A stretch of DNA of 64,000 nt from Lachnospiraceae bacterium (GTDB lineage Bacteria > Bacillota > Clostridia > Lachnospirales > Lachnospiraceae), in assembly GCA_017622875.1 (NCBI GenBank), contig JAGAQG010000026.1, positions 1 through 64,000 of the forward strand, given 5' to 3'. Each line of letters begins with the position of its first letter. Within the stretch, counting starts at the first letter, position 1. The position numbers were made by a program, and so were the translations under genes. A model generated the notes under the pieces. The model searched no databases and was not told where the DNA came from. It saw only the letters and a program-made list of their open reading frames with translations. Below are positions 1 through 64,000 of the stretch, piece after piece.

Positions 1-1
1 A

Positions 2-121
2 CTGGCAGACAGAATCTATCAGTACTTTGATGAAATCAATAAAGAGCCAGTGGTATTTCATTGGACATATAAACTCGATGAAATATCGGAAGAAGAAGCT
101 AATCCAAATGCAGCTAGTTAA
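2..121 (+). CDS. 3' end of a gene, probably an IS630-type transposase tail
   Basis: The reading frame is open from the left edge and ends with TAA at 119-121, giving about 39 C-terminal residues. The stretch LADRIYQYFDEINKEP followed by FHWTYK resembles the C-terminus of IS630-family DDE transposases, where a helix with a (F/Y)xWxYK ending follows the last catalytic Glu. The catalytic residues would lie left of the window, so this is a resemblance only. The next gene, which starts directly after it, lacks its N-terminus, which fits an insertion here. No terminal inverted repeat could be confirmed. Any other small C-terminal domain is possible. Confidence 0.45.
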   Translation: MADRIYQYFDEINKEPVVFHWTYKLDEISEEEANPNAAS

Positions 122-150
122 TTATTATTCGATCTACTAGTATTCCGGCA

Positions 151-552
151 GTGCTGATTACAGGTGTAATTTTTCTAAAGATTCATTCATGGATGTTTAT
201 CACCAGCCTGATCGCGCTTGCGGCAGTATGGATCATGTATGGTGGAAAAGCAGTGTGGAAACGGCACATGAAAAGAAAGGTTACGAACAAGATTCTGCCA
301 AAGATGGATATTCAGGATTTTAAAGAAGTCGTATATCGCTTTACAGAGGAAGGTATTGAATATACAGATAAAAAGAAAAAAATGAAAATTGCTTATGGTG
401 ATATTATTACAATGGTTCCTTTAGAAAGTCAGTTTGTGATTCATTATCAGGGAGGCGCAATTCTCCTTCCATATCATGTATTTGCTAATGAAGATGAAAT
501 GAAAGAATTCGTAAAAGAATACCATATTTGCAAAGGAAAAAGTAAAAAATGA
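151..552 (+). pseudogene. 5'-truncated YcxB-like membrane protein
   Basis: The product resembles the C-terminal part of YcxB-like proteins: a hydrophobic segment at about residues 3-30, then a beta-rich domain with FTEEGIEYTD, then a conserved I(T)MV turn and ILLPYHVF. Family members normally have an extra N-terminal stretch with a first membrane helix. Here the frame opens only at 118, after a TAG at 115-117, and has no credible ribosome binding site. GTG at 151 is merely the first possible start. The missing N-terminus lies where the probable transposase tail ends, so disruption by an insertion sequence is likely. Function of the family is unknown. A hairpin terminator follows at 576-608. 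Confidence 0.6.
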
Positions 553-575
553 CAGGCCTACTCTACTCCTTTCCG

Positions 576-608
576 AATCGGAGATGCGTTTCGTGCGTAT
601 CTCCGATT
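576..608 (+). terminator. Hairpin terminator after the YcxB-like remnant
   Basis: AATCGGAGATGCG (576-588) pairs with CGTATCTCCGATT (596-608) with one G-T wobble and a 7-nt loop. The following tract TTGCGTTTT is only partly T-rich. Confidence 0.6.
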
Positions 609-627
609 TGCGTTTTGGGATTCTTTG

Positions 628-656
628 TTGATTCGTTATTGGGTCTATATTATAAT
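628..656 (+). promoter_or_regulatory. Sigma-A promoter of the rpiR operon
   Basis: TTGATT (628-633), a 17-bp spacer and a perfect TATAAT (651-656). It lies 29 bp before the chosen RpiR start. Confidence 0.65.
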
Positions 657-684
657 TTAGGGAAAAGGTATTGGAGAGGTGAAA

Positions 685-1530
685 ATGAGAGGGTTTAATA
701 CGAAGTCGATTGTGCCAATCATAGAGTCAAAGTATCAGAGTCTGTCAACTGTGGAAAAGACCATTGCGGATTTTTTTATTGAAAATCGTGTAAAAATGGA
801 TTTTTCAGCGAAGGCAGTTTCACAGCGTCTCTTCGTTTCAGAAGCATCCCTGTCACGTTTTGCCAAGAAGTGTGGTTATCGGGGATATCGTGAATTTATT
901 TATCAATATGAAGAGACCTTTGTGGAAAAGAAAGAACCTGTTACAAAGAATCTGAGCGGGGTGCTTGGAATCTATCAGGAACTTTTAAATCATACCTATA
1001 ATCTGGTTGATGAAGCCCAGATTGCAAGAATATGCAGATATCTGAGTGAGGCGCATAGGGTGTTTGTCTGTGGGAAAGGAAGCTCTGGATTTGCTGCCAG
1101 TGAGATGGAAATGCGTTTTATGAGAATTGGTGTGGATATCGACTGTATTCAGGACAGCCATCTGATGAAGATGCAGACAGTTTTTCTTAGCAATCGGGAC
1201 TTGGTAATAGGAATCACGATCAGTGCGACGACGGAGGAAGTACTCTATATGCTTCAGGAAGGTCATAAAAGAGGGGCCAAAACGATTGTACTGACTGCAA
1301 ATAATTTGGATTATTTACATGAATTTTGTGATGAGATTGTTTTGGTAGCCTCCATGGATCGTCTGGATGAAGGAAATATGATTTCGCCGCAGTATCCGAT
1401 TCTGACACTGACAGACGTGATCTATTCCAGCTTTGTTGATAAAGATGAATCTATGAAAGAAATTCTGCATGACAATACAGTTCAGGCATTGGGAAACAAA
1501 AAAGTGGGAGAAAATTATGAAAAATTATGA
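685..1530 (+). CDS. MurR/RpiR family transcriptional regulator
   Basis: A 281-residue regulator with the two domains of the RpiR family. An N-terminal helix-turn-helix lies at about residues 20-80, with AKAVSQRLFVSEASLSRFAK as the recognition region. A SIS sugar-phosphate-binding domain lies at about 120-260, with VCGKGSSGFAA and GITISATTEEV as the phospho-sugar loops. Family members sense phosphosugars and control sugar or amino-sugar catabolism genes. ATG 685 is preferred over GTG 679 because GGAGAGG (673-679) lies 5 nt upstream of it and overlaps the GTG. It is the first gene of a run with the HAD phosphatase, whose start overlaps its end by 14 nt. The target genes are not evident; no sugar genes adjoin. 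Confidence 0.85.
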   Translation: MRGFNTKSIVPIIESKYQSLSTVEKTIADFFIENRVKMDFSAKAVSQRLFVSEASLSRFAKKCGYRGYREFIYQYEETFVEKKEPVTKNLSGVLGIYQELLNHTYNLVDEAQIARICRYLSEAHRVFVCGKGSSGFAASEMEMRFMRIGVDIDCIQDSHLMKMQTVFLSNRDLVIGITISATTEEVLYMLQEGHKRGAKTIVLTANNLDYLHEFCDEIVLVASMDRLDEGNMISPQYPILTLTDVIYSSFVDKDESMKEILHDNTVQALGNKKVGENYEKL

Positions 1531-2173
1531 TACAGTGATTTTTGATCTGGATGGAACCTTATTAAATACATTGGAAGATCTGGCAGATGGCGTGAATCAC
1601 GTGATGGAAGAAAATGGATATCCAAAGCGTACTTTAGAAGAGGTAAGACTTTTTGTAGGAAATGGAATACGAAGGCTTATGGAACAGGCAGTGCCGGAAA
1701 GTGTGACAGGTGATGAGTTTGAGCGAGTTTTCGAAGAATTTCGAAGTTACTATACGGAACACTGTCAGATTAAAACGAGAGCCTATGATGGAATTATGCA
1801 GCTTTTGGATACATTGAAGAAACAGGGCTATGCCATGGCAATCGTTTCAAATAAGAATCATGCAGCTGTATGTGAATTAAATGAGATTTATTTTAAAGAG
1901 TACATAAAGGTTGCCATCGGACAGAAGGATGGGATTCGCAAAAAACCGGCGCCGGATACGGTGATTCAGGCTTTGAAGAAGCTTGGAAAAGAGAAAGAAA
2001 CTGCGATTTATGTGGGGGATTCCGAGGTGGATTTTGCAACTGCGAAGAATTCCGGGATGGACTGCGCACTGGTAACCTGGGGATTTCGCACCAAAAATGA
2101 ACTGGCAGAATTTGAACCTACGGTGTTTATCGACCAGCCGGAGGAATTGCTTGCTGTACTGGAAAAAGTGTAA
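1517..2173 (+). CDS. HAD family phosphatase, phosphoglycolate phosphatase-like
   Basis: A 218-residue HAD subfamily IA hydrolase. Motif I is FDLDGTLLNT with nucleophile Asp10 and acid/base Asp12. Motif II is IVSNKN, motif III is the KKPAPD lysine, and motif IV is GDSEVDFATA. A helical cap lies between motifs I and II. The substrate is a small phosphorylated metabolite; Gph/PpaX-type activity on phosphoglycolate or pyrophosphate is the usual annotation but cannot be fixed from sequence. ATG 1517 is chosen because GGGAG lies 6 nt upstream and motif I then sits at the normal distance from the N-terminus. It overlaps the regulator gene by 14 nt, so translation is probably coupled. A second HAD paralogue lies at 17117. 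Confidence 0.85.
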   Translation: MKNYDTVIFDLDGTLLNTLEDLADGVNHVMEENGYPKRTLEEVRLFVGNGIRRLMEQAVPESVTGDEFERVFEEFRSYYTEHCQIKTRAYDGIMQLLDTLKKQGYAMAIVSNKNHAAVCELNEIYFKEYIKVAIGQKDGIRKKPAPDTVIQALKKLGKEKETAIYVGDSEVDFATAKNSGMDCALVTWGFRTKNELAEFEPTVFIDQPEELLAVLEKV

Positions 2174-2197
2174 GCAATGTTTGGAGATTGATTTTGT

Positions 2198-2977
2198 ATG
2201 ATGACTGAGTTAGAGAAATATTATAATAAATTTAATGAAGAAAAACGCTTGAACTCCCGTCATGGTCAGGTGGAATTTATCACTTCGATGAAATATATCC
2301 ATGAGTATCTGGGGGAGGATAAAACGAAGAAGATTTTGGATGTAGGTGCAGGGACGGGAAGATATTCGGTAGCACTGGCAAATGAAGGTTATGATGTAAC
2401 AGCAGTAGAGCTGGTAAAATATAATCTTGGAATCTTAAAATCAAAAAACAGCACTGTGAAAGCCTATCAGGGAAATGCGGTGAAATTAAAACGATTTGAA
2501 AATGATTCCTTTGATCTGACGCTGCTTTTTGGACCAATGTATCATCTGCATACAAAAGAAGATCAGTTAAAAGCGCTTTCAGAAGCAAAACGCGTGACCA
2601 AGAAGGACGGTGTGATTCTGGTGGCATATTGTATGAATGAGTACAGTGTACTGACGTATGGATTTAAGGAAAATCACATCAAAGAAAGTTTAGCGGAAGG
2701 GAAATTATCAGAAGATTTTCAAGTGCTTTCCAAAGAGGAAGATTTATACCGATATATGCGTTTGGAGGACATCAATGCATTGAATGAGGAAATGGGAGTG
2801 ACTCGTATCAAGATCATTTCTCCAGATGGACCGTCAGATTTTATGCGTCCGACACTCAATGCGATGGACGAGGAGACATTTCAAATATTTGTAGAATATC
2901 ATCTTTCTGTCTGTGAGAGGGCAGATTTGATTGGTGCAGGATCTCATACACTGGATATCCTGTGCAATACCAAATAG
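2198..2977 (+). CDS. Class I SAM-dependent methyltransferase
   Basis: A 259-residue Rossmann-fold methyltransferase. Motif I is ILDVGAGTGRYSVALA at about residues 46-61, an acidic residue ends strand 2 (VTAVELVK), and motif IV/post-I is SFDLTLLFGPMYHL. The C-terminal half carries substrate specificity and is not diagnostic. Family relatives are soluble and modify small molecules, tRNA or protein. The gene follows the HAD gene by 24 bp and precedes the EF-G-like fusion by 16 bp, so the genes are likely co-transcribed. A ribosomal or tRNA substrate would fit the next gene but is speculation. Two consecutive ATGs at 2198 and 2201 could each be the start. Confidence 0.8.
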   Translation: MMTELEKYYNKFNEEKRLNSRHGQVEFITSMKYIHEYLGEDKTKKILDVGAGTGRYSVALANEGYDVTAVELVKYNLGILKSKNSTVKAYQGNAVKLKRFENDSFDLTLLFGPMYHLHTKEDQLKALSEAKRVTKKDGVILVAYCMNEYSVLTYGFKENHIKESLAEGKLSEDFQVLSKEEDLYRYMRLEDINALNEEMGVTRIKIISPDGPSDFMRPTLNAMDEETFQIFVEYHLSVCERADLIGAGSHTLDILCNTK

Positions 2978-2993
2978 ATAAAAGGTTAAAACA

Positions 2994-5693
2994 ATGAAAA
3001 AACAATTGACGATGGGGATTTTGGCCCATGTAGATGCAGGAAAAACTACATTATCGGAAGCAATGCTCTATTTAAGCGGTGCCATCAGAAAGCTTGGACG
3101 CGTGGATAAAAAAGATGCTTATCTGGATACGGATGCACAGGAACGTGCGAGAGGAATCACGATTTTTTCCAAGCAGGCACGTTTTTCGTGGAAGGATTTG
3201 GGGATAACCCTTCTGGATACACCGGGACATGTGGATTTCTCCGCAGAAATGGAACGAACATTACAGGTTCTTGATTATGCGATTCTGGTAGTCAGCGGTG
3301 CGGATGGCGTACAGGGACATACGGAAACGCTCTGGAAGCTGTTAAAGAGAAACCATATTCCGACATTTTTATTTGTAAATAAAATGGATCAGCCAGGAAC
3401 TGATAAGGAAGCGCTGATTCAAAATATTCATGACAGATTATCTGATAACTGCATTGATTTTAGTGGTACATGGGATGATGAATTTTATGAAAGTCTTGCC
3501 ATGTGCGAGGAAGAGCTGCTGGAAGCTTATCTGGAATCCGGGGCAGTAGAAGAGGCGGAAATTGTCCGTCTGATTGCTGAGAGAAAAGCATTTCCAATCT
3601 ATTTTGGCTCTGCGCTGAAATTAGATGGCGTGGAAGAGTTGATGGATGCACTTTTAAAGTATACAGCCGAGCAAAAATTCGGTGCTCAGTTTGGCGCGAA
3701 AGTATTTAAGATTTCCAGAGATGATCAGGGAAACCGTCTGACACATCTGAAGGTAACTGGCGGAAGCTTAAAAGTGAAAGACCTGCTGACTGGAACAAAG
3801 GATGAAGAAGTCTGGGAAGAAAAGGTGAATCAGATTCGTTTATATTCTGGGGAAAAGTTTGAGCCTGTACCAGAAGTGGCCGCAGGGATGGTCTGTACGG
3901 TAACAGGGCTTACTAAGACCCATCCGGGTCAGGGCCTTGGGGAAGAACGATTTTCTGAAAAGCCATATTTGGAACCGGTACTGAATTATCAGATGATTCT
4001 GCCGGATGGCGTCAATGTCAATGAAATCATCGGAAAGCTTCGCCAGCTGGAAGAGGAGGAACCGGAACTTCACATTGTATGGGATGAAACTCTTCGTGAA
4101 CTTCATGTACAGCTGATGGGTGAAGTTCAGATTGAAATCATCAAGACAATTTTAAAAGAACGATTTGATTTGGAAGTAAGCTTCGGAACAGGAAGTATTA
4201 TTTATAAAGAGACGATTGCCAATACCGTAGAGGGAATTGGACATTATGAGCCGCTTCGTCATTATGCGGAGGTACATTTGCTGTTAGAACCGAGCGAGCA
4301 GGGCAGTGGCATGACCTTTGCAACGAACTGTAGTGAGGATCTGCTGGATAAGAACTGGCAGAGACTGATCATGACTCATCTGGAAGAGCGAAAGCATCGG
4401 GGAGTGCTGACAGGTGCGGAAATTACCGATATGAAGATTTCTGTGGTTGGCGGACGTGCCCACTTGAAGCATACGGAAGGCGGAGACTTCAGACAGTCTA
4501 CTTACCGCGCGGTGCGTCAGGGATTGATGAAGGCAGAGAGCGTGCTGCTGGAACCAATGTATGATTTTCGACTGGAAATTCCACTGGATAACTTGGGACG
4601 GGCGATGACCGATGTGGAAAAAATGTTCGGAAAGTGCAATCCGCCGGAATTGGGTACAGAAACTGCGGTGCTGACAGGAAAGGCCCCGGTATCAGAAATG
4701 CGGGATTATACCATGGAAGTGATTGCCTATTCCAAGGGACGCGGCCGATTGAACTGTGTGCTTGGTGGCTATGCACCTTGCCACAATGCGGAGGAGGTCA
4801 TCGCGGCAAGAGGTTATGATCCGGATTCTGATATGCGAAATCCATCCGGTTCCGTATTTTGTGCCCATGGCGCAGGATTTTATGTGCCTTGGGATGAAGT
4901 GGATGAGATGGCCCATGTAGAAACACCATATTCCACGAAGAAAAAGAAACCGATAGAAGTCATCAATGCGCCCAAGCCTTCAGGTTCTGTTTCAGGTGGC
5001 GGAAGTTTTAGTTATTCCGGTGCTGATGATAAAGAACTGGAGGCAATCTTTACAAGAACCTATGGGGAACGAAAACCGCGGGAGCGCAGAGAATACAGTG
5101 GCTATGTGACGCAGCGGGTAAGAAATTATAATCCCGCTTCTGAAAAGCCGAAAAAGAAACCAGAACAGGTGAAAGAATATCTGCTAGTGGATGGCTATAA
5201 CATTGTGTTTGCATGGCAGGACTTAAAAGAACTTGCCGAGGTAAACATTGAAGCGGCCAGAGGAAAGCTGATGGATATTCTTTGTAACTATCAGGGATAT
5301 AAAGGATGTACATTGATTCTTGTATTTGATGCTTATAAAGTCGTTGGAAATACCGGGGAGATGCTGGATTATCATAATATTCATGTAGTCTATACAAAAG
5401 AGGCGGAAACTGCGGACCAATATATTGAAAAACTGGCTCATGAAATCGGTCGTAAATACAATGTGACGGTAGCTACTTCCGATGGATTGGAACAGCTGAT
5501 CATTCGTGGTCAGGGATGTCGTTTGTTATCAGCGAAAGAACTGTGGGACGAAATTGAATATATGAAGCAGGAGCTTCGAAGAGAGTATATTGAAAAACAT
5601 CCGGAAGGACCAAAGAATTATCTGTTCGACCATCTGGAGGATGAACTTGCTTTCTACATGGAACAGGTTCGTCTGGGCAAGAAGGAAATTTGA
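2994..5693 (+). CDS. TetM/EF-G-like translational GTPase fused to a C-terminal NYN (YacP/Rae1-like) nuclease domain
   Basis: An 899-residue protein in two parts. Residues 1 to about 650 are an EF-G-type GTPase of the TetM/TetO ribosomal-protection clade: G1 AHVDAGKT, G2 RGITI, G3 DTPGH, G4 NKMD, then domains II-V, with the domain IV region rich in Gly. A Gly/Ser-rich linker at about 660-690 follows. Residues from about 727 form a NYN/YacP domain beginning EYLLVDGYNIV, with conserved acidic positions Asp733, Asp779 (LVFDAY), Asp808 and Asp830 (ATSDGLE). YacP in Bacillus is Rae1, a ribosome A-site mRNA endonuclease. TetM-type factors bind the same site. Family knowledge suggests a ribosome rescue or surveillance role; classical tetracycline resistance should not be assumed, because acquired Tet proteins are about 640 residues and lack this tail. 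Confidence 0.85.
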   Translation: MKKQLTMGILAHVDAGKTTLSEAMLYLSGAIRKLGRVDKKDAYLDTDAQERARGITIFSKQARFSWKDLGITLLDTPGHVDFSAEMERTLQVLDYAILVVSGADGVQGHTETLWKLLKRNHIPTFLFVNKMDQPGTDKEALIQNIHDRLSDNCIDFSGTWDDEFYESLAMCEEELLEAYLESGAVEEAEIVRLIAERKAFPIYFGSALKLDGVEELMDALLKYTAEQKFGAQFGAKVFKISRDDQGNRLTHLKVTGGSLKVKDLLTGTKDEEVWEEKVNQIRLYSGEKFEPVPEVAAGMVCTVTGLTKTHPGQGLGEERFSEKPYLEPVLNYQMILPDGVNVNEIIGKLRQLEEEEPELHIVWDETLRELHVQLMGEVQIEIIKTILKERFDLEVSFGTGSIIYKETIANTVEGIGHYEPLRHYAEVHLLLEPSEQGSGMTFATNCSEDLLDKNWQRLIMTHLEERKHRGVLTGAEITDMKISVVGGRAHLKHTEGGDFRQSTYRAVRQGLMKAESVLLEPMYDFRLEIPLDNLGRAMTDVEKMFGKCNPPELGTETAVLTGKAPVSEMRDYTMEVIAYSKGRGRLNCVLGGYAPCHNAEEVIAARGYDPDSDMRNPSGSVFCAHGAGFYVPWDEVDEMAHVETPYSTKKKKPIEVINAPKPSGSVSGGGSFSYSGADDKELEAIFTRTYGERKPRERREYSGYVTQRVRNYNPASEKPKKKPEQVKEYLLVDGYNIVFAWQDLKELAEVNIEAARGKLMDILCNYQGYKGCTLILVFDAYKVVGNTGEMLDYHNIHVVYTKEAETADQYIEKLAHEIGRKYNVTVATSDGLEQLIIRGQGCRLLSAKELWDEIEYMKQELRREYIEKHPEGPKNYLFDHLEDELAFYMEQVRLGKKEI

Positions 5694-5755
5694 TGAGCGA
5701 GGAGCATTTTAAGCCCGAAAGTGCAGAAAATGCGACTTTATGTGAAAAGTAGTGG

Positions 5756-5784
5756 TTGAAGAAAAATCTGCTTTATATTATAAT
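5756..5784 (+). promoter_or_regulatory. Sigma-A promoter of aspS
   Basis: TTGAAG (5756-5761), a 17-bp spacer and TATAAT (5779-5784). The leader to the start codon is only about 60 nt, too short for a T-box. Confidence 0.75.
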
Positions 5785-5851
5785 TATTCAGTTAAATTAT
5801 GTAATTATATCAGAAGTGTTTTCAGGCATTTCTGAATTTTAGGAGGATAAT

Positions 5852-7618
5852 ATGTTTCAGTCAAGAACACATACATGTAATGAACTCCGTATGGAGCATG
5901 TAGGTCAGAATGTAACCATCGTTGGTTGGTACGAAAACCTGCGTAAAGTGAGCAAGAACCTTGGATTCCTCGTTTTAAGAGATTTCTATGGTACAACTCA
6001 GGTCGTTATTGAAACAGAAGAAATGATGGAAAAGCTTTCCGGTGTAAACTGCGAATCTACACTTTCTATCACAGGTACTGTCAGAGAACGTTCCAGCAAA
6101 AACCCAAATCAGGCAACAGGTGATATCGAAGTAGTTCCTACAGATATGGTCGTATTAGGAAAATGCCGTCATAACGAGCTTCCATTTGAAATCAACCGTT
6201 CCAAAGAAGCGGATGAAAATGCTCGTTTAAAATATCGTTACCTTGATTTAAGAAACCCTGCAGTCAAAGACCGCATCGTACTTAGATGTCAGGTTGTAGC
6301 AGCACTTCGTCAGGCAATGACAGAACAGGGATTCTTAGAAATCACAACACCAATCCTGACATGTTCTTCTCCGGAAGGCGCAAGAGACTATCTTGTACCA
6401 TCTAGAAATCATCCAGGAAAATTCTATGCATTGCCACAGGCTCCACAGCAGTTCAAACAGTTGCTCATGACATCTGGTTTTGACCGTTATTTCCAGATTG
6501 CACCATGTTTCCGTGATGAAGATGCACGTGCTGACCGTTCACCAGGTGAATTCTATCAGTTAGATATGGAAATGGCATTTGCAAGCCAGGAAGACGTATT
6601 CGCAGTGATCGAAAAAGTTCTTCCGCCAATCTTTGCAAAATATGGTATTTATAAAACAGCAAGCGAAGCACCATTCAGACGTATTTCATTCTTAGATGCA
6701 TTAGATAAATACGGTTCTGATAAACCGGACCTTCGTATCGACTTAGAACTTCAGGATGCAACAGAAGTGATGGCAGATTGTGGATTCGGCCCATTCGAAG
6801 GAAATGTAGTAAAAGCAGTTGTAGTAAGCGATTTCAAGGGCACAAGAAAAGTAATTGACAAGATGTGTGCAGAAGTTGAAATGCAGTCAGGAAACAAAGC
6901 TTACTGGTTCCGTCTGGACGAAAACGGAGAATTTGTTGGCGGTATCTCTAAATTCTTAGTAGAAAGAAAAGATGCAGTCATTGCAGCACTTGGATTAAAG
7001 CCGGGTGATTTCGTAGGTTTGACAGCTGGTAAAAAACTTGTTGCTCAGAAGACAGCAGGTGTGTTCCGTAAGATCTTAGGTAACACAGTAGAAGGTCATA
7101 TGAAGAAAGACTGTTACGAATTCTGTTGGATCGTAGACTTCCCAATGTATGAAATGGGTGAAGAATCAGGAGAACTTGAATTCTGTCACAACCCATTCTC
7201 TATGCCACAGGGCGGTATGAAAGATTTAGTGGAAAAAGACCCGTTAGATATTCTTGCATACCAGTATGACTTAGTATGTAACGGTGTTGAATTATCTTCA
7301 GGTGCTGTTCGTAACCACGATCCTGAAATCATGATCAAGGCATTTGAACTTGTTCGTCTTGGAGAAGATGATGTGAAAGCTAAATTCCCGGCAATGTACA
7401 ATGCATTTACTTATGGTGCACCACCACATGCAGGTATCGCACCAGGGGTTGACCGTATGGTAATGCTGATCGCAGGTGAAGAAAGCATCCGTGAAATCAT
7501 TCCATTCCCAATGAACAAGACTGCTATGGACGTTATGATGGGAGCTCCATCAGAAGTTGATCCAAAACAGTTAGCTGATGTTCATATTAAGATCGATCTT
7601 CCAAAAGAAGAAAAATAA
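5852..7618 (+). CDS. aspS: Aspartate--tRNA ligase
   Basis: A 588-residue class IIb synthetase that charges tRNA-Asp. The N-terminal OB-fold anticodon-binding domain begins SRTHTCNELRMEHVG and contains VTIVGWYENLRKV. Catalytic motif 2 is FRDEDARADR, QQFKQLLM lies upstream of it, and motif 3 lies near APGVDRMVML. The bacterial GAD insertion lies at about residues 290-420. Full bacterial length. The start is fixed by AGGAGG (5841-5846). An asparaginyl-tRNA synthetase is also encoded in the window, so a discriminating AspRS is expected, but the tRNA specificity was not tested by residue. A hairpin terminator lies at 7632-7650. Confidence 0.97.
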   Translation: MFQSRTHTCNELRMEHVGQNVTIVGWYENLRKVSKNLGFLVLRDFYGTTQVVIETEEMMEKLSGVNCESTLSITGTVRERSSKNPNQATGDIEVVPTDMVVLGKCRHNELPFEINRSKEADENARLKYRYLDLRNPAVKDRIVLRCQVVAALRQAMTEQGFLEITTPILTCSSPEGARDYLVPSRNHPGKFYALPQAPQQFKQLLMTSGFDRYFQIAPCFRDEDARADRSPGEFYQLDMEMAFASQEDVFAVIEKVLPPIFAKYGIYKTASEAPFRRISFLDALDKYGSDKPDLRIDLELQDATEVMADCGFGPFEGNVVKAVVVSDFKGTRKVIDKMCAEVEMQSGNKAYWFRLDENGEFVGGISKFLVERKDAVIAALGLKPGDFVGLTAGKKLVAQKTAGVFRKILGNTVEGHMKKDCYEFCWIVDFPMYEMGEESGELEFCHNPFSMPQGGMKDLVEKDPLDILAYQYDLVCNGVELSSGAVRNHDPEIMIKAFELVRLGEDDVKAKFPAMYNAFTYGAPPHAGIAPGVDRMVMLIAGEESIREIIPFPMNKTAMDVMMGAPSEVDPKQLADVHIKIDLPKEEK

Positions 7619-7631
7619 TTTTGTAACCAGA

Positions 7632-7650
7632 GGGGGTGCACTGCATCCCC
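7632..7650 (+). terminator. Terminator after aspS
   Basis: GGGGGTGC (7632-7639) pairs with GCATCCCC (7643-7650) around a 3-nt loop, followed by TTTAAAAA. It lies in the short gap before the next gene and may only attenuate read-through. Confidence 0.65.
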
Positions 7651-7674
7651 TTTAAAAATAGGAGAAGGTTTACA

Positions 7675-8337
7675 ATGAAGAGAAATGTATCGCTGGAAGA
7701 AATATCTGACGGTAAATTATATACAAGCAATGACATGGTAAAGGCTGACTGCGGTGACTGTGCAGGATGCTCAGCCTGCTGTCATGGTATGGGAGAATCC
7801 ATTGTACTTGACCCACTGGATATCTATCGACTAACGACAAATCTGGAAATGAGTTTTGAAGCACTTCTGACCCAGTACATAGAGTTAAATGTGGTGGATG
7901 GCGTGATCTTGCCGAATCTTAAAATGGCGGGACCGGAGGAAGCATGTGGGTTCTTAAATGAAAAGGGCCGATGCAGCATTCATTCTCACAGACCGGGAAT
8001 CTGTCGATTATTTCCACTGGGAAGATTCTATGAGGATGGGGATTTTAAATACTTTTTGCAGACAAATGAATGCAAAAAGGAGAATCGCACCAAGGTAAAG
8101 GTAAAGAAATGGATCGATACGCCAAATCTGAAGCAGTACGAGGAATTTGTGAATGACTGGCATAATTTCCTGCTGAACATGCAGGAGAGAGCGGCCGACT
8201 CCGACGAGACATCTGCAAAGCAGATCAGTATGTTCATTTTGCAGAATTTTTATATGAAGCCTTACGACCGCTCAAAGGAATTTTATCCGCAGTATGAGGA
8301 GCGCAGGAGTGGGGCGAAGCTGATATTTCATGTGTAA
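7675..8337 (+). CDS. YkgJ family cysteine-cluster protein
   Basis: A 220-residue protein of the YkgJ/CxxCxxCC family. Cysteines at about residues 21-33 (CGDCAGCSACC) and a second set in CGFLNEKGRCSIHSHRPGICRLFP form a predicted metal or Fe-S binding site. The second set is the diagnostic C-x8-C-x5-RPxxCRxFP motif. Function is unknown. ATG 7675 is used because AGGAGAAGG lies 6 nt upstream; the longer frame from 7636 runs through the aspS terminator. The same Cys pattern recurs in the FliB-like protein at 13689. The gene lies between two genes of tRNA charging and proofreading. Confidence 0.85.
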   Translation: MKRNVSLEEISDGKLYTSNDMVKADCGDCAGCSACCHGMGESIVLDPLDIYRLTTNLEMSFEALLTQYIELNVVDGVILPNLKMAGPEEACGFLNEKGRCSIHSHRPGICRLFPLGRFYEDGDFKYFLQTNECKKENRTKVKVKKWIDTPNLKQYEEFVNDWHNFLLNMQERAADSDETSAKQISMFILQNFYMKPYDRSKEFYPQYEERRSGAKLIFHV

Positions 8338-8375
8338 AACATGTTTTCTTAATAATTGTTAGGAAAGTGAACAAG

Positions 8376-9539
8376 ATGCAGATAACAGAAAAATTATTCG
8401 ATACAAATAGCTATTTGAAAGAATTTCATGCAACAGTGCTTTCATGCGAACCTAAAAATGAAACCACATGGAGAGTTGTACTAGATACAACAGCATTTTT
8501 CCCGGAAGGCGGCGGCCAGGCAGGGGACAATGGCTGGCTGAATGAAATCGAAGTGACGGATACTCATGAAAAGCAAGGAATCATCTATCACGAGACAAAA
8601 GAACCGCTGGAAGCAGGAACACAAGTTGCAGGAAAAATCGATTTTGCGACACGTTTCGACAAAATGCAGCAGCATACAGGGGAACACATTTTATCAGGAA
8701 TTGTCCATAGTCTTTATGGTTATGATAACGTGGGTTTTCATCTGGGCGCAGAAATGACAACACTGGATTTTAATGGAGAACTGACGGAAGATCAGGTTCG
8801 GGATGTGGAAGTTAGAGTGAATCAGGCAATCCATGCCAATATCCCGGTACAGGTAAAGTTTCCGTCAAAAGAAGAACTTGCAGAATTAGAATACAGAAGC
8901 AAGATTGAGATTCAAGGTCAGGTACGAATTGTAGAGATTCCTGGATTTGACAGATGTGCCTGCTGTGCGCCTCATGTAAGGGCTACCGCAGAAGTTGGAC
9001 TTTTGAAAATCGTAAGCTGCGAAAGACACAGGGGCGGCTGCCGTCTGACAATCGTATGTGGCATGCGCGCGTTAAAGGATTACCAGAAAAAACAGGAATC
9101 TGTAGGAAAAATATCTGCGGCACTTTCCGCGAAGCCTGAAAAAATCGCAGAAGCGGTAGAACATTTACAGGAACAGCAGCAAAACCTACGGGATCAGTTA
9201 AATCGCATTCAGACGCTGTATCTTCAGGAAAAATTGTCTAAGATTTGTCCAGAGGATACGTATGTGTGTATTTTTGAAGAAACATTGGACTCTATTGCGA
9301 TGCGAAATTTCGTAAATGCTGCAATGGAACAGTGTGACGGTATCTGTGGAGCATTTATCGGAAAAGAAGAACAGGGATACCATTACATACTTGGCAGTAA
9401 AAAGCTGGATATGAGGGAAGTTTCAAAGAAACTGAATGAGTGCTTTCACGGAAAAGGCGGTGGAAAACCGCAGATGGTTCAGGGCTCTTTAGTGGGCAGT
9501 GAAGAGGAAATTCGCAGTATGCTTGCAGACATGGCATAA
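8376..9539 (+). CDS. Alanyl-tRNA editing protein, AlaX-L type
   Basis: A 387-residue trans-editing hydrolase that removes Ser or Gly wrongly attached to tRNA-Ala. It matches the C-terminal half of AlaRS. The N-terminal barrel has FFPEGGGQAGD, the zinc-binding editing site has HTGEHILSG (HxxxH) and CACCAPHVR, a coiled-coil linker lies at about 245-285, and a DHHA1-like end has GKGGGKPQMVQGS. No synthetase core is present. The start is uncertain: GTG 8367 or ATG 8376, both behind AGGAAAG at 8361. ATG 8376 gives the better spacing. It follows the cysteine-cluster gene by about 30 bp and is probably in the same transcript. Confidence 0.9.
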   Translation: MQITEKLFDTNSYLKEFHATVLSCEPKNETTWRVVLDTTAFFPEGGGQAGDNGWLNEIEVTDTHEKQGIIYHETKEPLEAGTQVAGKIDFATRFDKMQQHTGEHILSGIVHSLYGYDNVGFHLGAEMTTLDFNGELTEDQVRDVEVRVNQAIHANIPVQVKFPSKEELAELEYRSKIEIQGQVRIVEIPGFDRCACCAPHVRATAEVGLLKIVSCERHRGGCRLTIVCGMRALKDYQKKQESVGKISAALSAKPEKIAEAVEHLQEQQQNLRDQLNRIQTLYLQEKLSKICPEDTYVCIFEETLDSIAMRNFVNAAMEQCDGICGAFIGKEEQGYHYILGSKKLDMREVSKKLNECFHGKGGGKPQMVQGSLVGSEEEIRSMLADMA

Positions 9540-9593
9540 GCTTTAGAATGAAATACTGAAATTGCTTAGAAAAACAGAAAGCAGGAGAAAGCG

Positions 9594-10629
9594 ATGGCAA
9601 AGAGTCAAAAAAAGGGGTTACAGTTTACTTTGTTCCTCGCATTGGCGGCAGGAATTCTATTTCTGGTGTTCGGGGAAGAAAATAATGCCAATTACATCAG
9701 TTATATAGAATTCAATGAAGCTGTGCAAAATGAAGAAATCGAGAGTGTAACGATTGAAACTGACAGAGTAGAATTTCAAAAATATAATGATGAACAGCTA
9801 TATTATACAGACAATCCGGAATATGAAGGATTTAAGGAAAAACTGCTGTTGGCAGGCGTTCAGGTAACAAACAATCAGACAGCAGAAGACCCGCTGATGT
9901 ACGTTTTGGATATTCTGTTCTATGTGATTTTCCTGGTGGCTGTCTGGATTGGAAGCAAAAAATTAATAGAAGCAAACAGAAATAATTTTAAGGTTATCAG
10001 ACATACAGGAACCCGATTTTCAGATATCGCTGGAATGGATCAGTTAAAACACGAGATGACGTATGCAGTTGATATTCTCAAAAATCCGGGAAAATACAAA
10101 CAAATGGGAATCCGTCCGACAAAGGGAATCATTTTGGAAGGCCCTCCGGGAAATTAAAAAAGCTCAGAAGTATAAACCTTGTATTATTTTCATTGATGAA
10201 TTTGATGGTATCGGTGAGAGAAGAAATTATGCAGGCTCCGGCATTGATAAGGAAAACAACCGTATTATTACTGCAATGTTAAATGAGATGGACGGTTTTG
10301 AAGGCGGAAATGGAGTAATGGTCATTGCGGCTACGAACTCTTATAAATCCTTAGATGCTGCGCTCATCCGCCCGGGCCGCTTTGATTTAAAATATACAGT
10401 TGGAAATCCGGATAAGAATACGAGAATCCAGCTGATTGAAATGTATACTGTCGGAAAGAGGCTGAAAGACGATATTAAAATTGAGCAGCTGGCAGATTTC
10501 TTTAACGGAATGAGCTGTTCGGCGATTGAAACGGTGCTTAATGAAGCTTCTGTTGCTGCAATGATGCAGGAAAAAGAATGGATCGATATGGAATGCATCC
10601 AGGAAGCAAAGAAAAAGATGAATCAATGA
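9594..10629 (+). pseudogene. Broken FtsH-like AAA ATPase without protease domain
   Basis: The gene is split by an internal deletion. The first part (9594-10157) encodes an N-terminal membrane helix, an extracytoplasmic region, a second helix and the start of the AAA domain up to GIILEGPPG, then hits TAA where the Walker A TGKT should be. The second part continues in another frame from about 10150 with the Walker B CIIFIDEFDGIG, the second region of homology (ALIRPGRFD), and the lid, ending at 10629. Compared with FtsH, about 38 residues including the Walker A Lys and the pore loop are missing. The zinc metalloprotease domain was never present: the frame ends right after the lid. The remnant cannot bind ATP normally. 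Confidence 0.85.
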
Positions 10630-10635
10630 ATGATG

Positions 10636-10668
10636 AGAAGCAGGAGAAGTTATACATCTCCTGCTTCT
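10636..10668. terminator. Convergent hairpin terminator
   Basis: AGAAGCAGGAGA (10636-10647) pairs perfectly with TCTCCTGCTTCT (10657-10668). It sits between the broken ATPase (plus) and the OadG-like gene (minus). Confidence 0.7.
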
Positions 10669-10674
10669 TTGGTA

Positions 10675-10821
10675 CTATTGTGCTGTATCGTGTTTGGAAG
10701 ACTTTCCAAACAATTTACCCATGAGCATTACGAATAATGTAAGAATTCCAATGACAATAAAAATTCCAGCCATTCCTTTTCCCATGATTTCCAGCGAAAT
10801 TAAAAAATTATCTAACATCAT
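10675..10821 (-). CDS. Small OadG-like membrane protein, putative Na+-pump gamma subunit
   Basis: A 48-residue protein read from tandem ATGs at 10819-10821 and 10816-10818 to TAG at 10675. A GAAAGG ribosome binding site lies 6-8 nt upstream. It has one transmembrane helix (GMAGIFIVIGILTLFVMLMG) and a short charged tail. This is the layout of OadG/MmdC-type gamma subunits, which anchor biotin-dependent Na+ pumps. It lies 17 bp after the beta subunit gene, on the same strand. The sequence is too short for family proof, so the name rests on size, topology and position. No alpha (carboxyltransferase) or biotin carrier gene is in the window. Confidence 0.6.
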   Translation of the reverse strand: MMLDNFLISLEIMGKGMAGIFIVIGILTLFVMLMGKLFGKSSKHDTAQ

Positions 10822-10838
10822 AGACACCTTCTTTCTTC

Positions 10839-11976
10839 CTATAAATAGGATGACACTAAACTGATAATGAGTCCACCGGCGATTACTGATGCAATCTGAC
10901 CGGATACGTTAGCTCCAACTGCATGCATTAAGATTACGTTTTGAGGGTCTTCTTCCATAGCCATTTTCTGAACTACACGAGAGGACATTGGGAATGCGGA
11001 AATACCTGCAGCGCCCACCATCGGATTAATTTTTTCTTTGCGGAACAGATTAATGAATTTGGCAAACAAAACACCGCCAATCGTATCAGATACAAATGCA
11101 ACTAACCCGATTACAAGAATCAGTAATGTTTCTTTCGTAACAAAAGCCTCTGCACGCATGCTGAAAGAAATGGTAATACCCAGCAGTAAAGTGATCAGGT
11201 TTGTGAGAACATTCTGTGCAGTCTCGGACAGACTTCCAAGGACTCCGCATTCTCTCAGTAAATTTCCGAACATTAAAAATCCAACCAGTGCCACAGACTG
11301 AGGTGCTACCAGACCAACTAAAAACGTTACCGCAATTGGGAAGATCATTTTCATGGTCTTGGAAACATTTTTCGGGTTATAAGTCATTCGAATCTGACGT
11401 TCTTTTTTTGTTGTTACCAGTTTGATTGCAAAAGGCTGTACGATTGGCACCAGTGCCATGTAAGAATATGCCGCGACTGCAATCGGTCCAACATAATTCG
11501 AATGTAAGATCTGTGATACCAAAATGGAAGTTGGGCCATCTGCCGCACCGATCATACCGATGGAAGCTGCATCTTTCAAATCAAAACCTAAAAGAACTGC
11601 CACACTCAGCGCAAAAAAAAATACCGAACTGCGCTGCCGCACCAAATAAGAACATACTCGGCATTGATAAAAGAGGTCCAAAATCAATCATGGCACCGAT
11701 GCCAATAAATAATAAGATCGGCATAGCCTCGGACGCTTCAATTCCGATCTGATATAACCATTCAATAATACCATTTACATTGCCGATTCCTTCAATTGTC
11801 TGATTTAGTACACCGGATGCAGGCAAATTGACAAGAATCGCTCCAAAGCCCATCGGTAAAAGTAATGATGGTTCATAATTTTTCTTGATGGCAAGATAAA
11901 TCAGTACAATTCCCACCAAATACATGACGCATTGCTGCCATGTAATCTGTAATAATCCTTCCCATAAAAATTCCAT
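10839..11976 (-). pseudogene. Na+-translocating decarboxylase beta subunit, frameshifted at a T9 run
   Basis: The product is the multi-span beta subunit of oxaloacetate/methylmalonyl-CoA/glutaconyl-CoA decarboxylase Na+ pumps. It couples decarboxylation to Na+ export across the membrane. The first part (11976 to about 11613) starts MEFLWEGLLQITW and ends GAAAQFGIFF. The second part continues in another frame with ALSVAVLLGFDLKDAASIGMIGAADGPTSIL, which contains the conserved DGPT region, to 10839. The break lies at nine consecutive A on the plus strand (11613-11621; T on the coding strand). Eight would restore the family sequence. It may be a true mutation, slippage-decoded, or a sequencing error. 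The start has AAAGGAG about 10 nt upstream. Confidence 0.85.
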
Positions 11977-12095
11977 TCTTCATTCTCCTTTCTTTCTCTA
12001 AAAAACTGGAATTTAAAATTCGCTCTGTTTGCGGATGCCGGCAAATAGGGATGCGGGAATGTGAGCATCCAGGAATATCTCATGCCACCCGCGGA

Positions 12096-12135
12096 AATTA
12101 AAAAACTCAGGTATCACTTTAGTGTATACCTGAGT
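12096..12135 (-). terminator. Second leader terminator, upstream of the Na+-pump gene
   Basis: On the minus strand ACTCAGGTAT (12135-12126) pairs with ATACCTGAGT (12114-12105), with further pairing inside, and TTTTTT follows directly (12105-12100). Confidence 0.8.
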
Positions 12136-12156
12136 CCTGATTTAAAATTATTCAGA

Positions 12157-12191
12157 AAAACCCATGTATAGACTAAAATTTATACATGAGT
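12157..12191 (-). terminator. First leader terminator, directly behind the riboswitch-like element
   Basis: On the minus strand ACTCATGTATA (12191-12181) pairs with TATACATGGGT (12170-12160) with one G-T pair, followed by TTTTTCTG. Confidence 0.7.
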
Positions 12192-12204
12192 CTCGTAATT
12201 TAAA

Positions 12205-12300
12205 ACAAGCCATGCTGCTTTTATACAGCCGTGATGTTGACTTTGTTCCGTAGAATCAAAAGGTTTTGATCCTGTCCGCCTACTACTCCCCCACAGAGTA
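12205..12300 (-). promoter_or_regulatory. Metal-ion riboswitch-like element (yybP-ykoY motif)
   Basis: The minus-strand RNA begins about 10 nt after a good promoter. It has GGGGGAGTAGTAGGC (near 12292-12278) and, after a hairpin around AAAACCTTTT, the stretch AAAGTCAACATCACGGCTG. GGGGAGUAG and GUCAACA are the two conserved loops of the yybP-ykoY Mn2+ riboswitch. Two terminators follow, as expected for transcriptional control. The closing P1 helix could not be drawn convincingly, so another ion-sensing class is possible. The controlled gene encodes a Na+ pump subunit, which is unusual for Mn2+ control. Confidence 0.5.
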
Positions 12301-12313
12301 TTTTTATAATGTA

Positions 12314-12342
12314 ATTATTTCATGAGTACCAGATTTTGTCAA
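12314..12342 (-). promoter_or_regulatory. Promoter of the Na+-pump leader
   Basis: Minus strand: TTGACA (12342-12337), a 17-bp spacer and AATAAT (12319-12314). Confidence 0.6.
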
Positions 12343-12362
12343 GAAAGTCTCCGAAACCTTAG

Positions 12363-13124
12363 CTATTTTTTAATGACCCAAACTGCCGGATTCTGCATAT
12401 TCAATACGAGCTTTGCAGCACGGATCTCATTGATATCTGTCTGGATGATCTCGTATTCAGAAAGAGTCGGAAGGCCCATGTTCACACGCGGATTTCGGTA
12501 TTCCATTTTGCTTTGCAATGTTTTTTTGCCGGACATGTGAAAAGCAGTCAGAGAAGAGTTTTCTAACATATATTTGATGTTCTTTGCGTTCATGCCGGCA
12601 CCGGCCATGATATCAATATTTCCCGCATTCTTTTTTAACTTCTCCAAAACTTCAATTCCTTCCAGAGCAGAAGCGTAACCACCGGAAGTAAGGATGGATA
12701 CAACCCCAAGTTTCTTTGCATCTTCCAATGCCTCATCCAGATCACGACACATGTCAAATGCACGATGAAGATTGACCGGGGTACCGTCCGCTGCATCAAT
12801 GATGCGTTTCAGTGCTTCCAGATCAAGATGCCCATCAGGTGTCAGACAGCCAATGACCAGATTTTCGGCACCAGCTTTGGCAAAAGTTTTTGCCTGACGT
12901 ACCAGTATTTCACGTTCCTCCTCACTGTACAAAAAGTCGCCGAAGCGTGGACGTAAGAGTACGTGGATCGGAATGTCAATTTTTTCACGGATTCTTTCAT
13001 ATAAAGCCAACGATGGAGTGATTCCGCCAACGATTAAATCGCCGCATAATTCAATTCTGTCTGCACCGCCTGCTTCGGCATTCAATGCGGATTCCACAGA
13101 GTCTACACAAACTTCTAAAATCAT
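12363..13124 (-). CDS. cutC: CutC family protein
   Basis: A 253-residue cytosolic TIM-barrel protein of the CutC family. The N-terminus ILEVCVDSVESALNAEAGGADRIELC is the family signature. LRPRFGDFLYSEEE and GCLTPDGHLDLEALK and the late MAGAGMNAKN are further conserved strands. CutC was linked to copper homeostasis in bacteria, but a biochemical activity is not established. Full length. The start ATG at 13124 has AGGAGAAGG 5 nt upstream. It has its own promoter and is followed by the separate promoter of the Na+-pump leader. A CsoR-type metal repressor lies 15 kb away and has no visible link. Confidence 0.92.
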   Translation of the reverse strand: MILEVCVDSVESALNAEAGGADRIELCGDLIVGGITPSLALYERIREKIDIPIHVLLRPRFGDFLYSEEEREILVRQAKTFAKAGAENLVIGCLTPDGHLDLEALKRIIDAADGTPVNLHRAFDMCRDLDEALEDAKKLGVVSILTSGGYASALEGIEVLEKLKKNAGNIDIMAGAGMNAKNIKYMLENSSLTAFHMSGKKTLQSKMEYRNPRVNMGLPTLSEYEIIQTDINEIRAAKLVLNMQNPAVWVIKK

Positions 13125-13155
13125 AATCCTTCTCCTGTTTTAGATTGATATTTTT

Positions 13156-13183
13156 ATTGTATCATTTTTTAGAATAGATTCAA
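13156..13183 (-). promoter_or_regulatory. Promoter of cutC
   Basis: Minus strand: TTGAAT (13183-13178), a 16-bp spacer and TACAAT (13161-13156). Confidence 0.65.
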
Positions 13184-13198
13184 TGATGGAAAAAGTAA

Positions 13199-13246
13199 GA
13201 AAAAGGTAACAAAAGGTGTATCAAAAGCGTGGAAAAAGGTAACAAA
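13199..13246 (+). repeat. Direct repeat pair upstream of the VOC gene
   Basis: The 15-mer GAAAAAGGTAACAAA occurs at 13199-13213 and again at 13232-13246, exactly 33 bp apart, about three helical turns. The second copy overlaps a weak -35 (TGGAAA, 13230-13235) placed 17 bp before TAAAAT (13253-13258). This suggests a regulator binding site. Confidence 0.6.
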
Positions 13247-13289
13247 TGATGATAAAATTTAATTAAACAGAAAAAAGGGGGCTTGCGTT

Positions 13290-13670
13290 ATGAAGTTAAA
13301 ACACATCCATCACATTGCAATTATTACATCAGATTATGAGAAGACAAAAGATTTCTATGTGCGAAAACTGGGCTTTAAAGTGATTCGCGAAAATCACCGT
13401 GAGGATCGTGCGGATATCAAAGTGGATCTTCAGATGGGTGACTGCGAGCTGGAAATCTTTGTGAACCAGAATGCGCCGAAGCGTCCGACTTATCCGGAAG
13501 CTCTGGGACTGCGCCACCTTGCATTTAAAGTAAAGGATATTGAAAAAACGGTAAGCGAATTAAATGAAATGGGTATTGAAACAGAGCCAATCCGTTTTGA
13601 TATCTTTACAGAAGAAAAAATGACGTTCTTTAAAGACCCGGATGGACTCCCGATTGAAATTCGCGAATAA
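13290..13670 (+). CDS. VOC family protein, glyoxalase-like
   Basis: A 126-residue single-domain vicinal oxygen chelate protein. It has the paired beta-alpha-beta-beta-beta modules: HIHHIAIITSDYEKTKDFYV at the N-terminus and LRHLAFKVKDIEKTVSELN in the second half. Metal-ligand candidates are His8, Glu56 region (CELEIF), His75 and the terminal Glu (GLPIEIRE). Closest recognised type is the GloA2/YaeR group. The substrate is unknown; methylglyoxal detoxification is only a family guess. GGGGG lies 7-8 nt before ATG 13290. The FliB-like gene follows after 18 bp, so the two are likely co-transcribed. Confidence 0.85.
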   Translation: MKLKHIHHIAIITSDYEKTKDFYVRKLGFKVIRENHREDRADIKVDLQMGDCELEIFVNQNAPKRPTYPEALGLRHLAFKVKDIEKTVSELNEMGIETEPIRFDIFTEEKMTFFKDPDGLPIEIRE

Positions 13671-13688
13671 AGGTAAGACGAGAAAATT

Positions 13689-14828
13689 ATGGAAATACGA
13701 GTACCCCATTATTATAGAAAATTTAAATGTACTGCGGATCGGTGTCCGGATACCTGCTGTGCGGGCTGGCAGATTGTCATTGATGAAGATACATTGGAAA
13801 AATATCACAAATTTGAAGGGCCATTTGGAAATCGTCTGGCAAATTCTATTGACTGGAGAGAAGGCGTATTTAAACAATATGAGGACAAACGCTGTGCGTT
13901 TTTAGATGAAAATAATCTCTGTGATATTTATTCAGAAGCAGGCCCGGAAATGTTCTGCAGAACCTGTAAGACTTATCCGCGCCACTTTGAAGAATTTGAA
14001 AATGTGCGTGAGATTTCGCTTGCAATGTCCTGCCCGGAGGCTGCCAGAATGATTCTGGGACCAAAAGAGCCGGTGAAGTTTATTACGGTGGAAAAGAATT
14101 ACAAAGAAGAAAGCTATGAAGATTTTGACTTTTTCCTATACTCCAAACTGGTAGATGCGAGAGAGATCATCATCGATATTTTGCAGGACAGGTCATATCC
14201 GATTAAAATGCGTATGGCAATGGCGCTGGCGTTTTCCCATGATTTGCAGGCCAGAATCTATCGGGGACATACGGTTGCGATGGAAGAAGTGTTTGAACGC
14301 TATACAAAACCAGGGGCGAAAGAACGGTTCGCCAAACGGCTGAGCTTGTATGAAGACCTCCCGAAAGTTGCAAAGGATTTTAAAAAGGGAATGCTGGAGC
14401 AGTTCTCAAAATTGGAAGTACTGCGTGCTTCCTGGCCGGAGCTTCTTGCAAAAACATTGGAAAATGTGGAGGATGAGAAACTGGAAAAGCAGTGGAGAGA
14501 GAAAGAGTTAGATGCAGATCTGGAAATCATCACAGAACATTTGATGATCTATTTTATCTTTACTTATTTTTGCGGTGCAGTTTATGATGAAGAAGCACAT
14601 TCCAAAATGAAATTTTCGGTCATTGGAACATTGATGGTATTGGAAACCGCAAAAACGCTCTGGGCTGAAAATGGAAAAGGAAGTAAAATGGAAGCGGTTC
14701 TGGAAGCTGCCAAAAGATACTCCAGAGAAGTAGAGCATTCCGATGAAAATATTGAACTTTTGGAGAAGCTTTCCAGAAGAGAAGGTGTTTTTGGGCTCAA
14801 AAGCCTGCTTACAGGTATTTTAAACTAA
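13689..14828 (+). CDS. FliB-like flagellin lysine-N-methylase family protein
   Basis: A 379-residue protein of the FliB family, which methylates surface lysines of flagellin in Salmonella. The N-terminal third carries the family cysteine pattern: CTADRCPDTCCAGW, then CDIYSEAGPEMFCRTCKTYPRHF and MSCPEAARMIL. These are likely Fe-S ligands. The C-terminal part is helical and less conserved. No flagellin or flagellar gene is present in the window, so the substrate here is unclear; orphan FliB-like genes are frequent in related genomes. It follows the VOC gene by 18 bp. The start ATG has a weak ribosome binding site (GGTAAGACGAG). Confidence 0.85.
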   Translation: MEIRVPHYYRKFKCTADRCPDTCCAGWQIVIDEDTLEKYHKFEGPFGNRLANSIDWREGVFKQYEDKRCAFLDENNLCDIYSEAGPEMFCRTCKTYPRHFEEFENVREISLAMSCPEAARMILGPKEPVKFITVEKNYKEESYEDFDFFLYSKLVDAREIIIDILQDRSYPIKMRMAMALAFSHDLQARIYRGHTVAMEEVFERYTKPGAKERFAKRLSLYEDLPKVAKDFKKGMLEQFSKLEVLRASWPELLAKTLENVEDEKLEKQWREKELDADLEIITEHLMIYFIFTYFCGAVYDEEAHSKMKFSVIGTLMVLETAKTLWAENGKGSKMEAVLEAAKRYSREVEHSDENIELLEKLSRREGVFGLKSLLTGILN

Positions 14829-14847
14829 CCGGAAACGTCCGAAAACC

Positions 14848-14875
14848 TTGACATTGCGGCGCAAACTGTTATAAT
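14848..14875 (+). promoter_or_regulatory. Sigma-A promoter of tyrS
   Basis: Perfect TTGACA (14848-14853) and TATAAT (14870-14875) with a 16-bp spacer. The leader is only about 35 nt, so there is no T-box. Confidence 0.85.
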
Positions 14876-14916
14876 TTTAAAGATATTGAAATGCTTTTAG
14901 AATTGAGGATAGTATT

Positions 14917-16137
14917 ATGACACTTTATGACGAACTGGTTGCCAGAGGACTGATCGCTCAGGTAACAAATGAAGAAGAAATTAAAGAAATGATCAACAAC
15001 GGTAAAGCCGTTTTCTATATCGGATTCGACCCGACAGCAGACAGCCTTCATGTAGGACATTTCATGGCACTCTGCTTAATGAAACGTCTCCAGATGGCAG
15101 GCAATAAACCAATCGCTTTGATTGGCGGTGGTACAGCCATGATCGGTGACCCATCCGGTCGTTCCGATATGAGAAGCATGATGACAGTGGAAACAATTCA
15201 GCATAACTGTGACTGCTTCAAAAAACAGATGGAAAGATTCATCGATTTCTCTGATGGAAAAGCGATGATGGTAAACAATGCGGATTGGCTCATGGGCTTA
15301 AATTACATTGAAGTGCTCCGTGAAGTGGGTGCCCATTTCTCTGTAAACCGTATGCTCACAGCAGAATGCTACAAACAGCGTATGGAAAAAGGTTTAAGCT
15401 TCCTTGAATTTAACTATATGATCATGCAGAGCTACGACTTCTATATGTTATTCCAGAAATACGGATGTAATATGCAGTTCGGTGGCGATGACCAGTGGAG
15501 CAACATGCTCGGCGGTACAGAACTCATCAGAAGAAAACTCGCAAAAGATGCTCATGCAATGACAATCACACTTCTTCTGAACTCCGAAGGTAAAAAGATG
15601 GGTAAAACTCAGAAGGGTGCTGTATGGCTTGATCCGAACAAGACATCTCCATTTGAATTCTACCAGTACTGGAGAAACGTTGCAGATGCTGACGTATTAA
15701 AATGTATTAGAATGCTTACATTCCTTCCGATGGAAGAAATCGATGCGATGAACGACTGGGAAGGAAGCCAGTTAAACAAAGCCAAAGAAATTCTTGCTTA
15801 CGAACTGACAAAACTTGTACACGGTGAAGAAGAAGCTGTGAAAGCACAGGAAGCTGCAAGAGCATTGTTCTCTACAGGTGATGCGGCAAACATGCCAACT
15901 GCTGAACTTACAGCAGAAGATTTTGTGGATGGAAAAATTGACATCATCGGATTACTTCACAAATCCGGTCTTGTACCTTCCAGAAGCGAAGGAAGACGTG
16001 CAGTACAGCAGGGCGGTGTTTCTGTAGACGGTGAAAAGATTGCGGATATCGCAAAAGCTTACACAGCAGAAGAAATCGGTGACGGCATCGTATTAAAGCG
16101 TGGTAAAAAGAACTTTAGAAAAGTAATCGTGAAATAA
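14917..16137 (+). CDS. tyrS: Tyrosine--tRNA ligase
   Basis: A 406-residue class I synthetase for tRNA-Tyr. The HIGH-type motif is HVGH in [15 protein letters not shown], the tyrosine-binding region has YDFYMLF and [10 protein letters not shown], and the KMSKS-type loop is [13 protein letters not shown]. An S4-type RNA-binding domain lies at the C-terminus ([19 protein letters not shown]). The two-His signature and length of about 400 fit the TyrS group common in clostridia. Very strong promoter and codon choice indicate high expression. A strong terminator follows at 16148. Confidence 0.97.
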
Positions 16138-16147
16138 TAACCGTATA

Positions 16148-16174
16148 GGGAATGGGAGACCATTCCCTTTTTTT
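16148..16174 (+). terminator. Terminator of tyrS
   Basis: GGGAATGG (16148-16155), GAGA loop, CCATTCCC (16160-16167), then seven T. Confidence 0.9.
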
Positions 16175-16196
16175 CAAAAGAGGGAAAGAGAAAGGT

Positions 16197-17114
16197 ATGA
16201 AGTTGCAGTTTATTGTAAATCCGGCGTCCAAAACCGGAAGAGGAATCGAAATCTGGCAGGAGGTCGAAAAGGTACTGAAAGGTTCTGAGATTGAATACGA
16301 AGTGCACTTTACGAAACGCATCGGGCATGGAACAGAGCTTGCAAGACAGCTGACAGAAAGTGAAGGAGAGCATATGATCGTGGCCCTTGGCGGTGACGGT
16401 ACAGTTAACGAAGTGGTCAATGGAATCGTGAGAATCAAAGATACGATTTTAGGATATATTCCGACTGGTTCCGGAAACGATCTGGCAGGAGGACTGGGAC
16501 TTCCGACAGACCCGATGACCTCTATCGAACATATTCTGGAAAATAAAGCACATCTTCAGATGAATGTAGGTGTGGTGGAAGTAGAAGGTGAAAGAAGACG
16601 TTTTGCAGTCAGCAGCGGTATGGGATGGGATGCAGCCATCTGTCATGAAGTTGCGGTTTCAAAATTGAAGAAATTTTTGAATAAGATCAAGCTTGGAAAA
16701 TTAAGCTACGTTGCGATTGCGGTAAAACAGATCTTTGCGTTTAAGACAGCTCCGATGGAAGTTCAGATTGACGGAAAAGAGCCGATGAAGTTTGGCAGCA
16801 ACTTTTTCAGTGCAGTCATGAACAGCCCATACGAAGGGGGACGTGTAATGATGTGTCCTGCAGCAAGCTGGAGTGATGACCTTTTGGATATCTGTATTGT
16901 GGACAACGTTCCGAAGCTGAAACTTTTACTGGTCATTCCACTGGCCTATAAGGGATTACATAAATATTTCAAAGGTGTATATATTAAACGTGGTGAAAAG
17001 ATGACATTGAGATCTGCAAAGCCGCTCCCAATGCATGTGGATGGGGAAAACTTTGGCTATCATACAGAAGCCACTATGTATCTGGAAAAAGATAAACTTC
17101 GTGTGATTGGATAG
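16197..17114 (+). CDS. Diacylglycerol/lipid kinase family protein (YegS/BmrU type)
   Basis: A 305-residue lipid kinase of the DagK catalytic-domain family. The nucleotide site is ALGGDGTVNEVVNGI at about residues 60-75, with IPTGSGNDLAGGLG following, and NPASKTGRG at the N-terminus. Members phosphorylate diacylglycerol or related lipids at the membrane face. ATG 16197 is chosen because GAAAGG precedes it and the family begins MKLQFIVNP. A longer frame would start inside the tyrS terminator. The HAD gene at 17117 follows after 2 bp. A kinase-phosphatase pairing on related lipid phosphates is possible but not shown. Confidence 0.9.
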   Translation: MKLQFIVNPASKTGRGIEIWQEVEKVLKGSEIEYEVHFTKRIGHGTELARQLTESEGEHMIVALGGDGTVNEVVNGIVRIKDTILGYIPTGSGNDLAGGLGLPTDPMTSIEHILENKAHLQMNVGVVEVEGERRRFAVSSGMGWDAAICHEVAVSKLKKFLNKIKLGKLSYVAIAVKQIFAFKTAPMEVQIDGKEPMKFGSNFFSAVMNSPYEGGRVMMCPAASWSDDLLDICIVDNVPKLKLLLVIPLAYKGLHKYFKGVYIKRGEKMTLRSAKPLPMHVDGENFGYHTEATMYLEKDKLRVIG

Positions 17115-17116
17115 AA

Positions 17117-17779
17117 ATGATGAAAGAAAATTTTGACCTGATTTTGTTTGATTTGGATGGAACACTTACTGATTCCGGAGAAGGAATTACCAAAAGCGTG
17201 CAGTATGCACTTTCCAAATTTGGAATTGAGGAACCGGGTCTGGAGAATTTGAGAAAATTTATCGGGCCTCCGCTCATTGATTCTTTTGAGAATTATTATG
17301 GATTTTCCAGAGAGGATGCGATCAAAGCCCGCAATATCTTTAATGAGCGCTATAAACCGATTGGCTGGAAAGAAAATCATCCGTATGAAGGGATTGAGGA
17401 TGTCTTAAAAGCGTTGCAGGCAGAAGGAAAAATGCTGGGCATTGCAACTTCGAAACCGGCAGACGTGGCTGACAGAGTATTGACGCATTTTGGTCTGAAA
17501 GATTACTTTCCTGTATTCTGTGCAGCACCGCTTGATGGGCTGAATGGAGAAAAAACCGGACGAATTCGGGCTGCAATCGAAGATGCGAAAGGTCTTGGAT
17601 GTAAAGCGGAAAATCCGATTATGGTGGGTGATACCAGATTTGATGTGCTGGGTGCTCATGAATGTAACATTCCATGCGTAGGTGTTACATGGGGATTTTG
17701 TGCAGAGGGTGAATTTGAGTCCTGTAATACAGAATATGTCGTAGATACTATGGAAGAACTTTTAGAGGTTCTAAAATAA
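17117..17779 (+). CDS. HAD family hydrolase, phosphoglycolate phosphatase/PpaX-like
   Basis: A 220-residue HAD subfamily IA phosphatase. Motif I is FDLDGTLTDSGEGI near residue 11, motif II is GIATSKPADV, and motif IV is MVGDTRFDVLGA. The cap domain is the usual four-helix type. ITKSVQYAL after motif I is typical of the group annotated Gph or PpaX. The physiological substrate is not determined. The gene starts 2 bp after the lipid kinase stop, so it is translated from the same mRNA. A bidirectional terminator ends the operon at 17796. Confidence 0.85.
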   Translation: MMKENFDLILFDLDGTLTDSGEGITKSVQYALSKFGIEEPGLENLRKFIGPPLIDSFENYYGFSREDAIKARNIFNERYKPIGWKENHPYEGIEDVLKALQAEGKMLGIATSKPADVADRVLTHFGLKDYFPVFCAAPLDGLNGEKTGRIRAAIEDAKGLGCKAENPIMVGDTRFDVLGAHECNIPCVGVTWGFCAEGEFESCNTEYVVDTMEELLEVLK

Positions 17780-17795
17780 TATGTGAGTAAGAAAA

Positions 17796-17847
17796 AGTTC
17801 AGAATATTGATGTGAAGATTAGACATCAATGTTCTGAACTTTTTTTA
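17796..17847. terminator. Bidirectional terminator between the HAD gene and galR
   Basis: AGTTCAGAA then ATTGATGT (17796-17813) pairs with ACATCAAT and TTCTGAACT (17823-17840), about 18 bp with one wobble. T7 follows on the plus strand, and an A-rich tract precedes it for the minus strand. Confidence 0.9.
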
Positions 17848-17875
17848 TCATAAAATAGGAAAATATCTGCAAAAA

Positions 17876-18905
<1,030 letters not shown>

Positions 18906-18980
18906 ATATACTAACATAAGACCAGTCGGTTTGTCGAGAAAAAAACACGGTTTTTGTGCAAAATATACGAAAAAATTGCT

Positions 18981-19030
18981 AGTAAATGTGCAGTAAATAC
19001 AAAGTAAATTATTTACTAAAATTAAGTAAA
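18981..19030. promoter_or_regulatory. Phased half-site array and palindrome upstream of galK
   Basis: AGTAAAT begins at 18981, 18992 and 19003 (11-bp steps), and AGTAAA again at 19025, two steps on. AGTAAAT-T-ATTTACT at 19003-19017 is a perfect 15-bp palindrome, a plausible LacI-family operator. The last half-site abuts the galK -35. Confidence 0.7.
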
Positions 19031-19036
19031 AATATA

Positions 19037-19065
19037 TTGACAGATAGAAGAAAAAGCATTACTAT
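19037..19065 (+). promoter_or_regulatory. Sigma-A promoter of galKET
   Basis: TTGACA (19037-19042), 17-bp spacer, TACTAT (19060-19065). Confidence 0.75.
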
Positions 19066-19097
19066 GAATTTAACAAAACAATACGGGGGTAAACGTA

Positions 19098-20378
19098 ATG
19101 ATGACTACAGAAAAAATGAAAGAATTATTTAAAAGCGGTGCACAGGATGAGTTATTAATGGATATCTATTTAGACGAAGCCAAGCTTTCTTATCAGAGAG
19201 ACCGTTATGCAGCAGCAATCGAACAGTTTGAAAAACTTTATGGCGCAGCTGAAGTTTCTATTTACAGCGCACCAGGCCGCAGCGAAATCGGTGGCAACCA
19301 CACAGATCATCAGAACGGAGAAGTATTAGCTGCCTCCGTAAACCTTGATGCGATCGCAATTGTAGAAGCAGTGGAAGAACCAGTCGTAAAAGTAGTTTCC
19401 GGTGACTATCCAATGATCACAGTAGACTTAAACGATTTGGAAAAGAAGACTGCTGAAGAAGGAACAACCCTTTCCCTGATCAAGGGGGTACTTGCAGGAA
19501 TCAAAGACCACGGCGGAAAAGTAGGCGGTTTTAAAGCATACGTTACAAGTGATGTTTTAATTGGTGCTGGCCTTTCTTCCTCAGCAGCATTTGAAACGAT
19601 CATTGGAACAATCATTTCAGGATTATACAATGACATGACAATCTCTCCGGTAGACATTGCAATCATCGGTCAGTATGCAGAAAATGTTTACTTTGGAAAA
19701 CCATGCGGACTGATGGATCAGACAGCAAGCTCCGTTGGCAACTTAGTACATATCGACTTTGCAGATAAGAAAAATCCAGTGATCGAAGGCGTTAGCTGTG
19801 ACCTTGGAAAATATGGCTACAGCTTATGTATCACAGACACAAAAGGTTCTCATGCAGACTTAACACCTGACTATGCAGCAGTACCAGCAGAAATGAAAGC
19901 AGCAGCGGCCATTTTTGGAAAAGAAGTCCTTCATGGTGTGACAATGGAAGAACTGATCGAAAAATCTGCAGAAATCCGTGAAAAAGCAGGCGACCGTGCA
20001 CTTCTTCGTGCAATCCATTTTGTGAATGAAAACGTGAGAGTGCAGCAGGAAGTTGCTGCATTAAAAGCAGAAGATTTCGATGGATTCTTAAAAGTTGTAA
20101 AAGCATCCGGCGATTCTTCATACAAATTCTTACAGAATGTTTATACAAACCATGATGTACAGCATCAGAACGTATCTATCGCCCTTGCAATCAGCGAAAG
20201 CGTTCTTGGAAACAATGGTGTATGCCGTGTCCATGGCGGTGGATTTGCAGGTACGATTCAGGCATTCGTAAAGAATGAAGCAGTTGCAGAATACAAAGCA
20301 GTGATGGATCAGGTCTTTGGAAAAGATGCATGTAACGTATTGAAAATCAGAAAATACGGTGGTATGAAAGTATTATAA
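19098..20378 (+). CDS. galK: Galactokinase
   Basis: A 426-residue GHMP kinase that phosphorylates alpha-D-galactose to galactose-1-phosphate, the first Leloir step. The signature SAPGRSEIGGNHTDHQNG marks the galactose site, GAGLSSSAAFET is the GHMP ATP loop, and CRVHGGGFAGTIQAF is motif 3. An N-terminal extension of about 50 residues precedes the signature, longer than in E. coli GalK (about 382 residues), as seen in some clostridial homologues. Tandem ATGs at 19098 and 19101 follow a weak ribosome binding site (GGGGGT). It is the first gene of galK-galE-galT. Confidence 0.95.
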   Translation: MMTTEKMKELFKSGAQDELLMDIYLDEAKLSYQRDRYAAAIEQFEKLYGAAEVSIYSAPGRSEIGGNHTDHQNGEVLAASVNLDAIAIVEAVEEPVVKVVSGDYPMITVDLNDLEKKTAEEGTTLSLIKGVLAGIKDHGGKVGGFKAYVTSDVLIGAGLSSSAAFETIIGTIISGLYNDMTISPVDIAIIGQYAENVYFGKPCGLMDQTASSVGNLVHIDFADKKNPVIEGVSCDLGKYGYSLCITDTKGSHADLTPDYAAVPAEMKAAAAIFGKEVLHGVTMEELIEKSAEIREKAGDRALLRAIHFVNENVRVQQEVAALKAEDFDGFLKVVKASGDSSYKFLQNVYTNHDVQHQNVSIALAISESVLGNNGVCRVHGGGFAGTIQAFVKNEAVAEYKAVMDQVFGKDACNVLKIRKYGGMKVL

Positions 20379-20396
20379 TTTTCACGGGAGTGAAAA
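20379..20396 (+). other. Intercistronic hairpin between galK and galE
   Basis: TTTTCAC, a GGGA loop and GTGAAAA form a 7-bp stem (20379-20396). No T run follows, so mRNA stabilisation or a processing site is more likely than termination. Confidence 0.4.
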
Positions 20397-20427
20397 CCTA
20401 TCTAATATTTAAGGAGGCACATTTCAA

Positions 20428-21444
20428 ATGAGCATTTTAGTAGCAGGCGGTGCTGGCTATATTGGAAGCCACACATGTGTAGAACTTTTAGAAGCAGGAT
20501 ATGACGTAGTTGTTGTAGATAACCTTTACAATGCAAGCCCGGAATCCTTAAAAAGAGTAGAAATGATCACAGGAAAGACTGTAACATTTTATGAAGCAGA
20601 TATCCTTGATAAAGAAGCATTAAATAAAATTTTTGATGCACACCAGATTGAAGCAGTGATCCATTTTGCTGGTTACAAGGCAGTTGGAGAATCTGTTCAG
20701 AAGCCGATCGAATATTATCATAACAATATGACAGGTACATTGGTACTTTGTGATGTCATGAGAGCACATGGCGTGAAAAATATTGTATTCAGTTCTTCCG
20801 CAACTGTTTACGGTGATCCGGCACAGATTCCAATCACAGAAAATTGTCCAAAGGGACAGCCGACAAACCCGTATGGCTGGACAAAGAGCATGTTAGAACA
20901 GGTGTTAACAGATATCCATACATCTGACCCTGAGTGGAATGTGATCTTACTCCGTTACTTTAATCCAATCGGTGCGCACAAGAGTGGTATGATCGGTGAA
21001 GATCCAAAAGGAATTCCAAACAACCTTCTTCCATATGTAGCTCAGGTAGCAGTTGGAAAGAGACCATGTTTGGGTGTATTTGGCAATGATTATGACACAC
21101 CGGACGGAACAGGTGTCAGAGATTATATCCATGTAGTAGACCTGGCTGCAGGACACGTAAAAGCTATCGAAAAGCTTCGTGAAAAACCAGGCGTAGAGGT
21201 TTACAACTTAGGAACAGGTAATGGTTACAGCGTACTTCAGGTGGTAGCGGCATTTGAGAAGGCTTGCGGTCATGCAATTCCTTACGAGATCAAAGCCCGC
21301 AGAGAAGGCGATATCGCAACATGCTACTGTGATCCACAGAAGGCAAAAGAAGAATTAGGCTGGGTTGCAAAATATGGCATCGATGAAATGTGTGCAGACG
21401 CATGGAGATGGCAGAGCACAAATCCGGACGGTTATGCAAAATAG
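20428..21444 (+). CDS. galE: UDP-glucose 4-epimerase
   Basis: A 338-residue NAD-dependent short-chain dehydrogenase that interconverts UDP-galactose and UDP-glucose. The Rossmann loop is [12 protein letters not shown] at the N-terminus. The catalytic set is SSSATVYG with Ser/Thr and the YxxxK Tyr in [12 protein letters not shown]. The C-terminal substrate region has [13 protein letters not shown] and GTGNGYSVL. Full length for the family. AAGGAGG lies about 9 nt before the ATG. It sits between galK and galT, completing the pathway. Confidence 0.97.
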
Positions 21445-21458
21445 GAGAGGGTAGAACG

Positions 21459-22952
21459 ATGGTTTATCGATTGATTGACGAACTGATTTGCTATGGCATT
21501 AAAAATCAGCTGGTAGATACGGTGGATGAGGTTTATGTAAAAAACCGTCTGCTGGAATTATTTGAACTGGATGCTTATGAAAAATCTGATTTTGACGGAG
21601 AAGCGAGACCTGTCAATGAAATTTTGGAAGACCTGATGAAAGTTGCCCATGAAAAAGGCATTATGGAAGAAGATACCATTACCATGAAGGACTTGTTCGA
21701 TACAAAAATCATGGGAATGCTGACTCCGCTTCCATCAGTTGTTCAGCGCACATTTGCAGAAAAATATACAGAATCGCCAAAGGAAGCTACAGATTATTAT
21801 TATGCATTTAGCCAGGCGACCAACTACATCCGTAAAGATCGTATTGCAAAAGACGAAAAATGGGTGACAGATACAGAATATGGCCCGATTGATATCACGA
21901 TCAATCTTTCAAAACCGGAAAAGGACCCAAGAGACATTGCGAAAGCCGGAAAAGCAAAGGCAAGCGGCTATCCAAGCTGTCTGCTCTGCAGAGAAAATGA
22001 AGGCTATGCAGGACATTTTAATCATCCGGCAAGACAGAATCATCGAATCGTTCCGATGACACTTGGCGGGGAAGACTATTATTTACAGTATTCTCCATAT
22101 GTGTACTATAATGAACACTGCATTATCTTCAATAAGGAACATATCCCGATGAAGATCAATAAAGCGACCTTTGAAAAGCTTTTGGAATTTGTAGAAAAAT
22201 TCCCGCATTATACAGCTGGCTCCAATGCGGATCTTCCGATCGTAGGCGGTTCCATTTTAAGCCATGACCACTTCCAGGGTGGTAACTACACATTTGCTAT
22301 GGCAAGAGCGCCATATGAAAAAATGTTTGTTATGAAAGAATGGCCGAATGTGACAGCGGGTATCGTAAAATGGCCGATGTCAGTAATTCGTCTTCAGGGC
22401 AAAGACTTAGCTGAAATCGCAGATGCAGCAGACCATATTTTAAAAACATGGAGAGGCTACACTGACAAAGAGGCATTTATTTTCAGTGAGACAGATGGAA
22501 CACCGCATAATACCATCACTCCGATTGCGAGAATGAGAGGGGATTTACTGGAGCTGGATTTGGTTCTTCGTAACAACATTACAACAGAAGAACATCCGAT
22601 GGGGGTTTACCATCCACACAGTGAATATCACCATATCAAAAAAGAAAATATCGGTCTGATCGAGGTTATGGGTCTTGCGGTACTTCCGGCACGATTGAAA
22701 AAGGAAATGGCAGATCTGGAAACAGCGCTTTTACAGGGAGCTGACATTCGCGGAGATGAAGTGCTTGCGAAGCATGCAGACTGGGCAGAAAAATGGATGA
22801 GTGAAAATGAAGTAAATTCAGAGAACATCCATGGCATTGTTCAGGCTGAAATTGGTAAAGTATTTGCAAAAGTACTGGAATGTGCGGGTGTTTATAAGCG
22901 CACAGAAGAAGGTATGAAAGCTTTCGACAGATTTGTGGAAGTAATTAAATGA
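21459..22952 (+). CDS. galT: UDP-glucose--hexose-1-phosphate uridylyltransferase, type 2
   Basis: A 497-residue enzyme that moves UMP from UDP-glucose to galactose-1-phosphate. It is the Firmicute-type family 2 GalT, which is longer than the E. coli HxHxQ enzyme. The catalytic region contains GSILSHDHFQGGNYTFA, where the second His is the expected nucleophile region, and PTASGYPSCLLCREN-like Cys residues (CLLC) lie upstream. ATG 21459 is chosen from GGAGAGGG 9 nt upstream; a longer frame overlaps galE. It ends the gal operon before a strong terminator. galM is absent from the window. Confidence 0.93.
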   Translation: MVYRLIDELICYGIKNQLVDTVDEVYVKNRLLELFELDAYEKSDFDGEARPVNEILEDLMKVAHEKGIMEEDTITMKDLFDTKIMGMLTPLPSVVQRTFAEKYTESPKEATDYYYAFSQATNYIRKDRIAKDEKWVTDTEYGPIDITINLSKPEKDPRDIAKAGKAKASGYPSCLLCRENEGYAGHFNHPARQNHRIVPMTLGGEDYYLQYSPYVYYNEHCIIFNKEHIPMKINKATFEKLLEFVEKFPHYTAGSNADLPIVGGSILSHDHFQGGNYTFAMARAPYEKMFVMKEWPNVTAGIVKWPMSVIRLQGKDLAEIADAADHILKTWRGYTDKEAFIFSETDGTPHNTITPIARMRGDLLELDLVLRNNITTEEHPMGVYHPHSEYHHIKKENIGLIEVMGLAVLPARLKKEMADLETALLQGADIRGDEVLAKHADWAEKWMSENEVNSENIHGIVQAEIGKVFAKVLECAGVYKRTEEGMKAFDRFVEVIK

Positions 22953-22963
22953 TAAAATGATAG

Positions 22964-23004
22964 CAGGTGTCCTTAAAACAGTTGGAATTAAGGACACCTG
23001 TATT
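22964..23004. terminator. Terminator of the gal operon
   Basis: CAGGTGTCCTTAA (22964-22976) pairs perfectly with TTAAGGACACCTG (22988-23000), followed by TATTTTATTTG. It also lies after the stop of the converging queT gene. Confidence 0.85.
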
Positions 23005-23490
23005 TTATTTGAATATCACATTTCTGTATCTGGCTAGAATGTTATAAACAATTATTCCAAGCATGCCGCAAGAAATGATTTCTCCAATGCCGACTGTTAC
23101 CATAAAGTATGGTACACCGCCCGGAATGTGATAAACATATGCCAGCACAAATGGTACGATCAGCACATTTGCCAGAATTGGCGGAATTGGCACAGCCCAT
23201 TTCCACTTACGAAGCAAATACGTTCCGCATGCTCCAAGTAAAGTTGCCAGACTTCCAAAGAGAATATCCAGCGGAAGACATCCGCTTACCAGATTGCTGA
23301 TAAAGCATCCGATAAAAAGTCCTGGAATGGCCGCTGGCGTAAAGGCCGGAAGCACAGTCAATGCTTCGGAAATTCGCACCTGGATGGCGCCGCTTGCCAG
23401 ATTAAAAGCGCTGACAAATATAGTCAGTACCACGTAGATGGCAGCAATCATTGCTGCCTGTGTGATGAATGTTACACGTTTTGTTCTCAT
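23005..23490 (-). CDS. queT: QueT family queuosine-precursor (preQ1) transporter
   Basis: A 161-residue integral membrane protein with five or six hydrophobic segments. It is recognised as QueT (ECF-transporter S-component-like) by RVTFITQAAMIAAIYVVLT at the N-terminus and GAIQVRISEALTVLPAFTPAAIPGLFIGC in the middle. QueT takes up preQ1 or related deazapurines for queuosine modification of tRNA. The identification is strengthened by a preQ1-I riboswitch directly upstream. The start ATG 23490 has AAAGGAG 10 nt upstream, which lies at the end of the aptamer. Energising ECF A/T subunits are not in the window. Confidence 0.92.
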   Translation of the reverse strand: MRTKRVTFITQAAMIAAIYVVLTIFVSAFNLASGAIQVRISEALTVLPAFTPAAIPGLFIGCFISNLVSGCLPLDILFGSLATLLGACGTYLLRKWKWAVPIPPILANVLIVPFVLAYVYHIPGGVPYFMVTVGIGEIISCGMLGIIVYNILARYRNVIFK

Positions 23491-23502
23491 ATTCAGTTTT
23501 CT

Positions 23503-23543
23503 CCTTTAGTTTTGTTTTACGAGTGGAAGGTCTCGAACACTCG
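23503..23543 (-). promoter_or_regulatory. preQ1-I riboswitch upstream of queT
   Basis: On the minus strand CGAGTG (23543-23538) pairs with CACTCG (23525-23520) around TTCGAGACCTTC. The A-rich tail GTAAAACAAAACTAAAGGAG follows, like the preQ1-I pseudoknot tail AAAAAACUA. The Shine-Dalgarno sequence sits in the tail, so ligand binding should block translation. A GC-rich hairpin (CGGCGG/CCGCCG, about 23554-23568) precedes it. Confidence 0.8.
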
Positions 23544-23615
23544 GTTCATTTTACGGCGGGAACCGCCGGCGGCAAGCAAGATCGACCTTGGTTTTATAAG
23601 CCTGCAACGAAAGAG

Positions 23616-23644
23616 AGTATAGCATAGGGAAAAGAGGAAATCAA
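23616..23644 (-). promoter_or_regulatory. Promoter of the queT leader
   Basis: Minus strand: TTGATT (23644-23639), 17-bp spacer, TATACT (23621-23616). The leader is about 120 nt. Confidence 0.7.
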
Positions 23645-23684
23645 TATTCATGAAAAGATCTTACACTTTTTCTTTATCCAATCC

Positions 23685-23713
23685 TTGCCATTACGGGAAA
23701 AATGCGTTATACT
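23685..23713 (+). promoter_or_regulatory. Promoter of asnS
   Basis: TTGCCA (23685-23690), 17-bp spacer, TATACT (23708-23713). Confidence 0.7.
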
Positions 23714-23787
23714 TACTGAATTATGAGAAAGCAGGGTTTCCTGTGAAATTATGAGGATTTTTGAAATTTAAAGAGGAGAGTAAAAAG

Positions 23788-25179
23788 ATGAACTTAGTTA
23801 CAGTAAAAGAGTTATATCGCAATACTGATAAATACATTGATCAGACTGTAGAAGTCGGCGGATGGGTTCGCAGTGTCCGTGACTCTAAAACATTCGGTTT
23901 CATCGTTATGAACGATGGTACATTTTTTGAAACATTACAGATCGTTTACCATGATACAATGGAAAACTTCGCTGAAATCAGCAAATTAAACGTAGGCGCT
24001 GCAATCATTGTAAAAGGTAAATTAGTAGCAACACCACAGGCAAAACAGAAATTCGAAATCCAGGCAGAAGAAGTATTCGTAGAAGGCGCATCTGCACCAG
24101 ACTACCCATTACAGAAAAAACGTCACAGCATGGAATTCTTAAGAACCATCACACATTTACGTCCTAGAACAAACACCTTCCAGGCAGTATTCCGTGTGCG
24201 TTCTTTATGTGCTTACGCAATCCATCAGTTCTTCCAGGAAAGAGGATTTGTATATGTTCACACACCACTGATCACAGGAAGTGACTGTGAAGGTGCTGGT
24301 GAAATGTTCCAGGTAACAACTTTGGATTTAAACAATGTGCCAAAAACAGAAGACGGCGCAGTAGATTTTTCGCAGGACTTCTTTAACAAACCTACAAACC
24401 TGACTGTTTCCGGCCAGTTAAACGGTGAAACTTACGCAATGGCATTCAGAAACATCTATACATTTGGACCAACTTTCCGTGCAGAAAATTCTAATACAAC
24501 AAGACATGCTGCAGAATTCTGGATGATCGAACCTGAAATGGCATTTGCAGATTTACAGGATAACATGGAAGTTGCAGAAGCAATGTTAAAATATGTCATC
24601 CGCTATGTGCTTGAAAACGCACCAGAAGAAATGAACTTTTTCAACAGCTTTATCGACAAAGGCTTACTTGACAGATTGAATGGGGTATTAAACTCAGAAT
24701 TCGGTCATGTAACATATACAGAAGCAATCGAAATCCTTGAAAAGAACAATGATAACTTTGATTATAAAGTATTCTGGGGATGCGATTTACAGACAGAACA
24801 CGAAAGATATTTAACAGAACAGGTATTCAAACGTCCGGTATTCGTAACAGATTATCCGAAGGAAATCAAAGCATTCTACATGAAGCTGAACGAAGATGGA
24901 AAGACAGTAGCAGCAATGGACTGCCTTGTACCAGGTATCGGTGAAATTATCGGTGGAAGCCAGAGAGAGGACGATTACGATAAACTTGTAACTCGTATGG
25001 AAGAACTTGGTCTTAAGAAAGAAGATTATGACTTCTACCTCGATTTAAGAAAATATGGTTCTGCTCGTCACGCCGGTTTCGGTCTTGGATTTGAAAGATG
25101 CGTGATGTATTTAACAGGTATGGGCAATATTCGTGACGTTGTTCCTTTCCCAAGAACAGTAAACAACTGTGACTTATAA
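23788..25179 (+). CDS. asnS: Asparagine--tRNA ligase
   Basis: A 463-residue class IIb synthetase for tRNA-Asn. An N-terminal OB-fold anticodon domain contains [18 protein letters not shown]. Motif 2 is [22 protein letters not shown], which has the AsnRS-type sequence, and motif 3 is [18 protein letters not shown] 23788 is chosen from AGAGGAGAG 7-8 nt upstream; the longer frame starts with TTG at 23761. The terminator at 25215-25253 also contains the ribosome binding site of the next gene. Confidence 0.96.
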
Positions 25180-25214
25180 GAGATAGAAAATCGAACAAAT
25201 GTTCTTGAAAAATC

Positions 25215-25253
25215 ATACACCTTATGGTAAACTGACCATGAGGTGTATTTTTT
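25215..25253 (+). terminator. Terminator of asnS with the next gene's ribosome binding site in its stem
   Basis: ATACACCTTATGGT (25215-25228 region) pairs with ACCATGAGGTGTAT (25235-25248) with one G-T pair, followed by T6. AGGTG at 25241-25245 is the only Shine-Dalgarno candidate for the ATG at 25254. Confidence 0.85.
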
Positions 25254-26306
25254 ATGTTAATCATTCATACAGCGGACCTTCATCTGGGAGCAAGTCCCGA
25301 TGGATCGGAGCCATGGGCAAAAAATAGAAAAGAAGAACTTTGGGATAGCTTTGAAAAGCTGGTGGAAGCAGTAGAGATACAGCAGGCAGACCTGCTGCTC
25401 ATTGCGGGAGATGTATTTCACAGACCGCCGCTGCTTAGAGAACTTCGTGAGGTGAATGACCGTTTTGCATCATTTACGAAAACAAAGGTGGTATTGATGG
25501 CGGGAAATCACGATTATATCGGATCGAATTCCTTTTATAAAGGATTTCCATGGGCGGAAAATGTGCATTTTTTTGAAAGTGAAGAAATCAGTTCCGTAAA
25601 GTTCCCGGATTTAAATGTGGAAATTTATGGGTTCAGCTATTATAAGAAAGAAATCAGGGAAAAGCTGTATGATGACGTAAGGCCTGAGAATAACGGATAT
25701 TATCATATTCTGTTGGCTCATGGAGGAGATGAAAAGCACATTCCGTATACAAAAGAAAAACTTGCCAAAAGCGGATTTGATTATATTGCTTTTGGACATA
25801 TACATAAGCCAGGGATGATCCTGCCGGGCCGTGCGGTAATGGCAGGAAGCCTGGAACCGACCGACCATACCTGCTATGGAACTCATGGATTTGTAAGACT
25901 GGAAGTAAAGGATGGGAAAAATCAGGTTGCGCTGGTCCCTTTTGCCAAAAGGGAATACTGTACATTGAATCTGGAACTTACTACAGAAGATACCATGGGA
26001 AGTATTTGCAGAAGAGTTCGTGAAAAAGTCACAGAACTTGGCGAAGATAACATTTATGATATTATTATCACCGGAAAACGCCATGCTTCACTGGAAATCA
26101 TGGAAGAAAAGTTGAAAAGTACGGGAAACATCAGGGCGATTGTGGATAAGACAGAGAAATTCTATGATTATGTACAGCTTGGCATAGAATTTGAAGGCAG
26201 GCTGCTGCAAAAATACATTTCTTCTTTTGATGGCTGCGAAGAGACGCTGGAAAAGAAAGCTCTTGCTTATGGTACGGATGCGATTCTGGAGGCGCTAGGT
26301 GTATGA
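25254..26306 (+). CDS. Metallophosphoesterase, SbcD/YhaO-like DNA repair nuclease
   Basis: A 350-residue calcineurin-type phosphoesterase. Metal-binding motifs are in order: HTADLHLG, LLIAGDVFHRP, MAGNHDYIG, LLAHGGDE and FGHIHKPG. This is the Mre11/SbcD/YhaO arrangement. Partner proteins form a nuclease-ATPase complex acting on DNA ends. The next gene overlaps by 4 bp and encodes an SbcC/YhaN-like ATPase, which supports the pairing. The ATG lies directly after the T run of the asnS terminator and uses a Shine-Dalgarno located in that hairpin. Confidence 0.88.
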   Translation: MLIIHTADLHLGASPDGSEPWAKNRKEELWDSFEKLVEAVEIQQADLLLIAGDVFHRPPLLRELREVNDRFASFTKTKVVLMAGNHDYIGSNSFYKGFPWAENVHFFESEEISSVKFPDLNVEIYGFSYYKKEIREKLYDDVRPENNGYYHILLAHGGDEKHIPYTKEKLAKSGFDYIAFGHIHKPGMILPGRAVMAGSLEPTDHTCYGTHGFVRLEVKDGKNQVALVPFAKREYCTLNLELTTEDTMGSICRRVREKVTELGEDNIYDIIITGKRHASLEIMEEKLKSTGNIRAIVDKTEKFYDYVQLGIEFEGRLLQKYISSFDGCEETLEKKALAYGTDAILEALGV

Positions 26307-27685
26307 AAATCAAAGAACTGAATTTAAAGAATTTCGGTAAATTTTCCGGCGAAAACTTTCAGTTTGAGGATGGGATCAATGTCATCTATGGACCGAATGA
26401 GACGGGAAAGACGACCATCTATCACGCCATCGGAGCATTGCTCTTTGGCCTTGAAAAAGGAAGGGGACGTGCAGCAAAAAATGATACTTACAGCACTTAT
26501 CAGCCATGGGAAAATAAAACATGGTATGAGGGTAGTTTAAAGTTTGAGACTGGCGGAAAGATTTTTTCTTTGGAAAGAAATTTTTACCATAATGAAAAAT
26601 CAGCTCGTCTGATCTGTGAAACGGACGGAGAAGAGCTGTCGGTGGAACAGGGCGATTTGGAAATGCTCTTAGGGGATATGAATGCTGAGCTTTTCTTTAA
26701 TACTGCGGCGGTGGGACAGTTGAAAATGAAACCGCAGGAGATTATTTACAGCTATCTGAAAAATTATATCGCCAGTGTACAAGAAGCGGGAAGCCATGCT
26801 ACGGATGTAGTAAAGGCGCTGAACATTCTGGAGAATAGGAAAAAAACGTTGGAACAGCAGAAAAAGAAGCGGGCGGCAGAAGTTATGGCAGAGATTGCAA
26901 AAATTGATGCCAGACTGGAGCTGACAGAAAAGGAAATTGTTACATGTCAGGCACAGCTGAAGGATGTGACAGACAAGAAAGTAAAAGCTGATGCGGAGGT
27001 GGAAAAAGAAGAGATTCGAGGACTCTTTGCGAGAATCATGGAATGGTTCCGGCGATTGCTTTTTGGCAGACGCATAAGGGAAGAGAAGCAGCGCAAACGC
27101 GAAGAGTTATTAAAAATAGAAGAAAAGATCAGTTTTCTGCGGGAGCTTCTCGGTGAAAAAGAGAGCCAGCAGGAAGAACTTCTTTTAGAAAAAGATTCTT
27201 TTTATGAAAAATTGCATGAACAGTCAAAAGATGAAGAGATAAAAGCCATTGAACTGGCTATGGACAGAATCCGTCAACTGTCAATGCTTCGAAAAGAAGA
27301 AGTGATGGAACAGCTGCTTATGAAATCTTCCGAAGCATTAAAGAAGATGACGAAAGGAAAATATGAGAAGCTTTTGTTGAATGAAAACGAAGAACCATCT
27401 GTCTGGGATGGAAATAGAAGCGTAAAACTGTTTCAACTCAGTACCGGCTGTCAGGATCAGGTGTATCTGGCGCTTCGCATTGGTCTTCAGGATTTGTTTC
27501 TGGGGGACGACGGGCTGCCACTCATGTTTGATGATGCTTTTGTATATTTTGACGATAAACGATTAGAGAGATTGCTGTTATATCTTTCAGAAGGAGACCG
27601 ACAGGTGTTTTTGTTTTCCTGCCATAAAAGAGAACTTCGCATTCTGGAAAGATATCAGATTCCTTACGGAAAAATTTTACTTTGA
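26303..27685 (+). CDS. AAA family ATPase, short SbcC/YhaN-like
   Basis: A 460-residue split-ABC ATPase. The N-lobe has KIKELNLKNFGKFSGENFQF and Walker A YGPNETGKTTIYHAI. A coiled coil spans roughly 165-330. The C-lobe has the signature LSTGCQDQVYLALRIGLQ and Walker B LPLMFDDAFVYFDD, followed by a D-loop. It lies in an ATGA-type 4-bp overlap with the phosphoesterase gene. YhaN and SbcC relatives are usually 700-1000 residues; the coil here is much shorter and has the hydrophobic basic patch RIMEWFRRLLFGRR, perhaps a relic of the membrane hairpin seen in some relatives. DNA-end processing is inferred. Confidence 0.85.
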   Translation: MKIKELNLKNFGKFSGENFQFEDGINVIYGPNETGKTTIYHAIGALLFGLEKGRGRAAKNDTYSTYQPWENKTWYEGSLKFETGGKIFSLERNFYHNEKSARLICETDGEELSVEQGDLEMLLGDMNAELFFNTAAVGQLKMKPQEIIYSYLKNYIASVQEAGSHATDVVKALNILENRKKTLEQQKKKRAAEVMAEIAKIDARLELTEKEIVTCQAQLKDVTDKKVKADAEVEKEEIRGLFARIMEWFRRLLFGRRIREEKQRKREELLKIEEKISFLRELLGEKESQQEELLLEKDSFYEKLHEQSKDEEIKAIELAMDRIRQLSMLRKEEVMEQLLMKSSEALKKMTKGKYEKLLLNENEEPSVWDGNRSVKLFQLSTGCQDQVYLALRIGLQDLFLGDDGLPLMFDDAFVYFDDKRLERLLLYLSEGDRQVFLFSCHKRELRILERYQIPYGKILL

Positions 27686-27702
27686 AAATCCCCCGGGGCG
27701 GA

Positions 27703-27731
27703 TTGTGAAAAAAGAGAAACAATGTTATACT
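27703..27731 (+). promoter_or_regulatory. Promoter of the CsoR-family gene
   Basis: TTGTGA (27703-27708), 17-bp spacer, TATACT (27726-27731). Confidence 0.6.
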
Positions 27732-27806
27732 GCATTTATTAAAACTTCAGCAGGGTAGAGAAGTAAAATAATAGAAAGCGGAAATGACATGGGTGAGGAA
27801 AAAAAC

Positions 27807-28175
27807 ATGAAAGATAAGCATACACATATCGCAGAGGATGGAACAGTTTATGAGCATACTCACCATGAACATACTCATGAGCATAGCCACGAACATGAAC
27901 ATTGTCATGGACATACCCATACAAATACCAAAGCGGTATTAAATCGCCTGTCCAGAGCAATCGGCCATCTGGAATCTATTAAGCGTATGGTAGAAGATGG
28001 AAGAGACTGCAGCGAAGTTCTGATTCAGTTATCAGCAGTAAAGTCAGCGATCAATAATACCGGTAAGGTCATTTTAAAAGATCATATCGAACATTGTATG
28101 GTGGATGCGGTAGAATCTGGAGACCATAAAGCCATTGAGGAATTGACAGAAGCCATTGATCGTTTTATGAAATAA
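27807..28175 (+). CDS. CsoR/RcnR-family metal-sensing repressor with His-rich N-terminus
   Basis: A protein of about 122 residues. The C-terminal 85 residues are a DUF156 four-helix repressor: NRLSRAIGHLESIKRMVEDGRDCSEVLIQLSAVKSAIN, with the CsoR-type ligands Cys (GRDC) and His-x3-Cys (HIEHC). The first 45 residues contain a run of HTH, HEH and CHGH repeats that should bind Cu, Ni or Zn. Members dissociate from DNA on metal binding and derepress exporters. ATG 27807 is preferred because GTGAGG lies 9 nt upstream; ATG 27789 adds six residues. No exporter adjoins. Confidence 0.85.
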   Translation: MKDKHTHIAEDGTVYEHTHHEHTHEHSHEHEHCHGHTHTNTKAVLNRLSRAIGHLESIKRMVEDGRDCSEVLIQLSAVKSAINNTGKVILKDHIEHCMVDAVESGDHKAIEELTEAIDRFMK

Positions 28176-28211
28176 AGAACAGAGTTTTTCAGAAAAACAG
28201 TATTTTTTTTC

Positions 28212-28237
28212 AAAAAGAAGGAGAAATCCTTCTTTTT
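28212..28237 (+). terminator. Terminator of the CsoR-family gene
   Basis: AAAAAGAAGGA, a GAAA tetraloop region and TCCTTCTTTTT form an 11-bp stem (28212-28222 with 28227-28237), the last T's serving as the U run. Confidence 0.85.
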
Positions 28238-28264
28238 GTGTGCTAAGAGGCTGGTTTCCATAAC

Positions 28265-28319
28265 TTTGTACAAGATGTAGTAGGATAGTACATAAAGGTA
28301 CCGCATTATCTTGTGCAAA
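28265..28319. repeat. 12-bp inverted repeat upstream of the nrdD promoter
   Basis: TTTGTACAAGAT (28265-28276) and ATCTTGTGCAAA (28308-28319) are complementary except one T-G. Each contains ACAAGAT, which recurs next to the nrdD start. The element lies upstream of the nrdD promoter and has no T run. Confidence 0.6.
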
Positions 28320-28351
28320 TTCACGAAAAAGAGAGAAACTGGGAATATGCC

Positions 28352-28380
28352 TTGAAAAAGGAAATGCGATGAACTATACT
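28352..28380 (+). promoter_or_regulatory. Promoter of nrdD
   Basis: TTGAAA (28352-28357), 17-bp spacer, TATACT (28375-28380). Confidence 0.7.
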
Positions 28381-28425
28381 GGAACTACATTTTGAGGTTT
28401 AGAAGTGGATTTTTTATATTGATAA

Positions 28426-28437
28426 ACAAGATATTGT
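28426..28437. promoter_or_regulatory. NrdR-box-like site before nrdD
   Basis: ACAAGATATTGT has ACAA/TTGT arms like the NrdR consensus acaCwATATwtgt. It lies about 50 bp downstream of the -10 and just before the start codon. Confidence 0.45.
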
Positions 28438-28452
28438 GGTAGGGGGAATTAG

Positions 28453-30588
28453 ATGATTTATGTAATTAAAAAAGACGGGACAAGAGAAAAGTTCAACGTC
28501 GAAAAGATTATCAATGCAGTAAACAAATCTGCAAGCCGTATTCTGTATGAATTTACAGAAGATGAAAAGCGCCGTATTTGCGATTTCGCTTTCTCTAAGG
28601 CAGAATCCTTAGGAAAAGAAAACATTGATATTCAGGATATGCATAATATTGTAGAAGGAGCCTTGGAGCAGGTAAATCCGGCAGTAGCAAAAAGCTATCG
28701 TGACTATCGTAACTATAAAAAAGATTTTGTGCATATGATGGACGACGTTTATACAAAGAGTCAGTCCATCCGTTATATCGGCGATAAGAGCAATGCCAAT
28801 ACGGACAGTGCATTAGTCGCTACAAAACGAAGTCTGATCTTTAACGAATTAAATAAGGAGTTATATCGCAAATTCTTTATGAACCGCAACGAGCTTCAGG
28901 CATGCCGCGATGGTTATATCTATATTCATGACCAGTCTGCGCGTCTTGATACGATGAACTGCTGCCTGTTCGATGTGGGAAATGTGCTTAAGAACGGATT
29001 TGAAATGGGAAATGTCTGGTATAACGAGCCAAAGACACTGGATACTGCCTTTGACGTTATGGGCGATATTATCTTAAGTACTGCGGCTCAGCAGTATGGT
29101 GGTTTTACTGTTCCTGAAGTAGATAAAATCTTAGCTCCATATGCGGAAAAGAGCTATGTAAAATATAAAGAAGAGTTCAAACTGTTTGCGGATCCTTCCT
29201 GGACAGGTCTGGATGAAAAAGCAGAAAACTATGCCATGAGCAAGGTAAGACGTGATTTCGATCAGGGATGGCAGGGAATTGAATATAAATTAAATACAGT
29301 TGGCTCTTCCCGCGGAGACTATCCATTCGTAACAGTGACTCTGGGCCTTGGTACAGAACGTTTTGAAAAAATGTGCAATATTTCCCTTCTTCAGGTTCAT
29401 AAAAAAGGACAGGGAAAAGATGGAAATAAAAAACCGGTATTATTCCCGAAAATCGTATTCTTATATGATGAAGAGATTCATGGACCAGGAAAATGCTGCG
29501 AGGACGTATTTGAAGAAGGTGTTGACTGTTCTTCTAAAACAATGTATCCTGACTGGCTCTCTATGAGTGGTAAAGGCTATATTGCAAGCATGTACAAACG
29601 TTATAAAAAAGTTATCAGTCCAATGGGATGCCGTGCATTCTTAAGTCCTTGGTATGAAAGAGGCGGTATGCATCCAGCGGATGAAAATGATGTACCTGTA
29701 TTCGTAGGACGTTTCAATATTGGTGCGGTAAGCTTGCATCTTCCGATGATCTTGGCAAAATCCCGCTCTGAAAACAGAGACTTCTACGAAGTGCTGGATT
29801 ATTATCTGGAAATGATTCGTCACCTTCATATTCGTACTTATGAATATCTGGGAGAAATGCGTGCATCCACAAACCCATTGGCATATTGCGAAGGAGGTTT
29901 CTATGGCGGTCATTTGCAGCCGCATGAAAAAATCAAACCGTTATTAAAAGCGGCAACTGCTTCCTTTGGAATCACAGCATTAAATGAGTTACAGGAGCTT
30001 TATAATGGTAAATCTATCCGTGAAGACGGACAGTTTGCTTTAGATGTTTTGGAGTATATTAATAAAAAGATTACTCAGTTCAAGGAAGAAGACGGAAACC
30101 TCTATGCGATTTACGGGACACCGGCAGAAAGCTTATGCGGCCTTCAGATTGAACAGTTCCGTAAAAAATATGGTATTATCGAAGATGTTTCTGACAGACC
30201 ATATGTAAGTAATAGCTTTCATTGTCACGTAACGGAACAGATGACTCCGATTGAAAAACAGGACTGCGAAGGACGCTTCTGGGAACTTTGTAATGGCGGT
30301 AAGATTCAGTATGTAAGATACCCAATCGGATATAATAAGGATGCGATCCGCACCCTGATCAGGAGAGCTATGGAATTGGGATATTATGAAGGTGTTAACT
30401 TATCCCTTGCTTACTGTGATGACTGCGGACACCAGGAACTGGAAATGGATGTATGTCCGAAATGTGGATCTAAGAATTTAACAAAGATTGATCGTATGAA
30501 CGGATACTTATCTTATAGTCGTGTACATGGAGATACTCGTCTGAATCAGGCGAAGATGGCTGAGATTGCAGAACGTGTCAGCATGTAA
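28453..30588 (+). CDS. nrdD: Anaerobic ribonucleoside-triphosphate reductase
   Basis: A 711-residue class III glycyl-radical enzyme that makes dNTPs from NTPs without oxygen. An ATP-cone allosteric domain occupies about residues 1-90 (IYVIKKDGTREKFNVEKI). The catalytic barrel has the DTMNCCLFDVGNVLKNGF and NPLAYCEGGFYGG regions. The C-terminal zinc site is CDDCGHQELEMDVCPKCG. The glycyl-radical loop is RMNGYLSYSR, where the central Gly is the radical site. Activation needs the radical SAM partner NrdG, which does not follow here. Full length and intact. Likely NrdR control is suggested by a box-like site. Confidence 0.95.
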   Translation: MIYVIKKDGTREKFNVEKIINAVNKSASRILYEFTEDEKRRICDFAFSKAESLGKENIDIQDMHNIVEGALEQVNPAVAKSYRDYRNYKKDFVHMMDDVYTKSQSIRYIGDKSNANTDSALVATKRSLIFNELNKELYRKFFMNRNELQACRDGYIYIHDQSARLDTMNCCLFDVGNVLKNGFEMGNVWYNEPKTLDTAFDVMGDIILSTAAQQYGGFTVPEVDKILAPYAEKSYVKYKEEFKLFADPSWTGLDEKAENYAMSKVRRDFDQGWQGIEYKLNTVGSSRGDYPFVTVTLGLGTERFEKMCNISLLQVHKKGQGKDGNKKPVLFPKIVFLYDEEIHGPGKCCEDVFEEGVDCSSKTMYPDWLSMSGKGYIASMYKRYKKVISPMGCRAFLSPWYERGGMHPADENDVPVFVGRFNIGAVSLHLPMILAKSRSENRDFYEVLDYYLEMIRHLHIRTYEYLGEMRASTNPLAYCEGGFYGGHLQPHEKIKPLLKAATASFGITALNELQELYNGKSIREDGQFALDVLEYINKKITQFKEEDGNLYAIYGTPAESLCGLQIEQFRKKYGIIEDVSDRPYVSNSFHCHVTEQMTPIEKQDCEGRFWELCNGGKIQYVRYPIGYNKDAIRTLIRRAMELGYYEGVNLSLAYCDDCGHQELEMDVCPKCGSKNLTKIDRMNGYLSYSRVHGDTRLNQAKMAEIAERVSM

Positions 30589-30629
30589 TAAATGTGCAAA
30601 CACACATATTTTTATGAATAATGAAACTT

Positions 30630-30700
30630 AAAACTCCACATCCTATTAGAAATAGTGAGAAAGCGAAGCAATTCTCATAAAAATAGGATGTGGAGTTTTT
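30630..30700 (+). terminator. Large hairpin after nrdD, containing the spoVAE ribosome binding site
   Basis: AAAACTCCACATCCTATT (30630-30647) pairs perfectly with AATAGGATGTGGAGTTTT (30682-30699), with an inner GAGAA/TTCTC stem in the loop. GGAG at 30692-30695 is the Shine-Dalgarno for the ATG at 30703. Confidence 0.8.
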
Positions 30701-30702
30701 CT

Positions 30703-31059
30703 ATGGATTATTTAAAAGCATTTATTGTGGGCGGTATTATCTGCGCCCTTGTACAGATTTTGATGGAGAAAACAAAGCTTCTGCCGGGAAGAATCATGGT
30801 ACTTCTCGTATGCAGCGGAGCAGTGCTTGGATTTTTAGGAATTTATGAGCCTTTTACAGAATTTGCTGGGGCGGGAGCGACTGTACCTTTGCTGGGATTT
30901 GGCAACACGCTGTGGAAGGGAATGCAGGAGGCTATTGATAAGGATGGATTTCTTGGAATCTTTAGAGGCGGATTTACTGCCAGTGCCGCAGGTATCAGTG
31001 CAGCGTTAATCTTTGGCTATCTTGCAAGCATTATTTTTAAACCGAAAATGAAAAAATAA
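30703..31059 (+). CDS. spoVAE: SpoVAE-family stage V sporulation protein
   Basis: A 118-residue membrane protein of the SpoVAC/SpoVAE family. It begins MDYLKAFIVGGIICALVQILMEKTKLLPGRIMV and has the conserved GAVLGFLGIYEPFTEFAGAGATVPL and GFGNTLWKG motifs. In Bacillus, SpoVA proteins form the channel that moves dipicolinic acid into and out of spores. Its presence implies a spore-former. Other spoVA genes are not adjacent here. ATG 30703 is chosen from GGAG 7 nt upstream; the upstream in-frame extension lies inside a hairpin. A terminator follows at 31064. Confidence 0.9.
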   Translation: MDYLKAFIVGGIICALVQILMEKTKLLPGRIMVLLVCSGAVLGFLGIYEPFTEFAGAGATVPLLGFGNTLWKGMQEAIDKDGFLGIFRGGFTASAAGISAALIFGYLASIIFKPKMKK

Positions 31060-31063
31060 AAGG

Positions 31064-31094
31064 AGCCCATGGCAGGAAAAATGTCATGGGCTTT
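31064..31094 (+). terminator. Terminator of spoVAE
   Basis: AGCCCATG (31064-31071) pairs with CATGGGCT (31085-31092), followed by TTACTTG. Confidence 0.7.
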
Positions 31095-31096
31095 AC

Positions 31097-31125
31097 TTGT
31101 ACAACGGAGGGAATATTGATATAAT
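31097..31125 (+). promoter_or_regulatory. Promoter of the degV-SMC operon
   Basis: TTGTAC (31097-31102), 17-bp spacer, TATAAT (31120-31125). The transcript leader is about 75 nt. Confidence 0.7.
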
Positions 31126-31208
31126 ATAAGTTAACCTCATTGGATTGTGATGTTTGATGAGAACGTGCCGGGGGAGTTTTGGAATAAAACGGGAAAGAAG
31201 GATAAGAA

Positions 31209-32075
31209 ATGAGTAAAATTGCGATTGTTACAGACAGTAACAGCGGTTATACACAAAGTGAAGCCGATGCAGCAGGTATCTATTTGATACCAATGCCATT
31301 TTATATCGACGGAAAAGAATATTTTGAGGGTGTAAATCTTACAAGAGAAGATTTTTTTGAAGCTTTGAACAAGGATGCGGATGTGAGTACTTCCCAGCCA
31401 TCTCCGGGAAGCATCATGAATCTGTGGGACAAGATTTTAGAAAGCTACGATGAGCTTCTTTATTTTCCGATGTCCAGCGGATTATCAGGAACCTGTCAGA
31501 CAGCTGCGATGCTTGCGCAGGAGTATGATGGACGGGTTCATGTCATTGATAATCAGAGAATTTCAGTGCCATTGAAACGTTCCATGCATGATGCCATGAA
31601 AATGATTGAGCTTGGGAAGGATACAAAAGAAATTCTGGAATATCTGGAAAGAACAAAAATGGATTCCAGTATTTATATCACAGTTGCGACTTTGAAACAT
31701 TTGAAAAAGGGCGGAAGAGTCACTCCGGCCGCTGCGGCGCTTGGCACTTTATTGAAGATTAAACCAGTGCTTCAGATTCATGGAAAAAAACTGGATTCTT
31801 ACGCAAAAGCAAGAACTATGAACCAGGCAAAACATATCATGATCGAAGCTTTGAAAAAAGACATTGATGAAATGTTTGATGGCAACAGCGAAGAAGTACA
31901 TTTTGATATTGCATACACCTGTACTTATGAAGCGGCTCTCGAAATGAAAGCGCTTTTAGAGGAGACATTCCCGAATTACGATGAAATTATCATGGATCCG
32001 TTATCTTTAAGCATTTCCTGCCATGTAGGGGAAGGCGCTTTAGGAATTGCATGTACAAAAAAACTGGATGTGTAG
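31209..32075 (+). CDS. DegV family fatty-acid-binding protein
   Basis: A 288-residue DegV protein. The fatty-acid head-group motifs are VTDSNSGYT at the N-terminus, STSQPSPG near residue 60, SSGLSGT near 90 and the central KHLKKGGRVTPAAAALG. DegV proteins (FakB in staphylococci) bind fatty acids and hand them to the kinase FakA. The SMC-complex gene starts 6 bp after its stop, so the two are probably one transcript, although no functional link is known. FakA is not in the window. The promoter at 31097 drives it. Confidence 0.9.
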   Translation: MSKIAIVTDSNSGYTQSEADAAGIYLIPMPFYIDGKEYFEGVNLTREDFFEALNKDADVSTSQPSPGSIMNLWDKILESYDELLYFPMSSGLSGTCQTAAMLAQEYDGRVHVIDNQRISVPLKRSMHDAMKMIELGKDTKEILEYLERTKMDSSIYITVATLKHLKKGGRVTPAAAALGTLLKIKPVLQIHGKKLDSYAKARTMNQAKHIMIEALKKDIDEMFDGNSEEVHFDIAYTCTYEAALEMKALLEETFPNYDEIIMDPLSLSISCHVGEGALGIACTKKLDV

Positions 32076-32081
32076 GTATTT

Positions 32082-33614
32082 ATGACAAACCAGACAACTA
32101 TGCTTCGTGAAATTATAGAGGAGCATTCTGACAGAATTAAAAATATGAAAAAATACTACCCATATTTCAGACTGGCTGAAACGTCCCTGGCACAGTACAG
32201 GGACGGACAGTTCGCCTGCTTGGATATGGGTTATATTACGTTGGCAGTCATTCGATTTTTCATTGAAGAGAATAATTTCAAGGAAAAGGACGTGACTTAT
32301 CAGGAATACTATGCCTTTTTAAAAGAGCTTTTAAAAAGGGATTTTGATCTGGAACTGGAAAGAGAGGAAGAGCAGGATCTGATTGCTTTTCTTTTTGATA
32401 AATTGAAAAATGAAGGGAAACCTTTTAGTTTTGACTACTACGACCCGACGGACCATAAACGTAAGACCATGCGCAGCCGTTTTATGGACAGCAAGATCGA
32501 GGACGGGGTAGTCTATTATTATATTACTTCTGATGCCATTGAATTTTATCTGGATACCAAGGAAATTAAGGACGAAAGCACCATCAATGTGGAGCAGCTT
32601 CTGCTTGAAAAGCTGATCAGCACCCAGAATTTCCGTGGCGGCACAGAGGTGGCAAAGCGCATCAACAATGAAGTGGGACGTCTGATGCGTCAGAAAAACG
32701 AAGTGCTTGGAATCTTAAGCTATGACGTATTTGCAGGTGTGGAAGCTTTTGAAAAATTCATGGGAAGCACCATGCGCTGGTTTAAGGAAGAACAGAAGCT
32801 TTTTGTAAGAAACAGTGACCTGATTCATAAAGCGCTTGAGCGTGCAGAAAGCGATGGCGCACAAGGAGACTATCAGAGCCGTTATTATCAGGCGATTGAT
32901 GAAATTTATCAGCTGGAACTGGAATTGAAAAAAGCGATTGCAAGACACAGTGAGCTTTTGGGGGCATGTACGGTTCTGCAAAAGAAGGTGGGAGAACTGG
33001 TGGCAAAGTCAAAATTTGCAGCCCTGAAGCGTTCCCTGGATTTTAAACGTATGGGACAGCGTCTGATGGAGCGTGACCGCGCAGATTTGCTGGAAGCGCT
33101 GGTCATGCCGTTATTTGATGTTCATCCAGGCAAGACCTTAACCTTGGGACGATTGGAAGATTTACTGATGGTAAGTCCGGAAAAAACGGAAAACGCAGAA
33201 GCGGTGTCTGAAGGGGAAGAACAGATCTATATTTATGAGGATGAGATCGAAGATGCGAGAATTCAGAAAAATTATATTCTGCTCTTTGAGAACCTTTTGC
33301 AGACATTGGAACGTAAGGAATCCTTTACATTGAAAGAATGGCAGGAACAGTTACTGTTTCAGCTGGGGGAACAGGTGGTCCGCAATGCGGATTATTATTC
33401 ATTTTTAGTACATTTGGCACAGAAAAAAGAGTACAATGTGCGAAAAATGATAGAAAAACCGGATACATTTTTAGAAGAGGCTGTGAAAGTCTTTTTAGAA
33501 GAACATAAAGAATACGAAGAGGTGGACATGACACTGACCATGCTGCCGGAGGAAGAACTGCTTCTGGGAGAAAAGATGTCTGTCACAAATTTACTGATAG
33601 AGAGGGGAAATTAA
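32082..33614 (+). CDS. JetA/MksF-like kleisin subunit of a Wadjet-type SMC complex
   Basis: A 510-residue protein. The N-terminus (about 20-110) is helical and winged-helix-like (GQFACLDMGYITLAVIRFF), the middle has a helical bundle with VAKRINNEVGRLMRQKNEVLGILSYDVF, and the C-terminus is acidic, with a second winged-helix-like region. This layout, with the next two genes, matches the kleisin of MukF/MksF/JetA systems (DUF5716 group). The call rests on size (510, then 230, then 1458), gene order and close coupling rather than on a diagnostic motif. ATG 32082 has only a weak Shine-Dalgarno (TGTAGG), suggesting coupling with degV. Confidence 0.7.
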   Translation: MTNQTTMLREIIEEHSDRIKNMKKYYPYFRLAETSLAQYRDGQFACLDMGYITLAVIRFFIEENNFKEKDVTYQEYYAFLKELLKRDFDLELEREEEQDLIAFLFDKLKNEGKPFSFDYYDPTDHKRKTMRSRFMDSKIEDGVVYYYITSDAIEFYLDTKEIKDESTINVEQLLLEKLISTQNFRGGTEVAKRINNEVGRLMRQKNEVLGILSYDVFAGVEAFEKFMGSTMRWFKEEQKLFVRNSDLIHKALERAESDGAQGDYQSRYYQAIDEIYQLELELKKAIARHSELLGACTVLQKKVGELVAKSKFAALKRSLDFKRMGQRLMERDRADLLEALVMPLFDVHPGKTLTLGRLEDLLMVSPEKTENAEAVSEGEEQIYIYEDEIEDARIQKNYILLFENLLQTLERKESFTLKEWQEQLLFQLGEQVVRNADYYSFLVHLAQKKEYNVRKMIEKPDTFLEEAVKVFLEEHKEYEEVDMTLTMLPEEELLLGEKMSVTNLLIERGN

Positions 33615-33617
33615 ACG

Positions 33618-34310
33618 GTGGAAAACAGAAATTTAGAAAAAGCATTGGAACTGATATCAGATCTGATCCAGGGAGAAGAAAATCCGGTGCTCTATGAAGA
33701 ATATATTTCTAATTCGGAAGTTTACCGCCTGACCTCTATGATTGCAAAGAAGTTAGGACTTAGCATTTATGAATATCAGAATCATTTATATATGACAAGC
33801 GGAGAGCACAATAGAGTGTTTGGATTTACAAATGAGGAATTAAAGAAGGCTATTGGCGTGCGTTTGAACCGCGAACTGTATCTTTGCTATTACATTATTT
33901 ACACGATCATGATGCAGTTTTATCAGGATTCTGCAACCTACAGCTATATTGAATATGTCAAGATTGATGATGTGATTCGCGCGGTGGATCAGGGATTGGC
34001 AGCAGTGATTTCGCAGATTGAAGTGCTGGTACTTAGTGAAATTGAGGAAAACTCCTTTAGAACATTGGCACTTATGTGGGAAGATCTGCCGATGATTACG
34101 ACGGAAGAATCTACCGTTCGAAGAGCGGCCAGAAACTCTAAGATCGGTTATGTGAAAATGGTAGTAAATTTCATGGTAAATCAGAGACTTCTCCTGGAGG
34201 CGGAAGAGAGATATTATCCGACGGAGCGTTTCCGTGCACTCATCGAAAATTACTACACGGAGCATCAGGGAAGACTCTATGAATTATTGAACGGAAAGGA
34301 AGAAAGCTAA
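33618..34310 (+). CDS. JetB/MksE-like subunit (DUF6063-type)
   Basis: A 230-residue, mostly helical protein with winged-helix character. Examples are SNSEVYRLTSMIAKKLGLSIYEY near residues 30-55 and the C-terminal NFMVNQRLLLEAEERYYPTERFRAL. In MukBEF, MksBEF and JetABC complexes, the E/B subunit bridges the kleisin and the SMC heads. The start is GTG 33618, with GAGGGG upstream. It begins 3 bp after the kleisin stop, and its TAA overlaps the ATG of the SMC gene (TAATG). The family name is inferred mainly from context and length. Confidence 0.7.
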   Translation: MENRNLEKALELISDLIQGEENPVLYEEYISNSEVYRLTSMIAKKLGLSIYEYQNHLYMTSGEHNRVFGFTNEELKKAIGVRLNRELYLCYYIIYTIMMQFYQDSATYSYIEYVKIDDVIRAVDQGLAAVISQIEVLVLSEIEENSFRTLALMWEDLPMITTEESTVRRAARNSKIGYVKMVVNFMVNQRLLLEAEERYYPTERFRALIENYYTEHQGRLYELLNGKEES

Positions 34311-37300
34311 TGCCGCATATTAACAGAATTCGTGTGAACAATGTAAAATACAATTTCGGCACTCAGTATTATGATGATTTTGTCATGCGCTTTTCCGGAA
34401 AAAATACGATTTACGACCTGGCAAACGGCGGCGGAAAAAGTGTGCTCATGCTGTTGCTTTTACAGAACCTGATTCCAAATTGTACGTTGGATGAAAAACA
34501 GCCGATTGAGAAATTATTCCGTTCCGGAAATGGAAATACGACCATTCATTCCATGATTGAGTGGAAGTTAAATCCATGCCATGTAAAGAACGGTTTTCAG
34601 TACATGACCACTGGCTTTTGTGCAAGAAAGGCTAGAGGAAGTGCAGGAGAAGAAGGGGAAGTTTCCGCAGACAGAGCAGCCATCGACTATTTTAACTATT
34701 GTATTTTTTATCGTCAGTTTAATGACAATGATTTGAAAAATCTGCCGTTATCAAACGGAAAGGAACGCATTACTTACCTTGGACTCCGTTCCTATTTGCA
34801 GGAATTAGAGAAGAAGGATTTTCATGTAGAAGTAAAAATCTTTGACCGCAAGGGAGATTATCAGAGATTTATCAGTCAGTACGGACTGTTTGAAAGTGAA
34901 TGGGAAATCATTCGCGGGATCAACAAAACAGAAGGCCACGTGCGTACCTATTTTGAGACAAACTACCGAACTACGCGAAAAGTTGTAGAAGATTTATTGA
35001 TCGAAGAGATCATTGAGAAGTCATTTTATCATAAAACGGGGACTGACCGTGAATCCGGTGAAATGGCAAATACTTTGCTGGACTTAAAAGACCAGCTTGT
35101 TTTGCTGTCCCAGAAAAAGAATGAAATTCATTATTATGACCGTCAGATTGAGCTTTTATCGGAATTCGCATCCCGTGTAGGAAGCCTTCAGGGAATGTAT
35201 TTTAAAAAGCAGGGACTGGAAGATCAGCTTGTAAAGACCTACAATACGACTTTAAAACGACGTCTTCAGAAGGAACATGCTCATGAGGCGCTGACTGAAA
35301 AGGCAGAAACTCTGGCAAAGCAGAAGATGGAAGTATCCCGTCAGATTGATATTGCAGGCATTCAGAAAAAGGAACAGCAGCTGAAAAAACTGGAAGCAGA
35401 AGAAAAGGAGAAGCGAAAAGATATCGAAGAAGTTGCCGGCATCAGTGTAAAGAAGCGTGCCGGGCTGGAAGAACGTGAATGTGACAATTACTACTTAAAT
35501 TATATTGAATACGAAAAAGAATATCTTGCAGCGAAAAAAGCAGTGGAAGCAATTCTTAGCGGCAGTGAAACACTGGAAGAAGATTTATTTGCCATGGCGA
35601 ATGAATGGAAATCTTATGTGGAACAGGACCAGAAAGAGCTGGCAAACCTGATTACAGAGCTTCAGGAAGGGACAGCAGCTCTTGAAAAGGAACTGGCAGA
35701 GCTGGAAACTGAGGAAAGAAAACAGGCAATCAAAGCCGAAGTCCTGGAAAACAGTATCAAAAAGATTGAGGAAGAAAAACAGAAGTTAAATGATCAGATT
35801 CATAACCTTTCCCGTCAGGAAAGCGTTCTGTTCTTCTCTGATATGAAGGGGCAGTGTGAAAAGGCGGAAAAAGAATATGCAGCCCTGGAAAAACAGAAAC
35901 GTCAGACAGCCCTGCGCCTAGAGCAGTGTGCAAAAGAACTCTATGGAGCAGAACTGCAGAACCGTAACCTTCAGAAGGAAGAACGAAGAATCACTTCAGA
36001 GCTAGAGTCCTTAAATAAAGAGCTTGGAAAGCAAAGCAAGCTGACAGAGCGGATGGATCAGCTCATTGGAATCTATGGAGGCACCTACGAATCCGTAGAA
36101 AATATTTTATTCCAGCAGCAAAAAGAGCTGGTGCTGGCCCATCAGAAAAATATGGAAGAGAAAAAGAGTCTGCAGGCCAAATTAGCAGCGCTGGCAGATG
36201 GGATTTCTGTACCGTTTCCGGGGGAAGTCTCTGCATTTTTAGAGGATGTGGCAAGATACTACGATGAGCGAGCTGTTTCCGGCTATGACTATTTAAGAGA
36301 AAAGTCCGGGGATGTGCGTGAGAGCTTACTGGAACGTTATCCAATGCTTCCGTATGCAGTAGTAACAGATGCAGATTTAGAGACAATTGCATCTGACCGT
36401 AAATTAAGAGAAAAAGATTTTGGCGATGTTTTGATCCCGATTGTTTCTCTGAAAGCCTTAGAGCGTGAAAAAGAGCTGACAGAGGAAGGAACGATGATCT
36501 TCATAGGCAGAACTCTGGATAAAACCAAGATCAAAGAACGTCTTGCACAATTGGAAACTGTCTTTGCAAAAGAATATGAGAAAGAGCGTGTTTTAAAGCA
36601 GGATTACAATTTTGTTCAGATGTTTTTGCAGCAGCGCACAGACTACGAACCAAAGCAGGCATCTTATGATACGTTAAAGGCACAGTGGAAACAGCTTCAG
36701 ATGGAACGGGAAGAGAATTCGTTAAAAATGCGTACTCTTACAGAACAGGAAGAATCCCTTCGTACCGAGCTTACAGAATCAGAACAGTCCTTAAAAGATG
36801 CAAAAGCTCATTTGGAAAACATGCAGATGATCTACGAGTTGGAGTGCCGGAGAAATTCGCTGGAAGAAGAAAGCACCTTTGCCCGCAGAAAACTGAATGA
36901 GACAAAAGCAGCTTTGGAAAATGCTCATAGAGCTTCTCTGAATGTGACAGAAAGCTTAGAGGGAGCAGAACATAGTCTTGATACAAAACGTCAGGAATTA
37001 AAACGTGTGCTGGAAAGCTGGGATATTTTTAAGACCTATGTCACTGACCAGGCCTATCCTGCCACCGGACTGGACAGAAAAGAATTAGAAACTGCATTTT
37101 TAGGAAAGAAAACTGCTTATGAGCAGAAAAATACAGATATTCTGGATAAGCAGAAGCTGGCAGGTTCCTTTGAAAAGGCAATGGAACAGCAAAAAGAGCA
37201 GTTGCAGCTTCTTGGACATTCTCTGGAAGAAATGGCTGAAAAAGAAAGAGCGACCGGCTGTGTCCGAACGGACATGGAAAAAATGCTGGTACTGAAAAAA

Positions 37301-38686
37301 GAAGTCTTCGAAATTCAGAACAGACAGATTGTTCTGGAAAATGAAAAGAAGGCTTTGGAAGTGAGTCTTCATAAGACCATGGGAAGCATTCAGCATGCAA
37401 AACAGATGGCGGAAGAAACTTATGGACCGCTGGAAGAACTGGATATTCCGGAAGGACAGCTGGAACTGTTCGCGGCACGCCAGAAAGAACAGTTAAAGGT
37501 ACTGGAAGCGGAAAGCAAAGCGGATGAAAAACAGATGCGTGAGCTGGAAGAACAGTGCTATGCATTGAAGGCCATGGCCCAGGATATGGAGCGTATGATG
37601 AAGAGTGCCGGTATTACACCGGAGAATATTACAGAGTGTCTGGAGACGGGAATGTCGTTAAAAGAGCAGTATGAAGATCTTCGCCAGGCATACGAAAAGA
37701 TTGTCAAAGAAGAATCCAAGAGACTGGATGAGGTGGAAAAAGAAAAACAGCTCTTAACTGCAACTCTGGAAAAAATGGGGGCTTATGAGCTGTCAGAAGA
37801 AATTAAGAAGAATCTGACTGCCCCTGAAAATGAGACACAGATCAAAGAACAGATGGATTCCCTAAAATCTGTGACAGAATGTCTGGAACTTGAAAAGAAC
37901 CGCATTGGCAAGGATATGGATTCTCTTCAGGAATTAAAGGATCAGTTCGAGACACAGTGCTTACAGAACTGCTTAAATATCAAGGAAGAACTGGACCGTT
38001 TGCAGAAACTTTCCAAAATCTCTATGGATGGACAGATGATCTCTATGATCACTTTGCAGATTCCATATATTAAAGAAGAACTGTATGGCAATGCGATGTC
38101 AGAATACATTGACAGCATTATCCGTCAGGTGGAAAATTTTGAGACGCAGGCAGAGAGACTTGGCTTCATTCGAAATCAATTGGCATTTAAACGCCTGTTT
38201 TCTGTCATTGTAACGAATATGGATACGATACGTCTGACGCTCTATAAACGTGAAAGAATGAAAGAGCAGAGCCGCTATTTGAAATACGAGGAAGCGGTGG
38301 GAAGTACAGGGCAGTCACAGGGAATTTATATTCAGTTCCTGGTTGCAATCATCAATTATATTTCCAGCATCAATTCCGGAAATGCAGATCCTCTGGAATT
38401 AAAGAAAGTTATTTTCATTGATAACCCGTTTGGTGCTGCGAAAGACGTTTATATCTGGGAACCGATCTTTAAACTGTTAAAATCTAACAATGTACAGCTG
38501 ATCGTTCCTGCCCGCGGTGCCACACCTGCCATTACCGGTCATTTTGAGGTGAACTATATCCTTGGACAGAAGCTGATCGATGGCAGACAGCAGACGGTTG
38601 TGGTAGATTACCGCAGTCAGACAGAAGAAAAGGAACTGGAATATTCTGCTTTGGAATACGAACAGGAGACCTTCAATTTCTTATAA
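34310..38686 (+). CDS. JetC/MksB-like SMC ATPase
   Basis: A 1458-residue SMC-type ATPase. The N-terminal head has HINRIRVNNVKYNFGTQYY and Walker A ANGGGKSVLMLLLLQN. Long coiled coils (about 270-600 and 745-1300) flank a hinge-like globular region at about 610-745. The C-terminal head carries a signature-like GSTGQSQGIYIQFLVAIINY near residue 1330 and Walker B KKVIFIDNPFGAAKD near 1366-1380. The catalytic Glu expected after Asp1371 is Asn1372. Longer than most JetC proteins (about 1100). The complex probably loads on DNA and may limit plasmids or shape the chromosome. The Wadjet nuclease gene jetD is absent. Confidence 0.75.
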   Translation: MPHINRIRVNNVKYNFGTQYYDDFVMRFSGKNTIYDLANGGGKSVLMLLLLQNLIPNCTLDEKQPIEKLFRSGNGNTTIHSMIEWKLNPCHVKNGFQYMTTGFCARKARGSAGEEGEVSADRAAIDYFNYCIFYRQFNDNDLKNLPLSNGKERITYLGLRSYLQELEKKDFHVEVKIFDRKGDYQRFISQYGLFESEWEIIRGINKTEGHVRTYFETNYRTTRKVVEDLLIEEIIEKSFYHKTGTDRESGEMANTLLDLKDQLVLLSQKKNEIHYYDRQIELLSEFASRVGSLQGMYFKKQGLEDQLVKTYNTTLKRRLQKEHAHEALTEKAETLAKQKMEVSRQIDIAGIQKKEQQLKKLEAEEKEKRKDIEEVAGISVKKRAGLEERECDNYYLNYIEYEKEYLAAKKAVEAILSGSETLEEDLFAMANEWKSYVEQDQKELANLITELQEGTAALEKELAELETEERKQAIKAEVLENSIKKIEEEKQKLNDQIHNLSRQESVLFFSDMKGQCEKAEKEYAALEKQKRQTALRLEQCAKELYGAELQNRNLQKEERRITSELESLNKELGKQSKLTERMDQLIGIYGGTYESVENILFQQQKELVLAHQKNMEEKKSLQAKLAALADGISVPFPGEVSAFLEDVARYYDERAVSGYDYLREKSGDVRESLLERYPMLPYAVVTDADLETIASDRKLREKDFGDVLIPIVSLKALEREKELTEEGTMIFIGRTLDKTKIKERLAQLETVFAKEYEKERVLKQDYNFVQMFLQQRTDYEPKQASYDTLKAQWKQLQMEREENSLKMRTLTEQEESLRTELTESEQSLKDAKAHLENMQMIYELECRRNSLEEESTFARRKLNETKAALENAHRASLNVTESLEGAEHSLDTKRQELKRVLESWDIFKTYVTDQAYPATGLDRKELETAFLGKKTAYEQKNTDILDKQKLAGSFEKAMEQQKEQLQLLGHSLEEMAEKERATGCVRTDMEKMLVLKKEVFEIQNRQIVLENEKKALEVSLHKTMGSIQHAKQMAEETYGPLEELDIPEGQLELFAARQKEQLKVLEAESKADEKQMRELEEQCYALKAMAQDMERMMKSAGITPENITECLETGMSLKEQYEDLRQAYEKIVKEESKRLDEVEKEKQLLTATLEKMGAYELSEEIKKNLTAPENETQIKEQMDSLKSVTECLELEKNRIGKDMDSLQELKDQFETQCLQNCLNIKEELDRLQKLSKISMDGQMISMITLQIPYIKEELYGNAMSEYIDSIIRQVENFETQAERLGFIRNQLAFKRLFSVIVTNMDTIRLTLYKRERMKEQSRYLKYEEAVGSTGQSQGIYIQFLVAIINYISSINSGNADPLELKKVIFIDNPFGAAKDVYIWEPIFKLLKSNNVQLIVPARGATPAITGHFEVNYILGQKLIDGRQQTVVVDYRSQTEEKELEYSALEYEQETFNFL

Positions 38687-38705
38687 ATCTCCCGGGACAA
38701 TTTGC

Positions 38706-38734
38706 TTGTCTCAGAAGTGGATCTATGATAAACT
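38706..38734 (+). promoter_or_regulatory. Promoter of the TPR-AAA gene
   Basis: TTGTCT (38706-38711), 17-bp spacer, TAAACT (38729-38734). It separates this gene from the SMC operon. Confidence 0.5.
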
Positions 38735-38808
38735 GAAATGTAGTAGAATTACGGGGATTTTATGAAAAATCAACGAAAATACGGAAGATTTATACGAGGT
38801 GAACTCTT

Positions 38809-41292
38809 TTGGATAAATACGAATACAAGGTAAAACTTGCTCAGATAGAAAAATTGGCAGCAAAAAAAGACTATGTAACTGCTGCCAAAATCGCGGATGG
38901 TATTGACTGGCGAAAAGTAAAAAGTGTGACTACATTGAATATGATCGCTGACATCTACGAAGCAAATGAACGATTAGAAGATTGCTACGAAATCTTAAAT
39001 ATGGTATATGACCGTTCCCCGATCGGACGAAGAGTTGTATATCGCATGGCAGAAGTGGCAACGAAAATGCATGATTTTGAGGAAGCCATCGATCTTTACA
39101 AAGAATTTGTAAGAATTGCTCCTCATGATCTTGGCAGATATATTTTGAAGTATCAGATTTACAGAGAAAGAGGCTCTTCTGTTGCAGACCAGATTACCAT
39201 TCTGGAAGAATATAAGAGCCATGAATATGAGGAAAGATGGTCCTATGAGCTGGCCTGCCTGTATGAAGAAGCAGGACAGATCGACCGCTGCATCGAGGAA
39301 TGTGATGAGCTGATTCTGTGGTTCAGTGAGGGTGAATATGTTGCCAAAGCCATGGAACTGAAAATGAAATATCAGCAACTTACTGCATCCCAGCAGGAAA
39401 AATTTGAACACCGCTATGATTATCTGGAAGCAGAAGCTGCTGGTACAGACGAAGAAGCGGACGAAGAGACTTTTGCTGAAAAAGAAGAAGCTGAAGAAAC
39501 TGCATCTGCAGAGTCTGAAAAAGAAGAAACTGTTCCTGCATCAGTGAAAGAACCAGTCGAAGTGCCAGGAACAGAAGAAGACGATACGCCGAAGGTATCT
39601 GAAATCAACACAAATAAGTTCAGTACGATGAACTTACAGGAAGAGCTTGCAAAAGGACTTCAGATGATTCTTGCACAGGTGGAAGAAGAAACACGGGGTG
39701 AAACTGAATCTGTGGAGGAAACGGCAGAAGAATTGCCAGAGAGCGAAGAGACTGATGCATCAGAGGATGCAGTGGTGGAAGAACCGGCAGAGGAAGCTTC
39801 CGGAGCGGAAACAGAAGAAATCCATGAGAAAGCAGATACACAGGAGTTTATTCCTGTGAAAGAAGTTGTAATCCCAAGAGCAGCAGAAGAAACAGAAGCA
39901 GCAATTGTTGAAGAAAAAACAGCCGCAGCAGAAGAGTCTGTTGTGGGAAAAACAGCTGAATCAGAAAAGCAGTCTCTTTCAGAAACTGCAGAATTAAAAA
40001 CAGAAATTTTAAAATATGTGTCGGTTCCGCAGGAACGCAAGATGGAAGAAATGCTCCGTACCGAGGAAGACGGACAGATTTCCCTTGCAATCGGCGAAGA
40101 AAATATTTTAGAAAAACAGATCACCGGTCAGATGACCATCGAAGAAATCTTGGAAGCCTGGGAAGAGAAAAAACGTCAGGCCAGAGAAAAGATGGAAAAA
40201 TCCAGTGAAAAGAAAGAAGCAGTTCTTTATGAAACTGGAGAGATCACTGGTATTTTAGAAGATTTCATTCCAAGAACACCGAAGGATGTTCAGGAAGAGC
40301 CGGAAACTCTGGAAGATGATCTTCCGATGGATATTGACCTTGCAGAAGCTCTGGAAGCTGCTTTGGAAGAACCAAAGAGGGAAGAGGCAGAGCCAGTGGA
40401 AGAAGCAGTAGCAGAGGAAAGTGTGGAAGAAGAGCCGGCGGAAAAAGAAACGGTAAGTCAGAATACAGCCTCCATGCTGGATGCCATTGAACGGGCACTT
40501 GCCGTGGAAATGACACCGTTTGAAACATCAGGAAAATATCTGACTGAAGAGCAGGAAAAGATTTTTGCTTATTTTACCTCTGTAAACGGTATGAAAAAGC
40601 AGTTAGTTACTCTGTTAGGTGAGGATGGCGCCTATGCCGGAAGAGAGAATTCCATTACAGGAAACTTAATCATTACCGGACATCCGGGCAATGGAAAAAC
40701 GACCCTTGCCATCGATATTGTAAAAGCCATTCAGAAACAGCGCAAGACAAAGGGTGGTAAGCTTGCCAAGGTAACAGGTGACGGATTAAATAAAAAGAAT
40801 CCGGAGGATGTATTGAAGAAGCTTGGCGGCGGTGCACTGATTATTGAACGTGCTGGAAGCCTGAATGACGATATTGTAGAAAAGCTTTCTATTGCTATGG
40901 AAGGTACTACTGGCGGACTTCTTGTGATTTTGGAGGATGATCAGGAAGAAATCTCAAGACTGATGGAAAAGAACCAGCATTTTGCAGTGAAATTCAATCG
41001 TTCCATTGATATTCCAATCTTCTCAAATGATGAGCTGGTAGCATTCGGTAAGTCCTACGCAGAGGAACAGGAATATTACTTTGACGAGATGGCGGTGCTT
41101 GCTCTTTATGATTGTATCGGTGTGAGACAGACTTCAGATCATGTGGTGAATGTCGCAGAGGTAAAAGAATTTGTAGATGATGCCATTGCTCATGCGGAAA
41201 AGAAGAGCAAAGGATTGTTTGCAAGACTGTCGAAGAAACGAATCGATGAAGATGGCAATAAGCTGCTTCTGGAAGAAGATTTTGATTATTAA
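38809..41292 (+). CDS. Large TPR / acidic linker / CbxX-EccA-like AAA protein
   Basis: An 827-residue protein not assigned to a named function. Residues 1-210 are TPR-like helical repeats (DFEEAIDLYKEFVRIAP; GQIDRCIEECDELILW). About 210-580 is a Glu/Ala-rich, low-complexity linker. From about 585 an AAA domain has Walker A ITGHPGNGKTT (Lys630). At Walker B, GALIIERAG (675-683) stands where GVLFIDEA is usual, so Asp-Glu is replaced by Glu-Arg. TPR plus CbxX-type AAA resembles EccA. The start is TTG 38809, with GAGGTG 7 nt upstream. It lies 120 bp after the SMC gene under its own promoter. Confidence 0.75.
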   Translation: MDKYEYKVKLAQIEKLAAKKDYVTAAKIADGIDWRKVKSVTTLNMIADIYEANERLEDCYEILNMVYDRSPIGRRVVYRMAEVATKMHDFEEAIDLYKEFVRIAPHDLGRYILKYQIYRERGSSVADQITILEEYKSHEYEERWSYELACLYEEAGQIDRCIEECDELILWFSEGEYVAKAMELKMKYQQLTASQQEKFEHRYDYLEAEAAGTDEEADEETFAEKEEAEETASAESEKEETVPASVKEPVEVPGTEEDDTPKVSEINTNKFSTMNLQEELAKGLQMILAQVEEETRGETESVEETAEELPESEETDASEDAVVEEPAEEASGAETEEIHEKADTQEFIPVKEVVIPRAAEETEAAIVEEKTAAAEESVVGKTAESEKQSLSETAELKTEILKYVSVPQERKMEEMLRTEEDGQISLAIGEENILEKQITGQMTIEEILEAWEEKKRQAREKMEKSSEKKEAVLYETGEITGILEDFIPRTPKDVQEEPETLEDDLPMDIDLAEALEAALEEPKREEAEPVEEAVAEESVEEEPAEKETVSQNTASMLDAIERALAVEMTPFETSGKYLTEEQEKIFAYFTSVNGMKKQLVTLLGEDGAYAGRENSITGNLIITGHPGNGKTTLAIDIVKAIQKQRKTKGGKLAKVTGDGLNKKNPEDVLKKLGGGALIIERAGSLNDDIVEKLSIAMEGTTGGLLVILEDDQEEISRLMEKNQHFAVKFNRSIDIPIFSNDELVAFGKSYAEEQEYYFDEMAVLALYDCIGVRQTSDHVVNVAEVKEFVDDAIAHAEKKSKGLFARLSKKRIDEDGNKLLLEEDFDY

Positions 41293-41365
41293 GACCAACT
41301 GACTGAATCTGGAATTTCATTTAGAGGGTAAAACGATAAAATATATTTTTTAGGGGGATGTTATT

Positions 41366-43303
41366 ATGGCAGCCAAAAAGAAAACAGAAAGCAAGCCGGC
41401 AGAGATGACTTGTAAAGTAACGGATTGGGATCAGTATCTGTTTGGGCAGGGGAACCATTACGAGATCTACAAAAAGCTGGGTGCTCATCTGACAGAAAAA
41501 GACGGTGTGGCAGGAACCTATTTTGCAGTATGGGCTCCGCGTGCAAAGTCCGTAAAAGTAATCGGTGAGTTCAACAACTGGGACGGAAAAGACCACGAAA
41601 TGACCAGACTGGAGCCGCTTGGAATTTATGAACTCTTTGTTCCAGGTGTGCTGGAGGGGACAACCTACAAGTATTTGATCCATGGTGCAGATGGAAATCT
41701 CCATTACAAATGTGACCCATACGGATTCCATGCAGAAATGCGTCCGGGCACAGCATCAAAAGTTGCTGATATCAGCTACAAATGGAAAGATGCAAAATGG
41801 ATGGAAGCAAGAGCGGAAAAAGATACAGAAAAAATGCCGCTTTCCATTTATGAAGTGCATTTAGGATCATGGAAGAGACATCCACATGAAGAAGGTGAAA
41901 CAGGATTTTACAGCTATGAAGAGCTGGCAGAAGAACTTGTAAAATATGTAAAAGAAATGGGCTATACTCATGTAGAACTTATGGGTATTGCAGAACATCC
42001 ATTTGATGGTTCCTGGGGATATCAGGTAACAGGCTACTTTGCACCAACATCCCGCTACGGAACACCAAAGCAGTTTAAAAAACTGATCGATGCCCTTCAT
42101 AAAAATAAGATTGGTGTAATCCTTGACTGGGTACCGGCGCATTTCCCAAGAGATGCCCATGGTCTTGCAAACTTCGACGGAGCACCGCTTTATGAATATC
42201 CGGATCCAAGAAAGGGAGAACATCCTGACTGGGGTACAAAGATCTTTAACTATGAAATGAACGAAGTAAAGAACTTCTTAATTTCCAACGCACTCTACTG
42301 GATGGAAGAATATCACATTGATGGTCTTCGTGTAGACGCGGTAGCTTCTATGCTCTACTTAGATTACGGTAAATCTGACGGCCAGTGGGTAGCAAACAAA
42401 TATGGCGGAAATAATAACCTTGAAGCAATCGAATTTTTCAAACACTTAAATTCCTGTCTCCTTGGAAAATATCCGGGAACTATGATGATTGCAGAAGAAT
42501 CTACTGCATGGCCAAAGGTTACAGATAAGCCTGAAAATGATGGTCTTGGATTCTCTTATAAATGGAACATGGGATGGATGCATGACTTCCTGGAATATAT
42601 GAAGTTGGATCCATATTTCAGAAAACACAATCATAATAAGATGACTTTCGCTGCAAGCTATATGACAAGCGAAAATTATATCCTGGTGCTTTCTCATGAT
42701 GAAGTTGTTCATTTGAAATGCTCTATGATCAACAAGATGCCAGGATATCCGGATGACAAGTTTGCGAACTTAAAAGCCGGATATGCATTCATGATGGGAC
42801 ATCCAGGTAAGAAGCTTTTATTCATGGGTCAGGAATTTGCACAGTATCAGGAATGGAGCGAAGCAAGAGAGCTTGACTGGTACCTGCTTAGTGAAGAAAA
42901 GCATCAGCAGATGCAGGGCTGGGTAAAAGAATTACTTCATATTTACAAAAAGCATCCATGTCTGTATTCACTTGACCGCAGCTATGACGGATTCCAGTGG
43001 ATCAATCCGGATGATGCTGACAGAAGTATCTTCAGCTTTGTGCGCTATGATGAAAAGAAAAAGAAGAGCTTACTGTTCGTAATGAACTTTACACCAATGG
43101 CAAGAGAAGATTACCGTGTAGGTGTACCTCGAAGAAAACAGTACAAACTAATTCTTAACAGCCATGATGAAAAATTTGGCGGAAATGATATCGTGGAAAA
43201 CAGAGAGCTTGTTTACAAATCAGCAAAAGGTGAATGTGACAATCAGCCATTCTCATTCTCCTATCCGCTTCCACCATACGGTGTAGCAGTATTTGAATTC
43301 TAA
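41366..43303 (+). CDS. glgB: 1,4-alpha-glucan branching enzyme
   Basis: A 645-residue GH13 enzyme that makes alpha-1,6 branches in glycogen. An N-terminal CBM48 domain (about 30-115) has TYFAVWAPRAKSVKVIGEFNNW. Catalytic motifs are HFPRDAHGLANFDG, GLRVDAVASMLYLDYG with the nucleophile Asp, MIAEESTAW with the acid Glu, and LSHDEVVH with the stabilising Asp. It is full length for the short clostridial type. GGGGG lies 8 nt before the ATG. It stands alone here, without other glg genes, and ends at a terminator that lies inside the converging small gene. Confidence 0.95.
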   Translation: MAAKKKTESKPAEMTCKVTDWDQYLFGQGNHYEIYKKLGAHLTEKDGVAGTYFAVWAPRAKSVKVIGEFNNWDGKDHEMTRLEPLGIYELFVPGVLEGTTYKYLIHGADGNLHYKCDPYGFHAEMRPGTASKVADISYKWKDAKWMEARAEKDTEKMPLSIYEVHLGSWKRHPHEEGETGFYSYEELAEELVKYVKEMGYTHVELMGIAEHPFDGSWGYQVTGYFAPTSRYGTPKQFKKLIDALHKNKIGVILDWVPAHFPRDAHGLANFDGAPLYEYPDPRKGEHPDWGTKIFNYEMNEVKNFLISNALYWMEEYHIDGLRVDAVASMLYLDYGKSDGQWVANKYGGNNNLEAIEFFKHLNSCLLGKYPGTMMIAEESTAWPKVTDKPENDGLGFSYKWNMGWMHDFLEYMKLDPYFRKHNHNKMTFAASYMTSENYILVLSHDEVVHLKCSMINKMPGYPDDKFANLKAGYAFMMGHPGKKLLFMGQEFAQYQEWSEARELDWYLLSEEKHQQMQGWVKELLHIYKKHPCLYSLDRSYDGFQWINPDDADRSIFSFVRYDEKKKKSLLFVMNFTPMAREDYRVGVPRRKQYKLILNSHDEKFGGNDIVENRELVYKSAKGECDNQPFSFSYPLPPYGVAVFEF

Positions 43304-43500
43304 GATTGATAGAGATTGATAAGAGGCGCTTCCAGCAGCGCCTCTTGTTTTGTCTCTGCCTTTGGAGCTTTTTTTGTAGAATCGTCCGGTGCGAACATGG
43401 AGACTAAAAGCAGGATCAATACAATTCCAAGCAGGATAAAAATGCCTGTATAGATCAATTCTTTCATGTGAAGGACGACAATTTTTGTTTTTGAACTCAA
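43300..43500 (-). CDS. Small single-span membrane protein (66 aa)
   Basis: A 66-residue protein that starts with TTG at 43500. The start is supported by GGAGG 8 nt upstream. A hydrophobic helix (LIYTGIFILLGIVLILLLVSMF, about residues 15-36) is followed by a charged Lys/Glu tail. It resembles small gamma-type or sporulation membrane peptides but no family is recognised. Its 3' end reads through the glgB terminator hairpin at 43321-43351 on the other strand and overlaps the glgB stop codon by 4 bp. The perfect ribosome binding site makes it more than a chance frame. Confidence 0.6.
   Translation of the reverse strand: MSSKTKIVVLHMKELIYTGIFILLGIVLILLLVSMFAPDDSTKKAPKAETKQEALLEAPLINLYQS
43321..43351 (+). 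terminator. Terminator of glgB
   Basis: AAGAGGCGCT (43321-43330) pairs perfectly with AGCGCCTCTT (43337-43346), then GTTTTG. It lies within the coding region of the minus-strand small protein. Confidence 0.8.
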
Positions 43501-43709
43501 AATAATTTCCTCCGGAACTTATTTTTTAAAGCATATGAAAAAAATATTAAAATATGCACAAAAATTTTAAATTACCTACTTTCTTTTTTTGCAATTCTGC
43601 ATTAATATATAAAATAGATTGGAATGTTTACAAAATAATCTATTTATATTTTGCATAAAAACCAGGGGTTATATTTGTACAAAAAGAGAAGAGAAGGGGA
43701 AAGGTAGAG

Positions 43710-44798
43710 ATGATTTCGAATCAGATCCTGCAAAGTACAATTGAAGGGTTAAAAGGCATTGCGAGAATTGACCTGTGTGTACTCGATGCAGAAGGAAAAG
43801 TATTGGCATCAACATTTAAAGAACAGGAAGACTTTGAGGGTGTTGTGGCACCGTTTATCGATTCCCCGGCAGACAGTCAGGTAATCCGTGGTCATCAGTT
43901 CTTTAAAGTATATGATGAAACACAGTTGGAATATATCTTAGTGGCAAATGGCGGCAGCGATGATGTTTACATGGTGGGAAAAATTTCCGCTTTCCAGATT
44001 CAGAATTTACTGGTAGCATATAAGGAGCGTTTTGACAAGGATAACTTTGTAAAGAACCTTTTGTTAGACAATCTGCTTCTGGTAGATATTTATAATCGTG
44101 CGAAAAAGCTGCATATTCCGACAGATGTAAAACGTGTAGTATTTATCATTGAGACTGTACGTGAGAAGGAAAATAATGTCATGGAAAGCGTGCGTGCAAT
44201 GTTTGGCGCAAAATCCAGAGACTTTATTACCGCAGTAGATGAAAAAAATGTAATCGTTGTAAAAGAGCTGCTCTTAAGTGATACCTACGAGGAACTTGTA
44301 AAGATTGCAAAGACCATGAGAGATACGTTAAGCGGCGAGGGCATTAAAGGTGTTCACATTGCTTACGGAACCATTGTAGGAGAGATCAAAGATGTGTCCC
44401 GTTCCTATAAAGAAGCCAAAATGGCGTTGGATGTAGGAAGAATCTTCTTTGAAGACAGAGATATCATTGCATACAACTCTCTGGGCATTGGACGTTTGAT
44501 CTATCAGCTTCCGATTCCATTATGTAAGATGTTCATTAGAGAAATCTTTGACGGAAGATCGCCGGATGATTTTGATGAAGAAACACTGGCAACGATCAAC
44601 AAATTCTTTGAGAACAGTCTGAATGTATCTGAAACATCCAGACAGCTCTATATCCATAGAAACACTCTGGTGTATCGACTGGATAAATTGCAGAAAAGTA
44701 CAGGACTTGATTTAAGAGTCTTTGAAGACGCCATCACATTCAAGATTGCGCTGATGGTAGTAAAATATATGAAATATATGGAAACAATCGATTATTAA
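43710..44798 (+). CDS. PucR/CdaR-type transcriptional regulator
   Basis: A 362-residue regulator. Residues 1-125 form a sensory region resembling the CdaR diacid-recognition domain. A central GGDEF-like linker spans about 140-270 (IAYGTIVGEIKDVSRSYKEAKMALDVGR). The C-terminal PucR HTH_30 domain has LNVSETSRQLYIHRNTLVYRLDKL at about 305-330. This HTH type activates sugar-acid or purine use in other bacteria. No such genes adjoin, so the target is unknown. GAAGGGGAAAGG lies 7-14 nt before the ATG. A terminator at 44808-44840 separates it from ftsE. Confidence 0.85.
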   Translation: MISNQILQSTIEGLKGIARIDLCVLDAEGKVLASTFKEQEDFEGVVAPFIDSPADSQVIRGHQFFKVYDETQLEYILVANGGSDDVYMVGKISAFQIQNLLVAYKERFDKDNFVKNLLLDNLLLVDIYNRAKKLHIPTDVKRVVFIIETVREKENNVMESVRAMFGAKSRDFITAVDEKNVIVVKELLLSDTYEELVKIAKTMRDTLSGEGIKGVHIAYGTIVGEIKDVSRSYKEAKMALDVGRIFFEDRDIIAYNSLGIGRLIYQLPIPLCKMFIREIFDGRSPDDFDEETLATINKFFENSLNVSETSRQLYIHRNTLVYRLDKLQKSTGLDLRVFEDAITFKIALMVVKYMKYMETIDY

Positions 44799-44807
44799 AA
44801 CTCTAAT

Positions 44808-44840
44808 TGTGAAGGCAATGTTTTTGTTGCCTTCACATTT
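44808..44840 (+). terminator. Terminator before ftsE
   Basis: TGTGAAGGCAA (44808-44818) pairs with TTGCCTTCACA (44827-44837) around a T-rich loop, then TTTG. Confidence 0.8.
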
Positions 44841-44907
44841 GTAGTTCTTGACAAATGAGACGTATGAAGGCTCATCATGTCTAGGTGATAAATTTATGGA
44901 GGAACTT

Positions 44908-45594
44908 ATGATTCGTTTAGAGAACGTCAGTAAAAACTACTCTAACGGAGTAGAGGCACTGAAAAATATTAATATGGAAATCGAAGAAGGCGAATTTGTC
45001 TTTATCGTAGGTGACAGTGGTTCTGGGAAGTCTACACTGATCAAACTTCTGTTAAAAGAACTGGAACCAACGGAAGGGTCAATTGAAGTAGATGGTATTG
45101 AACTGACAAAAATGAAACGTCGCCATGTACCAATGTATCGCCGCAAAATTGGCTGTGTATTTCAGGAATTCCGCCTTCTAAAGGATAGAAACGTTTATGA
45201 AAATGTAGCGTTTGCCCAGAGAGTTGTTGCCACACCTTCCAAAAAAATTCGTAAGGATGTGCCAAGAATTCTTTCTACCGTAGGGCTGGCTGAGAAATAC
45301 CGTTCGCTTCCAAAACAGCTTTCCGGCGGTGAACAGCAGCGAGTAGCTTTGGCCCGCGCCCTTGTGAATAAACCATCCATCATTCTTGCAGATGAGCCGA
45401 CTGGAAATCTGGATCCAAAGAACTCCAGAGATATCATGAAGCTCTTGACCGAGATTAATGAGAGAGGAACAACGGTTTTGGTTGTAACACACGATAGAGA
45501 GATGGTAAATCTGATGAAGAAAAGAGTAATCGCGATGAGAAAAGGCGTCATTGTAAGTGACGAGCGCAATGCTGGGTATGACCATGAGAATTAG
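44908..45594 (+). CDS. ftsE: Cell division ATP-binding protein FtsE
   Basis: A 228-residue ABC ATPase, the usual FtsE length. Walker A is [16 protein letters not shown], the Q-loop is VFQEFRLL, the signature is [15 protein letters not shown], Walker B is [12 protein letters not shown], and the switch His is VVTHDRE. With FtsX it transmits a cytoplasmic signal to cell-wall hydrolases at division. ATG 44908 is chosen from GGAGG (44898-44902) 5 nt upstream; a longer frame exists. ftsX overlaps its end by 11 bp, and an M23 hydrolase follows, which supports the assignment. Confidence 0.95.
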
Positions 45595-46492
45595 TTCTTT
45601 GGGATACTGCATTTCGCAGGGCTTTAAAAATATCTGGAGACATAAAATGTATTCTTTAGCTTCTATGGCGACCATGGCAGCTTGTATTTTTATGTTTGGC
45701 ATCTTTTTCTGCCTTGTACAGAATGTAAATTATATCGTACAGATTGCAGAAAGTGGTGTGGCTGTTACTGCGTTTTTTGACGAGGGAATGTCAGAAGCAG
45801 AGATTTTGGAAATTGGCGAAAAGATTGAAGACAGAAGTGAAGTTTCAGAGCTGGTCTATGTTTCCGCAGAAGAAGCATGGGAAGAATACAAAGAAATTTA
45901 TTTTTCTGAAAATCCACAGCTTGCAGAAGGGTTTGCAGATGACAACCCATTGGCAAATTCCGCACATTTTGAAATTTATGTCAGTGACGTAGAACTGCAG
46001 GATGAACTGGTTACTTATATTGAATCCATTGAAGGGGTACGAAAAATCAATCAGTCAGAAGATATTGCCAACATTCTTTCTGACTTTAATGTACTGATTG
46101 GATATGCATCAGTTGCCATTATCGGGCTGCTTCTTGCAGTATCAATTTTCCTTATCAGCAATACGATTACCATTGGCATTAACTCAAGACGTGAAGAAAT
46201 TGGGATTATGAAATTGATCGGTGCGACCAATGCATTTGCAAGAACTCCATTCCTGATTGAAGGTATTATCATTGGCTTTGTAGGTGCAGTGATTCCTTTG
46301 ATAGTTCTGTTCTTTGGCTACAGCAAACTGGTTGCCTATGTGACAGGTGAATTTAACCTGCTGACAGGCGTGCTGCAGTTCTTGCCTGTAATGGAACTGT
46401 TTAAAACATTGATACCGATTGCGTTAGTATTAAGTGTTGGCATTGGCTTTTTCGGAAGTTTCTTTACAACGAGAAAGCATTTACGTGTTTAG
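45584..46492 (+). CDS. ftsX: Cell division permease-like protein FtsX
   Basis: A 302-residue membrane protein of the MacB/FtsX fold. TM1 lies at about 22-45, an extracellular loop follows at about 50-150 ([23 protein letters not shown]), then three helices at about 165-295 with the conserved [24 protein letters not shown] segment. The loop contacts the wall hydrolase. ATG 45584 is chosen because GGG lies 7 nt upstream and it overlaps ftsE slightly; ATG 45578 is equally possible. It directly precedes the M23 hydrolase gene. Confidence 0.93.
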
Positions 46493-46510
46493 ACAGGAGA
46501 TACAGATTCG

Positions 46511-47809
46511 ATGCATTTATATCGTAAATATATAAAACAGGGGCTGGCAGTTTTGCTGGCTCTGCTGATTATAGGCACCTGTGGTCCTTATTCTTATGCG
46601 ACGGAAGGGGCAGAAACCCAGACAGAGGAATCGGAAACTTCTGAAGATTCTAAAAAGACAGAAGAATATGAGCAGAAGGAAGATGAAGAAAAGGACGATA
46701 ACAGCGATGAACTGGACAGGCTGGAAGACGAACGTCAGCAGACCATTGATGCCATCAACGGTCTGAAGGATTCCATAAACAGTGTACAAAAGGACATTGA
46801 CAGCCTTCAGGCAGAAAAAAGCGGAATTCAAAGCTATATCAATCAGCTGGATAAGCAGATGAATGCACTGGCCAGTGAAATCGAAGGCTTTGAAGAAAAA
46901 ACAGAACAAAAAATTTCAGATATTGAAGAGACAAAGGTGGAATTGGAAGATGCGAAAGCTGCATGCGACGAACAGTATGAATCCATGAAAATGCGCATAC
47001 AATTTATTTATGAAAATCCAAGTGCATCTTTGATCGAAATTCTTTTCAGCACGAATAATATTGCGGATTTCATCAATCGTGCAGATCAGGTGGCTTCTAT
47101 GTCTAATTATGATCGCGAGATGATGAATAAATTAATAGAAACACAAGAAGAGATTGCTGAAAAGGAAGAGGCTCTGGAAGCAGAGCTTGAGGAGCTTGAA
47201 TTGATGCAGGCGGAGCTTGAAACTCAGAAAACAAAGGTGAATGCCAGCATTAATGCGAAAAAGGGGGAACTTGCAGCGAAAGCAAGTGAACTCGGAGATG
47301 CGGCTTCTGAGCAGGGAGATTATGAGAAGCAGCTGGAGCAGCAGGAAAAGCTGTTAGATGAGATTGAAGAGCAGATAGCAAGAGCTGCCAATCCGGATGC
47401 ATATCAGGGAAGTGCCACTGGATTTATCTGGCCATGTCCTGCTTATACTCGTATCAGCAGTTACTTTGGTCCAAGACCGCAGCCGGTTCCGGGAGCATCC
47501 ACCAATCATAAAGGGGTAGACCTTGCGGCACCTTATGGTTCAGTGATCTTAGCTTCCGCAGCAGGTGTAGTGACCACCTCAAAATACAGCTCTTCGGCAG
47601 GAAACTATGTGGTAATTGCTCATGGCAATGGAATTTCTACCGTTTATATGCATGCTTCGTCACTGCTGGTATCTGTAGGAGAGACCGTAGAGCAGGGGCA
47701 GGTCATTGCAAAAGTAGGTTCGACCGGATATTCCTCCGGAAATCATCTGCATTTTGGCGTCATTAAAAACGGAACTTATGTAGATCCTTTAAATTATATC
47801 AGTCCGTAA
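46511..47809 (+). CDS. M23 murein hydrolase with coiled coil, FtsEX-linked (EnvC/PcsB-like role)
   Basis: A 432-residue secreted protein. An N-terminal signal peptide (GLAVLLALLIIGTCGPYSYA) is followed by an acidic stretch, a long coiled coil at about 75-290 (KDSINSVQKDIDSLQAEK and following), and a LytM domain from about 315. The zinc ligands NHKGVDLAAP (HxxxD) and GNHLHFGV (HxH) are both intact, so it is probably catalytic, unlike the degenerate EnvC. In Gram-positives FtsEX regulates CwlO or PcsB. Location 18 bp after ftsX supports the same partnership. Start ATG with AGGAGA 6-8 nt upstream. Confidence 0.92.
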   Translation: MHLYRKYIKQGLAVLLALLIIGTCGPYSYATEGAETQTEESETSEDSKKTEEYEQKEDEEKDDNSDELDRLEDERQQTIDAINGLKDSINSVQKDIDSLQAEKSGIQSYINQLDKQMNALASEIEGFEEKTEQKISDIEETKVELEDAKAACDEQYESMKMRIQFIYENPSASLIEILFSTNNIADFINRADQVASMSNYDREMMNKLIETQEEIAEKEEALEAELEELELMQAELETQKTKVNASINAKKGELAAKASELGDAASEQGDYEKQLEQQEKLLDEIEEQIARAANPDAYQGSATGFIWPCPAYTRISSYFGPRPQPVPGASTNHKGVDLAAPYGSVILASAAGVVTTSKYSSSAGNYVVIAHGNGISTVYMHASSLLVSVGETVEQGQVIAKVGSTGYSSGNHLHFGVIKNGTYVDPLNYISP

Positions 47810-47821
47810 AAGGTAAAGATT

Positions 47822-49078
47822 ATGGAAGAACTTAATATTCAGGAAAATTGTTTGAAAGAAAATGAACAGGTAAAAGAAAAAGAGAAAAAAGGCGGATTCT
47901 GGAAAGGATTTTTTTGTGCAACGATACTTTTTACGATCATTGCTGCCCTCTGTCTGGGAGTCGGCCTGTATGTAAAGGTGAAAAGCGTTTCTAATGCTGA
48001 CATCGGTCTGGTAACACAGTCAGAAAAGGTGCAGTCAAAGCTTGGTCTTTTGGAAATGTACATCCGCAGCTATTATCTGGAAGAAATTGATGATGACCAG
48101 ATGGAGGATTATCTCTATTATGGTCTGGTGGCAGGCTTAGGAGATCCTTATGCGGCTTATTACAATGAAGAGGAGACCCAGAGCATGCTGGATTCCAGCA
48201 GCGGAAACTATTGCGGAATTGGTGCAGTTTTCTCTCAGAATCTGGTGACAGGGGTTATCACTGTATCCAGAGTTTATGAAGGTTTCCCATCCTATGAAGC
48301 GGGCATTCAGCCTGAGGATATTCTCTACAAGGTTGAGGGAGAAGAAGTGACTGGGATGGACCTTACCAATGTAGTTGCAAAGATTAAGGGAGAGGAAGGC
48401 ACAGAGGTTACGGTTTCCATGCTCCGAGGAGAAGAAGTGCTTGATTTTACCATGAAACGACAGGAAATCAAGGTGCCTACAGTAGAGCATGAAATGCTGG
48501 AAGACCAGATAGGATATATTCTGATTACAGAGTTTGACGGCGTGACTTCAGAACAGTTCCATGAAGCATTAACTGATTTACAGGCGCAGGGAATGGAAAA
48601 ACTGGTCATTGACCTTAGAAATAACGGCGGCGGCAGTGTTGATGCGGTTTGTGAAATTGCGGATGAACTTTTGCCGGAGGGGCTGATCGTTTATACAGAA
48701 TATAGTGATGGAGAGCGTGTAGACAGAAGTTCTGATGCAGACTGCATTGATATTCCTATGGCGGTTCTTGTTAACGGTGCAAGCGCCAGTGCTTCGGAAA
48801 TCTTATCTGGAGCGTTAAAAGACTATGGTGTGGCAAAAATTGTCGGAACTCAGACCTATGGAAAGGGAATTGTGCAGAGCGTCCTTGACTTGCAGGATGG
48901 AACAGCTCTCAAGCTTACCACTGCAAAATATTACACACCGAATGGAAATAATATCCATGGAGTGGGGATTACACCGGATGTGGAAATTGATTTGCCGGAA
49001 GAACTAAAAACAGAGGTAACGTTATCTTATGAAGAGGACGTTCAGTTACAAAAAGCAATTGAGGTGCTACAACAGTAG
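47822..49078 (+). CDS. S41 family C-terminal processing peptidase
   Basis: A 418-residue membrane-anchored protease. A TM helix lies at about 30-52 (GFFCATILFTIIAALCLGVG). A PDZ domain spans about 115-195 (FPSYEAGIQPEDILYKVEGEEV). The S41 core has VIDLRNNGGGS, the catalytic region VNGASASASEILSG with Ser321, and the Lys in TYGKGIVQ. It is the CtpA/Prc family and cleaves unfolded or tagged extracytoplasmic proteins. It follows the M23 hydrolase by 12 bp; Prc-type enzymes often control wall hydrolases. The stop lies in a terminator shared with the converging yigZ gene. Confidence 0.92.
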   Translation: MEELNIQENCLKENEQVKEKEKKGGFWKGFFCATILFTIIAALCLGVGLYVKVKSVSNADIGLVTQSEKVQSKLGLLEMYIRSYYLEEIDDDQMEDYLYYGLVAGLGDPYAAYYNEEETQSMLDSSSGNYCGIGAVFSQNLVTGVITVSRVYEGFPSYEAGIQPEDILYKVEGEEVTGMDLTNVVAKIKGEEGTEVTVSMLRGEEVLDFTMKRQEIKVPTVEHEMLEDQIGYILITEFDGVTSEQFHEALTDLQAQGMEKLVIDLRNNGGGSVDAVCEIADELLPEGLIVYTEYSDGERVDRSSDADCIDIPMAVLVNGASASASEILSGALKDYGVAKIVGTQTYGKGIVQSVLDLQDGTALKLTTAKYYTPNGNNIHGVGITPDVEIDLPEELKTEVTLSYEEDVQLQKAIEVLQQ

Positions 49079-49090
49079 CACCTCTTTTTT
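49061..49090. terminator. Terminator shared by S41 and YigZ genes
   Basis: GAGGTGCTA (49061-49069) pairs with TAGCACCTC (49076-49084), followed by T6. It contains the stop codons of both converging genes. Confidence 0.85.
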
Positions 49091-49717
49091 ATGGACCGCG
49101 AAGTCCAGAATCTCTGATTGTATAATTTCAATACGGCCATTGGTACCATCAATGAGCAGTTCTGTGATATTTTTTTCCATATCTATGGGAACCAGTACCT
49201 CAAAACACACATCTGCCCCATAATCTTCGGAAAGAATGGGAATACTGTTTCCAAGAAGCAAATATTGGATTTTTCCAAGGTCCGAGTAATTGGTCTGTAA
49301 AAGAAGCTGTCTTCCCTGCTGTTTTTCGAGAATTACGGAATTTGAAAGTCCTTCCTTGACTGCACCGGAGTAAGCACGTACCAGTCCGCCGGTTCCTAAA
49401 AGGGTTCCGCCAAAATATCTTGTGACGACTACGGCCATGTTATGGATATTTTCGCCCAACAGAACATCTAACATTGGTTTGCCTGCGGTGCCGCCGGGTT
49501 CTCCATCGTCGGAAAAACGCTGAATCTCATGATGGTCTCCCAAAACATAAGCAAAACAGTTGTGCCTCGCATCCCAGTATTGTTTTTTGGTCTTTTCAAT
49601 AAATTCCAATGCTTCTTCCTGAGAAGAGATTGGAAGGGTGGTAGCGATGAATCGGGATTTTTTTTCTTCCAGTTCCCCAACGCCGCCTTCATAGAGTATT
49701 TTAATGCCCTGTGCCAT
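49067..49717 (-). CDS. YigZ/IMPACT family protein
   Basis: A 216-residue protein. The N-terminal UPF0029/IMPACT domain has KKSRFIATTLPISSQEEALEFI, WDARHNCFAYVLG, RFSDDGEPGGTAGKPML and VVTRYFGGTLLGTGGLVRAYSGA, which is a full set of family motifs. A C-terminal DUF1949 ferredoxin-like domain follows. Eukaryotic IMPACT modulates translation control; bacterial YigZ has no settled role. The gene converges on the S41 gene and overlaps it by 12 nt, within a shared hairpin. The start ATG 49717 faces the PBP gene. Confidence 0.92.
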   Translation of the reverse strand: MAQGIKILYEGGVGELEEKKSRFIATTLPISSQEEALEFIEKTKKQYWDARHNCFAYVLGDHHEIQRFSDDGEPGGTAGKPMLDVLLGENIHNMAVVVTRYFGGTLLGTGGLVRAYSGAVKEGLSNSVILEKQQGRQLLLQTNYSDLGKIQYLLLGNSIPILSEDYGADVCFEVLVPIDMEKNITELLIDGTNGRIEIIQSEILDFAVHKKEVLLL

Positions 49718-49795
49718 GATTCTTAAATTTTACCTTTGAATTCTTAAATTTTTTCTTACAATATACATATTTTCTCTTAAAAAAGCAAGTTTCCC

Positions 49796-49824
49796 TTTAT
49801 TTAACAAAGTGGATTTGCTATAAT
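49796..49824 (+). promoter_or_regulatory. Promoter of the class A PBP gene
   Basis: TTTATT (49796-49801), 17-bp spacer, TATAAT (49819-49824), then AAAGGAGG before the ATG. Confidence 0.65.
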
Positions 49825-49849
49825 AACTTGGATAAAGGAGGCTTTACGC

Positions 49850-52483
49850 ATGAATTATAGCAAAAAAGAGACTTCAAAAAAACAGAAGGCCCTTCGTTCC
49901 AAAAAGAAAAAAGTTGGAAAGAAGTTAAGTGTGATTTTTTTGAAAGCTTTTCTCGTTTGCATGATTGCAGTGGTAGTGATTATTGGCTGTGCAGGTGTAG
50001 GCATTATCAAAGGTGTGATTGACAACGCACCGGATATTACAAGTGAAAGTGTTATTCCAAAGGGATATAAATCGACTGTCTACGACTCAGAAGGCAATAA
50101 GATGCAGGAGCTGATCGCATCAGGTACGAACCGTACCATGATAACGCTTGATCAAGTTCCGGAGCATGTACAAAATGCATTCATCGCAATCGAAGATGAA
50201 CGTTTCTATGAACATAATGGAATTGATATTCAGGGTATTTTACGTGCCGGTGTTACTTTTGTAACATCCGGATTTGACAAAAGGCAGGGTGCCAGCACCA
50301 TTACCCAGCAGCTGTTAAAGAACAATGTGTTTGACTTTATGTCAGAAGAAACTCTGGCAGACAGTATTGAACGTAAGATTCAGGAACAGTATCTGGCAAT
50401 CAAGCTGGAAGAGACGATGTCAAAAGAAGAAATTCTTCAGGCATACTTAAATACGATCAACTTAGGACAAAATACTTTAGGTATTCAGGCAGCCAGCAAC
50501 CGATATTTCGGAAAAGATGTGTCGGAGCTTACCATCGCAGAAGGAGCGGTCTTAGCTGGTGTTGCGAAAAATCCGGAAGGATATAATCCGATCAAAAACC
50601 CGGAAGATAATAAAACCAGAACGAAACTGGTTCTGAATAATATGCTGGAACAGGAGCTGATTACTCAGAAAGAATATGAGGAAGCACTCCAGGAAGATGT
50701 TTACAGTCACATTAAGACTGTAAATGAAACAGTGACAGAAAGTGCAAAAGTAAATTCTTATTTTACAGATGCGGTAGTAGAAGAAGTTCTGGAAGATTTA
50801 AAGGAATTAAAAGGCTACTCTGATACCCAGGCCTACAATATGCTCTATGGCGGCGGATTAAAGATCTACACTACTATGGATCCGGAAATTCAGGCCATTA
50901 TGGATGAAGAGTTGGCAAATCCGGACAATTTCCCGAATGACTATAAAATTGGTCTGGAATATGCTATGACTACCATTAAAGAAGACGGTACAACTACAAA
51001 CTACAGTCAGGAAATGATGCAGGCATATTTTAAGGAAAAAAATGGAACAAAGACTTATGACCTGATCTTCGCTGATGAAGAAGCAGCTCAGGCGGCCATT
51101 GATGAATATGAGGCAACCGTCATTGAAGAAGGCGATACAGTATACCGCAATGTAAAAATGACTGTTCAGCCACAGGTTTCCATGGTGGTGATGGATCAGG
51201 CGACTGGAGAGGTAAAAGGTATCCTTGGCGGACGCGGTGAAAAAACTGCGAGTCTGACTTTGAACCGTGCGACTTCCGCAGTTAGACAGCCGGGTTCCAC
51301 ATTTAAAATTGTAGCGGCTTATGCACCGGCATTGGATGCGGCAGGAATGTCTCTTGCGACTACCCAGTATGACGGGCCATATATGTACGAAGGCGGTACA
51401 GAAATCAAACAGGTAAGAAACTGGAATGGGGAAGCTTACGAAGGCTGGACTACCTTACGAAGAGGTATCGAACAGTCCATGAACATCGTAGCTGCAAAGA
51501 CCTATACACAGAATGGTTCCGCATTAGGACTCAGTTATCTTGATAAATTTGGATTTACAACGATTCAGAAACAGGCTGATACAAATGGAAATAACGACTA
51601 TGGCCCTGCAGTAGCACTGGGAGGCTTGACCAATGGTGTTACGAACCTTGAGCTGACTGCAGCTTATGCAGCCATTGCAAATGCAGGCTACTATCAGGAG
51701 CCAATCTTCTATACAAAGATTGAAGACTCTGAAGGGAACTTAATCATTGATAAGACTTCTGACAGAGAAGAACATCAGGCAGTATCAGAAGAAACAGCAT
51801 GGCTTTTAACATCAGCCATGAAGGATGTAGTAAATCAGGGTACTGGTGGTGCATTGAAATTAAATGGCATGACAACTGCCGGTAAAACAGGTACCACTTC
51901 TGATTACAGGGACTTATGGTTCGTAGGTTATACTCCATATTATACTGCAGGGGTTTGGGCCGGATATGATATTCCAACTACAAAGCTTGCAAAATCAGAA
52001 CGAAATTATCATAAGAGCCTCTGGAAGAAGGTCATGACCAGAATTCACGAGGAACTGGAAAATAAGGATTTTGAAAAACCGGAAGATATCATTCAAGTTG
52101 CAGTTTGTTCGGAATCCGGAAAACTCCCGGTTGCCGGGCTGTGCGACTGCGATCAGAGAGGAAGCTGTGTGGTAACAGAATACTTTGCAAAGGGAACGGA
52201 GCCAACAGAAAGCTGTGATGTTCATATTATGGCAAAGGTCTGCCCGGTAACAGGACAGCTGGCAACGGATGCATGCTATTGGCCACAGGAACAGGTTCGA
52301 GTAATCTTGCCTGTCCTTCAGGAAGGTGCACCAGATAATCCGACTTTGGATACGGCATATGGCGTGTCTATGCAGCCAGAGTATACCTGCAGTACATGTA
52401 CAGGCGGAGCTCAGGTACAGAGTATTACGGTAACAGAAAATTACGACAGATTACAAAGCATTACTTCTGCGCGAAAACAGTAA
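49850..52483 (+). CDS. Class A penicillin-binding protein (PBP1A-like)
   Basis: An 877-residue bifunctional peptidoglycan synthase. A Lys-rich cytoplasmic tail and a TM helix (about 33-56) come first. The GT51 transglycosylase domain has AIEDERFYEHNGIDIQG and QGASTITQQLLKNN. The transpeptidase domain has the SxxK serine in RQPGSTFKIV, the SxN in QSMNIVAA and KTGTTSDYRDLWFVGYTP. The C-terminal stretch is Cys-rich (CDCDQRGSC, CSTCTGG), seen in some clostridial PBPs. Full length. Start ATG with AAAGGAGG upstream. A three-tier hairpin terminator follows. Confidence 0.95.
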   Translation: MNYSKKETSKKQKALRSKKKKVGKKLSVIFLKAFLVCMIAVVVIIGCAGVGIIKGVIDNAPDITSESVIPKGYKSTVYDSEGNKMQELIASGTNRTMITLDQVPEHVQNAFIAIEDERFYEHNGIDIQGILRAGVTFVTSGFDKRQGASTITQQLLKNNVFDFMSEETLADSIERKIQEQYLAIKLEETMSKEEILQAYLNTINLGQNTLGIQAASNRYFGKDVSELTIAEGAVLAGVAKNPEGYNPIKNPEDNKTRTKLVLNNMLEQELITQKEYEEALQEDVYSHIKTVNETVTESAKVNSYFTDAVVEEVLEDLKELKGYSDTQAYNMLYGGGLKIYTTMDPEIQAIMDEELANPDNFPNDYKIGLEYAMTTIKEDGTTTNYSQEMMQAYFKEKNGTKTYDLIFADEEAAQAAIDEYEATVIEEGDTVYRNVKMTVQPQVSMVVMDQATGEVKGILGGRGEKTASLTLNRATSAVRQPGSTFKIVAAYAPALDAAGMSLATTQYDGPYMYEGGTEIKQVRNWNGEAYEGWTTLRRGIEQSMNIVAAKTYTQNGSALGLSYLDKFGFTTIQKQADTNGNNDYGPAVALGGLTNGVTNLELTAAYAAIANAGYYQEPIFYTKIEDSEGNLIIDKTSDREEHQAVSEETAWLLTSAMKDVVNQGTGGALKLNGMTTAGKTGTTSDYRDLWFVGYTPYYTAGVWAGYDIPTTKLAKSERNYHKSLWKKVMTRIHEELENKDFEKPEDIIQVAVCSESGKLPVAGLCDCDQRGSCVVTEYFAKGTEPTESCDVHIMAKVCPVTGQLATDACYWPQEQVRVILPVLQEGAPDNPTLDTAYGVSMQPEYTCSTCTGGAQVQSITVTENYDRLQSITSARKQ

Positions 52484-52492
52484 GTAAAGATT

Positions 52493-52568
52493 ATATAGCA
52501 GTTCGAGCAAAGAATGTCTCGAGGCTTCGCTTGACCTCGCCTTGTCTTTGCGGGACTGCTATATTTTT
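52493..52568 (+). terminator. Long hairpin terminator after the PBP gene
   Basis: ATATAGCAGT (52493-52502) pairs with ACTGCTATAT (52555-52564), then TTTT. Inner stems GCAAAGA/TCTTTGC and GAGG/CCTC extend it. Confidence 0.85.
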
Positions 52569-52597
52569 CATTAATTGTAGGAAAGGAAGAGCGGCTT

Positions 52598-53047
52598 ATG
52601 GAAATCGAAAAGAAATATCTTTTAAAGAAATTGCCGGAACTGAAAGCATACCAGTTTCATAAAATTGAACAAGCGTATCTGTGCACGGATCCTGTGGTGA
52701 GAGTCAGACGTGAAGATGAAAATTATTACATGACTTACAAAGGAAAAGGGATGCTTTCGAGAGAAGAATATAATCTTCCGTTAAATGAAAAAGCTTATGA
52801 ACACTTAAAAGAGAAGGCAGACGGTAATGTAATCAGTAAGACAAGATACTTGATTCCGCTGGAAACAGGGGGACTGGTGGCAGAGGTGGATGTTTTTGAA
52901 GCTCCATTTGATCCGCTTGTTATGGCAGAGGTGGAATTTGAATCTGAAGAGCAGGCAAATGCCTTTGAAGCTCCGGAATGGTTTGGTGAAGAAGTGACTT
53001 TCGATGGCAGATATCATAACAGTTACATGAGCAAGATGAAATTTTAA
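52598..53047 (+). CDS. CYTH domain protein
   Basis: A 149-residue protein. The N-terminal ExExK motif is MEIEKKYL. Beta strands with RVRREDENYYMTYKGKG, SREEYNLPL and the later LVAEVDVFEAPFDPLVMAEVEFESEE supply the alternating Arg/Lys/Glu residues that line the CYTH tunnel and bind triphosphate and Mg2+. CYTH proteins act on triphosphates: ThTPase, inorganic tripolyphosphatase, or class IV adenylate cyclase. The substrate is not predicted. GAAAGGAAGAG lies before the ATG. The DJ-1 gene follows after 27 bp, likely in the same transcript. Confidence 0.9.
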   Translation: MEIEKKYLLKKLPELKAYQFHKIEQAYLCTDPVVRVRREDENYYMTYKGKGMLSREEYNLPLNEKAYEHLKEKADGNVISKTRYLIPLETGGLVAEVDVFEAPFDPLVMAEVEFESEEQANAFEAPEWFGEEVTFDGRYHNSYMSKMKF

Positions 53048-53074
53048 AAGAAGCATGAAATAAAGGAGAAGCGT

Positions 53075-53629
53075 ATGAGCAGAGTATATGTATTTTTAGC
53101 AGACGGATTTGAAGAGATTGAAGGATTGACAGTGGTAGATCTTCTTCGCAGAGCGAAAGTGGAAACAGAAATGATTTCTATTATGGACACAAAACAGGTA
53201 AAAGGCTCTCATGGAATTGAAGTGAGCGCAGACAGCATGTTTGCAGACCAGACTTACGAAGACGCGGAACTTCTGGTGCTTCCGGGTGGAATGCCGGGAA
53301 CATTAAACCTTGGGAATCACGAAGGATTGTGCACGCTTTTAAAGAAACATTACGAAGAAGGAAAAAAGATTGCAGCAATCTGTGCAGCCCCAAGTGTATT
53401 TGGACAGCTTGGTTTTTTAAATGGAAGAGTAGCAACCTGTTATCCTGGCTTTGAAAGCAAATTGGAGGGAGCAATTGTATGTGCTGCGAAAGTTGCAGTA
53501 GATGAAAATGTGATAACAGCCAAAGGAATGGGTGCAGCGATTGACTTTTCTTTAAAACTTATTGAGCAGCTGGTGGATAAAGAAACAGCAGAAGAAATCA
53601 GTGAAGGAATTATCTATAGCCAGTTCTAG
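53075..53629 (+). CDS. DJ-1/PfpI family protein
   Basis: A 184-residue protein of the DJ-1/ThiJ clade. The N-terminus VYVFLADGFEEIEGLTVVDLLRRA supplies the conserved Glu, LLVLPGGMPGTLNL follows, and the nucleophile-elbow Cys is in AAICAAPSVFG, close to residue 106. The C-terminus has TAKGMGAAIDFSLKLIEQL. Members are chaperones, deglycases or proteases in claim; the biochemical role of this protein is not decided by sequence. GGAG lies 8 nt before the ATG. No clear terminator follows; a weak stem lies at 53669-53691. Confidence 0.92.
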   Translation: MSRVYVFLADGFEEIEGLTVVDLLRRAKVETEMISIMDTKQVKGSHGIEVSADSMFADQTYEDAELLVLPGGMPGTLNLGNHEGLCTLLKKHYEEGKKIAAICAAPSVFGQLGFLNGRVATCYPGFESKLEGAIVCAAKVAVDENVITAKGMGAAIDFSLKLIEQLVDKETAEEISEGIIYSQF

Positions 53630-53831
53630 GATTTTAGCGAACAGCAGTCAGCAAAAATGTGAAAAAGGCCTATATTTTCAAGAAATATGGGATAAAAAGT
53701 ACTGGAAATTTCAATTATCATGTGCTATACTCTTTGAATGACTGTAATCATGCAGATAGTATGATATCTTGTTGGACATTTAGGGTTCAATAAGCGAAAA
53801 TAATTAACAGCATATGTTAAGGAGGAAAAAC

Positions 53832-55118
53832 ATGAGCGTAAAAGTTGAAACACTTGAGAAGAACATGGCGAAGCTTGTTATTGAAGTGTCAGCAGAAGAA
53901 TTTGAAAAAGCACTTCAGGCAGCTTATAACAAACAGAAATCTAAAATCAGCATCCCGGGATTCCGTAAAGGTAAAGTACCACGTCAGATGGTAGAAAAAA
54001 TGTACGGACCAGGATTCTTCTATGAAGATGCAGCAAACCTGTTAATTCCAACAGAATACGAAAAAGCAGCAGCAGAATGCGGCGTGGAAATCGTTTCCAG
54101 ACCAGTGATCGATATTGAACAGATCGAAAAAGGCAAAGCATTCATCTTTACAGCAGAAGTTGCTGTAAAACCAGAAGTAACATTAGGTGCATACAAAGAC
54201 ATCGAAGTTGCAAAAGCTGACGTAGAAGTATCTGAAGAAGAAGTAAATGCAGAAGTAGACAAAGAAAGAGAAAAAAATGCAAGACAGATCAGCGTAGAAG
54301 ACAGAACAGTTGAAAACGGTGACATGATCATGCTCGACTTCGAAGGCTTTGTAAACGGTGTTGCATTCGATGGCGGAAAAGGTGAAAACTATCCATTAAC
54401 AATCGGTTCCGGATCTTTCATTCCAGGATTTGAAGAACAGTTAGTTGGCGCTGAAATTGGAAAAGAATTAGACGTAAACGTTACATTCCCAGAAGAATAT
54501 CAGGCACCAGAACTTGCTGGCAAAGAAGCTACATTCAAATGTAAAGTAAACGAAATCAAAGTAAAAGAACTCCCAGAAGCAGATGATGATTTTGCACAGG
54601 ATGTTTCCAAATTTGATACATTAGCTGAATACAAAGAAGATTTAAAGGCTAAATTAGCAGAAAGCAAAGCAGCAGCAGCTAAGAGAGCAAAAGAAGACGC
54701 AGTCATCGAAAAAATCATCGAAAACGCTGAAATGGAAATTCCAGAAGCTATGATCGATACACAGGCTCGTCAGTTAGTAGATGAATTCGCTCAGAGAATT
54801 CAGGCTCAGGGTCTTTCTTTTGAACAGTACTTACAGTTCACAGGTATGACACTTGATACAGCTTTAGAACAGATGAAACCAAACGCTGTAAAACGTATCC
54901 AGAGCAGACTTGTACTTGAAGCTGTTGTAAAAGCAGAAAACATCGAAGTATCTGAAGAAGATGTAAAAGCAGAAATCGCTAAGATGGCAGAAAGCTATAA
55001 GATGGATGCAGACAAACTTGCAGAAATCATGAGCGATGATGAAAAAGAACAGATCAAGATGGATATGGCAATTGAAAAAGCAGTAGAACTCGTTACTGAA
55101 GCTGCAAAAGAAGTATAG
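53832..55118 (+). CDS. tig: Trigger factor, ribosome-associated chaperone
   Basis: A 428-residue trigger factor. The N-terminal ribosome-binding domain (1-145) has the signature GFRKGKVPRQMVEKMYG. A FKBP-type prolyl isomerase domain (about 150-245) has GDMIMLDFEGFVNGVAFDGG. A helical C-terminal substrate domain completes it. It binds L23 at the exit tunnel and shields nascent chains. ATG 53832 is chosen from AAGGAGG (53819-53825 region) with about 7 nt spacing. A TATACT -10 lies at about 53726. It precedes clpP-clpX-lon, a classic order in Firmicutes. Confidence 0.97.
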   Translation: MSVKVETLEKNMAKLVIEVSAEEFEKALQAAYNKQKSKISIPGFRKGKVPRQMVEKMYGPGFFYEDAANLLIPTEYEKAAAECGVEIVSRPVIDIEQIEKGKAFIFTAEVAVKPEVTLGAYKDIEVAKADVEVSEEEVNAEVDKEREKNARQISVEDRTVENGDMIMLDFEGFVNGVAFDGGKGENYPLTIGSGSFIPGFEEQLVGAEIGKELDVNVTFPEEYQAPELAGKEATFKCKVNEIKVKELPEADDDFAQDVSKFDTLAEYKEDLKAKLAESKAAAAKRAKEDAVIEKIIENAEMEIPEAMIDTQARQLVDEFAQRIQAQGLSFEQYLQFTGMTLDTALEQMKPNAVKRIQSRLVLEAVVKAENIEVSEEDVKAEIAKMAESYKMDADKLAEIMSDDEKEQIKMDMAIEKAVELVTEAAKEV

Positions 55119-55134
55119 TAAGCATTAAGAGGGC

Positions 55135-55166
55135 GGGGCACAGCGTAACCCGCTGTGCCCCTTTTT
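55135..55166 (+). terminator. Terminator of tig
   Basis: GGGGCACAGCG (55135-55145) pairs perfectly with CGCTGTGCCCC (55151-55161), followed by T5. Confidence 0.95.
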
Positions 55167-55223
55167 GCGTTTATGGCGCACTACATGAAATACTGTGAAA
55201 AATATCTAATAGGAGGAGTTTTC

Positions 55224-55805
55224 ATGAGTTTAGTACCTTATGTCATTGAACAGACCAGCCGTGGTGAACGTTCTTACGACATTTATTCCCGTTTATTAAA
55301 AGAGAGAATTATTTTCCTTGATGGAGAAGTAAATGATGCATCTGCAAGTGTTATCGTTGCACAGCTTTTATTCTTAGAAGCTGAAGATCCAAACAAGGAT
55401 ATTCATTTATATATTAACAGCCCGGGCGGTTCCGTAACTGCAGGTATGGCAATCTACGATACTATGAACTACATCAAATGTGATGTTTCTACCATCTGTA
55501 TCGGTATGGCAGCGAGCATGGGTGCATTCCTTTTATCCAGCGGAGCAAAAGGAAAACGTTATGCGCTTCCAAATGCAGAAGTCATGATTCACCAGCCATC
55601 CGGCGGAGCACAGGGTCAGGCAACTGAAATCAAGATTGTAGCAGAACACATTCTGCGTACAAGAAGTAAATTAAACAATATCCTGGCTGCAAACACAAAC
55701 CAGCCATTAGAAGTGATTGAACGCGACACAGAAAGAGACAACTACATGAGCGCTGACGAAGCGGCAGCTTATGGTCTGATCGATACCGTTATCTCCAATC
55801 ACTAA
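55224..55805 (+). CDS. clpP: ATP-dependent Clp protease proteolytic subunit
   Basis: A 193-residue serine protease forming the Clp tetradecamer. The catalytic Ser98 is in [11 protein letters not shown], His123 is in MIHQPSGG, and the Asp lies in [11 protein letters not shown]-type sequence near 172. Full length without a leader. ATG 55224 is chosen from AGGAGG 7-8 nt upstream; the longer frame starts inside the tig terminator. clpX follows after 14 bp, so ClpXP is co-expressed. No operator was identified in the leader. Confidence 0.97.
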
Positions 55806-55819
55806 GCTCGGAGGAATGA

Positions 55820-57052
55820 ATGGCTAGATATAGAGAAGATTTAAGATGTTCCTTCTGCGGAAAATCCCAGGACGAAGTGCGTAAACTGATCGCAGGTCCT
55901 GATGGTGTATATATCTGCAATGAATGTGTGGATATCTGCATGGGAATCATCGAAGAAGAATATGATTTTGATGCTGCGGAAATGGATCCGGGTGAAATCA
56001 ATCTTCTGAAACCGGTTGAAATCAAAAAATTCTTAGATGACTATGTCATTGGACAGGACGCTGCAAAAAAAGTTTTAGCAGTTTCTGTTTATAACCACTA
56101 TAAAAGAGTTCTTGCAATGAAGCATCAGGAAAGTGATGTGGAGCTGCAGAAGAGTAATATTTTAATGCTGGGACCTACAGGTTCCGGTAAAACATTGCTT
56201 GCTCAGACGCTGGCAAGAATGTTAAATGTACCGTTTGCCATTGCAGATGCGACTACACTCACAGAAGCAGGCTATGTAGGTGAAGACGTAGAAAACATCT
56301 TACTGAAGCTGATTCAGGCAGCGGACGGAGATGTGGCAAGAGCAGAATACGGTATCATATATATCGATGAGATTGATAAGATTACGAGAAAATCTGAAAA
56401 TCCGTCGATCACAAGAGACGTATCCGGAGAAGGTGTACAGCAGGCACTATTAAAGATCATCGAAGGAACGGAAGCACATGTACCGCCACAGGGAGGAAGA
56501 AAGCATCCGCATCAGGAGCTGATTCCAATCAATACCACAAACATCCTGTTTATCTGCGGCGGAGCCTTTGAAGGTCTGGATAAGATCATCGAACACCGTA
56601 TGGATAAAAAATCCATTGGATTTAATTCACAGATTACAACATTGAGTGAGAAAAATCAGGGCACGATTTTAAGAGAAGCATTGCCGGAGGATTTCATTAA
56701 ATTCGGTATGATTCCGGAATTCGTTGGCCGAGTTCCTGTAACAGTTGCATTGGATGCGCTGACAAAGGAAGATATGGTTCACATTTTGACAGAACCGAAG
56801 AACTCTATTGTAAAACAGTATAAAAAATTATTTGAGCTGGATGGCGTACAGTTATCCTTCGGGGGAGATGCACTGGAAGCGATTGCAGAAAAGACAATCA
56901 CCAGAAAGACCGGTGCCAGAGGTTTGCGTGCGATCATGGAAACGATGATGATGGATACCATGTATATGATCCCATCGGATGAGACCATTAAGCATTGTAA
57001 AATTACAAAAGAGGTTGTCGAAGGTACAGGACAGCCAATCATAGAACGATAG
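55820..57052 (+). CDS. clpX: ATP-dependent Clp protease ATP-binding subunit ClpX
   Basis: A 410-residue AAA+ unfoldase. An N-terminal zinc finger has Cys10, Cys13, Cys33 and Cys36 (CSFCGK, CNECV). Walker A is [11 protein letters not shown], Walker B is [10 protein letters not shown], the pore region has YVGEDVEN, and a ClpP-binding IGF loop is in KSIGFNSQ. It recognises tagged substrates and feeds them to ClpP. GGAGG lies 6-8 nt upstream of the ATG. lon follows after a 55-bp gap. Confidence 0.97.
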
Positions 57053-57107
57053 AGAGAGGGGCTGCTGATATTTCAGGGGCCCTTCCCGACTTTAAGGAGA
57101 AAATAAC

Positions 57108-59429
57108 ATGAAAGACATCATTCAGGTAATGCCGGCCGTGGCTCTTCGAGGAATGACCATTTTACCGGATATGATTGTTCACTTTGATGTGAGCAGAAGC
57201 AAATCGAAAAAAGCTGTAGAGCGTGCCATGACCAAAAATCAGAAGCTGTTCGTTGTAACACAACGAGATCCAGACATTGAAAACCCGGAAAAGGAAGAGT
57301 TATTTACTGCGGGATGTATTGTGACGATTAAGCAGATGACAAAGCTGCAGCATGGACTTATCAGAGTTCTAGTAGAAGCTGTAGAGCGTGCAGAGCTGAT
57401 CGACTTTTTGGATAATGCAGATTTTTTAGAGGCAGAAGTCACCACTGCCAATAATGAAAATGATTTAGATGGGCTTCCGGAAGAATGTATAGAAGCAATG
57501 CTTCGGGGCCTTTTAGATACCTTTCACCAGTATGTGAAAGCACATGGAAAGTTAAATAAGGATGTTGCCCGTCAGCTTGCAGAAATGGATGATTTAGAGC
57601 GTTTGATGAACTTGATTCCTGTGCATGCCATGCTGAAATGGCAGAAAATGCAGACGATTCTGGATGTTCCGAAGCTGACAGAGAAATATGAACAGGTGCT
57701 TCTTGTTCTGAATAACGAAATGGAAATCCTGCAGATCAAACGTGATCTGGAAGAAAAGGTAAAGGCAAAAGTCGATAAGAACCAGAAAGAGTATATTTTA
57801 CGTGAAGAGTTAAAGACGATTCGCGAAGAGCTCGGGGAAGACAATATCCAATCTGAGCTTGATGGATTTTTGGAAGAGACAAGAAAGTTAAAGGCTCCGA
57901 AGGAAGTAAAAGAGAAGCTGGAGAAAGAAATCGGAAGATTAAAGCTGATCGGTATGAATTCTTCGGAAAGCGGTGTCATCAGAGGTTATGTAGAAACCCT
58001 GCTGGAAATGCCATGGAGTAAAATGCAGAAGGAGACTTCTGATATTAAACTGGCGCAGAAGATTCTGGATGAAGACCATTATGGTCTGGAACAGGTAAAG
58101 GAACGTGTACTGGAATTTTTAGCAGTTCGTACCTTAAACAAACATGGACAGAGCCCGATTCTCTGCCTTGTAGGACCTCCTGGAACAGGTAAGACCTCCA
58201 TCGCAAAATCCATTGCAAAGGCATTGAATAAAAAATATGTGCGAATCTGTCTTGGCGGTGTGCAGGATGAAGCGGAAATCCGTGGACACAGAAGAACCTA
58301 TGTAGGAGCGATGCCGGGACGTATTGCGACAGGCATGAAGCAGGCGGGCGTGAAAAATCCACTGATGCTGCTTGATGAGATTGATAAGGTAAGCAGTAAC
58401 TACAGAGGAGATACTTCCGCAGCACTTCTGGAAGTTTTAGACAGTGAGCAGAATAATAAGTTCCGTGATCACTACATAGAACTTCCAATGGATTTATCTG
58501 AAGTTTTATTCATTGCGACAGCAAATGATGCACATAATATTCCAAGACCTTTGTATGACCGTATGGAAATCATCGAGGTCACAAGTTATACAGAAAATGA
58601 AAAATTCCATATTGCCAAGGAACATCTGCTTCCAAAACAGCTGGAAAAGAATGGTCTGAAGCCGGAGCAGATGAAGATCAGCGATAAGGGCTTGCAGGCA
58701 CTGATCCGCAGCTATACAAGGGAAGCCGGTGTGCGTTCTTTAGAAAGACGTTTGGGTGAGCTTTGCAGAAAGGCTGCCCGTCAGATTTTGGAAAATGATA
58801 AGAAAATTGTAAGAATTACAGACACAAATCTGGAGAAATTCTTAGGAAAACCGGTGTACTCTTTTAATCTGGCGAACGAACAGGATGAAATCGGTATTGT
58901 ACGCGGCCTTGCATGGACAAGTGTGGGCGGCGATACTTTACAGATCGAAGTCAATGTGATGCCTGGAAAAGGAGAAGTAGCTTTAACTGGACAGCTGGGA
59001 GACGTCATGAAAGAATCCGCCAGAGCAGGGCTTACCTATATTCGTTCCATTGTAAGTCAGTATGGGGTGGAAAAAGAATATTTTGAAAAACATGACTTCC
59101 ATATCCATATTCCGGAGGGAGCAGTTCCGAAGGATGGCCCATCTGCCGGAATCACCATGGCCACTGCGATGCTCTCGGCGATCATTGAAAAACCGGTGAA
59201 GGCAACTGTTGCCATGACAGGAGAGATTACTCTCCGCGGGCGTGTGCTTCCAATCGGTGGGTTGAAGGAGAAGATTTTAGCTGCGAAAAATGCAGGAATT
59301 AAGACAGTTCTTGTTCCGAAAAAGAATGAGAAGGATATTGAAGAAATCTCTGCTGAGATCAAACGGGGCATTGAAATCGTATTTGTAGAACATATGGAAC
59401 AGGTCATTGCTCAGGCGCTTGTACAATAA
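57108..59429 (+). CDS. lon: ATP-dependent Lon protease
   Basis: A 773-residue LonA protease. The N-terminal substrate domain (1-200) begins MPAVALRGMTILPDMIVHFDV. Walker A is VGPPGTGKTSIAKSI and Walker B is PLMLLDEIDKV. The protease domain has the catalytic Ser in PKDGPSAGITMA and the Lys near LPIGGLKEKILAAKNAG. Full bacterial length. AAGGAG lies 8-9 nt before the ATG. engB starts 9 bp after the stop, with the ribosome binding site overlapping the lon stop codon (TAAGGAG). Confidence 0.97.
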   Translation: MKDIIQVMPAVALRGMTILPDMIVHFDVSRSKSKKAVERAMTKNQKLFVVTQRDPDIENPEKEELFTAGCIVTIKQMTKLQHGLIRVLVEAVERAELIDFLDNADFLEAEVTTANNENDLDGLPEECIEAMLRGLLDTFHQYVKAHGKLNKDVARQLAEMDDLERLMNLIPVHAMLKWQKMQTILDVPKLTEKYEQVLLVLNNEMEILQIKRDLEEKVKAKVDKNQKEYILREELKTIREELGEDNIQSELDGFLEETRKLKAPKEVKEKLEKEIGRLKLIGMNSSESGVIRGYVETLLEMPWSKMQKETSDIKLAQKILDEDHYGLEQVKERVLEFLAVRTLNKHGQSPILCLVGPPGTGKTSIAKSIAKALNKKYVRICLGGVQDEAEIRGHRRTYVGAMPGRIATGMKQAGVKNPLMLLDEIDKVSSNYRGDTSAALLEVLDSEQNNKFRDHYIELPMDLSEVLFIATANDAHNIPRPLYDRMEIIEVTSYTENEKFHIAKEHLLPKQLEKNGLKPEQMKISDKGLQALIRSYTREAGVRSLERRLGELCRKAARQILENDKKIVRITDTNLEKFLGKPVYSFNLANEQDEIGIVRGLAWTSVGGDTLQIEVNVMPGKGEVALTGQLGDVMKESARAGLTYIRSIVSQYGVEKEYFEKHDFHIHIPEGAVPKDGPSAGITMATAMLSAIIEKPVKATVAMTGEITLRGRVLPIGGLKEKILAAKNAGIKTVLVPKKNEKDIEEISAEIKRGIEIVFVEHMEQVIAQALVQ

Positions 59430-59438
59430 GGAGACGCT

Positions 59439-60035
59439 ATGGAAAGTAAAGTAATTATTAAAAGTGTAGAACTGGAAACAGTTTGTGGTATTACAAGCAC
59501 ATTTCCGGACAATGATAAGATTGAGATCGCTTTTGCGGGAAAATCCAATGTGGGAAAGTCTTCCCTGATCAATGCATTGGTAAACCGTAAGGCACTTGCA
59601 AGAACTTCTGCACAGCCGGGAAAGACACAGACCATTAACTTTTATAAGGTCAATGATGAAGTGTATTTCGTAGACCTGCCGGGTTATGGCTATGCGAAGG
59701 TCAGCGAAGAAGTAAAGGCAAAATGGGGAAAGCTCATTGAGCGCTATCTGAATAAATCGGAAATGTTAAAGGCAGTTTTTCTTCTGGTAGACATTCGCCA
59801 TGAGCCTTCTGCAAATGATAAGAACATGTATGAATGGATCGTTTATCAGGGGTATGACCCGATCATCATTGCTACAAAGCTTGATAAGATCAACAGAAGT
59901 CAGGTACAGAAGCATGTGAAAATGATCAAAACAGGTCTGGGTGTGAAGCCGGGAACCGTTGTGATTCCATTTTCAGCGACTACAAAGCAGGGCAGAGAGG
60001 AGATTTGGGAAACAATATGCAGTCTAAACACGTAA
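59439..60035 (+). CDS. engB: Ribosome biogenesis GTPase EngB (YihA/YsxC)
   Basis: A 198-residue TRAFAC GTPase for large-subunit assembly. G1 is AGKSNVGKSSLINAL, G2 is TSAQPGKTQTINFY, G3 is FVDLPGYGYAKVS, G4 is IIATKLDKI and G5 is IPFSATTKQG. Full length. The Shine-Dalgarno AGGAG overlaps the lon stop codon. This lon-engB pairing is widespread in Firmicutes. The ytvI-like gene overlaps its end by 19-31 bp depending on start. Confidence 0.95.
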   Translation: MESKVIIKSVELETVCGITSTFPDNDKIEIAFAGKSNVGKSSLINALVNRKALARTSAQPGKTQTINFYKVNDEVYFVDLPGYGYAKVSEEVKAKWGKLIERYLNKSEMLKAVFLLVDIRHEPSANDKNMYEWIVYQGYDPIIIATKLDKINRSQVQKHVKMIKTGLGVKPGTVVIPFSATTKQGREEIWETICSLNT

Positions 60036-61138
60036 AAACCATTTTAAACTTACTGATGTATGTGATAGGGATTTTACTGATATGTTTATTGTTACCGAAA
60101 CTGTTAAAGTTTTTTATGCCTTTTGTCATTGGATGGATCATTGCGTGGATTGCCAATCCGTTGGTGAAGTTTTTGGATAAAAGGCTGAAAATTGTGCGAA
60201 AACACGGGACGTGGCTGGTCATTGTCGGCGTACTGGCACTTGTGGTAGGTGCTTGTTATCTGATTGTTTCCTGGCTGGTACGAGAGGGAATCGGATTTGT
60301 ACAGCATTTGCCGCAAATGTACTCTGCGGTGATGGAAGGCTTTCGAGATATTGGGAATAATGTGACTGTGATTCTGGAAAGACTGAATTTGCCTGTAAAT
60401 GTTCATGCGGGAATTGCGGAAGGTCTGACAAACATTGACACTTATATCGGGGATTTGATAGGAACCCTGGGAATGCCGACCTTGAGTTTTGCGGGAGATG
60501 TTGTAAGTCAGCTTCCAAATCTTTTGGTTCAGGCAATCTTTATGTTTCTGTCAGCGTACTTTTTTATTGCTGATAAGGAAACAATATCTGAAAGTCTAAG
60601 AAAAGTTTTACCGCAGTCGTTATTTGACTGGATTGCGTGGATAAAAAGAATGTTTTCAAGAGCTGTAGGTGGATATTTTAAGGCGCAGTTCAAGATCATG
60701 GGAGTCATAGCAGCAATTTTATTTGCGGGCTTTTTGATTTTAAGAGTGGATTATGCGATTCTCTGGGCGCTGTTAATTGCGTTCCTTGATTTTATTCCAT
60801 TTCTTGGAACGGGGACAGCCATCTGGCCATGGGCAGCATTCCAGTTTATGACTGGGGATTATTATATGGCCGTGGGATTGATGATCATTTATCTGATTTG
60901 TCTTTTGGTGCACCAGCTGCTGCAGCCAAAGTTCGTAGGAGATACCGTGGGAATGGATCCGCTGACAACGCTGATCTTTATGTTTATCGGATATCGTTTC
61001 AGCAGTGTGTTTGGGATGATCATTGCGGTGCCGATTGGAATTATCATCATCAACCTGTATAAGGCTGGTGCGTTTAATAAGATCATTGGGGATGCCAAGT
61101 CTCTGATTGCGGATTTTAATGAATATCGAAATAGTTAA
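60017..61138 (+). CDS. AI-2E family transporter, YtvI-like sporulation membrane protein
   Basis: A protein of about 373 residues with seven or eight predicted helices. Conserved segments are FVIGWIIAWIANPLVKFLDKR near the start, a large helical domain, and AILWALLIAFLDFIPFLGTGTAIWPWA plus HQLLQPKFVGDTVGMDPLTTL, the hallmark of the PerM/YtvI/AI-2E exporter family. In Bacillus the relative YtvI is tied to sporulation. The transport substrate is unknown. The start is uncertain: TTG 60005 or ATG 60017, both behind GAGAGGAG near 60000. A bidirectional terminator follows. Confidence 0.88.
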   Translation: MQSKHVKTILNLLMYVIGILLICLLLPKLLKFFMPFVIGWIIAWIANPLVKFLDKRLKIVRKHGTWLVIVGVLALVVGACYLIVSWLVREGIGFVQHLPQMYSAVMEGFRDIGNNVTVILERLNLPVNVHAGIAEGLTNIDTYIGDLIGTLGMPTLSFAGDVVSQLPNLLVQAIFMFLSAYFFIADKETISESLRKVLPQSLFDWIAWIKRMFSRAVGGYFKAQFKIMGVIAAILFAGFLILRVDYAILWALLIAFLDFIPFLGTGTAIWPWAAFQFMTGDYYMAVGLMIIYLICLLVHQLLQPKFVGDTVGMDPLTTLIFMFIGYRFSSVFGMIIAVPIGIIIINLYKAGAFNKIIGDAKSLIADFNEYRNS

Positions 61139-61143
61139 AAAGA

Positions 61144-61169
61144 GCCCCGGGTTTCGTTTGACCCGGGGC
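61144..61169. terminator. Bidirectional terminator
   Basis: GCCCCGGGT (61144-61152) pairs perfectly with ACCCGGGGC (61161-61169). On the minus strand TCTTTTT follows, ending the DUF4364 operon; on the plus strand ATAGTTTTAC follows. Confidence 0.9.
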
Positions 61170-61188
61170 ATAGTTTTACAAAATGTTT

Positions 61189-61701
61189 TTACAAAAGCTG
61201 CTGCATCAGATAAGCATAAATCTTCTGATTCTTTTTTTTCCAGTTATCGCAGATAGAATTTGCCTGATTCTCTGTAGGAACAGATAAAGTCAGGTCAATG
61301 ACTGGTGAATCTTTTTCCATCACACGAAGTCGAACAGAATATTCTTCGTGGTTGTTTTCGTAATAATCTGCCCGTACAGACATTTCATCTCTCAGCGCGA
61401 TGGCATTGTCCTTAAAATACTTATCAATGTCTTCATGAATCGCAGGGGAGACCATGTCTCCAAAGAAATTCAGTGTTTCTTTTCCCTTTTCGGTCATGTG
61501 GTAGTATGAGCTGTTGCGGACCGTATGAACTTCAGCAAGTTCAGTTTCTACTAATTCAGCAAGGACCTGCTGTAATGTAAAATAATTCGTATATTCTTTT
61601 GTCAAAATAAAATCTGAAATCTGAGCGTTCGTCAGAGGAAAATCTACCTTGCTCAGCATTGTTAAAACAATTAATTTATAAAGTGTCTGTGCTTCTGCCA
61701 T
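61189..61701 (-). CDS. DUF4364 family protein
   Basis: A 170-residue protein. The N-terminal half is winged-helix-like (LYKLIVLTMLSKVDFPLTNAQISDFILTKEYTNYFTLQQVLAELVE, with a YYHMTEKGKETLNFF wing), as in PadR/MarR-type regulators. The C-terminal half is a beta-rich domain found in DUF4364 proteins of clostridia. Function unknown; DNA or RNA binding is inferred only from the fold. Its start (61701) lies inside the upstream radical SAM gene, overlapping by 26 nt, so translation is probably coupled. Confidence 0.9.
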   Translation of the reverse strand: MAEAQTLYKLIVLTMLSKVDFPLTNAQISDFILTKEYTNYFTLQQVLAELVETELAEVHTVRNSSYYHMTEKGKETLNFFGDMVSPAIHEDIDKYFKDNAIALRDEMSVRADYYENNHEEYSVRLRVMEKDSPVIDLTLSVPTENQANSICDNWKKKNQKIYAYLMQQLL

Positions 61702-62638
61702 GGGCCTCTCCTTTCTGCTCCAGATGTTTTCCCTGCCATGAATTTTGCAGTTTCATTTCATGATGAATGTGATTTAAAACAGAACGTTTGGCACTGCTCC
61801 AAAGCGGTGCGATCAAAAGCTCTTTTGGACCATCGCCAGTGATTCTGTGAATTGTAATCTCTGGTCTTAAATGTTCGATGCATTCCAAAATCAATGCTAC
61901 ATATTCATTCTCGTCCAGTACATGAAATCCGGTGTTTTTATAATAAGTACCAAGATCAGTACCTTCCAATACATGTAGAAGCTGTAATTTAATTCCTTGA
62001 ATCGGTAAGGTGTTCAGATAATCTATAGTTTCCAACATCATTTCGCGGGTTTCCCCTGGAAGTCCTAAAATGACATGGGTCACAACTTCGATCCCATGTT
62101 TACTCAAACGTTCCACAGCATCCGTATATACTTCTAACGGATATCCGCGTCGGATAAATCTTGCGCTTGATTCATGAATGGTCTGAAGCCCTAATTCCAC
62201 CCAGACAGGCTTCTTCTTATTTAGTTCAGCCAGAAGTTCTACGACCTCATCCGGCAGGCAATCCGGCCTGGTAGCAACAGATAACAGTACAATTTCAGGG
62301 TCCTCAATTGCTTCGGTAAAAATTTTACGCAGATGTTCAAGTGGTCCATAAGTGTTGGTATATGCCTGAAAATATGCAATATATTGATTCACAGGACGTT
62401 TTCCTGCAAGGCGCTTTTTTGCATCCTGAATCTGTTCCGGAATGGAAAGACAGGCGCTGGATGCGAAATCACCGCTTCCGCCCTCACTGCAGAAAATGCA
62501 TCCGCCAAAGCTTAATTTTCCATCTCTGTTCGGGCAGCTCATGCCGCCATTCAATGTCAGCTTATAAACTTTTTCGCCAAATCTCTGCTTTAATTCATAG
62601 TCCAGAGAATGGTATGGTTTTTCGCCCCAGCTTTGCAT
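61676..62638 (-). CDS. TIGR01212 family radical SAM protein (YhcC-like)
   Basis: A 320-residue radical SAM enzyme. The cluster cysteines are in CPNRDGKLSFGGCIFC, the C-x10-C-x2-C spacing of the YhcC family rather than the canonical CxxxCxxC. The SAM-binding and glycine motifs include WVELGLQTIHESSARFIRRGY and THVILGLPGETREMM. ATG 62638 is chosen from AGGAGG 7 nt upstream; the longer frame has no ribosome binding site. YhcC homologues are proposed to act on sulfur or tRNA chemistry, but the substrate is not established. Confidence 0.92.
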   Translation of the reverse strand: MQSWGEKPYHSLDYELKQRFGEKVYKLTLNGGMSCPNRDGKLSFGGCIFCSEGGSGDFASSACLSIPEQIQDAKKRLAGKRPVNQYIAYFQAYTNTYGPLEHLRKIFTEAIEDPEIVLLSVATRPDCLPDEVVELLAELNKKKPVWVELGLQTIHESSARFIRRGYPLEVYTDAVERLSKHGIEVVTHVILGLPGETREMMLETIDYLNTLPIQGIKLQLLHVLEGTDLGTYYKNTGFHVLDENEYVALILECIEHLRPEITIHRITGDGPKELLIAPLWSSAKRSVLNHIHHEMKLQNSWQGKHLEQKGEAHGRSTDTL

Positions 62639-62726
62639 AAATGGCCTCCTAAAAAATATTTCCTGACATGATACAAATCTATCATATGAAAAAATAAAAA
62701 TCAAATGGATTTCCGCGAAAAAGGAC

Positions 62727-62755
62727 TTTCTATTTTTTGCAAAATAGGCTATACT
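62727..62755 (+). promoter_or_regulatory. Promoter of rho
   Basis: TTTCTA (62727-62732), 17-bp spacer, TATACT (62750-62755). The 70-nt leader contains a short GGCC/GGCC stem. Confidence 0.5.
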
Positions 62756-62829
62756 TATTCAATCAATAGAAAGTTTCAAACTTAGGTTGTCAGGCCAAAT
62801 CGGCCATGTTTTCAATATAGGAGAAAAAT

Positions 62830-64000
62830 ATGAGAGAAAAATATGAATCTTTGCCATTGGCAGAGCTAAAAGCAGTTGCGAAAGCAAGAGGCATCAAAGG
62901 CATTTCTACCATGAAAAAGGATGAAGTGATTGAATTAATGCTTCAGGAAGACGAAAAAGAAAAGAAAGAAAAAGAAGCAAAAGAATCCGGTGTTGCACCT
63001 GAAATCGCCCAGTTAGACAGCGGTATCACAGTCAGCGGTATTTTAGAGGTTATGGCTGATGGATTCGGATTCATTCGCTCTGCAAACTATTTGCCAGGCG
63101 AAAATGATATCTATGTAGCTCCGGCGCAGATCCGAAGATTTGGATTAAAGACAGGTGATATCATTACCGGTAATACAAAAATCAAAAGTGAAAAAGAAAA
63201 GTTCAGTGCGCTGCTGTATTTAACAGCCATTAATGGACTGCGTCTTGCAGAAGCGGCAAAGCGCAAGAACTTCGAAGATATGACTCCAATCTTCCCAAAT
63301 GAAAGAATTTATCTGGAAAGAAAAGGCGGAAGTGTTGCTATGCGTATCGTGGACGAGATCTCTCCAATCGGTAAGGGACAGCGTGGTATGATCGTATCTC
63401 CGCCAAAAGCAGGTAAGACAACCCTGTTAAAGGATGTTGCGAAATCCATTACGGCAAATAATCCGGAAATGCATCTGATCATTCTGCTGATCGATGAAAG
63501 ACCGGAAGAAGTAACCGACATCAAAGAAGCCATTGAAGGACCAAATGTAGAAGTTATTTATTCTACCTTCGATGAACTTCCTGAGCACCACAAACGTGTA
63601 TCTGAAATGGTAATTGAGCGAGCAAAACGTCTCGTAGAACATGGAAAAGATGTTGCAATTTTACTGGATTCTATCACACGACTGGCAAGAGCTTACAACT
63701 TAACTGTTCCACCAAGTGGACGTACTTTATCCGGTGGCCTTGACCCGGCAGCTCTCCACATGCCAAAACGTTTCTTCGGTGCAGCCAGAAACATGAGAGA
63801 AGGCGGAAGCTTAACAATTCTTGCAACAGCGCTGATCGATACAGGAAGTAAGATGGATGACGTTGTATATGAAGAATTCAAAGGTACCGGTAACATGGAA
63901 CTGGTACTTGACCGTAAGCTTTCTGAAAAGAGAGTGTTCCCAGCCATCGATATTGCAAAATCAGGTACTCGAAGAGAGGACTTACTCTTCAAACCACAGG
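62830..64000 (+). CDS. rho: Transcription termination factor Rho (3' end outside the window)
   Basis: 390 codons are visible before the right edge. An N-terminal Rho_N helix domain ([27 protein letters not shown]) precedes a short charged linker. The cold-shock-like RNA-binding domain has [37 protein letters not shown]. The ATPase has Walker [11 protein letters not shown] and the [12 protein letters not shown] region, then [14 protein letters not shown], and the Q/R-loop [30 protein letters not shown] lies 7 nt before ATG 62830. It is a hexameric RNA helicase that terminates transcription. The insertion-free linker is normal for Firmicutes. Confidence 0.97.

Follow-up and report, generated by a model that had tools for sequence, protein, structure and literature searches.

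The locus at positions 31,209 to 38,686 of the window, the whole 64,000-nucleotide stretch analysed here, raises the question of what a Wadjet-like SMC operon does in the absence of the nuclease JetD. Its genes are tightly packed, with 6 bp between degV and jetA, 3 bp between jetA and jetB, and a 1-base overlap of jetB and jetC, and 122 bp separate the stop of jetC from the start of the next ORF. The coordinates and lengths given in the original prediction proved exact. The features are as follows:

31209..32075, + strand: degV/FakB-like gene, 288 aa; DegV TIGR00762, 247 bits
32082..33614, + strand: jetA, predicted kleisin, 510 aa ORF
33618..34310, + strand: jetB, KITE-type bridging subunit (DUF6063), 230 aa, GTG start
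34310..38686, + strand: jetC, SMC ATPase, 1458 aa; full-length match to PADLOC JetC3 (PDLC00581), 1603 bits
34424..34441, + strand: JetC Walker A NGGGKS, residues 39-44
38300..38323, + strand: JetC ABC signature GSTGQSQG, residues 1331-1338
38417..38431, + strand: JetC Walker B IDNPF, with D1371 and Asn at the usual Glu position
38809..41292, + strand: gene for a protein with TPR, acidic linker and AAA+ domain, 827 aa, TTG start

The three jet genes had been read as a kleisin, a bridging subunit and an SMC ATPase, and profile searches against the PADLOC models place them in the JetABC core of Wadjet type III, with JetA3 at 684 bits, JetB3 at 318 bits and JetC3 at 1603 bits in a single operon. 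These matches are nearly full length, so that the type III identity lies far beyond chance. The predicted fold of JetB finds its top matches among solved chains in Wadjet, Nse and MukE, and JetB is modelled as a KITE subunit with tandem winged helices. JetC is a predicted SMC ATPase, carrying Walker A, signature and Walker B motifs within a full-length JetC3 match; its matches in the PDB are restricted to coiled coils, which are unspecific and include SMC proteins and myosins alike. Profiles of JetA and JetB gave only chance-level matches to PDB sequences.

Among aligned JetC sequences over 1300 aa, Walker A is identical in all 111 rows, which comprise 109 clade members (the JetD-bearing sisters counted among them) together with L061 and L062, and the signature GSTGQSQG is identical in 109/109 aligned clade members, among them the JetD-bearing sisters L112 and L217. 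The IDNPF Walker B is nearly invariant in the clade, whereas the signature position reads NSGGE in 12 of the 14 JetD-bearing type III rows aligned. The window's Walker B (VIFIDNPF) does contain Asn in place of Glu, as originally noticed, but its proposed tie to lost cutting was rejected, as DNPF occurs in every JetD-bearing type III JetC displayed in two alignments. Judged from these alignments, the DNPF Walker B is a type III trait unrelated to nuclease loss. Both the signature and Walker B depart from the canonical SMC motifs, and ATP hydrolysis is therefore not assured. A lost JetD-docking segment in JetB was also considered, and the one alignment inspected showed nothing clear.

The reported lack of JetD at the locus was borne out. 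Neither JetD nor a remnant turned up in searches of six-frame pieces of at least 25 aa (HMMER --max, best E 0.95; tblastn, E<=0.01), which covered the entire window and 33 related loci, and JetD is missing from all 31 family loci. A genome-wide search for a detached copy found no type III JetD (E<=0.001) in the window's 2.74-Mb assembly, which is 87.7% complete. Because JetD is lacking at the locus, no remnant was detected, and the assembly yielded no type III JetD, the locus is not classed as a Wadjet system. On another contig, the same genome does contain a type II Wadjet of four genes, a JetD among them, which the first reading had not seen.

Whether JetD had been present ancestrally can be judged from the nearest relatives. 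The original prediction had been open to challenge by a JetD at the same locus in close relatives; such a gene exists only outside the family, 5' of jetA in a sister Clostridiaceae lineage (Clostridium vincentii; G202), and C. vincentii is the sole JetD carrier among 80 titled loci (1/80). The upstream JetD scores 155 bits in L112 and 194 bits in L217 against JetD3, and in the trees these two loci are sister to the Lachnospiraceae JetC clade. The separation of the family clade from this sister has moderate support (SH-aLRT 86; 86.1/80 and 0.876 in a second analysis). The JetD tree and the JetC tree alike group L112 and L217 with L120 and L121 (support 0.877 and 0.996), a shared branching which indicates that JetD travelled with JetC in the sister lineage. 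The presence of JetD there, together with this shared branching, suggests that an ancestral JetD was probably lost in the family clade. L114 and L115, placed just outside the family and its sister, also lack JetD, so loss in the family and regain in the sister require the same number of steps; given the JetD tree, regain is the less likely of the two.

A profile search of genome contigs recovered relatives; a single-protein search gave none. The JetD-less clade is present in 31 of 200 sampled Lachnospiraceae genomes, which makes jetABC dispensable, and a Dollo reconstruction over a sample of 71 family genomes needs 13 losses. Such patchy presence is a pattern also typical of defence genes. The JetC and RpoB trees share 21/25 splits (shuffles: mean 0.24, maximum 3; Mantel r 0.865), and among the 17 jet splits with good support, 11 match supported RpoB splits and none conflicts with them. 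In contrast, the JetD-bearing type III JetC of Lachnospiraceae, used as a control, shares 2/11 splits with RpoB, with conflict in 3 of 4 supported splits, and its main clade shares 2/8, against 7/8 in three JetD-less subsamples of equal size. The JetD-less jetABC is thus inherited vertically, unlike the family's type III systems with JetD. In addition, jetABC is under strong purifying selection (dN/dS 0.02-0.12 in 14 pairs). No relative was found in phage and viral-contig collections, and plasmids yielded one weak match. Smc and ScpA are present in all 31 jetABC-carrying family genomes (32/32 genomes counted).

The chromosomal surroundings recur as well. In many genomes jetABC adjoins the housekeeping genes dnaX-ybaB-recR, and it often sits between recR and the core TPR-AAA+ gene: 11 of 29 loci have recR no more than 1.1 kb upstream (18 without it there), and of the 28 loci with sequence past jetC, 20 have the TPR-AAA+ gene no more than 2.5 kb downstream (8 without it). 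A closed gap, with recR followed directly by TPR-AAA+, was seen in 6 of 40 genomes without jetABC. The TPR-AAA+ gene was rejected as a jet-specific fourth subunit, being a core gene found in 196/200 family genomes whether or not jetABC is present. The proposed coupling to degV likewise found no support, since no degV occurs near jet in the flanking sequence retrieved for 30 other family loci or in 80 titled loci; degV is a chance neighbour of jetA and was discarded as a functional partner. A promoter scan returned fewer promoter-like sites than shuffled sequences did.

Collectively, we consider it rather probable that the JetD-less JetABC is a second chromosomal SMC complex of type III descent which no longer cuts plasmids. 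The domesticated role first suggested fits the vertical inheritance, the preferred chromosomal site and the purifying selection, and descent like that of an ordinary chromosomal gene suggests recruitment for handling the cell's own chromosome; the role itself, chromosomal and non-defensive, is one that we infer. Vertical descent by itself is also compatible with a role in defence. Under the chromosomal reading, jetABC would encode a complex of kleisin, KITE and SMC subunits descended from Wadjet type III, JetD would have been lost no later than in the common ancestor of Lachnospiraceae, and the operon would then have descended vertically, with repeated losses, alongside Smc-ScpAB. JetABC would most likely act as an ATP-driven loop extruder on its own chromosome, and its task may be folding, segregation, or aid at replication and repair, as for MksBEF in Pseudomonas aeruginosa.

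An unlikely, though the best surviving, alternative is that the complex restricts plasmids without cutting them, sensing small circles by total extrusion and then silencing, compacting or mis-segregating them. Its ancestor was a plasmid-sensing complex, its presence is patchy, and Smc5/6 acts on extrachromosomal DNA without a Wadjet nuclease (PMC10586767). However, the same paper records that suppression of transformation in B. subtilis required all four Wadjet subunits, and both the vertical descent, which the JetD-bearing systems of the family do not display, and the housekeeping neighbours dnaX-ybaB-recR argue against it. It is quite improbable that JetABC recruits a nuclease in trans, such as a JetD supplied by another Wadjet system, of which the JetA2-B2-C2-D2 set of the window's genome is one. 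A JetD domain is found elsewhere in 11/31 jetABC-carrying genomes (JetD_C model), and G151 and G174 carry a separate type III jetDABC, but 20/31 genomes have no JetD_C match even at E 0.1, with a model that is weak on type II JetD (that of the window's genome, G000, reaches merely E 1.9e-4), and JetD pairs with JetABC of its own type in the loci examined. An ordinary type III Wadjet whose JetD has been relocated, or is missing from the assembly, is very improbable: the window's assembly is incomplete and weak JetD3 matches occur elsewhere in 5 of the 31 genomes (E 1e-5 to 1e-3), yet 26/31 genomes are at least 90% complete, the family-wide picture is contrary, and JetD3 (PDLC00592) was not found in G000 and, among the 31 genomes, gives strong matches for G151 and G174 alone, in each case at the head of another jetABC. 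A functionless, decaying remnant is hardly credible: the dN/dS values have largely disproved it, and the Walker A and signature are invariant in the clade, despite repeated losses in the family and some fragmented loci (L058, with jetA split over two frames).

If the chromosomal reading holds, the system may have an origin separate from that of MukBEF and MksBEF, both of which are proposed to descend from Wadjet-like defence systems (PMC10586767). We give even chances to a course in which an anti-plasmid type III Wadjet became a vertically inherited second condensin that was later lost many times; the nuclease would have been lost near the base of Lachnospiraceae, and movement between genomes would have ceased. 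The step from Wadjet to MukBEF and MksBEF lies deep in the past and is difficult to test, whereas here the nuclease-less form and both nuclease-bearing comparators are available, some of the carriers being cultured bacteria (loci of jetABC are titled Frisingicoccus caecimuris, Diplocloster modestus and Lactobacillus (Lachnospira) rogosae), and the family's JetD-bearing type III systems, whose tree is not species-like, offer a natural before-and-after comparison. Annotation by JetA, JetB and JetC models alone would count the JetD-less loci as anti-plasmid defence in this family of gut bacteria. Among the literature matches listed, with subscription journals largely outside, no recognisable account of a JetD-less type III JetABC in Lachnospiraceae appeared, nor did the term DUF6063.

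Among known systems, the type II Wadjet of the window's genome is likewise an SMC-based Jet operon, but it is complete with JetD2 and built from other families (DUF2397, DUF2398, DUF2399), and JetC resembles JetC2 only weakly, around Walker A (hhalign E 0.001, 49 columns, probability 20%). MukBEF of E. coli replaces Smc-ScpAB (PMC10586767), whereas JetABC coexists with it. Searches of the PDB revealed no sequence similarity of MukBEF to the JetA and JetB profiles. MksBEF probably belongs to another Wadjet lineage. It resembles JetABC as a nuclease-free set of SMC, KITE and kleisin subunits (the kleisin of JetABC being putative) beside Smc-ScpAB, and in P. aeruginosa it is the precedent for a nuclease-less chromosomal SMC complex (PMC7485682, PMC10586767); its function has been shown there, whereas that of JetABC is predicted. 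Wadjet type III has the same core proteins, the jetA-jetB-jetC order and the DNPF Walker B. In its JetD-bearing members JetD precedes jetA and, within the family, the signature is mostly NSGGE, whereas the JetD-less clade lacks JetD, carries GSTGQSQG, and is inherited vertically, often at one chromosomal site.

The degV gene in the window is followed by genes for a predicted kleisin, a KITE protein, and an SMC ATPase of Wadjet type III descent (jetA, jetB, and jetC) and a gene for a TPR-AAA+ protein, and the positions originally predicted for degV and the first three ORFs after it proved exact:

31209-32075, degV, ending 6 bases before the 510-aa ORF
32082-33614, jetA (510-aa ORF), ending 3 bases before the 230-aa ORF
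33618-34310, jetB (230-aa ORF), overlapping the 1458-aa ORF by one base
34310-38686, jetC (1458-aa ORF), ending 122 bases before the 827-aa ORF
38809-41292, TPR-AAA+ gene (827-aa ORF), TTG start, product with TPR repeats, an acidic central part, and an AAA+ domain

PADLOC models assign the proteins to Wadjet type III over nearly their full lengths (JetA3, 684 bits; JetB3, 318 bits; JetC3, 1603 bits), while Pfam yields DUF6063 as the sole match for JetB and no match above cut-off for JetA and JetC. Upstream of the operon lie nrdD and a SpoVAC/SpoVAEB-family gene, and glgB stands after the TPR-AAA+ gene. Elsewhere in the window (25254-27685), an ORF resembling an SbcD-type nuclease by eye precedes an ORF for an SbcC/YhaN-like ATPase whose signature reads STGCQDQ.

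When 200 genomes drawn evenly from Lachnospiraceae were searched with the window clade's JetA3 model, 33 gave matches, 31 of them strong. The surroundings of all 31 loci were fetched, reaching 3.7 kb or more upstream of jetA at 29 and under 200 bases at two, and none harbors JetD, whose place in relatives is upstream of jetA. A JetD profile built from 29 proteins, run at maximum sensitivity in six frames against the complete window and 33 loci (34 sources in all), reached a best E-value of only 0.95, and tblastn detected no JetD remnant in the same sources at E 0.01. The two weak JetA3 matches (genomes G157 and G179) fall outside the window's clade, and JetD3 directly precedes jetA in them. 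Type III JetD was found with E below 1e-20 in 17 of the 200 genomes; among the 31, strong matches occur only in G151 and G174, where JetD lies on another contig at the head of an additional, distinct jetABC. Five more of the 31 gave weaker hits (E 1e-5 to 1e-3), which may represent JetD of other types. The window's genome showed no type III JetD in its assembly, which is 87.7% complete, and encodes a type II Wadjet operon (JetA2-JetB2-JetC2-JetD2) on contig C29 (L064:3951-12070). The general JetD_C model, which is weak on type II, matched 12 of 32 genomes at E 0.1, including JetD-bearing G202 from another family of the order, and found nothing in 20 of the 31 JetD-less genomes. In genome G176 (L068), ORFs of 2433, 381, and 79 aa lie between a type III jetD and a jetA.

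A profile scan of GTDB genomes returned 380 JetC relatives, and among the best 80, which were fetched and overlap the 31 (at least 10 have a JetC identical to one of them, as Lactobacillus rogosae does with genome G008), JetD occurs in one (1/62 when only loci reaching 4.5 kb or more upstream of jetC are counted), namely Clostridium vincentii of the Clostridiaceae. Diplocloster modestus, of the Lachnospiraceae, is another of the relatives. G202 belongs to the same clade as these relatives and carries JetD before jetA. The nucleases of G202 (L112) and C. vincentii (L217) are JetD3 (155 and 194 bits), both with JetD_C above the Pfam cut-off. Together with JetD-less Clostridium akagii, these two are sister to the family clade; the trio is supported at 98.7/99 and 0.995, and the family clade only at 86.1/80 and 0.876 (86 in a tree with only G202 from the trio). 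By step count, loss in the family equals regain in the sister lineage, because just outside are both L114 and L115 (another family), without JetD, and L120 and L121, with it. The JetD tree places L112 and L217 with L120 and L121 (0.877), a grouping that the JetC tree repeats (0.996), so JetD descended together with JetC in that lineage. The JetD tree thereby decides for loss, and JetD was probably lost in the family rather than regained in the sister group. Loss from type III loci seems recurrent, since two further branches (L119 and L126; L123) contain type III jetABC with no JetD found adjoining. The C. akagii locus (L226), nested with JetD-bearing C. vincentii, reflects either a second recent loss or a JetD elsewhere in the genome. 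The gene before jetA encodes pirin in L119 and a protein with a chemotaxis-receptor signalling domain in L123. L114 and L115, where no nearby JetD was found, have the Walker A sequence NGLGKT; L114 has a jetC broken across two frames, and L115 has an STGQSNG signature, an LDSPF Walker B, and a GH123 gene before jetA.

The Walker A motif NGGGKS is identical in 111 of 111 JetC rows, and the signature GSTGQSQG occurs in all 109 clade members, including the JetD-bearing sisters; 12 of 14 JetD-bearing type III rows of the family have NSGGE at this position. JetD-bearing L112 has STGQSQG, so this change of signature came earlier than the loss of JetD. At Walker B, JetC has IDNPF; the Asn where the catalytic Glu would stand, first noted as IDN, is shared by all JetD-bearing type III JetC examined, which makes it a type III trait rather than a mark of lost function.

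For 28 genomes with both JetC and RpoB (27 from the family and G202), the two trees have 21 of 25 splits in common (500 label shuffles: mean 0.24, maximum 3), with a Mantel r of 0.865 that none of 2000 permutations reached. Among 27 genomes, 17 JetC splits reach a support of 0.95 or more; 11 of these are also supported in the RpoB tree, and none conflicts with a supported RpoB split. In the control, JetD-bearing type III of the family (14 genomes), 2 of 11 splits are in common, r is 0.37 (137/2000 permutations as high), and 3 of 4 supported splits conflict with RpoB; its main clade (11 genomes) gives 2 of 8 splits and r 0.40 (86/2000), whereas three random JetD-less subsamples of 11 genomes each give 7 of 8. 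In an RpoB tree built for 72 genomes (29 carrying jetABC, 42 lacking it and hand-picked rather than random, and G202 as outgroup), the carriers' common ancestor spans every one of the 71 genomes of the family, and Dollo parsimony requires 13 losses, on which grounds jetABC looks ancestral in the family and often lost; Fitch parsimony with G202 coded absent gives 11 changes.

The dN/dS values are 0.02 to 0.12 wherever computable, across 14 close pairs with some members in common and several dS near or beyond saturation. Smc and ScpA are kept in all 32 genomes tested (the G040 Smc is in two pieces on two contigs), making jetABC a second SMC complex. Searches with JetC matched none of 50,697 phage records and gave one weak hit among 72,556 plasmid records; in the viral contigs no relative was confirmed.

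The names pfkA, dnaX, ybaB, and recR come from NCBIfam. Of the family loci, 11 of 29 have recR at most 1.1 kb upstream of jetA, and 20 of 28 have the TPR-AAA+ gene at most 2.5 kb downstream of jetC (for the same two neighbours, 24/62 and 34/57 in the set of 80 relatives). Other loci have other neighbours, with radical-SAM and malic enzyme genes downstream in several. In 6 of 40 hand-picked genomes without window-clade jetABC, the site is empty, recR being followed directly by the TPR-AAA+ gene. The latter was rejected as a jet subunit, since its presence in 196 of the 200 family genomes marks it as a core gene; its product has a long acidic linker and weak CbbX/SpoVK similarity, and the gene often adjoins recR. 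The window keeps the downstream side of the site and differs upstream, and no degV match lies near jet in the 30 other family loci or the 80 relatives, so the proposed coupling to degV reflects a chance neighbour.

The three Jet proteins would assemble into an SMC ring capable of ATP-driven DNA binding and extrusion. One Wadjet source describes the JetABC complex as the sensor and JetD as the cutter (PMC10586767). With JetD gone, the motor would remain. In Pseudomonas aeruginosa, MksBEF is an SMC-KITE-kleisin set that lacks a nuclease, coexists with Smc-ScpAB, and acts on the chromosome (PMC7485682, PMC10586767). Plasmid control without cutting ranks second and appears rather unlikely. A chromosomal role is the most likely one, favoured with modest confidence and with the activity wholly predicted, because the complex matches P. 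aeruginosa MksBEF in predicted make-up and in company and because jetABC, unlike its JetD-bearing type III cousins, evolves like a chromosomal gene. The JetABC/MksFEB-like operon without JetD of the original prediction is real and better founded than the sequence alone indicated, its basis being vertical descent after probable nuclease loss rather than degV or IDN. Lachnospiraceae JetABC is a probable type III counterpart of MksBEF.
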